Shown here piece after piece: positions 1 to 32,705 of a DNA stretch of 32,705 bases. Every line of letters starts with the position of its first letter. The first letter of the stretch is position 1. The position numbers and the translations under genes were made by a program. The notes below the pieces were generated by a model. That model did not search any database, had not been told where the DNA came from, and worked only from the letters and a program-made list of their open reading frames with translations. This stretch comes from Candidatus Sulfotelmatobacter sp. (GTDB lineage Bacteria > Acidobacteriota > Terriglobia > Terriglobales > Acidobacteriaceae): positions 1 through 32,705 of the forward strand of contig JASHNX010000103.1 in assembly GCA_030041415.1 (NCBI GenBank), in the 5' to 3' direction.

Positions 1-287
1 GGTTTACTGAGACACTTTCCGCCGATAACGTGAATACCGGTATCGCGCACATCAAGCTGGGGCGGACTTTACTGCGCGAGAGTCGCTTTGCCGATGCGCA
101 GGTTGAGAGTCTTGCCGGCTACGAGAATCTGATGAAGCAAACCAACCCAGGCAATAGCTATCTTCGCGCGGCGCGCAAGGATCTGGCAGCGGAATATAAT
201 GCTTTACAGCAGCCGGAAAAGGCAGCCCGGTTTCGAGCGGAATTGGCGTCGGCCGAGGAACCCGGCAAAACCACCGCGAAACAGTAA
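1..287 (+). CDS. C-terminal end of a TPR-type protein (partial, 5' end outside window)
   Basis: The frame is open from the window edge (first full codon at position 3) to TAA at 285-287. The visible residues are helical, with a tandem-repeat feel: a stretch like AHIKLGRTLLRESRFADAQ, then AARKDLAAEYNALQQPEKAARF. This is the alternating A/L/Y pattern of tetratricopeptide repeats. In Acidobacteriota such tails usually belong to Ser/Thr kinases or secreted TPR proteins, and a full-length example sits at 17798-20434 in this window. The kinase or other N-terminal domain is not visible, so the function cannot be stated. A GTG at 30 could act as a start, but the frame is open upstream and has no clear ribosome site there, so I treat it as truncated by the window. 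Confidence 0.7.
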   Translation, partial: FTETLSADNVNTGIAHIKLGRTLLRESRFADAQVESLAGYENLMKQTNPGNSYLRAARKDLAAEYNALQQPEKAARFRAELASAEEPGKTTAKQ

Positions 288-338
288 TAACCTGAGAACA
301 GGTGACCCCCTTTGTGTCAGTTTGTTCGGATTGCAAAA

Positions 339-363
339 AGCCCGCCCGATAGTCGGGCGGGCT
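339..363 (-). terminator. Rho-independent terminator for the barrel-gene remnant
   Basis: A perfect 11-bp GC-rich stem (339-349 with 353-363) closes a 3-nt loop. On the minus strand the stem is followed by five T residues (complement of A335-339). It lies 23 nt past the stop codon of the minus-strand outer-membrane remnant, as expected for that gene's original terminator. Confidence 0.85.
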
Positions 364-385
364 GGTCGAGCAAAGTGAATTGCAA

Positions 386-601
386 CTAGAAGCGAACTCT
401 TGCGCCTAACTGGATCGCCCGATCGCCTCCCACATTCTCCTGCGCGGAACCGAGCAACGCTCCAAAAATACTGGGCGAGAACAGTCCCCATGGCTGATTG
501 GGATCCAGCCACTGGTTGTGGTTTAGGACGTTGATCCGCGAGTGGACCGATCTTTTGCTACTATGAAAAGGACGCCGTTGCCGGCGCGAAGCGCGGAGCA
601 C
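386..601 (-). pseudogene. C-terminal remnant of a TonB-dependent-receptor-like (Oar-type) outer-membrane barrel
   Basis: The minus-strand frame ends in AIQLGARVRF followed by a stop. This is the usual last beta strand with terminal Phe recognised by the BAM machinery. About 40 residues upstream is RINVLNHNQWLDPN, which resembles the penultimate-strand motif (F-N-x-x-N-H-x-x-W/F-x-x-P-N) of Oar-like receptors common in Acidobacteriota. Those proteins are about 1000 residues long, whereas only about 55 recognisable residues remain here. Further upstream (about 550-787) I see no barrel sequence in any frame, only unrecognised sequence up to the tRNA. The gene therefore looks deleted except for its 3' end, and it keeps its terminator at 339-363. 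The upstream boundary given is that of the open frame, and the recognisable part is about 386-560. Confidence 0.6.
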
Positions 602-787
602 GGCTTTGTTGGCAGAGCTGGCATGCTTTCAAGGCGGCGGATTTGTATGCGGATGCGCTGGCTTGAGGTAGTTGTCGACACCAAGACTGTCTGCAACGAA
701 TTCAGACACCGTTCTTAAAATTGCGCGACGATTGCGCAACCAGTTTTGAAGATGGCATGCTGTAGGCGGTTGATTCCACAAAGGTAT

Positions 788-863
788 GGGCGCGTAGCTC
801 AGGTGGTAGAGCAATGCCCTTTTAAGGCATGGGTCGCAGGTTCGAATCCTGCCGCGCTCACCA
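788..863 (+). tRNA. tRNA-Lys (anticodon UUU)
   Basis: The full cloverleaf can be folded by eye. The acceptor stem is 788-794 with 853-859 (one G-U pair) and the D arm is 797-800 with 809-812. The anticodon stem is 814-818 with 826-830, with loop CTTTTAA, giving anticodon TTT at 821-823. The T arm is 836-840 with 848-852 around TTCGAAT. The discriminator is A860 and CCA is encoded at 861-863. The tRNA is 76 nt in total. Confidence 0.97.
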
Positions 864-956
864 AGATTTCAAAGGCAATTAGCCGTCTGAGGTCAGCGAC
901 GTTGCCAACGAGCGGCGCCAAAATCTATCCGCTATTCCGGGCCAGACAGGTCTTCT

Positions 957-3017
957 TCATTGCCGTCCCGGCATTGCCGCAGTGGCGCTGAACCGATCAG
1001 AACGGGCGTGGCGCAGTTTTCTCAGCTCGACTGCTTTGTCTGCGATGTGTTCAGCGCTGACCTCGAATTCCTTGATCAGTTCCCAGGGAGCGCCAGATTC
1101 GCCGAAACGGTCGTGGACGCCAATTGCGCCGGTGATGACCGGTGTGCCGTAAAGCTCGCGTGAAGCGGTCATAATTCCGCTGACCCGCCACGCCAAAGCA
1201 CCTACCTGATGTTCTTCCGCGGTGATGATCATGCCGGTTTCTTTTGCAGCACGGATCACCGCGTTCTGATCGATCGGCTTCAGCGTATGCATGTTGATGA
1301 CACGGGTTTCCCATCCGAACTCCTGTTGAAGGATGTAGGCCGCGCGCATCGCTTCCGGAACCATCGGGCCACAAGCGATAATGCTTAAATCTTCGGACTC
1401 ATTTTCGTATGCGGAAGCAAGATAGGTTTCGAATGCGTCTACAAATTTTTCGGTGGTGTGCCGCAATCGGATCACATTTGCAGTTCCAAAGATGAATGGA
1501 GTTTCCTGCTTGCTGACAATCGGTGTCGCTTCCCGCGCGAAGCGGAGGTACTTTGGTCCAAAGTGGCGGAGTAACAGGTACGTCGTGGCTTTCATTGTTT
1601 CAATCGCATCGCACGGAACGACAACCGACATATTCGGAAGGCCGCACATGGCGAATAAGTCTTCGAGCGCTTGGTGGGTCGCGCCGTCCGGCCCAACCGA
1701 GACGCCTCCGTGAGCGCCGGCGATAAGCACATTGAAGTTGCCGTAGCAAACTGAGGTTCTGATTTGATCGAGATTTCTGGCCGCGGCGAAGGTCGCGTAG
1801 GTGCCCAGAACCGGCAACTTTCCCTCTCTGGCCAATCCTGCCGCAGCCGCGGTGGCGGATTGCTCGGCGATTCCCATGCTGATCCAGCGCTTTTTTCGCT
1901 CAGGTTTGCCAGCGTAAAAATCGCTCAGGGTGATGGAGCTCGAAATATCGAGCCCGAGGCACACCACGCGTTCATCGTCTCCATGCTGGGCCAGCGCTTG
2001 TCCAAAGCCCTTGCGCGTGGGCTCCATTTGGACATCCATTACGATCTGGCTGTTCCACCAGTAATCATGGCCGAAATGCGGCAGCTTTTGATTGAGCAAG
2101 TGGGACGCCTGACGTTGATACTCTTCTGCGCGTTCCAGCAAGCTTGCATAAGGAATTTTTTCCAGCAGGCCAAGTTCGCGCAGACCCTTAATCATCTCCT
2201 CATGGTTTGGAGCTTTGCCATGCCAGCCTGCAAGATTCTCCATGAAGCTGACGCCTTTGCCTTTGACTGTTGTTGCCAGCACGACAAGCGGCTTGCCGTT
2301 GCCGACATTACTCGCAGACAACGTCGTCACGATCTGATCCATATTGTGTCCGTCGATTCGGACCGTGTTCCAACCGAAGCTATTGTATTTCTCCTCGAGC
2401 GGATCAATGTTCATCACTTCTGCCACCGCGCCGTCGATCTGCAGGCCGTTGCAATCAACGATGCCGACCAAGTTATCAAGCTTGTGATGCGCCGCTTCCA
2501 TGGCGGCTTCCCAGATCTGCCCTTCCTGCTGTTCGCCATCACCCATGATGCAGAAGGTGCGGTGGTGCCGGCCGTCCAACTTTCCGGCAAGCGCAATGCC
2601 TACGGCGATGCTCAGACCCTGTCCTAGCGAGCCGCTGGAGACCTCGACGCCGGGTAGCTTAAGCCAGTGGGGATGCCCTTGAAACGGCGAACCCAGTTTT
2701 CGCAACACCACGACGTCCTCGACCTTACAGAAGCCGGCGAAAGCCAAGCCGAGGTAAAGACTCGGCGCTTTATGACCTGCAGACCAGATAATTCGGTCCC
2801 GCAGAGGCCAGTCCGGATTTTCCGGGTCGTGATTTGCGATTTTCAGATAAAGCGCGGCGGCAATGTCCATGATGGAGAGCGTGCCGCCGGCATGACCGGA
2901 GCCGGCCGCGCAGAGAGCGACCAGATCGTAGCCGCGCATAAGCCTGGCTGCATCGATTAATTCCTCAATCGAATAATCGCGGATGACTTTTCCAGTGACG
3001 GAATCGAGAAGCGCCAT
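957..3017 (-). CDS. tkt: Transketolase
   Basis: This is a full-length transketolase of 686 residues. It transfers two-carbon ketol units between sugar phosphates in the pentose phosphate pathway, using thiamine diphosphate (ThDP) and Mg2+. Visible marks are the GSGHAGGTLS motif with its catalytic-site His near residue 42, the ThDP motif GDGE (about 159-162) followed by N near residue 190, and the pyrimidine-domain stretch GIAEQSATAAAAGLA with the ThDP-activating Glu. The open frame extends to 3038, but I place the start at the ATG at 3017 because AAGGAGG lies 6 nt upstream of it. The upstream codons have no such site. The gene lies 48 nt after asnA on the same strand, so the two are probably co-transcribed. 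Sequence style is nearer the archaeal/split-type transketolases joined in one chain than E. coli TktA, which is an impression only. Confidence 0.95.
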   Translation of the reverse strand: MALLDSVTGKVIRDYSIEELIDAARLMRGYDLVALCAAGSGHAGGTLSIMDIAAALYLKIANHDPENPDWPLRDRIIWSAGHKAPSLYLGLAFAGFCKVEDVVVLRKLGSPFQGHPHWLKLPGVEVSSGSLGQGLSIAVGIALAGKLDGRHHRTFCIMGDGEQQEGQIWEAAMEAAHHKLDNLVGIVDCNGLQIDGAVAEVMNIDPLEEKYNSFGWNTVRIDGHNMDQIVTTLSASNVGNGKPLVVLATTVKGKGVSFMENLAGWHGKAPNHEEMIKGLRELGLLEKIPYASLLERAEEYQRQASHLLNQKLPHFGHDYWWNSQIVMDVQMEPTRKGFGQALAQHGDDERVVCLGLDISSSITLSDFYAGKPERKKRWISMGIAEQSATAAAAGLAREGKLPVLGTYATFAAARNLDQIRTSVCYGNFNVLIAGAHGGVSVGPDGATHQALEDLFAMCGLPNMSVVVPCDAIETMKATTYLLLRHFGPKYLRFAREATPIVSKQETPFIFGTANVIRLRHTTEKFVDAFETYLASAYENESEDLSIIACGPMVPEAMRAAYILQQEFGWETRVINMHTLKPIDQNAVIRAAKETGMIITAEEHQVGALAWRVSGIMTASRELYGTPVITGAIGVHDRFGESGAPWELIKEFEVSAEHIADKAVELRKLRHARSDRFSATAAMPGRQ

Positions 3018-3065
3018 AACCAGCCTCCTTGCACTCATGCGATCGAGCGATGCAGCCTGCGGCTC

Positions 3066-4208
3066 TTACTCCAGCACAAAAATATTCTTGCGGGCGCACA
3101 TCTCTTTCAGGATTCTCGGCCAAACGGTTACGCTGACCTCGCCAAGATGAGCTTTGCGAAGCAACAGCATTAACGTTCTTGACTGGCCGATTCCGCCTCC
3201 GATGGAAAGCGGAATCTCATTAGCGAGAATTGCCCTGTGGTAGGGCAGATTCAAAAATTCACGCTGATTCGACAGCGCCAATTGGCGTATCAAAGTTTCT
3301 GCCGTTACGCGAATGCCCATGGAACTCAGTTCGTGACGCCGCCGGGTAACAGAATTCCAGACGAGAATGTCGCCATTGAGCCCGTGCGTGTCCTTGCCCG
3401 TCTGCCCGCGGGTATTCGTGATCCAGTCGTCGTAGTCGGCGGCTCGCATCTCGTGGGGATAACCATCCTTGAGCGGCCAGCCGATTCCGGTGATGAAAAT
3501 TGCAGGATGTCTTTGGAGAATCGCCGTCTCGCGCTGCTTGCGCGGCAGATCGGGGTACATGTCCAGAATCTCTTCCGCATGAAGAAAAGTGAGTTTTTCC
3601 GGAAGATCCGGAAACCGCGAGTCTTTGAGTTGCGGAAACAAGGACTGGGCGAACTTCTCGGCACCGACCAGGACCTTCCAAATCTTGCTTACAATCAATT
3701 TCAGGAAGTCCAGATTGCGCTGGTCATCCGTGATGACCCGTTCCCAATCCCATTGATCGACATACGCAGAGTGATCGTGGTCGAGGAAGTAATCTTTGCG
3801 GACCGCACGCATATCGGTGCAAATGCCTTCTCCCGCTTTGCATTCGAATTGCTTCAGCGCTATCCGTTTCCACTTGGTCGCTGCTTGCACCACCTGGGCA
3901 TCAACGGGATGGGCGTCACGATCGTTCGAAATGTGGAATTGAACGGGAGTGCGCGAGCCGTCGCGGTCGAGCATGTCGTTGACCCCGCTTTCGACATCCA
4001 CGATCAGCGGCACTTCGACCATCATCAGATTGAGTTCTTTGCAGAGGTTGTCTTCGATGTAACGCTTGACCTGAAAAATCGCTTGCTGGGTTTCTTTGGG
4101 ATTTAGCAATGAGTGGTAGTCATCAGGCAGAATTTTTTCCAACTCTCGATAATCACCGATGCCGGGACCGGCAAGGTCGGCCTTCTTATCGATAACGAGC
4201 GTGCTCAT
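3066..4208 (-). CDS. asnA: Aspartate-ammonia ligase (asparagine synthetase A)
   Basis: AsnA makes asparagine from aspartate, ammonia and ATP (AMP-forming) and is a class II aminoacyl-tRNA-synthetase-like enzyme. The chain matches the family along its length: ATKWKR (about 110-115), KAGEGICTDMRA, YVDQWDWERV (about 149-158), the block YDDW...HGLNGDILVWN, ELSSMGIRV, and the C-terminal ATP-site SIGGGIGQSR. It has 380 residues against about 330 in E. coli. The extra residues lie mostly at the N-terminus (about 40) and in insertions before the C-terminal half. The ATG at 4208 has GGAAGGAG 7 nt upstream. It is the first gene of a likely two-gene unit with transketolase. Ammonia-dependent Asn synthesis suggests ammonium availability or nitrogen rescue. 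Confidence 0.95.
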   Translation of the reverse strand: MSTLVIDKKADLAGPGIGDYRELEKILPDDYHSLLNPKETQQAIFQVKRYIEDNLCKELNLMMVEVPLIVDVESGVNDMLDRDGSRTPVQFHISNDRDAHPVDAQVVQAATKWKRIALKQFECKAGEGICTDMRAVRKDYFLDHDHSAYVDQWDWERVITDDQRNLDFLKLIVSKIWKVLVGAEKFAQSLFPQLKDSRFPDLPEKLTFLHAEEILDMYPDLPRKQRETAILQRHPAIFITGIGWPLKDGYPHEMRAADYDDWITNTRGQTGKDTHGLNGDILVWNSVTRRRHELSSMGIRVTAETLIRQLALSNQREFLNLPYHRAILANEIPLSIGGGIGQSRTLMLLLRKAHLGEVSVTVWPRILKEMCARKNIFVLE

Positions 4209-4346
4209 GGGATTCTCCTTCCAGACGGAGTTCTCCGTTTGCGCATGATCCGCTAGCTGAAATTAGAGTACGAGGGATGATTTTGGTCTGTGCGGGAGAT
4301 CACAACGATCAGTGAGCCGAAATGAGGGCCACGAGGGTCGTTGTTC

Positions 4347-4368
4347 GTTCGCGGCACTTGTGCCGAAC
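4347..4368. promoter_or_regulatory. Imperfect inverted repeat in the divergent asnA / secreted-protein intergenic region
   Basis: The 243-nt space between the asnA start (4208, minus) and the start at 4452 (plus) holds an imperfect palindrome, GTTCGCGGCAC-TT-GTGCCGAAC, whose left arm carries two extra bases. It could be an operator or the base of an RNA hairpin. I see no convincing -35/-10 pair, and no regulator can be assigned. Confidence 0.3.
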
Positions 4369-4451
4369 ATCACAGACGCCGGGCGACTAACTGAGCCACC
4401 ATTTAAGAGGAAGTGGTTCGGGCGCTGCCGGTTGGCGCGCAGGGGTGGCGT

Positions 4452-4808
4452 ATGACGAGGTCAATGGTTCTCGCGATTTTGCTGGCCCTCTTTTGCTTCT
4501 CAGGAGCGCTACACCTTTTCGCTCAGGAGAAGTCGTCGATTACAGTGCGGGGAAGCGAACTCAGCAATGGTGTTGTGATTCTGGATGCTGTGAAAGGCGA
4601 CAGGTCTTTCACGCTAGAGTGCAACCAGGGGGCACCGGACTGTACGGCTTTGAGCAATGGCAAATATTTGATGATCGAACTTCCAAAGAATTTTGGAATG
4701 TACGAGTGCAAAGATGTTGAGGTTTATCCGGAGTCCGCAAACATGCCGGGCGCTGCCATGCCGGATAAGCATAAGAAAGTCGGCGAGTACTGCCTGACAG
4801 ACAAGTAG
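4452..4808 (+). CDS. Small secreted protein with four cysteines, unknown function
   Basis: The product is 118 residues. It begins with a clear Sec signal (MTRSMVLAILLALFCFSGAL, with cleavage likely after HLFAQ). The mature part has four Cys: two within CNQGAPDC, one in YECKD and one near the end in EYCLTDK. Two disulfides are plausible in the periplasm. I do not recognise a family. The frame is open from a GTG at 4413, but only the ATG at 4452 places the hydrophobic signal at the N-terminus, with an AGGGG-like site upstream. It lies about 100 nt before the ferredoxin/methyltransferase gene on the same strand, and whether they share a transcript is unclear. Confidence 0.75.
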   Translation: MTRSMVLAILLALFCFSGALHLFAQEKSSITVRGSELSNGVVILDAVKGDRSFTLECNQGAPDCTALSNGKYLMIELPKNFGMYECKDVEVYPESANMPGAAMPDKHKKVGEYCLTDK

Positions 4809-4905
4809 AGAGCCAAAGTTCACAGCGCGAATTCTGAGCACTCGCCTGGAAGCTACAGGCGTGCAGAGAAAACTTCCGAATCTTTCAGCACACGGGAGCG
4901 AGTTC

Positions 4906-6258
4906 ATGGAGCCGTTCCGTCATCACATATTCATCTGTACACAGGCGAAACCGGAGGGTGCCACATCTTGTCCGGGTAATCGTTCGTGGCAAGTGTTGCA
5001 GGCTTTGGAGACCGAGCTGTGTGAGCAAGGATTGGATGACGATGTTCAAGTGAGCACCTGCGGTTGCCTTGGCTTGTGTGATGACGGGCCGCTCATGATC
5101 GTTTATCCCGAGGGAGTGTGGTACCGCAAGATCAGGAAAGAAGATGTTGCAGAAATCGTAAGCTCGCACTTGAAGTCCGGGGAACCTGTCTCTCGACTCG
5201 TTTGGCGCGACCCGCAGGAGATGAAGGCGAAAGCGGCTAAGCATCGCGATCAGTATCGCGCGATGATTAAAGCGAAAGGCCAGGCGGGAGTTCTTCCCGA
5301 TGAACTCAACGAAATGATTCGCGGCTTCATGCCAAGCCGGGCCGTGCTCACAGCACTGGAGTTGGACTTGTTCAGTGCGGTGGGAGATGGTTGCTCGGCA
5401 AAAGAAATAGCGTACGCGATCGAAGGCGATGAGCGAGCGACGGAAATGCTGCTGAACGCTCTCGTCAGCCTAAAGCTTCTGGAGAAAAAAGATGGGACGT
5501 TTCTGAACACACCCGTGAGTGCGCGATTCTTGTCAGCTAGCTCCCGCGACAACGCCCGACCGGGATTGATGCACACCGCACATTTGTGGAATCGGTGGTC
5601 GACATTGACGGAATGCGTGAAATCAGGAACGTGCATTGAGCGGGACGAGCGCGAACAGAAAGGCGTTAGAGACTTCATCGCTGCAATGGATCGGAACGCA
5701 AGAGAGCGGGCTGCCGCAGTAGTGAAGGTGGTTGGCGTCAACGGAATTCGGCGAATGTTGGACCTGGGGGGTGGATCAGGAGCGTACTCGATTGCTCTGG
5801 CACGAGAAATGCCCAACCTCAATTCTGAAGTCCTCGACCAGGCTCAGGTCATCCCTCTAACGCAGGCATACATTCGGAAAGCCGGCCTGGAAGGGCGCAT
5901 AACAACGCGTGTCGGTGATATGCTGCGCGATCCCTTGGGCAAGAATTACGACCTTGTATTCGTCTCTGCGATCTGCCACATGTTTTCGGCGGAAGAAAAC
6001 CGCAGGCTCTTTCGTCGCATTTATGAGGCACTTGCTCCGCACGGCCGGGTGATCATACAAGATTTTATTCTTGAAGCTGGCAAAACGGCTCCGCGTTTCG
6101 CAGCGTTGTTTTCGCTGAACATGCTTGTCGGAACGCGAATGGGAAGCAGCTACAGCGAACCGGAATATAGCGATTGGCTCCAGAATGCCGGATTTTCGGA
6201 TATCCGGAGGATGCCCTTGCCGGGACCAGCCGGATTGATGATCGGATTCCGCAATTGA
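4906..6258 (+). CDS. [2Fe-2S] thioredoxin-like ferredoxin fused to a SAM-dependent O-methyltransferase-like domain
   Basis: The product is 450 residues with two domains. Residues 1 to about 100 form a thioredoxin-fold [2Fe-2S] ferredoxin. Its ligand set Cys11, Cys22, Cys54 and Cys58 matches the spacing of the Aquifex-type ferredoxin, and the segment GCLGLCDDGPLMIVYPEGVW is diagnostic. After a basic linker, residues about 145-450 resemble family-2 O-methyltransferases: a winged-helix dimerisation part (PSRAVLTALELDLFSAV), then a Rossmann fold with SAM motif I LDLGGGSG at 285-292. Further C-terminal marks are DLVFVSAICHMFS and GRVIIQDFIL. The ATG at 4906 is preferred over a GTG at 4861 because GGGAG precedes it and it begins directly at the ferredoxin domain. 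The substrate is unknown. A redox-controlled or electron-assisted methylation is inference only. Confidence 0.85.
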   Translation: MEPFRHHIFICTQAKPEGATSCPGNRSWQVLQALETELCEQGLDDDVQVSTCGCLGLCDDGPLMIVYPEGVWYRKIRKEDVAEIVSSHLKSGEPVSRLVWRDPQEMKAKAAKHRDQYRAMIKAKGQAGVLPDELNEMIRGFMPSRAVLTALELDLFSAVGDGCSAKEIAYAIEGDERATEMLLNALVSLKLLEKKDGTFLNTPVSARFLSASSRDNARPGLMHTAHLWNRWSTLTECVKSGTCIERDEREQKGVRDFIAAMDRNARERAAAVVKVVGVNGIRRMLDLGGGSGAYSIALAREMPNLNSEVLDQAQVIPLTQAYIRKAGLEGRITTRVGDMLRDPLGKNYDLVFVSAICHMFSAEENRRLFRRIYEALAPHGRVIIQDFILEAGKTAPRFAALFSLNMLVGTRMGSSYSEPEYSDWLQNAGFSDIRRMPLPGPAGLMIGFRN

Positions 6259-6321
6259 AAAAGATTCCGATACCTCGATGCGTCTGGGGCATAAAAACCC
6301 CCGGCACGTCACCGCAAACAA

Positions 6322-6359
6322 GCCTCAGACATTTCTATCGCCACTCATGTTCCTGAGGC
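6322..6359. terminator. Long hairpin between convergent genes
   Basis: GCCTCAG (6322-6328) pairs with CTGAGGC (6353-6359). ACAT/ATGT extends the stem after a 2-nt bulge. It sits in the 129-nt gap between the plus-strand fusion gene (ends 6258) and the minus-strand small protein (ends 6388). It has no T-tract, so termination in either direction is plausible but not proven. Confidence 0.4.
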
Positions 6360-6387
6360 GTTCTGGCGCGTCTGACGACCGTCTTCT

Positions 6388-6576
6388 TTAAACATGCATC
6401 TCTTGACTTGCCTGCAACCGGTTCAGTATGGACTCGATCAGTTTTTCATTGTTGCGCAACGCTTTTTTGAAATCGTTATGGTCTGTGTGAGAGATCTCCT
6501 TTACCAGTTCACGATGGCGCTGCTCAAGAATGTTGATGAGGAGTTCCTGCTCCTCGACAGTAAGTGTCAGCTCCAT
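6388..6576 (-). CDS. Small charged helical protein, paralogue of the one at 11315
   Basis: This is a 62-residue, highly charged protein predicted to be almost all helix, probably a helical hairpin or coiled coil. It begins MELTLTVEEQELLINILEQR and contains a KEISHTD segment. An ATG with AGGAGG 4 nt upstream supports translation. It shares the layout ME-x-x-LT-x-EE...ILE-x-R...L-x-K-x-ISH with the 67-residue protein at 11315-11518, so the two are paralogues. Short proteins of this general type (LT...E-LL...L-x-x-L-x-x-EI-x-x-TD) occur widely in environmental bacteria with no known function. It lies 78 nt after the SnoaL-like gene on the same strand and may share its transcript. Confidence 0.8.
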   Translation of the reverse strand: MELTLTVEEQELLINILEQRHRELVKEISHTDHNDFKKALRNNEKLIESILNRLQASQEMHV

Positions 6577-6654
6577 AATTCCTCCTACACGAAGAGATGG
6601 GGACTCTGCAGAAGTAGGCTACGCGCCGTTCTCAATCGCCGACAAAACCAGGTA

Positions 6655-7116
6655 TCAGGAGGCGAGAGGCAAATCGCTTGACCAAGAGTCGGCCGCGATC
6701 AGCCAGGTTTTGCCTGTGCGCCTCCACACAGTGAGATATTTTCCCTGATCTTCTCTTGTCGCGCCGTCTTCGGCAGGCACGGTCATGCGGTAGGTCCCGA
6801 CGTCCCAGGCGACAGGCCCCTGTTGCTTGATATAGGTGACATCGAAGGCCAAATCGGAGAAGCCACGGTTCAGCGGCGACTTCAAGTATTCCCGGATTGC
6901 ATCGCGCCCATGAATCGCTTCATGGTGCGGCGGAAGGTAAACTGCGTCTTCCGCATAAGCGGCAACAACTCCATCCAACTCTTGTGCATTCCAGTGCCGG
7001 GCCCAGTCGTCTCCAATGCGGCGAATGGTGGCGCCTGCATCGAGTGGCTTCCTTCTTAGAGCATGTAATTTCCTGACGCTTGTGATTCGGCGATTCCTTT
7101 TCGCGTTCGTTGGCAT
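6655..7116 (-). CDS. SnoaL-like / DUF4440-type ketosteroid-isomerase-fold protein
   Basis: The product is 153 residues. A basic N-terminal extension (NAKRNRRITSVRKLHALRRK) precedes a cone-shaped NTF2-like domain. Visible family marks are IRRIGDDWARHWNAQELDGVVAAYAEDAVYLPP, then IHGRDAIREYL, GTYRMTV, and the closing strands GKYLTVWRRTGKTWLIAADSW. Proteins of this type often act on small ligands or are uncharacterised stress proteins, so no substrate can be inferred. The start is placed at 7116 because AAAGGAGG lies 7 nt upstream; the frame itself opens at 7167. It is divergent from the YbaK-type gene, with 227 nt between. Confidence 0.82.
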   Translation of the reverse strand: MPTNAKRNRRITSVRKLHALRRKPLDAGATIRRIGDDWARHWNAQELDGVVAAYAEDAVYLPPHHEAIHGRDAIREYLKSPLNRGFSDLAFDVTYIKQQGPVAWDVGTYRMTVPAEDGATREDQGKYLTVWRRTGKTWLIAADSWSSDLPLAS

Positions 7117-7343
7117 ATTCGAACCTCCTTTCAATACCGGCGGGAATTGGCGCCGCGAGCTCTTCACTTAATGATCCACGATTTTGTTTCTTTTGTAAGT
7201 GATTGACGACACAAACCCCTCTCAGCAAGCTCAACCCTCTGGATGACATTGCACGCCGGTGGGAGCTGCCGGTGATTGTTCTCACTGCAAAATCTGGCAA
7301 ACAGGAGTAGAAGGGAATCAAGAGAGTGGAAAGGAGGCTATCA

Positions 7344-7829
7344 ATGTCTCTTACAACGCTAAAGCAATTTCTGGACAGCAAACAAATCAAATACATTGTG
7401 ATATCCCACTCGGTGGCGTACACGGCGCAAGGCGTCGCTGCGTTGACACACATTCCCGGCAAAGAACTGGCTAAGACTGTGATTGTTAAGATCGATGGAA
7501 AGTTGGCGATGGCTGTTGTTCCGGCTTCACGCCACGTCGATCTGACCATGTTGAAATCCGCGGCCCAAGCCCGGTCGGTGCAGTTGGCGGTAGAGAGTGA
7601 TTTCAAAGATAGTTTTCCCGATTGTGAAACCGGCGCCATGCCTCCGTTTGGAAATCTCTACCACATGCGCGTAATCGCGGATGAAGTTCTGTCGCATGAC
7701 AAAGAGATTGCATTCAATGCCGGCAGCCACAGAGAACTGGTTCGGCTGGCATGGAACGATTTCGAACGGCTGGTTCAACCGAGGATTGCCAAGATCTCCA
7801 ACAAGGGAGTTCAAAGTGACGCCGCTTAG
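7344..7829 (+). CDS. YbaK/ProX-type aminoacyl-tRNA deacylase-domain protein
   Basis: The product is 161 residues, a stand-alone YbaK / prolyl-tRNA-editing domain. Visible marks are HSVAYTAQGVAA, the central HIPGKELAKTVIVKIDG with the conserved Lys of this fold, VVPASRHVDL, GAMPPFGNLY, and IAFNAGSHRELVRL. Members hydrolyse mischarged aminoacyl-tRNAs in trans, although some environmental homologues are untested. The ATG at 7344 has AAAGGAGG 6 nt upstream, so the in-frame GTG at 7326 is not needed. It is the first gene of the plus-strand run to 11518, followed after 86 nt by the COG2403-like NTPase. Its link to the carbamoyl genes is by position only. Confidence 0.9.
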   Translation: MSLTTLKQFLDSKQIKYIVISHSVAYTAQGVAALTHIPGKELAKTVIVKIDGKLAMAVVPASRHVDLTMLKSAAQARSVQLAVESDFKDSFPDCETGAMPPFGNLYHMRVIADEVLSHDKEIAFNAGSHRELVRLAWNDFERLVQPRIAKISNKGVQSDAA

Positions 7830-7915
7830 GCACTCGATCAGGTGACCGGCGGCACTGACCCGATACTTCTGGCGTGGGAACATACAACTTGGGTGGGGTT
7901 CTGGCGGAGGCTGCC

Positions 7916-9241
7916 ATGAAGCGGATCCTCATCTTAGGCGCAGCGGGAAGGGACTTTCACAATTTCAACGTCGTTTTTCGTGGTAACCCCGATTATCAAG
8001 TGGTCGCATTCACGGCCACCCAAATCCCTGACATCGCCAATCGTAAATACCCGGCGAAATTGGCCGGCGGCCTGATCTATCCACGCGGCATACCGATCAT
8101 CGAAGAAAAAAATCTGGAGAAAGTGATTGCCGATGAGAAGGTGGACGCCGTCGTGTTTTCCTACAGCGACATATCGCACCAGAACCTGATGCATCTGGCT
8201 TCACGGGTTGTAGCTGCCGGCGCCGACTTCTGGCTACTGGGTACCGAGCACACGCAGATAGGGTCTGTACTCCCGGTAGTTTCAGTCTGCGCCGTGCGGA
8301 CGGGCTGCGGCAAGAGTCCGCTTTCACGTCTGGTTGTTGCAACATTGAAGAATCTTGGCCGCCATCCCGTCGTTATTCGCCATCCCATGCCTTATGGCGA
8401 CCTAGCCACGCAGGCCGTGCAGCGGTTTGCCTCAATCGACGATCTCGAACGTCAGCGATGCACGATAGAAGAACGCGAAGAATATGAGCCCCATATCCGG
8501 CAGGGAACTGTGGTCTACGCCGGAGTGGACTACGAGGCCATCCTGCGGCGAGCCGAAAAAGAAGCGGACATAATTCTGTGGGATGGGGGAAACAACGATA
8601 CCCCGTTCTACAAGTCCGATCTCGAAATCGTTGTGGTTGATCCGCACCGTCCAGGGCATGAGTTGTCCTACTTTCCGGGAGAAGTCAACCTGCGGCGTGC
8701 CCACGTGGTGGTGATTAACAAGGTCGATACAGCGGCACCTGCCGACATCGAGATCGTTCGGGAGAATGTTCAGACAAATAACCCGCACGCCCGAATCCTC
8801 GAAACCGCTTGTCGCGTGTCTGTCGCGAAAGCTGAGTTAATACGTGGAAAACGTGTGCTGGTTATTGAAGATGGACCCACGCTAACGCACGGGGAAATGC
8901 TATACGGCGCGGGATCGGTAGCAGCTCGCGAATATGGGGCGGCCGAACTCGTATGTCCGAAGCCATTTGCGGTGGGTTCGATTCGCGACATATACGAGAA
9001 ATATCCGCACCTCACCAACATTCTTCCAGCCATGGGCTACAGCCTTACGCAGAGACATGAGTTGGAAGAAACCATCACCCGCGTGCCTTGTGATCTCGTC
9101 TTGATCGCGACGCCCATTGACCTGGCTCGCGTGATTGCAATCGAGAAACCGGCTTTGCGCGTCAACTACGAAGTGGAAGAACTCACGCACCCGCGGCTGG
9201 CAGAAATTCTTACGTTGTTCGCCGCGCCTGTGGAGGTGTGA
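7916..9241 (+). CDS. COG2403 / cyclic 2,3-diphosphoglycerate synthetase-like NTPase
   Basis: The product is 441 residues. An N-terminal Rossmann-like part (MKRILILGAAGRDFHNFN) precedes a P-loop domain with Walker A AVRTGCGKS (126-134; the first Gly of the consensus is Ala). It has an acidic strand ILWDGGNND and a G4-like NKVD at 268-271. This pattern fits the COG2403 family of predicted GTPases, whose members are often named cyclic 2,3-diphosphoglycerate synthetase after the archaeal enzyme. Whether this protein makes that compound is untested, and cDPG is otherwise a methanogen osmolyte. The ATG at 7916 has GGAGG 5 nt upstream and begins exactly at the Rossmann strand. Its stop is 1 nt from the start of argF, so it is translationally linked to the carbamoyltransferase. 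Confidence 0.8.
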   Translation: MKRILILGAAGRDFHNFNVVFRGNPDYQVVAFTATQIPDIANRKYPAKLAGGLIYPRGIPIIEEKNLEKVIADEKVDAVVFSYSDISHQNLMHLASRVVAAGADFWLLGTEHTQIGSVLPVVSVCAVRTGCGKSPLSRLVVATLKNLGRHPVVIRHPMPYGDLATQAVQRFASIDDLERQRCTIEEREEYEPHIRQGTVVYAGVDYEAILRRAEKEADIILWDGGNNDTPFYKSDLEIVVVDPHRPGHELSYFPGEVNLRRAHVVVINKVDTAAPADIEIVRENVQTNNPHARILETACRVSVAKAELIRGKRVLVIEDGPTLTHGEMLYGAGSVAAREYGAAELVCPKPFAVGSIRDIYEKYPHLTNILPAMGYSLTQRHELEETITRVPCDLVLIATPIDLARVIAIEKPALRVNYEVEELTHPRLAEILTLFAAPVEV

Positions 9242-9242
9242 C

Positions 9243-10208
9243 ATGAAAGATTTTGTTTCCATCCGGGATTTCTCTCCTCCAGAAATCCAATATCTACTGT
9301 TGCTCGGCCGCCATATCAAGGCGCAACCCGAAATGTACAAGAGCGCACTTGCAGGCAAAACCCTGGCGATGATTTTCGAAAAACCATCTCTGCGGACGCG
9401 GGTGACCTTCGATGTGGGTATCCAGCAATTAGGAGGTTTTTCAATCTATCTTTCTCCTGCCGAAATCAACCTGGGCCGGCGCGAGTCGGTTTACGACGTA
9501 GCAAAAAACCTCGAGCGCATGGTGCAAGGAATCATGATTCGCACGTTTGCTCATGAGATCGTAGAGCAGATGGCTCAGTGGGCGTCTATTCCTGTCATCA
9601 ATGGCCTGACCGATTACAGTCATCCCTGCCAGGCGATGGGCGATTATCTGACCATGTGGGAAACCAAAGGCCGGCTGGACAGGCTGAAAATCGCCTTCAT
9701 CGGAGATGGCAATAATGTGGCGCACTCGCTCATGTTCGTCGGAGCTCAGGTGGGCGCCAATGTTTGGGTGGCAACACCGCCAGGATATGAACCGCACGAA
9801 GACGCAATCGTCTGGTCCTGGGCTCGCGCCTGCGAAACCGGAGCAGGCTGCCATGTCGGCAATGATGCGAGAGAAGCGGCTACCGACGCCGACGTAGTCT
9901 ACACCGACGTTTGGGCCAGCATGGGCCGCGAAGGCGAAGCGGAGCAGCGGCGCCCCGCATTCAAGAACTATCAGGTAAACGCAGATCTTTTTGCCCGCGC
10001 GAAACACGACGCCGTCTTCATGCACTGCCTTCCCGCCCGCCGGGGCGAAGAAGTGACCGGGGAAGTCATTGATTCGCTACGTTCTGTGGTGTTTCAACAA
10101 GCCGAAAACCGGCTGTGGATACAGAAAGCGATCATGGTTGAGCTGATGAAAGATGTGCCCGTAGGGTTGATGCGTCCAGCAACGGTGCCGGAACTGGTTC
10201 ATGCGTAA
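9243..10208 (+). CDS. argF: Ornithine carbamoyltransferase
   Basis: The product is 321 residues. It transfers the carbamoyl group between carbamoyl phosphate and ornithine/citrulline in the cytoplasm. The carbamoyl-phosphate motif is SLRTR (49-53; Leu in place of the more usual Thr, as in many bacterial OTCs). HPCQAMGD, the ornithine-binding SMG loop in VWASMGRE, and HCLPARRGEEV are all present. The SMG loop argues against putrescine carbamoyltransferase or aspartate carbamoyltransferase. The ATG at 9243 begins 1 nt after the upstream stop, with GGAGG inside the upstream gene's end. Carbamate kinase follows 11 nt later. In this company a catabolic role (citrulline phosphorolysis to carbamoyl phosphate, then ATP) is as likely as arginine synthesis, and the sequence alone does not decide. 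Confidence 0.93.
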   Translation: MKDFVSIRDFSPPEIQYLLLLGRHIKAQPEMYKSALAGKTLAMIFEKPSLRTRVTFDVGIQQLGGFSIYLSPAEINLGRRESVYDVAKNLERMVQGIMIRTFAHEIVEQMAQWASIPVINGLTDYSHPCQAMGDYLTMWETKGRLDRLKIAFIGDGNNVAHSLMFVGAQVGANVWVATPPGYEPHEDAIVWSWARACETGAGCHVGNDAREAATDADVVYTDVWASMGREGEAEQRRPAFKNYQVNADLFARAKHDAVFMHCLPARRGEEVTGEVIDSLRSVVFQQAENRLWIQKAIMVELMKDVPVGLMRPATVPELVHA

Positions 10209-10219
10209 GAGGAACAGCG

Positions 10220-11224
10220 ATGAAGACCATGTTGCTGGCGGTCGGCGGAAACTCGTTGATCCGTGCGGGCGAGAAGGGCACGGTCGCCGAGCAGCAATCC
10301 AATGCTCACCGCACGGCGGCGCAAATCGCCAAGCTGGTGAGGGACGGTTACCGAATCGTTCTCACCCACGGCAACGGTCCACAGGTCGGAGCAGCGCTCT
10401 TGCGATCGGAGCGGGGAGCGAACCAGGTTCCGGGACAAACACTCGACGTCTGTGATGCTTCTACCCAAGGTGAGATTGGTTATCTTCTGCAGCAAGCTCT
10501 CGATACAGAATTAAAGCGCGCCGGTTTGCACGTTCCCGTGGCAACCGTGCTGACCCAAGTCGTGGTTTCGGTGGACGATCCAGCAATGCGGCATCCAAGC
10601 AAACCAATCGGCCCCTTCTATTCACGTGAAGAAGCCGAACAGCGAGCACACGATTTCGGCTGGAAGATCGTCGAAGATGCGGCTCGTGGGTACAGGCGTT
10701 TGGCTCCGTCGCCCGAGCCTCTCGACATTGTTGAGCTGGAAATCATTCGCGATCTCATGCAACAGAGTGTGCTGGTGATCGCTTGCGGCGGAGGCGGCGT
10801 GCCAGTCGCGTGGGACAACGGCTGCCTGGAAGGTGTCGAGGCCGTCATCGACAAAGACCGCGCTTCCTCTCTGCTGGCATCGCGTCTGAGCATAGAACAA
10901 TTCGTTATCTCTACCGATACGCAGTATGTCTACCTGGACTATAAAAAACCCACACAACGGCCGTTGCTGCTGGTTAGATGGCGCGAGCTTCGGCAATACG
11001 CCAAAGCGGGGCAGTTCCCGCCCGGCAATATGGGGCCAAAGATCGAGTCCGTCTTGCGGTTTCTGACGCTCGGAGGCAAAGAAGCGATCATTACGTCATG
11101 TGACAACCTGTACGAAGCGGTGTGCGGAAGAGGCGGAACACACATTGTTGCCGACCCAGAGCCGCCTGCGGAAGAAAACCAGGAAGAATCGTGCAAAAAA
11201 TGTTTGTGCCCGGCGCGCTCGTAA
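10220..11224 (+). CDS. arcC: Carbamate kinase
   Basis: The product is 334 residues. It interconverts carbamoyl phosphate + ADP and carbamate + ATP. Family marks in order are AVGGNSLI at the N-terminus, VLTHGNGPQVG, SKPIGPFYS, ACGGGGVPV, AVIDKDRASSLLA, FPPGNMGPKIES, and the usual closing GTHIV. Carbamate kinases normally stop about there (about 310-315 residues). This one continues for about 20 residues with an acidic stretch and a Cys cluster, C325-x2-C328-x-C330. AGAGGA precedes the ATG. It follows argF by 11 nt and is followed after 90 nt by a small helical protein gene. The arrangement supports substrate-level ATP formation from a carbamoylated compound. Confidence 0.93.
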   Translation: MKTMLLAVGGNSLIRAGEKGTVAEQQSNAHRTAAQIAKLVRDGYRIVLTHGNGPQVGAALLRSERGANQVPGQTLDVCDASTQGEIGYLLQQALDTELKRAGLHVPVATVLTQVVVSVDDPAMRHPSKPIGPFYSREEAEQRAHDFGWKIVEDAARGYRRLAPSPEPLDIVELEIIRDLMQQSVLVIACGGGGVPVAWDNGCLEGVEAVIDKDRASSLLASRLSIEQFVISTDTQYVYLDYKKPTQRPLLLVRWRELRQYAKAGQFPPGNMGPKIESVLRFLTLGGKEAIITSCDNLYEAVCGRGGTHIVADPEPPAEENQEESCKKCLCPARS

Positions 11225-11314
11225 GAGCGCCACGACTTTAACGGGCGTGACGGGTGCAGGAAGTTTGCATAATCCGTACCAAAAGCGAAGCAGCCTGCCG
11301 CTTAGGAGGTAGCC

Positions 11315-11518
11315 ATGGAAGTGAAACTCACTGCAGAAGAAGGCAACATATTGCTGGAAATTCTGGAGGAAAGAGACCAGGACTTGCAAAAGAAAATTTC
11401 TCATGCCAAGCAACAAGGTCCAAGAGAGGAGCTGAAAGAAACGGAAACGGTGGTCGAAAATATCATCGAAAAAATCGTAGTAGCGGAAGAGCGGGAGTTT
11501 TCCGATTTGTGGTGGTAA
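11315..11518 (+). CDS. Small charged helical protein, paralogue of the one at 6388
   Basis: The product is 67 residues, acidic and predicted all-helical, ending FSDLWW. It begins MEVKLTAEEGNILLEILEER with AGGAGG 5 nt before the ATG. It is a clear relative of the 62-residue protein at 6388-6576 (same LT-x-EE...ILE-x-R...K-x-ISH frame), with a longer C-terminus. It is the last gene of the deacylase/NTPase/OTC/carbamate kinase run. No function is known. A coiled-coil adaptor or regulator is speculation. Confidence 0.8.
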   Translation: MEVKLTAEEGNILLEILEERDQDLQKKISHAKQQGPREELKETETVVENIIEKIVVAEEREFSDLWW

Positions 11519-11718
11519 CAGCAGCGAATGAATGTTCACCCAAACCGGCGAGCGGGTTTTGTGCGCTGAGATGGGCACCATACCGCAAATCGCGTTCAAC
11601 GTGTGTCCCAATATACCTGTCACATGCGGATATTCCAGCCGTCACATCGGGGAGAGGGTTGCTTGAGAAATAATTATTGATGAGGAAAGTGTCGCGTTCT
11701 CACGACGGAGGAGGAGCT

Positions 11719-14037
11719 ATGTCGGTAACGAAACAACAGGCCCTCGAATATCACTCGGGGGCTCGACCCGGGAAGATCGAGGTTTCTTCGACTAAGCCTT
11801 GTCTCACACAGCGTGATTTGAGTCTCGCCTACACGCCCGGCGTGGCGGAGCCGTGCATGGAGATCCGTGACAATCCGCAGAACGTGTTCAAGTACACGGC
11901 GCGCGGCAATCTCGTGGCTGTGGTCACGAACGGAACGGCCGTGCTCGGCCTGGGCGATATAGGCGCACTGGCGGGAAAGCCGGTTATGGAAGGCAAGGGA
12001 GTGTTGTTCAAACGATTTGCCGATGTCGATGTATTCGATATCGAACTCGACACTCACGATCCTGACGAAATCGTGAAAGCGTGCCAGCTTCTCGAACCAA
12101 CCTTCGGCGGCATCAACCTAGAAGACATCAAAGCCCCGGAGTGCTTCTACATCGAAGAGACACTCAGAAAGACGATGAAAATTCCGGTGTTCCACGATGA
12201 TCAGCATGGAACAGCAATCATCACAGGCGCGGCGCTGCTGAACGCACTTGAGGTCACGAGCAAGGACATCAGTAAAATTCGCGTGGTGTTCAACGGAGCC
12301 GGAGCGGCCGGCATTGCAACAGCGGAGCACTACGAACGCCTCGGGGTGAAACACGAGAACATTATTCTCTGCGATACGAAAGGAGTGATTTACAAGGGCC
12401 GGACCGATGGAATGAACAAGTACAAAGAGCGCTTTGCCCAAGACACAAAGCTGCGCACGCTCGCCGATGCTATGCGCGGCGCGGACTTGTTCGTGGGGCT
12501 GTCGGTAAAGGGCGCGGTCACTGCCGATATGGTGCGATCGATGGCGCTCAATCCAATCGTCTTTGCCATGGCGAATCCCGATCCTGAAATCACGTACGAA
12601 GAAGCCAAAGCCTGCCGTGGCGATATCCTCATGGCCACCGGCCGCTCCGATTATCCGAGTCAGATTAATAATGTCCTCGGTTTCCCATTCATTTTCCGCG
12701 GCGCTCTCGACGTGCATGCGACCGCGATTAATGAAGAGATGAAACTTGCCGCCACGCGCGCGCTGGCTGCATTGGCTAAGGAAGACGTGCCGGATTCGGT
12801 CTGCCGTGCGTACGGAGTACAGCGTTTGAGATTTGGTCCGGACTATCTCATCCCGAAACCGTTTGACCCGCGCGTATTGCTCTGGGAGGCGAGTGCCGTG
12901 GCCGAGGCGGCGATGCGGAGTGGAGTGGCGCAAAAGCCAATCGATCTTGACGAGTACCGCGACCAACTCGAACGGCGGCTGGGCAAAGCGCATGAAATCG
13001 CGCACATGATGGTGCAGAAGGCGCAATCGCGGCCCAAGCAGGTGGTGTTCCCGGAGGGAGAGCACGAGAAAATTCTCCGCGCGGCGCATCTGCTTCGAGA
13101 AGAAAACATTGCGTATCCAATTCTGCTCGGGCAGGAGGCGACAATTGGCCGTAACGCCGCTGAGCTGGGTCTTGATCTGACCGGTATCAGGATTGTGGAT
13201 CCGGAGTGCTCGCCGCTGCGAGAGCGCTTCATTCAGGAGCTGTACCGGTTGAGGCAGCGGCGGGGTGTAACCACGACCGAGGCCCGCGTGATGATGAAAG
13301 ATCCGAATGTGTTCGGATCGATGATGGTGCATATGGGTGAAGCAGATGCGCTCGTGGCGGGCGTGAGCCAGCACTTCCCGGATACGATCCGGCCCGCGCT
13401 GCAGATTGTCGGCACCCGGGAGGGATTGAAAAAAGTTTCGGGGTGCTACCTGATGATTACGCGCTCCGGCAGACTCTATCTGCTCGCGGACCCGAGCGTG
13501 AATATCGATCCGACTGCGGAGGATCTGGTTGAGATCGCGCTGTGTGCCGCGGGGACAGCGCGCCGATTCAACCTGACGCCGCGCGTGGCGATGCTCTCGT
13601 TCTCGACGTTCGGAAGCACCAAGCATCCACAAACCGAAAAGGTCCGAAAAGCGGTCGATCTGCTGCACCAAGCGGATCCGACTTTGGTTGTCGATGGCGA
13701 GGTGATGGCCGATGTTGCCGTGTCTCCGGAACTGCTCGAGAAGAATTATCAGTTCAGTACGCTCAAGGGGGGAGCGAATGTGCTCATCTTTCCGGATTTA
13801 GCGTCCGCGAATATCGCATATAAGCTGCTGGCGAAGCTGGGAGGAGGAACTACGCTTGGTCCGATCCTGATGGGCATGAGCAAACCAGTACACGTCGTCG
13901 CGCGCGACACGGAAGTGGAGGAAATCGTCAATGTCGCAGCCATTGCAGTCGTGGATGCACAGGAGAATGAGCTACTCCATTGGCCGGCCACGAACGAGCC
14001 GCTCGAGGTGGCTGGATCGCGAGTCCTCGAGTCATAG
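11719..14037 (+). CDS. maeB: NADP-dependent malic enzyme with C-terminal phosphotransacetylase-like domain (MaeB type)
   Basis: The product is 772 residues. It oxidatively decarboxylates malate to pyruvate, making NADPH. The N-terminal malic domain shows [11 protein letters not shown] with the catalytic Tyr, [37 protein letters not shown], the dinucleotide loop VFNGAGAAG (about 190-198) and [10 protein letters not shown]. From about residue 440 a phosphotransacetylase-like domain follows ([15 protein letters not shown], then [24 protein letters not shown]). In MaeB proteins this domain is regulatory and senses acetyl-CoA rather than catalysing. The size matches E. coli MaeB (759). The ATG at 11719 directly follows GGAGGAGGAG, so the upstream in-frame ATG at 11677 is rejected. 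The 200 nt before it hold no gene, and it may have its own promoter. Confidence 0.95.
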
Positions 14038-14064
14038 GAGAATCAGAAGCGCTATCCGCTATAG

Positions 14065-14092
14065 GAGCTACGCGCGTTCCCTTGCGTAGCTC
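14065..14092. terminator. Hairpin between convergent maeB and the DksA-like gene
   Basis: A perfect 9-bp stem, GAGCTACGC (14065-14073) with GCGTAGCTC (14084-14092), encloses a 10-nt loop. It lies in the 85-nt gap between two converging genes. No T-tract follows on either strand, so this is a likely but unproven two-way terminator. Confidence 0.45.
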
Positions 14093-14122
14093 GTATTAGC
14101 GTCGCCGTAGAGCGGAGAACAT

Positions 14123-14539
14123 CTATCCGCTTCGTCTCCAGGCTGGCGCCAAAGGCGCGGTGAACGAGCGCCCAGCCAGGCCGGCGCCACTGTCCTGTTC
14201 AATTGCCTCCTGGCAGCCAAGGCAGAACTGGGTCCACGGTAAGGCGTGGAGCCGGCGAATGGGGATTTCTCCGCCACAACCGGCGCACTCTCCAAAGGTT
14301 CCGTCGTCGATTCGCCGCAGAGCAGCTTCGATCAATCGCAAGCTTTTGCGACGCTGGCTACTTTGCTCAAATGATGATTCTCTCGACAGGCTGGCGACGC
14401 ACTGATCCGCCGGATCCTGGGCGTTCTCAACCTCCAGCGACCGCGCTTCCTGTTCCAGTTGCTTTAGAAAACGCCGCGCTTCCTGACGCTGAATTTCAAG
14501 TTTCTTTTGCAGCTGTGCTATTTCAACCTTATTCATCAT
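14123..14539 (-). CDS. DksA/TraR-family zinc-finger protein
   Basis: The product is 138 residues. A helical N-terminal half (LQKKLEIQRQEARRFLKQLE) leads to an acidic tip with D-x-x-D in AQDPADQCVASL, comparable to the DksA coiled-coil tip that reaches into the RNA polymerase secondary channel. It is followed by RIDDGTFGECAGCGGEIPIRRL and CLGC, a four-Cys zinc site (C-x2-C...C-x2-C). A tail of about 25 residues follows. It probably binds RNA polymerase and adjusts transcription during starvation, as known for DksA and TraR. The start is the first of two adjacent ATGs at 14539, with GAGG about 8 nt upstream. Confidence 0.88.
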   Translation of the reverse strand: MMNKVEIAQLQKKLEIQRQEARRFLKQLEQEARSLEVENAQDPADQCVASLSRESSFEQSSQRRKSLRLIEAALRRIDDGTFGECAGCGGEIPIRRLHALPWTQFCLGCQEAIEQDSGAGLAGRSFTAPLAPAWRRSG

Positions 14540-14661
14540 TCCTTTTTCCTCGTGTGCCTCCGAATACGGCACCTGCAATCCTTTTCTGTTGAATGCGCCG
14601 ATTGGCGCTGGCCAGCGCCGCCATAAATCTTCAACTGTTACCTAATGGACAGCTATGCGGC

Positions 14662-15006
14662 TTATGCATCGAAATCCCGAAACGTCAATCGGGACTCGGC
14701 CGTTCTGCGTAGGTAGGAATCAAAGAACCTGATCAAAAAAGGCGTCTGGGTTCCGATTCCCGCAAACAGCAGAACTGGTATGTCGGGTTTGATCCGCTTC
14801 ATCTCCGCTCGCACGGTGGCGCCTGAAGCATCTGGCAACTCGTATTCCAAGAGAACGCCTTCCACCGGATAACTTTCCAGCATCGAAACGCCCTGACTTC
14901 CGTTAGTAGCGGAAAGAACCTCATATCCCGCAGCCTCCAGCATGTACTTCAGCGCCTCTAAATACTCCGGGTGGTTCTCTACGCAAAGAACCTTGACCGC
15001 ATCCAT
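14662..15006 (-). CDS. Stand-alone degenerate response-regulator receiver domain
   Basis: The product is 114 residues with no output domain. The fold is recognisable from VLCVENHPEYLEALKYMLE, the GYEVLSATNG strand-helix pattern, and VLLEYELPDASG. The key positions are changed. The acidic pair is Glu10-Asn11, the phosphoacceptor Asp is Glu54 (four residues before the conserved Pro), and the switch Thr/Ser after PVLLF is Ala. The usual Lys region reads SYLRR. It therefore probably cannot be phosphorylated normally, and Glu54 may imitate the phosphorylated state. AGGAGA lies before the ATG. It lies 122 nt upstream of the DksA-like gene on the same strand, so the two could share a transcript. Confidence 0.85.
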   Translation of the reverse strand: MDAVKVLCVENHPEYLEALKYMLEAAGYEVLSATNGSQGVSMLESYPVEGVLLEYELPDASGATVRAEMKRIKPDIPVLLFAGIGTQTPFLIRFFDSYLRRTAESRLTFRDFDA

Positions 15007-15096
15007 TCGTATTCTCCTAAGAGGTTTCAGAAACCAGTTCCTGTGTGCGGCAGCAAAGGCATTACCTCAAATGCCGCGGCGAACGGAGAATTGGTT

Positions 15097-15435
15097 TTAG
15101 AGGAAAAGAAACGGAGGCGGGCGGTTATAGTGGATACCCTTGGTAGGGAAGGGCAGCAGCAGAGCAGTCGCCAAGGTCAGGCGAGAGAGTGCTTCGTCCG
15201 GAGGCGCGATGGCGAAGATGGCGCCTGGCGCAAAGGAACGCGACGTGCTGTTATCAAAGCGCGGCCGCTGACAGTGCAGCGCGTTGGCCTTGACCGTGTG
15301 AACGGAAACGGGATGCGAAAACCGCGGGGAACTGCTGCGAGCAAGAAATAGGGCAGATGCAGCTGCACAGACAACGAGCGCGCGCGCAATTTTGATTCGT
15401 CGATCGTTCCTGCGAGATCCCCAGTTTGTCGGCAC
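15097..15435 (-). CDS. Small secreted or membrane-anchored hypothetical protein
   Basis: The product is about 112 residues. A basic start (SRRNDRRIKIARA) is followed by the hydrophobic LVVCAAASALFLA, giving a signal peptide or anchor. The rest is Pro/Phe/His-rich and ends HYNRPPPFLFL. Acidobacteriota genomes, as I recall them, carry many short proteins with this signal plus an NRPPP ending, of unknown function. The start codon is uncertain: GTG at 15435 (AAGG about 8 nt upstream) or TTG at 15441. No ATG is available. It fills much of the space between the reductase gene and the receiver gene, all on the minus strand. Confidence 0.5.
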   Translation of the reverse strand: MPTNWGSRRNDRRIKIARALVVCAAASALFLARSSSPRFSHPVSVHTVKANALHCQRPRFDNSTSRSFAPGAIFAIAPPDEALSRLTLATALLLPFPTKGIHYNRPPPFLFL

Positions 15436-15541
15436 GGCCAAAACCTTAATGCTACTGATGATCGCAACTGGGTTTTGGTTACCTAAAAATATGGTTGCTG
15501 ATGGTAGGTGCCTTTTCGTTGCCGGTTTTCTTTACAGCGGC

Positions 15542-16591
15542 CTAATTTGCGTTTTTCAGCAGCCCGAGGCGGAGGAGGCTTTCTGCGGTCGCGATGATGG
15601 ATTCTTCTCTGGAGCGCGGCGACCAGCCGAGCATGCTCTTCGCCTTCTCGGCGGTAGCATTTTTGCGCTTGCCGAGCTCCGGAACGATCTGCTTGACGGC
15701 TGGATCGAACACGGCAGCAAGCCGGATTACGAAATCGGGCAATTGCCGGGTGGGGACTTTCTTAGCGGCTACGCCCAGGCTCGACTTCAACAACTTCGCG
15801 ATATCGAGCACGGACATGAAATCTCCGGCGACGGCGAGAAAGCGCTCGCCACTGGCGGCGGGGTGGGTCATGGCGCGAAGATGCAGTGCGGCAACGTCGC
15901 GTGCATCGACTGCGCCGAAATAAAGCTTGGGCAAACCGGGAATGGCTCCATCCATGAGGCGTTGCACGATGAGGATGGAGGTCGAGTAGTCCGGGCCGAG
16001 AACCGGACCGAACACGCCCACGGGATTAACGACGGAGAGCTGCAGCTTGCCGCCGAGACTGTTTGGCGCTTGAGTAGAGATGAAGTCCCAGGCGGCGCGT
16101 TCAGCGATGGTTTTCGATTTTACGTAGGCCGTAAGGCCGTCACCGCTGAGGTCGGTCCAGTCGCGCTCGGTGAATGGCTCTTTTTGCGGTTTGTGACCGT
16201 AGCCGATAGCGGCAAAAGAGGAAGTGAGCACGACACGCCTGACACCGGCATCGCGCGCGGCGCGCAGAACCCGAAGCGCGCCTTCGCGGGCGGGAATAAT
16301 CAGCTCGTCTTCATGGGTGGGAACGGTTGCGGGAAACGGCGAGGCGACGTGCAGAACGTATTCGCAGCCCAAGACTGCTTCTGGCCAACCGGCATCGCGT
16401 TCGAGATCGGCGGCGCAGAAGGACAAGCGGTTGCCGGGATCTGTTCCGGCCCGCGTCAGCATGGCGCGCACATCGGGTTCGCGTTTCAGGTTGCGGACGG
16501 TAGCGCGAACGTCGTACCCAGCGCCGAGAAGTTGCAAAATGCAATGACTGCCGATGAAGCCGGAACCTCCGGTGACCAGCACAGTGCTCAT
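15542..16591 (-). CDS. NAD(P)-dependent extended SDR reductase (dihydroflavonol-4-reductase-like)
   Basis: The product is 349 residues. It begins STVLVTGGSGFIGSH, the extended-SDR dinucleotide loop. It continues with ATVRN (the arginine favours NADPH), HVASPFP, VVLTSSFAAIGYG, the catalytic YVKSK, and VVNPVGVFGP. This order is typical of aldehyde/ketone reductases of the dihydroflavonol-reductase/cinnamoyl-CoA-reductase group. The bacterial substrate is unknown. The start is placed at the ATG at 16591, immediately before the first beta strand. An ATG at 16600 is equally possible because neither has a strong ribosome site. It is divergent from the PagL-like gene, with 78 nt between. Confidence 0.88.
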   Translation of the reverse strand: MSTVLVTGGSGFIGSHCILQLLGAGYDVRATVRNLKREPDVRAMLTRAGTDPGNRLSFCAADLERDAGWPEAVLGCEYVLHVASPFPATVPTHEDELIIPAREGALRVLRAARDAGVRRVVLTSSFAAIGYGHKPQKEPFTERDWTDLSGDGLTAYVKSKTIAERAAWDFISTQAPNSLGGKLQLSVVNPVGVFGPVLGPDYSTSILIVQRLMDGAIPGLPKLYFGAVDARDVAALHLRAMTHPAASGERFLAVAGDFMSVLDIAKLLKSSLGVAAKKVPTRQLPDFVIRLAAVFDPAVKQIVPELGKRKNATAEKAKSMLGWSPRSREESIIATAESLLRLGLLKNAN

Positions 16592-16669
16592 GAGCAACAT
16601 TTTATTTGATAGCCAATGGGAGCAGCGGCAGTCTTGCAAAATCGGGGGCGGTCATGCACCCTCAATGGA

Positions 16670-17269
16670 ATGGCAAGAAAGAGCAGACTGGTTTTAGCGA
16701 TATTTTGGGGGGCGATGTTTGTGGTAGCGAATGGCGCACACGTGCAGGCGCAGGCTGGTCCGGAGCAGGGAAGCAACGAGCTTCAGATATGGACTGCCGG
16801 CGGGCATTCGGTTGCAGGAGGGACCTCAAACACGGAAGTTTTCGACATTGGCGTGCGATACGGGCGGGTGATCTCGGACGCCCATTTGCCATCATTTTTG
16901 CGGGGAAGGTTCGAGTACGCGGTTGATCTGGTGCCCGCGTACGTGATCTTTCAGCCAGCGAACACAGCGTACGGATGGGGATTCACTCCGCTGGGATTGA
17001 AATGGGATTTCGTGAGGCGCGGGCGATTCTCGCCATATCTGGAACTGGGAGGCGGAACGATGTTCAGCAATCATAATGTTCCGATTTATACCAACGATGT
17101 TAACTTCACGCCAAGCGCCGCGCTGGGCACGCATATTCTGGGCAAAAAATATAACTGGAGCGTCGAGTTACGTTATCTGCACATTTCGAATGCAGGATTG
17201 GTGTCTTACAACCCAGGGTTGAATACGGTGGAAGTGAGGCTGGGCGTAGGGAGGTTCTGGAAGAGATAG
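16670..17269 (+). CDS. PagL-like lipid A 3-O-deacylase / acyloxyacyl hydrolase family protein
   Basis: The product is 199 residues. A signal peptide (MARKSRLVLAIFWGAMFVVA, with cleavage near HVQAQA) precedes an outer-membrane beta-barrel. The C-terminal motif ELRYLHISNAGLVSYNPGLN, followed by TVEVRLGVGRF, matches the PagL active-site region. It has the His and Ser of HIS-N and a Glu in the following strand. PagL removes the 3-linked acyl chain of lipid A at the outer membrane. The size suits an eight-strand barrel, and the chain ends near an aromatic strand. The ATG at 16670 is chosen because it places the signal at the terminus; its ribosome site is weak. Deacylation itself is inferred from the family. 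Confidence 0.82.
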   Translation: MARKSRLVLAIFWGAMFVVANGAHVQAQAGPEQGSNELQIWTAGGHSVAGGTSNTEVFDIGVRYGRVISDAHLPSFLRGRFEYAVDLVPAYVIFQPANTAYGWGFTPLGLKWDFVRRGRFSPYLELGGGTMFSNHNVPIYTNDVNFTPSAALGTHILGKKYNWSVELRYLHISNAGLVSYNPGLNTVEVRLGVGRFWKR

Positions 17270-17314
17270 GCCGAGCGAACTAGCTGGCCTGGCGTGTCGG
17301 CAACAATCCATGGC

Positions 17315-17347
17315 GGGCGGAGAAGATTCCTCTGAATTTCTCCGCCC
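17315..17347. terminator. Strong hairpin between convergent genes
   Basis: GGGCGGAGAA (17315-17324) pairs perfectly with TTCTCCGCCC (17338-17347). ATTC/GAAT extends the stem inward past one bulged G, leaving a 4-nt loop. It lies between the PagL-like gene (ends 17269) and the minus-strand small gene (ends 17358). There is no long T-tract, but its position and strength suit a shared terminator. Confidence 0.55.
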
Positions 17348-17357
17348 GGAGTCCGGT

Positions 17358-17696
17358 CTACTTATGGCGATGCGTGCGATGCATGGAGTCGCCGACGGTT
17401 ACAGTATGCGGCGCGTTGTCTTGCGTGCAGCAGCTTACGTTGTAATTGTAATCTCCATCCTGCAAGTCGGATTTAAGTGTGATGGTGCTGGGGGGCGGGA
17501 GATAGATTGGCGGGCCCGCAGTGAACGGCCATGTCGTAGTGCCAGCGCTAATCTCGCAGTTGTGGCTTTGGTAGTTGCAGGTCGAGGGAATGTTCTGAAA
17601 CTCGACATAGTCCCCGGCATCGGCATCGAAATCGCTGCAAAGGTCAGGTTTACGCGTGGTTGGGGTTAGTGGGTTGGGTACGCGAGCGGTTGCCAT
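17358..17696 (-). CDS. Small hypothetical protein, possible single beta-sandwich domain
   Basis: The product is 112 residues with no signal peptide. Short beta-prone segments (DYVEFQNIP, STITLKSDL, YNYNVSCCTQD, PHTVTVGDS) and five Cys suggest a compact beta-sandwich, loosely like a cupredoxin without obvious copper ligands. The tail HRTHRHK is His/Lys-rich. AAGGA stands about 10 nt before the ATG. No family is recognised. It sits 101 nt downstream of the Ser/Thr kinase gene on the same strand, so co-transcription is possible. Confidence 0.6.
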   Translation of the reverse strand: MATARVPNPLTPTTRKPDLCSDFDADAGDYVEFQNIPSTCNYQSHNCEISAGTTTWPFTAGPPIYLPPPSTITLKSDLQDGDYNYNVSCCTQDNAPHTVTVGDSMHRTHRHK

Positions 17697-17797
17697 AATT
17701 AGTTATTCCTTTCGGATTGCCCGGGGCGCATCATCGAAGTGGCGGCCCACGGCTGGATTTTCTAACCTGGTCCCCTCCTCGGACAGTTCGCGGGGAG

Positions 17798-20434
17798 TTA
17801 CTGATGAGTCGATTTCATCAACTGCTGATAAGCCGGCGTATTGGCCAGATTATCGAATTCGTGCAAGCTGCGAATTTTCTCGGGAGTATACCCCGCTTGC
17901 ACCATTTTTGCCAGAAATTCCAGGGCCAGGCCGGATTCACCTAACTGGTTATAAACCTCCGCAGCGTCTAAGAGTACATCTTTGTCGTTGTGGCCGTACT
18001 GCAAGGCTTGCGCAAGATACAACAAGGCGTTCTTACGGTCGCCCAGCATAGAGTAGTAACCGGCTAGGTTGCTGAGCACATCGGGATCATGAGGATTGAC
18101 CTTGAGGGCTTCGCTGGCGAGTTCGACTGCGCGGCGGTACGGGGCTACAGATTGGTCTTTTGCCCCGGAGTAATAGCGTGCGTCACCTAGATTTCCCCAT
18201 ATCACGTATTCGCGCGGATCGAGTTTGGCAGCTTCTTCGTCGGCATCAGCCGCTTCGGCGAACCTTCTCAGGCCATAATATGCCACGCCTAAATTGACAT
18301 ATCCCGCATAGGTTGGGCGAAGGGCGACGGATTTTTTTAGCGGACCGATCGCTTTCTCGTACTGTCCCATTTCGGCGTAAATGGCTCCGATATTCACGTA
18401 CGTGCCATACCACTCGGGAGCAATCTGAATGACCTTGGCGTACATCTGCAATGCTTTGTCGTATTCGTTGCGCCGCTGATAAAACCTCCCGACTTCGTTG
18501 TAGCTGTTGCGGCTATTGGGGTGTGACTGAACTGCCTGCTGAAAGGTAGCTTCCGCTTCAGCAACCTTTCCCTGGTTCTCATATGCGCGGGCTAGTTCGA
18601 TAGCGGCTTCCTCATTCGCGGGCTCAAGACTGAGAGCGGCCTGGAATTCCTTTACCGCCGCATCATGCTGTCCGGTCCCATCTTCGATCCGGCCAAGGCA
18701 GATATGCCCGGCGGCGCCGGCGTTGCCAAACTTCACCGCCTCATTGCATTCCGCTTGAGCGGGCGCGATCCATTTCTTGTCTTTCGTGCCTGAGTATCTG
18801 AGCCAATCGCTTTCACCGAGTACGGCTTTAGCCATGCCGAAGTTGGCATCGAGTTTGAGCGCTTCGCGGGCCATCAAAGCCGCATTGTCAAGATTTTCAG
18901 CTTTGCTGTTGTCGAGCAAATAGCCCCGTGCCTGTAGATAGAACTTGTAGGCTTCAGCTTGGTCGGTGCCGTGGACTTTGAGCGCAGTTTCTTCTTCGGG
19001 GCGAAGCTGCAGCCTGAGGGCTTTAACGGCACCATCGGTGACGTTGCTTTCGACGGAAAATACGTCGGAGGCGGGAACGGAAACGGAATCGCCGCCGAGC
19101 GGGGAATTGTCTTTAGCGCTGTTCAGCGAGTAGGAAACTTTGATCAGCTCGCTGTTGGGCTCGAGGCTGACCGCCAGTCCAAGATTTGCGCCGAACATGT
19201 GTGCCGCATCCGAGAGGCTGGAGATTTTTTTTTCCTGCAAGTTCCGCGGCGGGATGACCTCGAAGGCGCGGTCGTTGCTGAGGCTGCCAAGCTTGGCCGC
19301 AAGACTTTCGACAAGTCCTTCGCCGAGGGCGGTGAGTTTGGGATCGGCGTTGGCCGGAGCGGTGAAGGGAAGGACGGCGAGAATTTTGGTTTGCGGCAAG
19401 TCGCCGGATTGGGAGGCCGATGCGGGCGCGGCGTTGTTCGTGGTTGAGAAGGCGCGGCGCAAGGAACGATAGGCGAAGAGCCCGCCAAGAAAGAGAACTA
19501 CGATTGCGATGCCCGCGAGCGCGCGATATTGATGGAAAGCAGTGGGAGCGGATGGCGCGCTCCTGGGTTTGCGACCCTCCTGAACGCGGTGGAGATCGCT
19601 CAAGACAGCGGCTGCAGCGGGATAGCGGGCCTCGGGCGTTTTCTCGATCATGCGCGAAACGACGCGAGCGAGCGGCTCGGGAACATTTTTCAGCGGGGGC
19701 GGTTCTTCGTGAACGATGCGCGCGACGGTGGTAGCGAGGCTGTCGCTGTGAAAAGGCTGCTCGCCGCCCAGCATTTCATAGAAAACCAATCCAAGAGAAA
19801 AAATGTCGGAACGGCCGTCGTCGGGTTTCTGCAGAAGAACTTCGGGAGCCATATAGGCGGGCGTGCCGCCGGAAGCGGTCATGGTCTCCATGCTTTTGGT
19901 GGCGTCGTCTGGATTGGCCGGTCGAAAGGCGCGGCGGGCGACACCGAAATCGAGAATCTTCACCCGGTTGCCGGGAGTGATCATGATATTTTCGGGCTTG
20001 ATATCGCCGTGAATGATGCTTTTTTCGTGCGCCGCCTGCAGGCCTTCGCAGCATTGGGCCGCGATGGTGAAAAACTCCTGGGAGGGAATCGGTTGCTTGA
20101 GGCGATGACGCAGCGTCTGGCCTTCCACGTACTCCATGACGAGCCAGAGCTCGCCGGCGTGCTCCACCACGTCGTAGATTCCCCCAACATTTGGGTGATT
20201 CAGGGCGGAGGCGCGCTGGGCTTCTTTGAGAAAGCGCTTGCGATCGTGGGGGTTGGAATCTGCACGGCGGCTTGCGCGCTTGATGGCGACCTGACGGCGC
20301 AGGGTGGGATCTTCGGCAACGAAAACCTGTCCCATACCGCCCGCGCCGATGCGTTGCCCCACAACGTAACGGCCCACGAGCGTGCCCGTGAGAACATCAG
20401 CGACGACAGGGGGCGTCTTGATATCGTCCGGCAT
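17798..20434 (-). CDS. Membrane Ser/Thr protein kinase with periplasmic TPR region
   Basis: The product is 878 residues. The kinase domain (about 23-285) has Gly-loop GAGGMGQV (30-37), VAIK with Lys52, catalytic loop HGDIKPEN (Asp144, Asn149), DFG (162-164) and APE (196-198). Arg of the usual HRD is Gly143, making it a non-RD kinase. One transmembrane helix follows at about 305-323. A middle domain (about 350-490) resembles the TolB-like/adenylate-cyclase-associated region seen in such proteins (ILAVLPFTAPANADPKLTALGEGL). From about 600 to the end there are TPR repeats (for example GHICLGRIEDGTGQHDAAVK and AYVNLG-like units). It probably senses extracytoplasmic partners through the TPRs. It is divergent from ftcD, with 145 nt between. 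Confidence 0.93.
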   Translation of the reverse strand: MPDDIKTPPVVADVLTGTLVGRYVVGQRIGAGGMGQVFVAEDPTLRRQVAIKRASRRADSNPHDRKRFLKEAQRASALNHPNVGGIYDVVEHAGELWLVMEYVEGQTLRHRLKQPIPSQEFFTIAAQCCEGLQAAHEKSIIHGDIKPENIMITPGNRVKILDFGVARRAFRPANPDDATKSMETMTASGGTPAYMAPEVLLQKPDDGRSDIFSLGLVFYEMLGGEQPFHSDSLATTVARIVHEEPPPLKNVPEPLARVVSRMIEKTPEARYPAAAAVLSDLHRVQEGRKPRSAPSAPTAFHQYRALAGIAIVVLFLGGLFAYRSLRRAFSTTNNAAPASASQSGDLPQTKILAVLPFTAPANADPKLTALGEGLVESLAAKLGSLSNDRAFEVIPPRNLQEKKISSLSDAAHMFGANLGLAVSLEPNSELIKVSYSLNSAKDNSPLGGDSVSVPASDVFSVESNVTDGAVKALRLQLRPEEETALKVHGTDQAEAYKFYLQARGYLLDNSKAENLDNAALMAREALKLDANFGMAKAVLGESDWLRYSGTKDKKWIAPAQAECNEAVKFGNAGAAGHICLGRIEDGTGQHDAAVKEFQAALSLEPANEEAAIELARAYENQGKVAEAEATFQQAVQSHPNSRNSYNEVGRFYQRRNEYDKALQMYAKVIQIAPEWYGTYVNIGAIYAEMGQYEKAIGPLKKSVALRPTYAGYVNLGVAYYGLRRFAEAADADEEAAKLDPREYVIWGNLGDARYYSGAKDQSVAPYRRAVELASEALKVNPHDPDVLSNLAGYYSMLGDRKNALLYLAQALQYGHNDKDVLLDAAEVYNQLGESGLALEFLAKMVQAGYTPEKIRSLHEFDNLANTPAYQQLMKSTHQ

Positions 20435-20579
20435 TCGAATGCCCGCAGGCTTTCATTCTAACCAGATTGAAAGGCAAACCAAAGTAGCACCGAAGATGAA
20501 CTGCTCCGCACGAAAGTGGTGAAGGCCGAAACAGCACAAAGTTGCTTCCTGGACTCTGCGCCAGCTATCCTTCTGCGTT

Positions 20580-22061
20580 ATGTCTACGCTCGTGGAGTGT
20601 GTGCCGAATTTTTCCGAAGGCCGGGATCGCGCAAAGGTCGATGCGATCGTCGCGGCCATGAAAATGGATGGGGTGTATGTGCTCGACCGCGAAATGGACG
20701 CGGACCACAATCGCTGCGTGATTACGCTGGCGGGCGAGCGCGAGACAATTCAGGAAGCGGCGATTCGCGGGGTGGGCAAGGCCGCGGAGTTGATTGATCT
20801 TTGCGTGCATCAAGGTGCGCATCCGAGAATGGGCGCGGCGGATGTGGTGCCGTTCATCCCAATCGATGGAGTGACGATCGAAGATTGCGTGGCGATGGCG
20901 AAGCACGTGGGCGCGGAGATTTGGAAGCGGTATCAGATTCCGGTTTATTTATACGAAGCCGCGGCGGCGACGCCTGAGCGGCAGAATTTAGAAAATATAC
21001 GGCGCGGGCAGTTTGAAGGCATTCGTGCGGAGATTGCCACAAACCCGGCGCGGAAGCCGGATTTTGGCGAGGCGAGAGTGCACCCGACGGCGGGGGCGAC
21101 GGTGGTGGGAGCGAGGAAGTTTCTGATCGCTTACAACGTGTTTTTGAATACGCCGGACGTTGAAATTGCGAAGAAAATTGCCAAGGCTGTGAGATTTTCG
21201 AATGGTGGAATGCGCTTTGTGAAGGGTGCAGGATTCCTGGTGCGTGGGTTGGCACAGGTTTCGATGAACCTGACGGATTTTGAGCAGACGCCGGTGCACC
21301 GCGTATTCGAAATGGTGAAGCGCGAGGCGGAGCGGTACGGTGTGGTGCCGGTATCGAGCGAGATCGTAGGGCTGATTCCGAAGAAAGCGCTAGAGCAGGC
21401 TGCCGAGTGGTTTTTGCAGGTGGAGAACTTCGATTCATCGCTGATTCTGGAAAACCGTCTCTCCGCGGTGATGGGCGGGAAGATGGCAGTCGGTGGATTG
21501 CGAGCGGGAGTGGAACCATTCGTGGAGCAACTGGCTGCGCCGACGCCGACGCCCGGTGGAGGCAGCGCCTCGGCGGCGGCGGGAGCGATGGCAGCGGGGC
21601 TGGCGACAATGGTGGCATCGATGTCGCGGGGGAAGAAAGCGTATCTGCAATATGAAGCGGAGTTGAGCGGAGCGATTGGCGAGCTGAGTACCTTGCGCGA
21701 GGAATTGAAAGCGGCGATCGATGCCGACTCGACAGCGTACGACGCCGTAGTGAAAGCTTATAAAGACGCGAAGGCTGGCGGTAGCGGAAGCGAGGCTCAG
21801 ATTGACGCGGCGCTGAAACAGGCGACGAACGTTCCGCTGAGCGTGGCAGAGAAATCAAACCAGGTTGCACGGATCGCTTCCGCGCTGGAAGGGATTACGA
21901 ATCCGAACATGAAATCGGATTTGACCACGGCTCAGGCACTGGCGCGGGCGGCAATCACCGGAGCGCTAGCCAATGTGGAGATCAACCTGGCATCGCTGAA
22001 GGATCAGAGTTTTGCCGCGGAAGTGCGCAAGAGAGCGGAAACTTTGAAGATGAAGACATAG
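20580..22061 (+). CDS. ftcD: Bifunctional glutamate formimidoyltransferase / formimidoyltetrahydrofolate cyclodeaminase
   Basis: The product is 493 residues with two fused enzymes. Residues 1 to about 300 are the formimidoyltransferase: LVECVPNFSEGRD at the N-terminus, HQGAHPRMGAADVVPFIP in the folate site with catalytic His, and FLVRGLAQVSMNLTDF. Residues about 320-493 are the cyclodeaminase: LAAPTPTPGGGSASAAAGAMAA and a long helical bundle. It moves the formimino group from formiminoglutamate (histidine breakdown) to tetrahydrofolate and then releases ammonia to give methenyl-THF. The fused layout is that of the animal enzyme, and many bacteria carry the halves separately. No hut genes are visible in this window. 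Confidence 0.95.
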   Translation: MSTLVECVPNFSEGRDRAKVDAIVAAMKMDGVYVLDREMDADHNRCVITLAGERETIQEAAIRGVGKAAELIDLCVHQGAHPRMGAADVVPFIPIDGVTIEDCVAMAKHVGAEIWKRYQIPVYLYEAAAATPERQNLENIRRGQFEGIRAEIATNPARKPDFGEARVHPTAGATVVGARKFLIAYNVFLNTPDVEIAKKIAKAVRFSNGGMRFVKGAGFLVRGLAQVSMNLTDFEQTPVHRVFEMVKREAERYGVVPVSSEIVGLIPKKALEQAAEWFLQVENFDSSLILENRLSAVMGGKMAVGGLRAGVEPFVEQLAAPTPTPGGGSASAAAGAMAAGLATMVASMSRGKKAYLQYEAELSGAIGELSTLREELKAAIDADSTAYDAVVKAYKDAKAGGSGSEAQIDAALKQATNVPLSVAEKSNQVARIASALEGITNPNMKSDLTTAQALARAAITGALANVEINLASLKDQSFAAEVRKRAETLKMKT

Positions 22062-22259
22062 AAGGCCGAAGCCTGCGCCGCGGTACACGAGGCACATAAC
22101 CCCGGCCACGCTCCCGATTGCAAATAAATCCTATCCTGCACGAGTGGAAATCGACCGAGCCGGGTTTCTTAGCGGGAAGAAGGTTGAGGTAACGGTCGAA
22201 TCCCTGTCAAGAGACATTGCACGATACGCCGCCTGGCATTATTTTCGGGCTCGATCGCA

Positions 22260-23732
22260 TTGCTCGGTACGGCCAGTTTTCTGTTGAGCCTGAACGGGTG
22301 CGGTGGAGGCAGTTCGCCTGGTACGGTGTCTGTCTCGAACAAGATCCAACATGTGGTGATCATCTTCCAGGAGAACCGCACCCCTGACAATCTATTTCAG
22401 GGGTTGTGCATCGCGCCCTACGGGTCGCCCGGCGCCTGTAGCACCAGTCCGAGCGCGACGCAGTACAACATTCAAACCGCCAACTGGCTGAACAATCAGT
22501 CCTCCGGCGGCGTGACTCAGCCTGGGATGATTGATCTCGGCACGGTGGGCAGCAGTCCCGACAACTACGATCTAAACCATGCGCACGCAGCCTTTCTGGC
22601 AATGTGCGACATGAATACATCCACGAACACGTGCGCGATGGATGGCGCCGCAGGAGTTTCAGTGGGCTGCACGTCCGGAGCGGCGAATTGCCCGCCAGCG
22701 AATCCACAATTCTTGTATGTGAATCCCGCGGACGTGCAACCGTACCTGCAAATGGCGCAGACCTATGCGTTTGGGGATCAAATGTTTCAGACTAATCAGG
22801 GACCGAGCTTTCCCGCGCACCAGTTTATTATCTCGGGAACGTCAGCTCCCGCAACCGGAAGCAGCTATCTCGTGGCAGACAATCCCGCGGGGGTTCCGTC
22901 GGCGAGCGCAAACACAAATTGCACGGCTCCCAGCGCCGAGTACGTGGACGAAATCAATTCCACCGATCCGCCCGGCAGCGATACTGAAACGCCCATTTTT
23001 CCCTGCCTCGACCATCAGACGCTCACCGATCTGCTCGATACGGCCAACCTGAGCTGGCGCTACTATGCGCCCTCGCTTGGCAGCCTGTGGACTGCGCCTG
23101 CGGCGATCAACCATATGTGCGTGCCCAGCCCGGCTCCGCCGAATGCGACGGCCTGCACCGGCGCGGACTTTACCGCAACCTCGCCCAAGGTGGTTCTGAA
23201 CCAGACCCAGGCGAATGCGCAGATACTCAGCGACATTGCGAGCAACCAGCTGCAGACCGTGAGTTGGATTATTCCGGATGGCGATGACTCCGACCACGCA
23301 AAAAGCAATAACGGCTGTGGACCATCCTGGGTGACTTCCATCGTGAATGCCGTCGGTAACAGCCCGTACTGGTCGAATACTGCGATCATTATCACCTGGG
23401 ACGATTGGGGCGGCTGGTACGATCATGTGGGCCCACAGGTCATCAACTCCTACGAATATGGATTCCGAGTGCCGATCATGGTGATTTCTCCCTACATGGT
23501 GAAGACGGGATACATCTCCCATGTGACGCATAATTTCGGGAGCATTCTGAAGTTTGTCGAGAGCACGTTCAATCTGCCGTCGCTGGGCTACGCGGATGCG
23601 ACGTCCGATGACCTTTCGGATTTCTTTAATTTCAGCCAAAGTCCTAAGGCTTTTCAGAGCATTACGCCGCCTACGGACAATGCAACGTGCCAGAGCGACA
23701 CCGACGGACCTTTGGATCCGGATGACGATTAA
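22260..23732 (+). CDS. Lipoprotein phosphoesterase (phospholipase C / acid phosphatase AcpA family)
   Basis: The product is about 490 residues of the PF04185-type phosphoesterase family. Marks are HVVIIFQENRTPDNLFQG (metal/nucleophile region near the N-terminus), a middle GDQMFQTNQGPSFPAHQF, SWIIPDGDDSDH, and IIITWDDWGGWYDHVGP. Such enzymes cleave phosphate esters outside the cytoplasm. A lipobox LNGC just after the hydrophobic stretch indicates a lipoprotein. The start is a problem. TTG at 22260 is the only usual start codon after the in-frame stop at 22191, yet upstream in-frame codons read VKRHCTIRRLALFSGSIA, a good basic n-region plus hydrophobic core. A rarer start (CTG at 22233, or ATC/ATA further up) or an error may be involved. 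Confidence 0.88.
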   Translation: MLGTASFLLSLNGCGGGSSPGTVSVSNKIQHVVIIFQENRTPDNLFQGLCIAPYGSPGACSTSPSATQYNIQTANWLNNQSSGGVTQPGMIDLGTVGSSPDNYDLNHAHAAFLAMCDMNTSTNTCAMDGAAGVSVGCTSGAANCPPANPQFLYVNPADVQPYLQMAQTYAFGDQMFQTNQGPSFPAHQFIISGTSAPATGSSYLVADNPAGVPSASANTNCTAPSAEYVDEINSTDPPGSDTETPIFPCLDHQTLTDLLDTANLSWRYYAPSLGSLWTAPAAINHMCVPSPAPPNATACTGADFTATSPKVVLNQTQANAQILSDIASNQLQTVSWIIPDGDDSDHAKSNNGCGPSWVTSIVNAVGNSPYWSNTAIIITWDDWGGWYDHVGPQVINSYEYGFRVPIMVISPYMVKTGYISHVTHNFGSILKFVESTFNLPSLGYADATSDDLSDFFNFSQSPKAFQSITPPTDNATCQSDTDGPLDPDDD

Positions 23733-23939
23733 GATAAGTCGGTCGATTTCGGTGTCCCAAATTGATCATTAGTCCAATACTTCCGTGCAAAACAGAAAGC
23801 GCGGCAATGGCATAAAATATGATGGGTTAGATAACGGGGAGGAGAAGAAACCGCATCTAATTGTGCAAGATAGAGACAAAACCCCGTTCATACCTGTGGC
23901 AATCTGATCGAGAAATCTTTGGTGAGAACTGAGGCCGTC

Positions 23940-24887
23940 ATGAAACTGGTTAAGTTGGGTGCAAGCTCCATTATGCTTTTGGCGACGCTGTGTGCGGGTG
24001 TGGCGAACGCCATGCCCCTGAATTCTTCTGCGCGCGCGGTGATTCCTGCTGATTTACAGCAGCTGATCTCGGTCGATTACCGGGAACTGAAGGACTCGCC
24101 GACAGCGATGCAGTTGAAGCAGCAGGTGCTGCCCGACAATTTGAAGCAATTCGAGGAGGCGCTGAAGGGAGTGGGCATCGATCCCGGCAAAGATATTGAC
24201 TCGCTTGCGTTCGCAGCTTTCCGCACCGAGAAACAGGGTGTCAAATCGGTCGGCGTGGCCGCGGGACCGTTCAGCATGAAGGTGGTGTTGAAGAAGCTGA
24301 CGGCGGCGAAAATCAAACCGACGAAATATCGCCTGGCGAATATTTACCCGATGGATGGCGGCATGGTGATGGTGTTCCTCGATGACAGTACGCTATTGTT
24401 CGGGGAAATATCTGCGGTGAAATTGGCACTGGATACGCGCGACGGGCAGATTCTGGGCCTGGATACGAACGCGACCATGTCGGACATGATGTCGGATGTG
24501 GATGCGGGTCCGGTATGGAGCATTCTTGACCAGCAGGGAACGCAGAATGTGATGCGCTCGGCCTTGGGAGATGCGGCCAAGGTCGCCGACTACGACAGCA
24601 TCAAGAAGCGGTTTCTGGGGTCGCAATATACGTTGAGTTTTGCGAGCGGAGTGAACTTCGATCTTACGGTGGTGACTTCCGATGACATCAGCGCGGCGAC
24701 GCTTTCCTCGCTGGTGAAAGCCGGACTGCTCTACAAGAAGATGAGCGCCAGCGCCGCGGAAAAGATCGCGATGGACAATACCACCGTGGATTCCGACGGC
24801 GACAAGGTGAACTTTCATTTCAAGTCGAGCGACCAGCAATTCCAGTCGCTGATGCATTCGGAGTTGTTCGCAGCGGTTTCGCACTAG
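23940..24887 (+). CDS. Secreted hypothetical protein
   Basis: The product is 315 residues with a classic signal peptide (MKLVKLGASSIMLLATLCAG, cleavage after ANA). The mature part is soluble-looking, with alternating strands and helices. Segments such as ISVDYRELKDSPTAMQLKQQ, VGIDPGKDIDSLAFAAFR and SDGDKVNFHFKSS suggest the repeated alpha/beta layout of DUF3352-like periplasmic proteins, though I cannot confirm the family. The ATG at 23940 with GAGG 5 nt upstream is preferred over the GTG at 23919 because it starts the signal peptide. The gene is followed 22 nt later by a strong terminator, so it ends a transcript. Confidence 0.8.
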   Translation: MKLVKLGASSIMLLATLCAGVANAMPLNSSARAVIPADLQQLISVDYRELKDSPTAMQLKQQVLPDNLKQFEEALKGVGIDPGKDIDSLAFAAFRTEKQGVKSVGVAAGPFSMKVVLKKLTAAKIKPTKYRLANIYPMDGGMVMVFLDDSTLLFGEISAVKLALDTRDGQILGLDTNATMSDMMSDVDAGPVWSILDQQGTQNVMRSALGDAAKVADYDSIKKRFLGSQYTLSFASGVNFDLTVVTSDDISAATLSSLVKAGLLYKKMSASAAEKIAMDNTTVDSDGDKVNFHFKSSDQQFQSLMHSELFAAVSH

Positions 24888-24909
24888 GACGACGAAAGAT
24901 TTCACTACG

Positions 24910-24945
24910 AGGGCACGGAGAAACCATCTCCGTGCCCTTGTTTTT
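24910..24945 (+). terminator. Textbook rho-independent terminator
   Basis: A perfect 12-bp stem (24910-24921 with 24927-24938) and a 5-nt loop are followed by TGTTTTT. It begins 22 nt after the stop of the secreted protein gene. On the minus strand there is no T-tract, so it serves the plus-strand gene. Confidence 0.93.
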
Positions 24946-25000
24946 GCCGTTCTCAATTTTGGCGATTTTGCACCCGGTCGATGGGCCTGACTTGCAGTCG

Positions 25001-26437
25001 CTACTTGCGCGGTGTGCGTCTCTGTTTAGCCCAGCCTTCTTTTACTACCTGTTGCGCGCGGCTGACGCCGAGAGAGTCGTCGGGCACATCTTCGGTGATG
25101 CAGGAAGCCGCGCCGATATAAGCTCCTTTGCCCACGCGCACCGGCGCGACGAGAGTTGTGTCGCTGCCGATGAAAGCTCCGTCTTCGATCACAGTCTTGT
25201 GCTTGTTCACTCCGTCGTAGTTACAGGTGATGGTGCCTGCGCCGATGTTAACGCCAGAGCCGATCTCGGAATCGCCGAGATAAGTAAGGTGATTAGCTTT
25301 CGATCCCTTGCCGAGCTTGATTTTCTTAGTCTCGACAAAATTGCCGACGTGCGCGCCTTCGCCGATGTCGCTGCCGGGACGCAGATGCGAGTAAGGGCCG
25401 AGAATGGCGTTTGCGGCGATACGCGACCCCTCCATGACGCAGCCGGGACGAATCAGAACCCCGTCGGCGATTTCGCAATCACGAATGACGGAGTAGGAAC
25501 GGATGTAGCAATTCGCACCGATGCGGGAGCGGCCGAGAATCTGCACGAAAGGCTCGATTACGGTGTCGGCAGCGATCTCGACATCGCTGTCGATGACGCA
25601 GGTTGCGGGATAGAAGATCGTGACGCCTTCCGCCATGAGTTGCTGGCATTTGCGCAGGCGCATGTGATGGTCGATGAGGGCGAGTTCGGCGCGAGTGTTG
25701 GCCCCGAGAATTTCTGCGGCGCTGCCCGTTTTCCAGACAATGACGCGGTGGCCTGCTGCACGCAAGACCGAAGCCATGTCGGTGAGGTAATACTCGGCGT
25801 GTGGGTTTGCAGTTGAAAGCTTGCCGATGTTCGAAAACAGTTGTGGGACTGAGAAGACGTAGAAGCCGGCGTTGATCTCCCGATTTTTTTTCTCTGCGGG
25901 GCCGGCCGATTTTTCCTCGACGATCGTTTTAACTTCGGGGCTGCGGGAGTTCATGCGAATCACACGGCCGTAGCCGGTGGGATCGGCGAGATCGGCGCTG
26001 AGCAAGGTCATGGCGGCGCGCTGATCGAGATGGAAGTTGAGCAGGCTGGCGATGGTTTGCGGCGTGATCTGCGGCGCATCGCCGGAAAGAACGATGACGT
26101 GATCGTAAAACGAGAGTGGTTCGCGGGCGACCATCAGGGCGTGGCCGGTGCCGCGCTGCTCCGATTGCAGAATGAAATTTACTTTCGTATCGGCGACGGC
26201 GGCGCGAACGCGATCGGCTTCGTGGCCGACGATTGCAAAGACGTCTTCAGGAGGCACGACGCGCGTAGCGGAGGCGATGACGTGAGCCAGGAGCGGCTTG
26301 CCACCGACTTCATGTAGAACCTTGGGAAGCTGCGACTTCAAGCGCGTGCCTTTGCCGGCGGCCATGATCGCGATGGCGACGCGAGGCGCGGAAGCCGGAG
26401 CGGCTTTTGGCTGAGTCGCGCGTGCAGGTTTCTTCAT
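25001..26437 (-). CDS. glmU: Bifunctional UDP-N-acetylglucosamine pyrophosphorylase / glucosamine-1-phosphate N-acetyltransferase
   Basis: The product is 478 residues. It acetylates glucosamine-1-phosphate and then makes UDP-GlcNAc for peptidoglycan and LPS. The uridyltransferase half has IAIMAAGKGTRLKSQLPKVL and SGDAPQITPQTI, with the EQRGTGHALM loop. The C-terminal half is a left-handed beta-helix of hexapeptide repeats ending in GSGVNIGAGTITCNYDGVNK, with the acetyl-CoA site AYIGAASCI near the end. The usual length is about 456; the extra residues are an Ala/Pro/Lys-rich N-terminal leader (about 1-18). The start is placed at the ATG at 26437 and the ribosome site is weak. It is an essential housekeeping gene. 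Confidence 0.96.
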   Translation of the reverse strand: MKKPARATQPKAAPASAPRVAIAIMAAGKGTRLKSQLPKVLHEVGGKPLLAHVIASATRVVPPEDVFAIVGHEADRVRAAVADTKVNFILQSEQRGTGHALMVAREPLSFYDHVIVLSGDAPQITPQTIASLLNFHLDQRAAMTLLSADLADPTGYGRVIRMNSRSPEVKTIVEEKSAGPAEKKNREINAGFYVFSVPQLFSNIGKLSTANPHAEYYLTDMASVLRAAGHRVIVWKTGSAAEILGANTRAELALIDHHMRLRKCQQLMAEGVTIFYPATCVIDSDVEIAADTVIEPFVQILGRSRIGANCYIRSYSVIRDCEIADGVLIRPGCVMEGSRIAANAILGPYSHLRPGSDIGEGAHVGNFVETKKIKLGKGSKANHLTYLGDSEIGSGVNIGAGTITCNYDGVNKHKTVIEDGAFIGSDTTLVAPVRVGKGAYIGAASCITEDVPDDSLGVSRAQQVVKEGWAKQRRTPRK

Positions 26438-26570
26438 TCGACTCAATATACCCTGAGGGCGCAGGGTACAGAAATGGAGGGTATCAGGAGGTTCACGCCA
26501 GATTAGCAATTTGCGTGTACGGAGGTTAAAATCCACAGGCCGTCAGGAGAAACGAAAGGGGACGGGCAAC

Positions 26571-26846
26571 ATGCCAAAGTATGTCATCGAACGGGAAATT
26601 CCGAATGCCGGAAATCTTACACAGGAGCAGATTCAGGGGATTTCGCAGAAGTCGTGCGGAGTGCTGAAAAATCTGGGGCCGCAGATTCAGTGGGTGGAAA
26701 GTTACGTTACGCAGGACAAGATTTATTGCGTCTATATTGCGCCGAACGAAGCGATGGTGCGGGAACATGCGAAGCAGGGGGGATTTCCGGCGAACCGGGT
26801 TTCGGAAGTCAAGCGGATGATTGATCCGACTTCGGCGGAGGGGTGA
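26571..26846 (+). CDS. DUF4242 protein (nickel-binding SCO4226-like family)
   Basis: The product is 91 residues. It matches the small ferredoxin-like-fold DUF4242 family through PKYVIEREIPNAGNLTQEQIQ, IQWVESYVTQDKIYCVYIAPN and REHAKQGGFPANRVSEVKRM. The pattern W/Y-x-x-S-Y-V...K-x-Y-C-x-Y-x-A-x...HA-x-x-x-G-x-P is the family core. A Streptomyces relative (SCO4226) binds nickel; most members have no known role. The ATG at 26571 follows GGGGACGGG, and the in-frame upstream codons from 26511 look non-coding. It is divergent from glmU, with 133 nt between. Confidence 0.85.
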   Translation: MPKYVIEREIPNAGNLTQEQIQGISQKSCGVLKNLGPQIQWVESYVTQDKIYCVYIAPNEAMVREHAKQGGFPANRVSEVKRMIDPTSAEG

Positions 26847-27008
26847 GTTTTAGCATTGGGCCGGTTGTGCTCCAGCGGTAGGGGTTTCTTGTTCGCACGA
26901 ATTCGGGCTCAGAATTCTGCCAATCGGTACGTTCACCGTTCTAGCTCGCTGCGAAGGGCCGCCGGACTAAACCGCCGCCTCCGCCTTGTGGCTGTTTCCG
27001 TGTTTCAG

Positions 27009-27044
27009 CTGAACCCGTGGTTCAGACTTGAACCCTCGGGTTTT
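27009..27044. terminator. Two tandem hairpins between convergent genes
   Basis: CTGAACC (27009-27015) pairs with GGTTCAG (27019-27025) around a CGT loop. AACCC-TC-GGGTTTT then follows at 27031-27044. They lie in the 198-nt gap between the DUF4242 gene and the minus-strand protease gene, which is otherwise empty. The second hairpin has only a 2-nt loop, so the pair may fold differently as a whole. Plus-strand termination is plausible. Confidence 0.35.
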
Positions 27045-28457
27045 CTACAGCCCGTTGCGATTGGCCAGTGCCATCGCTCGCTCGAACACCGGATCTCGGC
27101 CTTGTCGCCAGTCATCGAAGCTCATCTCGATGGTCTCATCCGGCTGAAGGGTTTTCACCCGCAAGGGAAGCAACCAGTTCAGCCAAAAGCAGGTGTCCAC
27201 ATTGGTGCACGAATGCCCGTAATCATGCTTGCCCGTCTCATAGTGTAAGCACAAAGGATAGTTCGGCAGGCAGCCCCGCCCTCCTTCTGCAAAAAAAGCA
27301 AGCCTGTCGCCCACTGGCTCGCCCAGAATGGTGACGCGGTCGCCGCCCGCATGCTTGATAAGGGCGGTAGTAGTGATTCCAGCGGAGAACGTCATGCCGG
27401 ACGTTAGGAGATAGATATGGCCGCTCGGCGAGATCAGGTCCGGCAAGTCCTTCGCAAAAAATATTGTTTTAGTGAGATTTCCGCCGGCATTGAAGCGATT
27501 GTCGAAGATGAGCTGGCAAGGCTTGTTCGCCTGCATATCGGCCTTGCTGGCAGCTTCAAAGTCAACAATGCGATTGTTGCCAACGTCATCATTGGACCGG
27601 AACTGGATCAGCATGACGCAGGAGTTCGGCAAGCGAACCCGACGGAATGTCGCATCGAAGTCGGAAAGCGTAATGGGCGAAGGTCGGTCCGGCTGATAGG
27701 CAACCCATTCGGCCCCCAACTCCTTGAGAGGCTCGGGGGAATAGATGCGGTTGACGAATATGTCCGGTTCATCCTCGCTCGGCTTATATGGCGTCAGGGT
27801 GCGTGTCACGGTTGCGCCGGACGGCGATGTCACCGTCCACGTCGAGTGGCCCATGTCGGACGTGATGCCTGCGCCAACCAACACATCCTGCCAACTGATG
27901 TACACCTGCGCCCATGCCTGGCGCCATTGTGGAGTGCCGCCACGAAGCTGCTCGAGCCGCGACTCGACCTCATCTATTGAATGACCGTCAATCGAAACGA
28001 GCTTGCCGCCCAGAAGATCGGCATACTCCTTGGATGCGTGCAACACATAGATGCCGTCGGAAAATGCCGCCACGCGCACCGGCAATTCCATCGGGTCGGC
28101 ACCGGAATCGCTGTCTAATCGTGTGTGGCCGTTATCGGCGAGCGCGGCAATCTCCATGAGGGCTACGCGGAAATTCGGCCGCGGCACGACGGTCTTCAAG
28201 TCTGCGAGTTCCGCTATCCGCCGCTGTGCTTGAAGCCGCGCGTCGGTCGAGAAAGAACGGTCCATCGCGATCAACTTCGTAAAGTAGTCGAGATCTTGAC
28301 GCTGTGCTTCGAGTGAATTGTTGGGCTTGCCGTAATTAGCTTGCGGCGGCGAAGGGTAGAAGTGGCGCATCATCGCGTAGAGCAATCCGCCCCCGATCGC
28401 AGCGAGCAGAAGAATAACGCCGACGACAATGCCACCAATCTTCAGGAATTTGCGCAA
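27045..28457 (-). CDS. Membrane-anchored S41-like (tail-specific/C-terminal processing) peptidase family protein
   Basis: The product is 470 residues. An N-terminal transmembrane helix (IGGIVVGVILLLAAIGGGLL, about 7-26) anchors it. The part at about 140-200 includes GGKLVSIDGHSIDEV, a PDZ-like strand-turn. The C-terminal half has CQLIFDNRFNAGGN, similar to the family's DLRxNxGG, and LLTSGMTFSAG with the expected catalytic Ser. GDRVTILGEPVGDR follows, resembling the GExT/VxG segment. The usual Lys partner about 25 residues after Ser is not evident, so activity is uncertain. Four Cys occur in the C-terminal region. The start is a TTG at 28457 with GGAGGAG just upstream. It follows the DUF6249-like gene by 60 nt on the same strand. 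Confidence 0.75.
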   Translation of the reverse strand: MRKFLKIGGIVVGVILLLAAIGGGLLYAMMRHFYPSPPQANYGKPNNSLEAQRQDLDYFTKLIAMDRSFSTDARLQAQRRIAELADLKTVVPRPNFRVALMEIAALADNGHTRLDSDSGADPMELPVRVAAFSDGIYVLHASKEYADLLGGKLVSIDGHSIDEVESRLEQLRGGTPQWRQAWAQVYISWQDVLVGAGITSDMGHSTWTVTSPSGATVTRTLTPYKPSEDEPDIFVNRIYSPEPLKELGAEWVAYQPDRPSPITLSDFDATFRRVRLPNSCVMLIQFRSNDDVGNNRIVDFEAASKADMQANKPCQLIFDNRFNAGGNLTKTIFFAKDLPDLISPSGHIYLLTSGMTFSAGITTTALIKHAGGDRVTILGEPVGDRLAFFAEGGRGCLPNYPLCLHYETGKHDYGHSCTNVDTCFWLNWLLPLRVKTLQPDETIEMSFDDWRQGRDPVFERAMALANRNGL

Positions 28458-28517
28458 AACTCCTCCGGTTTTGGCCTTCCAGACTGGGTCCCACGTCCAA
28501 CTAATACCAGGCCTTGA

Positions 28518-28874
28518 TCAACGCACTACCCGCGCGTCGCGCCGGATGAGTGCGTGATCCACGAAGAATCCAATTCCAATCGCCAGCGGAATGATGCCAA
28601 AGGCTGCTGCGGTCAGAGCGTCAGGTTCGACACGACCAATCAGCGTGAAAGTCGCGATATAGCCCAGCGCCGCTGCGACCAGAAGAATTCCCCACCGCCG
28701 GGAACGCGCTGCTTCCGTAAGATCGGGCACCATCGGCACATCCACTCCCCGTGCCAGTGCGGCAAGCCGCTCATCCGTACGCAACTTCCGAATGCGGTAG
28801 CAGGTGTACATCAGCGCCATCGGCATGCCGAAAATCAATACAATCGCCACTAGCCCCAAAAAACTGTTATCCAT
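28518..28874 (-). CDS. Small membrane protein, DUF6249-like
   Basis: The product is 118 residues with three hydrophobic segments: about 5-24 (LGLVAIVLIFGMPMALMYT), about 62-80 (WGILLVAAALGYIATFTLI) and about 90-108. The cytoplasmic part between the first two is charged and contains LRTDERLAALARGVDVP. This layout (one TM helix, a short E/R-rich linker with LAALARG, then two TM helices) fits the DUF6249 family common in Acidobacteriota and Bacteroidota. The function is unknown. AAGGAGG lies 4 nt before the ATG at 28874; the frame upstream to 29000 is not needed. It precedes the S41-like gene in a likely two-gene unit. Confidence 0.75.
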   Translation of the reverse strand: MDNSFLGLVAIVLIFGMPMALMYTCYRIRKLRTDERLAALARGVDVPMVPDLTEAARSRRWGILLVAAALGYIATFTLIGRVEPDALTAAAFGIIPLAIGIGFFVDHALIRRDARVVR

Positions 28875-29104
28875 AGCGCCTCCTTGCGCGAATTCTCTCT
28901 CAGAATTACGCCGATTACGTCTCGCACTCCCTGATACGAATGCCGACCCCGAAAGTTCCATCTTTCCTTTCTGCCGCTTACAAATCTTTGCAAAATTCAC
29001 CCTCCGGCTAGCAACTCCTCACGTAGTCTAGAGTTCATACGCGGATAGAAGGCCTGTTATCGGCCTGGCAAAGCCGCCCTAATCCTCTCGAAGGATTCGT
29101 CCCG

Positions 29105-30220
29105 ATGAATCGTAATCTGCGCATTGCATCGTCTCGCCGTCTTCGGCAGCCGGCGTTTTTACTGCTCGTCTCCCTCTCTGCGCTTGCGTTCTGCTCTTCT
29201 TCGCAGGCCCAGGAAACGCAGGAAAGGATTGAGGTGGATAACGTCAGCCGGAACTTCGTCGTGCATCTGCCGCCAGGTTACAGCCAGCAGAACCATTATC
29301 CAGTGGTGATTGTTCTGCACGCGCAAAATCAGGATGCCGATGACATGGAGCGCTTAACGCATTTCAATTTGCTCGCGGATAAAGCTGGCGTCATTGCCGT
29401 CTATCCCATCGCCCTGCGAGGGCAGTGGAACATCGGTGTGAGATCGGAAGAGCAGCCTGCCTACCAGCCGCGCCGCGGCTACCCACGCCGCGGTTGGGGA
29501 TATCCTGGCGGCGGAGGAGGCTATCCTGGGGGCAGTGGCTCGCCGGGCGGTGGCCAAAGCGGCGGGGAAAATCCGAACGAATCACGAAACCACCAGGAAC
29601 CGGCCGACGATGTTGCGTTTCTCAACCAGTTACTTGACCAACTTCCTCTGAAATATTCAGTCGATATTCATCGCATCTATGCCACCGGTCTCGGCGATGG
29701 CGGTTTCATGGCCGAGCGCGCCGGTTGCGATATCGGCGATCGCGTAGCCGCGATTGCGGTGGTGGGCGCGGCATTTCCCAAGACGATGATCTGTCTGCCT
29801 TCTAGGCCCGTTTCGGCGCTTTTCATTAGCGGCACCGACGATCCCATCGTTCCGGATGGCGGCGGCACCTACAAGCCCGGACGCTTTCATGTCCTCTCCG
29901 CCGACGACACCGCCAAGTCCTGGGCGAAGTTTGATCACTGCGGAGAAAAACCGGCTCAAAGCAAAATTCCACCGCCGGAAAAAGGCAGCAAGGAAACCAA
30001 GGTCTACACCTATAGTGGCTGCGGGCAGGATGCGCAGGTAGCGCTTTACAGCATCAAGAATGGCGGCAATACTTGGCCTGGAGGCGAGCAATACACTTCG
30101 GAGAAAGAGATTGGAAAAACCAGCAACGCCATCAACGCCGACGAAACCATCTGGAATTTCTTCAGCACAAAGCAATTAGCGGGAAATCCCCCGCAGAAAG
30201 ATACCTCGACTCAGAAATAA
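29105..30220 (+). CDS. PHB-depolymerase-like (esterase CE1 family) secreted protein with degenerate catalytic residues
   Basis: The product is 371 residues with a signal peptide (FLLLVSLSALAFCSSSQAQ). The fold is that of the PHB depolymerase/LpqC/feruloyl-esterase family: RNFVVHLPPGYS, YPVVIVLHA, DDVAFLNQLLDQL, VDIHRIYATGLGDGGFMA, FISGTDDPIVP, and GGNTWPGG near the end. The expected G-x-S-x-G nucleophile is Gly197 (GLGDG). The expected His of GGH-x-WPG is Asn322, and the oxyanion HG after the first strand is HA. Asp246 is kept. A Gly/Pro/Tyr/Arg-rich insertion (about 117-163) precedes the nucleophile region. It is probably a non-hydrolytic binding protein or a dead enzyme. AAGGA precedes the ATG at 29105. 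Confidence 0.85.
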   Translation: MNRNLRIASSRRLRQPAFLLLVSLSALAFCSSSQAQETQERIEVDNVSRNFVVHLPPGYSQQNHYPVVIVLHAQNQDADDMERLTHFNLLADKAGVIAVYPIALRGQWNIGVRSEEQPAYQPRRGYPRRGWGYPGGGGGYPGGSGSPGGGQSGGENPNESRNHQEPADDVAFLNQLLDQLPLKYSVDIHRIYATGLGDGGFMAERAGCDIGDRVAAIAVVGAAFPKTMICLPSRPVSALFISGTDDPIVPDGGGTYKPGRFHVLSADDTAKSWAKFDHCGEKPAQSKIPPPEKGSKETKVYTYSGCGQDAQVALYSIKNGGNTWPGGEQYTSEKEIGKTSNAINADETIWNFFSTKQLAGNPPQKDTSTQK

Positions 30221-30224
30221 TCTG

Positions 30225-30977
30225 CTACGCGAGATTCGTATGCGAGTCGGGATAAAACTTCGCGATCATCCTGCCGGTCATTAATCCTCCTTCATACTCC
30301 GGAATAATGACTTCATCCGCTCCCGAATTTCGCATCGCCTGCGCATAGCGCGATTGTCCGGCACGCGTAATGATCCGCGCTTTGGGATTCAGCGCTTTCG
30401 CTGTCACCGTTATATAAAGATTGTCGGCGTCGTTGTCGATCACGATGCATACTCCGCGCGCCCGGTCGATTCCGGCGGATTGCAATATATCGTGCCGTTT
30501 CGCGTCTCCCTGAATCGCCAGCACTTTCTCTTTCAGCAGTTCACGGCACAGGCCTTCATTGCTTTCAATTAGCACAAAGGGAATTTTCAGCCGGTTCAAC
30601 TGGTCCACCACGGTGCGTCCGACCTGCCCGTAGCCGCAGATGATGAAATGATCCTGTAGTTTTTCGATGGTCACGTCGTTCACCATGGCTCGCCAGGCCT
30701 CCACTCCCTGCCGCTTAAAAATCGTGACGGCGACTCGCTCAGCCACCCAGATTTGAAATCCGAATACGCCTACATAGACCAGAATCGAGAACAACTTGGT
30801 CGCGTTGCGCACGTGCCTCAGTTCGATCGCGTGCGGATGAATCATCCAGAACAGCGCGTCCTGCCAGCTCAATCCTTCCAGGTGCCGGTAAACCAGCACG
30901 CACATCAAACTGAAACCGAGAAACACCACGAAGGGTAGCCACAGCCGCCTCATGAATAAGAGCAGGATTCGCAACAT
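30225..30977 (-). CDS. Two-TM protein with TrkA-N (RCK/KTN) NAD-binding domain, no K+ selectivity filter
   Basis: The product is 250 residues. TM1 is about 12-30 (WLPFVVFLGFSLMCVLVY) and TM2 is about 62-82 (FSILVYVGVFGFQIWV). Between them, where Kch-type channels have TVGYGD, the sequence is SWQDALFWMIHPHAIELRHVRN. The cytoplasmic RCK domain follows with FIICGYGQVGRTVV, VLIESNEG, AIQGDAKRHDIL and ADEVIIPEYEGGLMTG. The domain probably binds NAD(H) or nucleotide and may sense it. Conductance through a standard filter is unlikely. The ATG at 30977 has no clear ribosome site, and a second in-frame ATG lies eight codons on. Its stop is 4 nt from that of the plus-strand esterase-like gene, so the two genes converge almost end to end. 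Confidence 0.85.
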   Translation of the reverse strand: MLRILLLFMRRLWLPFVVFLGFSLMCVLVYRHLEGLSWQDALFWMIHPHAIELRHVRNATKLFSILVYVGVFGFQIWVAERVAVTIFKRQGVEAWRAMVNDVTIEKLQDHFIICGYGQVGRTVVDQLNRLKIPFVLIESNEGLCRELLKEKVLAIQGDAKRHDILQSAGIDRARGVCIVIDNDADNLYITVTAKALNPKARIITRAGQSRYAQAMRNSGADEVIIPEYEGGLMTGRMIAKFYPDSHTNLA

Positions 30978-31124
30978 GAGGCAGAGATACTACCGCAACT
31001 GCGCGGCTATCACAATTAGAATGCACTGGGCACGATGTTGGTATGCGCGAAAATCAAATTGATGAAATCGTTTTCTTCGATGGGTAGTTGGCAACTTCAT
31101 CCGCGCAGCTTCATCCTCACGGCT

Positions 31125-32705
31125 TCACCGGATCATCTGCCGCAGCTCGCGGCGCAAAATCTTTCCCGATGCCGTCTTCGGCACAACATCCACAAAATGC
31201 ACTTCCCGCGGCTGCTTGTAGTGCGTGAGGCGCTCGCCCACAAATTCGCACAACTCTTCCTGCAATTTCGTGCCGTCCACAAATCCATCGCGCAGCGCAA
31301 TAAATGCGACCGGAATCTCACCCGCGCACGCATCCGGACGCCCCACCACTCCACACTCCCGCACCGCGGGATGCTCCAGCAACACCGCTTCGACTTCTGC
31401 CGGCGCAACCGGAAACCCCTTGTACTTGATCATTTCCTTGCGCCGGTCGACCACGCGATAAAATCCCTCGCCATCGCGCGTGACAATATCGCCCGACCAA
31501 TACCATCCGTCTCGCAATGCCGCCGCAGTCGCTTCCGGTTCGTTCCAATAACCCTTCATGAATTGCGGACCGCGCATCACCAGCTCGCCTGCTTCACCCG
31601 TCGCAACCTCGCACGAATTATCGGTCGCTTCATCAATCGCCATCACCCGGCAATCGGTCTGGGCCACAGGATGCCCGATCGAATCCGGCCGGTAAAGCTC
31701 CGGCTCCAAGAATCCGACGTGCGTTACGGGCGACGCCTCCGTCATGCCATATCCTTGGCGCACAAGAATCCCAGTCAGCGCAGTAAACCTTTTTGGCAAC
31801 TCCGGCGCCAGCGGTGCTGCTCCCGATTTCACCCACCTCACTTTGTGATTTTTCGGGAATTGTCCCGCTTCCGCTGCCTGGCACAGTGCGTTCATGGCCG
31901 GCGGCACCAGTGGCATCATGGAAATAGATTCCGTCACCAACAACGAACTCAACTCCGCGGCATTGAATCTCGGCATCAGCACCAGCGTCGCGCCCACCAG
32001 CAACGCCGGGTTCAACATCACGTTCAAACCGTAAATGTGATACAGGGGCAAAAAGCAGAGAATGTTATCTGCCTCAGTCAGAGTTACTGCGTTCGGTCCG
32101 AGCAATTGATAAACGTTGGAGACCAGATTGAAATGCGTAAGCATCACGCCTTTCGGCAGGCCCGTCGTGCCGCTTGAGTAAGGCAATGCTGCCAAAGTCT
32201 CATCTGAATTTTGCTCAGGCGCAGGCAGCTTAGAGTTCACCGACTTGAGAAGATCGCCAAACGTCTCGCTGCCACCAGTTTGTTCTCTCGTGCAATACAG
32301 CTTTCGCAACTTCGGCAATCCGGCAAAATTTACTCCTTCAATATTCGCTCGATTGCTGATTAGCATCACCGCGCTGGAATTTCCCAGTTGATGCCGCACT
32401 TCCCGCTCGCGGTAGGTCGGATTCAACAGTGTCGGGATCGCCCCGGCCAAAGTCGCTGCGTGATAGGCCACGCAGAACTCCCACGCGTTCGGCAGAAAGA
32501 TCGCAACCACTTCTCCCCGTCGCACTCCTGCCGCAGTCAGTCCGCGCGCAACCGCTTCCACCATCTCTCCATATTCGGCGAAGGTAAGTCGTCGGCCGCT
32601 GGAGCTATCGACAAGCGCAATCTTCTGGCCATGCTTCCGGCATGACGCCAGAATCGCTTCATGCAGAAAAATATTCGCGGGATTTGCGTAGAGTTCAGTT
32701 CGCAA
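31125..32705 (-). CDS. Acyl-CoA synthetase / 4-coumarate-CoA ligase-like AMP-forming ligase (may be partial at the window edge)
   Basis: At least 526 residues are visible. ANL-superfamily marks are in order: YSSGTTGLPKGVMLTH (phosphate loop), PLYHIYGLN, VKSGAAPLAPEL, GYGMTEASPVTH, GELVMRGPQFMKGYWN, YWSGDIV, VDRRKEMIKYKGFPVAPAEVE (hinge), and the C-terminal PKTASGKILRREL with the catalytic Lys. The enzyme activates a carboxylic acid with ATP and loads CoA; the pattern is closest to 4-coumarate/medium-long-chain acyl ligases, and the acid is unknown. The visible frame starts at TTG (32705) exactly at the window edge, so the true start may lie outside. It is upstream of the TrkA-N gene on the same strand (147 nt). 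Confidence 0.92.
   Translation of the reverse strand: MRTELYANPANIFLHEAILASCRKHGQKIALVDSSSGRRLTFAEYGEMVEAVARGLTAAGVRRGEVVAIFLPNAWEFCVAYHAATLAGAIPTLLNPTYREREVRHQLGNSSAVMLISNRANIEGVNFAGLPKLRKLYCTREQTGGSETFGDLLKSVNSKLPAPEQNSDETLAALPYSSGTTGLPKGVMLTHFNLVSNVYQLLGPNAVTLTEADNILCFLPLYHIYGLNVMLNPALLVGATLVLMPRFNAAELSSLLVTESISMMPLVPPAMNALCQAAEAGQFPKNHKVRWVKSGAAPLAPELPKRFTALTGILVRQGYGMTEASPVTHVGFLEPELYRPDSIGHPVAQTDCRVMAIDEATDNSCEVATGEAGELVMRGPQFMKGYWNEPEATAAALRDGWYWSGDIVTRDGEGFYRVVDRRKEMIKYKGFPVAPAEVEAVLLEHPAVRECGVVGRPDACAGEIPVAFIALRDGFVDGTKLQEELCEFVGERLTHYKQPREVHFVDVVPKTASGKILRRELRQMIR

Follow-up and report, generated by a model that had tools for sequence, protein, structure and literature searches.

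Carbamate kinase (CK) serves several carbamoyl routes, such as those of putrescine/agmatine and oxamate/YgeW. In a 32,705-nucleotide stretch of DNA from a Candidatus Sulfotelmatobacter (hereafter, the window), its gene follows those of an NTPase and an ornithine carbamoyltransferase (OTC). What might an NTPase do in the position of arginine deiminase? The initial annotation, from which we take the COG2403-type label of the NTPase, proposed an unassigned ATP-yielding pathway and regarded it as a candidate for an undescribed system. The outline of this proposal, read as an arginine/citrulline route with the NTPase in place of the deiminase, holds, but its novelty does not: a pathway made of ArcE, ArcB and ArcC is already in print, as the accessible part of PMC13260591 makes clear. 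The window most likely holds a bacterial example of a pathway known from an archaeon, not a new system. We put at roughly 0.87 the probability that the operon is arcE-arcB-arcC and encodes a bacterial arginine synthetase pathway, in which ArcE does the work of arginine deiminase and each arginine yields two ATP.

Results

A compact cluster of three genes

The three genes are separated by gaps of 1 nt (NTPase/OTC) and 11 nt (OTC/CK), and coordinates and family matches agree with the linkage described initially (Table 1). The NTPase gene starts at ATG 7916, with GGAGG directly 5' of it, and stops at 9241. A GTG at 7874, upstream of this ATG, is a possible alternative start. The ribosome-site-like GGAGGT of the OTC gene sits within the 3' end of the NTPase gene. 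The span of 7344-11518 first given to the cluster is too wide, as it takes in a YbaK-type gene in front and positions 11225-11518 behind the CK stop. The YbaK-type gene has no match in the 19 loci of relatives (L005-L023, with flanks of at most 1.5 kb and in some cases little or no upstream sequence) nor in L024-L103; having no counterpart in other loci, it was rejected as an operon member. Downstream of CK, the one ORF scanned, 11254-11673, has no family match. A scan for promoters and terminators returned 0 promoter-like sites against 2.4 in shuffled sequences and 4 terminator-like sites against 4.2. These counts are near or below those of shuffles and therefore give no operon boundary. No amino-acid permease was found among the 20 window proteins scanned against Pfam, and the sole match to pyrB or ornithine aminotransferase remnants in the window was the OTC itself.

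Table 1. Genes of the cluster and the gene preceding it (cDPG, cyclic 2,3-diphosphoglycerate).
Feature	Coordinates	Strand	Remarks
YbaK-type aminoacyl-tRNA editing protein	7344..7829	+	PF04073, 88 bits
NTPase, proposed arginine synthetase ArcE	7916..9241	+	441 aa; cDPG-synthetase-like family
OTC, proposed catabolic ArcB	9243..10208	+	321 aa; TIGR00658 and NF001986 above cut-off
CK, ArcC	10220..11224	+	334 aa; TIGR00746 above cut-off

The OTC and the carbamate kinase seem catabolic

The OTC scores 380 bits against TIGR00658 (cut-off 281) and carries the stretches SLRTR, HPCQ, DVWASMG and HCLP, which we take to form its active site. It clusters with the ArcE-linked OTCs of near relatives. The CK (364.7 bits, cut-off 358.25) is the only strong TIGR00746 match in the genome, the other reaching 33 bits. 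Elsewhere the genome holds an argC-argB-argF-argG cluster (contig C101), an aspartate carbamoyltransferase (ATCase, contig C148) and CarB (1470 bits). The window OTC is thus a second copy, and we read it, together with CK, as catabolic because biosynthesis has its own genes. Class-III aminotransferases are present in the genome, none above the ornithine aminotransferase cut-off (best 304/378 bits).

Classical arginine deiminase is lacking

None of 101 related genomes, including that of the window (95.6% complete), has an ArcA above the TIGR01078 cut-off; in a control set of 14 known genomes, one has a match that exceeds it. Weak matches occur in 56 of the 101, at 39 bits or less against a cut-off of 489 (31.8 bits in the window's own genome). 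The absence of an ArcA above cut-off extends from the window to the genome, where the only candidate is a distant, dimethylargininase-like protein of 298 aa with a deiminase fold on contig C92. It scores 57 bits against the ArcA model and fits the dimethylargininase model best (76/340 bits).

The NTPase has the fold of cDPG synthetases

No Pfam or NCBIfam model matches the NTPase above cut-off; HypB, LpxK and CobW reach 16-18 bits. Its predicted structure comprises a Rossmann domain and a SIMIBI P-loop domain, with cDPG synthetase and LpxK as nearest structures. Foldseek ranks cDPG synthetase first over the whole chain (E 5.8e-18; PDB 8oru, 8ork, 9sxb). VIA-align, whose lists have their top rows dominated by one domain, gives, among the structures listed, Z 21.9 for cDPG synthetase (rmsd 11.5, 357 aligned), 20.0 for LpxK 4ehy (rmsd 3.2, 278 aligned) and 17.2 for HypB 2hf8 (rmsd 3.0, 185 aligned). 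The LpxK and HypB alignments start at model residues 87 and 105 and leave the N-terminal domain mostly outside. Dethiobiotin synthetase and CTP synthase are also among the fold matches. At the sequence level, the best phmmer stretch against solved cDPG synthetases spans residues 211-321 of 441 (E 1.7e-6) and the family profile matches at positions 203-312 (4.3e-10); the fold is shared, and a clear full-length sequence match to the solved cDPG synthetases was not found.

The family is common, with at least 582 stretches encoding a relative, and 99 positions, including the P-loop, are invariant across 62 selected bacterial and archaeal sequences. K133 lies in the P-loop, and R155-H156-P157, E185-E186, D223 to D228 and D319-G-P are examples of invariant residues that might bind the substrate. 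Since no Pfam or NCBIfam model exceeds its cut-off, such proteins are easily read as cDPG synthetases or as NTPases of unknown function. We also observed that N268-K269-x-D271 resembles the NKxD of GTPases, which could point to the use of GTP/GDP.

NTPase and carbamate kinase occur together

The 101 related genomes contain NTPase and CK in 26 cases, NTPase only in 2, CK only in 2 and neither in 71. The NTPase is thus found in 28 genomes (G088, at 19.6 bits, was left uncounted), and G053 has it without CK. CK reaches at least 333 bits in 28 genomes, 24 of them above the curated cut-off; the weak matches, none above 87 bits and most below 45, are likely other amino-acid kinases and were left out of the count. 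Within the genus (n=45), 19 genomes have both genes, one has the NTPase and a CK fragment, none has CK alone and 25 have neither. Where both occur, CK lies directly downstream on the same strand in 14 of the 26 genomes, 2.4-2.8 kb away on the opposite strand in three, and unlinked in nine. Because of these last two groups the pairing is more than linkage. Eleven of the 19 NTPase loci of relatives have neither OTC nor CK within their short flanks.

Linkage of the NTPase to CK and to OTC is kept in other phyla. In 80 distant loci, 42 have arginine-type neighbours (CK, OTC, argS, ornithine aminotransferase or an entire arg operon): CK in 26, OTC in 16 and argS in 10, three argS being named by model. 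The other 38 have none of the arginine genes sought, and flanks are short in 18 of the 80. L024 has the order NTPase-OTC-CK-ATCase-ornithine aminotransferase, and it shares with two further sister Acidobacteria, L026 and L027, an ATCase after CK and an ornithine-aminotransferase-type gene (that of L024 named by model). L074, from Syntrophomonadaceae, reads argC-J-B-D-OTC-GNAT-NTPase-argG-(ORF)-argH. Linkage is kept in other phyla and no ArcA exceeds its cut-off; on these two points, which were named initially as ones that could count against the proposal, it stands so far.

The NTPase family and CK in Thermococcus

We take TK2200 of Thermococcus kodakarensis to belong to the NTPase family of the window. 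Among 61 genomes of its genus, 59 encode this family and 55 encode CK. The family member is full-length in 54 genomes, with 62-64% identity, and a fragment in the other five. Together, this survey and the assumed membership suggest that the window NTPase is orthologous to the assayed TK2200. Nine of the genomes encode a second protein, which the NTPase query reaches at just 18-27 bits, so that the two look like separate paralogues. In six genomes the NTPase has an ATCase-like gene at a distance of 2.5-11 kb, and at the distant locus L034 an ATCase above cut-off lies 5.4 kb away. The distance between NTPase and CK is 39-143 kb in 29 of the 35 genomes with both on one contig and at least 298 kb in six, against a value of about 38 kb expected from the locus tags and genome size of T. 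kodakarensis. The comparison is weakly informative: the NTPase and OTC positions of G113 fit T. kodakarensis best, but it has no CK match.

Discussion

The arginine synthetase pathway ArcE-ArcB-ArcC is described for T. kodakarensis (TK2200, TK0871 and TK2158, respectively) in the accessible part of PMC13260591. Very probably, judging from family and context, the window NTPase is a bacterial ArcE. The sequences show the three genes, their linkage and co-occurrence and the lack of a classical ArcA, from which point on we infer the activity, direction and nucleotide of ArcE and the co-transcription of the operon. ArcE would convert arginine, ADP and phosphate into citrulline, ammonia and ATP. By analogy with the P-loop ligases dethiobiotin synthetase and CTP synthase, on which we modelled the step, phosphate may attack the guanidinium carbon with release of ammonia, and the resulting phospho-isourea of citrulline may then phosphorylate ADP, which the P-loop domain would hold. 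ArcB would then split citrulline by phosphorolysis into ornithine and carbamoyl phosphate, and ArcC would move the phosphate of the latter onto ADP, for a net yield of two ATP per arginine turned into ornithine.

The fold raises the issue of whether the NTPase is instead a cDPG synthetase, or a related phosphoglycerate enzyme, that lies beside OTC and CK by chance. The nearest solved structures, by sequence and by fold, are indeed cDPG synthetases, and nearly half of the distant loci (38/80) lack arginine-type neighbours. But identity over the fold is only 14-17%, linkage and co-occurrence with CK are kept, and the nine Thermococcus genomes have their separate second protein; we thus rejected this function, which has a very slight chance of being right. 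The suggestion that 2,3-bisphosphoglycerate is the substrate stems from the same fold relative and is not a likely one. A different carbamoyl acceptor, as in putrescine/agmatine or oxamate/YgeW routes, is just as hard to credit: CK is generally known to be used by several such routes (cf. PMC9843812 and PMC11326118), but the transferase passes the ornithine cut-off and falls below those of putrescine carbamoyltransferase (306/500 bits) and YgeW (46.5/500 bits), and both routes were rejected on this ground. It is only a little less improbable that the C92 protein supplies citrulline to OTC and CK in a classical deiminase route, with the NTPase as regulator or accessory. Its similarity to the deiminase superfamily is real (PF02274, 74 bits, cut-off 22.8), but it is far under the equivalog cut-offs of ArcA and dimethylargininase, its ArcA match is limited to a C-terminal stretch, its gene is on a different contig, and comparable weak matches occur in relatives both with and without the operon.

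A more serious alternative, though still an unlikely one, accepts the enzyme and changes its purpose: it would chiefly make arginine from citrulline, ATP and ammonia, or provide carbamoyl phosphate for pyrimidines, ATP being secondary. T. kodakarensis requires arcE and arcB for pyrimidines, as stated in the accessible part of PMC13260591; ATCase or ATCase-like genes lie near the NTPase in six Thermococcus genomes and at L034, and follow CK in L024, L026 and L027; and the NTPase gene of L074 stands within a full arginine biosynthesis operon. Yet CarB, argG and a separate argF are all present in the genome of the window and would make a second route unneeded, and the adjoining CK favours ATP formation. 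Even L024, L026 and L027 carry an ornithine-aminotransferase-type gene, i.e. a degradative step.

We therefore retain the arginine synthetase pathway as the reading of the operon. One might speculate, tentatively, that bacterial ArcE operons are arginine hubs beyond ATP. Having their own ATCase and ornithine aminotransferase, L024, L026 and L027 might direct arginine-derived carbamoyl phosphate to pyrimidines and ornithine to glutamate and proline. In L074, ArcE might make arginine from citrulline and ammonia, and could then bypass argG-argH. If the main reading is true, such bacteria get two ATP per arginine, versus one for deiminase users. The window has all three steps of the pathway side by side in a bacterial cluster, presumably co-transcribed, which can be easily cloned and tested away from hyperthermophilic archaea. 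It also exposes an annotation gap, i.e. a common NTPase family without a matching NCBIfam or Pfam model. The source study of the pathway is reportedly Michimori 2024 (PNAS). Among the titles listed in our literature searches none dealt with a bacterial arcE-arcB-arcC operon, and nothing joined arginine synthetase, carbamate kinase and Acidobacteria, or cyclic 2,3-diphosphoglycerate and carbamate kinase; an earlier description of bacterial clusters is possible, and we claim no priority.

With the arginine deiminase pathway (ArcA-ArcB-ArcC-ArcD) the operon has in common OTC, CK and the formation of ATP from carbamoyl phosphate, whereas it has no ArcA over cut-off and its first step is of the NTPase type and, as proposed, ATP-forming. 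The NTPase resembles cDPG synthetase in fold but has an arginine, not a phosphoglycerate, context; it resembles LpxK and HypB in its SIMIBI P-loop domain, while substrates differ. The closest parallel is T. kodakarensis, with the same three kinds of enzyme and, likewise, no classical arginine deiminase. There, the accessible part of PMC13260591 gives locus tags that lie apart and no carbamoyl phosphate synthetase; in the window, the genes form one tight bacterial cluster, in a genome with CarB and arginine biosynthesis genes.

Results

Positions of the features discussed
Feature	Location	Strand	Remark
NTPase, putative ArcE	window 7916-9241	same as OTC and CK	
Ornithine carbamoyltransferase (OTC)	window 9243-10208	same as NTPase and CK	above curated cut-off
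Carbamate kinase (CK)	window 10220-11224	same as NTPase and OTC	above curated cut-off
465-aa protein	window 4861-6258	+	
Malic enzyme fused to phosphotransacetylase	window 11719-14037	+	downstream of operon
Formiminotransferase-cyclodeaminase	window 20580-22061	+	
298-aa protein, dimethylargininase/arginine-deiminase fold	own genome G000, C92:2510-3406 (L116 1011-1907)	-	divergent
arg operon with NTPase	L074 103-10971		Syntrophomonadaceae MAG
Arginyl-tRNA synthetase gene (argS) upstream of ArcE-type gene	L043, L045, L052, L059, L067, L075, L078, L079, L091, L093		
ArcE-CK then sucC-sucD	L031, L039, L071, L072, L083, L087, L088, L094-L096		
Aspartate carbamoyltransferase (ATCase)-like gene near ArcE	G107, G112, G113, G127, G159, G160		Thermococcus genus
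Second, distant NTPase match	G104, G118, G126, G129, G140, G144, G145, G151, G154		Thermococcus genus

The NTPase, OTC and CK genes form the set described in the initial annotation, with gaps of 1 nt (NTPase/OTC) and 11 nt (OTC/CK). A GGAGGT stretch ahead of the OTC gene falls within the last part of the NTPase coding sequence, an arrangement suggestive of translational coupling. A YbaK-type gene and the 294 nt after CK, both included in the span first proposed, were judged to lie outside the operon. The window also encodes a malic enzyme fusion and another enzyme of amino-acid breakdown, a formiminotransferase-cyclodeaminase. The 465-aa protein looks like an unusual fusion of a Clostridium-type [2Fe-2S] thioredoxin-like ferredoxin stretch (residues 19-114, under the family cut-off) with an O-methyltransferase carrying a dimerisation domain (146-446).

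The operon was said to lack an arginine deiminase, and indeed none of 101 genomes (100 relatives and the window's own, which is 4.8 Mb and 95.6% complete and in which the window is contig C197) has an ArcA match over the model's cut-off; weak matches occur in 56. The own genome's weak match is a protein nearest to dimethylargininase and far under equivalog cut-offs; it may supply additional citrulline. A separate biosynthesis cluster, argC-argB-argF-argG, lies on contig C101, and ATCase (contig C148) and CarB are also encoded. The window's OTC is 49% identical to the C101 ArgF. A tree of 27 sequences, with poor support for its deeper branches, groups it with eleven other ArcE-linked OTCs in one clade of twelve (support 1.000); ArgF lies outside, next to another ArcE-linked OTC (locus L064). 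Judging from the separate argF cluster and this placement, the window's OTC is a second copy, accompanied by CK, and the sole missing step would be citrulline formation, which the NTPase would supply.

Family models match the NTPase at only 16-18 bits (HypB, LpxK, CobW), all under cut-offs. Its closest solved relatives are cyclic 2,3-diphosphoglycerate (cDPG) synthetases, with the similarity found mainly in a single region (E 1.7e-6; profile 4.3e-10). The structure model is confident (mean pLDDT 93.1, pTM 0.92) and combines an N-terminal Rossmann-like domain with a SIMIBI P-loop domain. The top Foldseek match is cDPG synthetase (E 5.8e-18, 14% identity). VIA-align gives Z 21.9 for this enzyme (rmsd 11.5, 357 aligned), 20.0 for LpxK (3.2, 278) and 17.2 for HypB (3.0, 185); residues 1-108 match a Rex-family repressor (Z 12.5, rmsd 1.6, 92 aligned).

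Relatives of the NTPase are common in bacteria and archaea (at least 582 encoding stretches, the best 80 with 59-78% identity), the closest named among the matches listed being Acidobacteria/Terriglobia records. We aligned 62 sequences, the window's and 61 of 96 usable locus proteins. They share 99 invariant positions, including GAAGRDFH, the P-loop RTGxGKS, RHPMPYG, EExEEYEP, WDGGNND and EDGP; five further loci differing in the N-terminal search pattern were omitted, so that the invariance of NF in DFHNF, the pattern's last letters, comes by selection.

NTPase and CK occur together in 26 of the 101 genomes and are both missing from 71. The NTPase (28 genomes; a 19.6-bit match in G088 was left out) lacks a full CK in two genomes, G053 and G031 (the latter with a CK fragment); CK stands without it in G051 and G083. 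The CK model finds some match in 62 genomes, reaching at least 333 bits in 28 (24 over cut-off); matches of 87 bits or less were not counted. Because the genomes are related, Fisher's p of 1.4e-19 is a description rather than a true probability. Within the genus (n=45), 19 genomes have both, one the NTPase with a CK fragment, none CK alone and 25 neither. By coordinates, CK lies directly downstream on the same strand in 14 of the 26, on the opposite strand 2.4-2.8 kb away in three, and unlinked or on a separate contig in nine. OTC was seen directly between the two in 8 of 19 relative loci (L005-L023); flanks of at most 1.5 kb held neither OTC nor CK in the other 11.

The proposed linkage extends beyond this genome. 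Fetched flanks of 80 distant loci, short in 18, contain CK in 26, OTC in 16, and argS, sucC and sucD in 10 each; same-strand neighbours within 200 nt are CK (18), OTC (11) and argS (9). Titles of CK-linked records include Acidobacteria, Aminicenantes, Neomarinimicrobiota, KSB1, Calditrichaeota, Zixibacteria, Nitrospira, Planctomycetota, Symbiobacterium and Bdellovibrionales. Of the 80 loci, 42 have one or more of the arginine-type genes looked for; the fetched flanks of the other 38 have none. Two contexts are the most telling. One is locus L024, ordered NTPase-OTC-CK-ATCase-ornithine aminotransferase, where family models identify the final two genes; BLAST finds this gene set in L026 and L027 as well, and a model also names the L026 ATCase. 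In L074, the other, the order is argC-argJ-argB-argD-OTC-GNAT-NTPase-argG-(unnamed ORF)-argH. Both arrangements suggest that the NTPase deals with arginine, citrulline and ornithine.

Other neighbourhoods recur. argS lies immediately upstream of the ArcE-type gene in 10 Anaerolineae/Chloroflexi loci (3 copies model-named). ArcE-CK is followed by succinyl-CoA ligase genes in 10 loci (KSB1, Zixibacteria, Calditrichaeota, Neomarinimicrobiota and one unclassified record), setting ATP-forming steps side by side; four have an aldehyde dehydrogenase upstream. Locus L034 has an ATCase over cut-off 5.4 kb from its ArcE-type gene.

Of 61 genomes assigned to the same genus as a Thermococcus sp. record, 59 have the NTPase family (54 full-length, 62-64% identity; 5 fragments) and 55 have CK. 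The Thermococcus kodakarensis protein TK2200 is presumably a member of this family, which fits the survey. In six genomes, the only ones searched for it, the ArcE-type gene has an ATCase-like gene (29-31% to the window's OTC) roughly 2.5-11 kb away. Nine carry a second NTPase match (18-27 bits), which in eight lies in an open frame of some 440 aa; these may be true paralogues of the cDPG-synthetase type.

Discussion

The operon is most likely a bacterial, clustered form of the arginine synthetase pathway, with the NTPase as putative ArcE. In this pathway, the NTPase would couple arginine deimination to citrulline with ATP formation, OTC would cleave citrulline and CK would yield a second ATP. 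A 2024 PNAS paper on arginine synthetase is said to show that the reaction runs in both directions. Loci that add ATCase and ornithine aminotransferase, and the locus with the NTPase within an arg operon, suggest uses beyond ATP formation and are of greater interest.

The initial annotation was right in outline to propose an ATP-yielding arginine-type pathway, but the pathway is already in print. The published account (PMC13260591) describes T. kodakarensis ArcE (TK2200), which couples arginine deimination to ATP synthesis, an OTC (ArcB, TK0871) that cleaves citrulline and a CK (ArcC, TK2158) that yields a second ATP. The window's operon most likely works in this known way: the enzymes are of the same three kinds, whereas the clustered form is that of the bacterial window.
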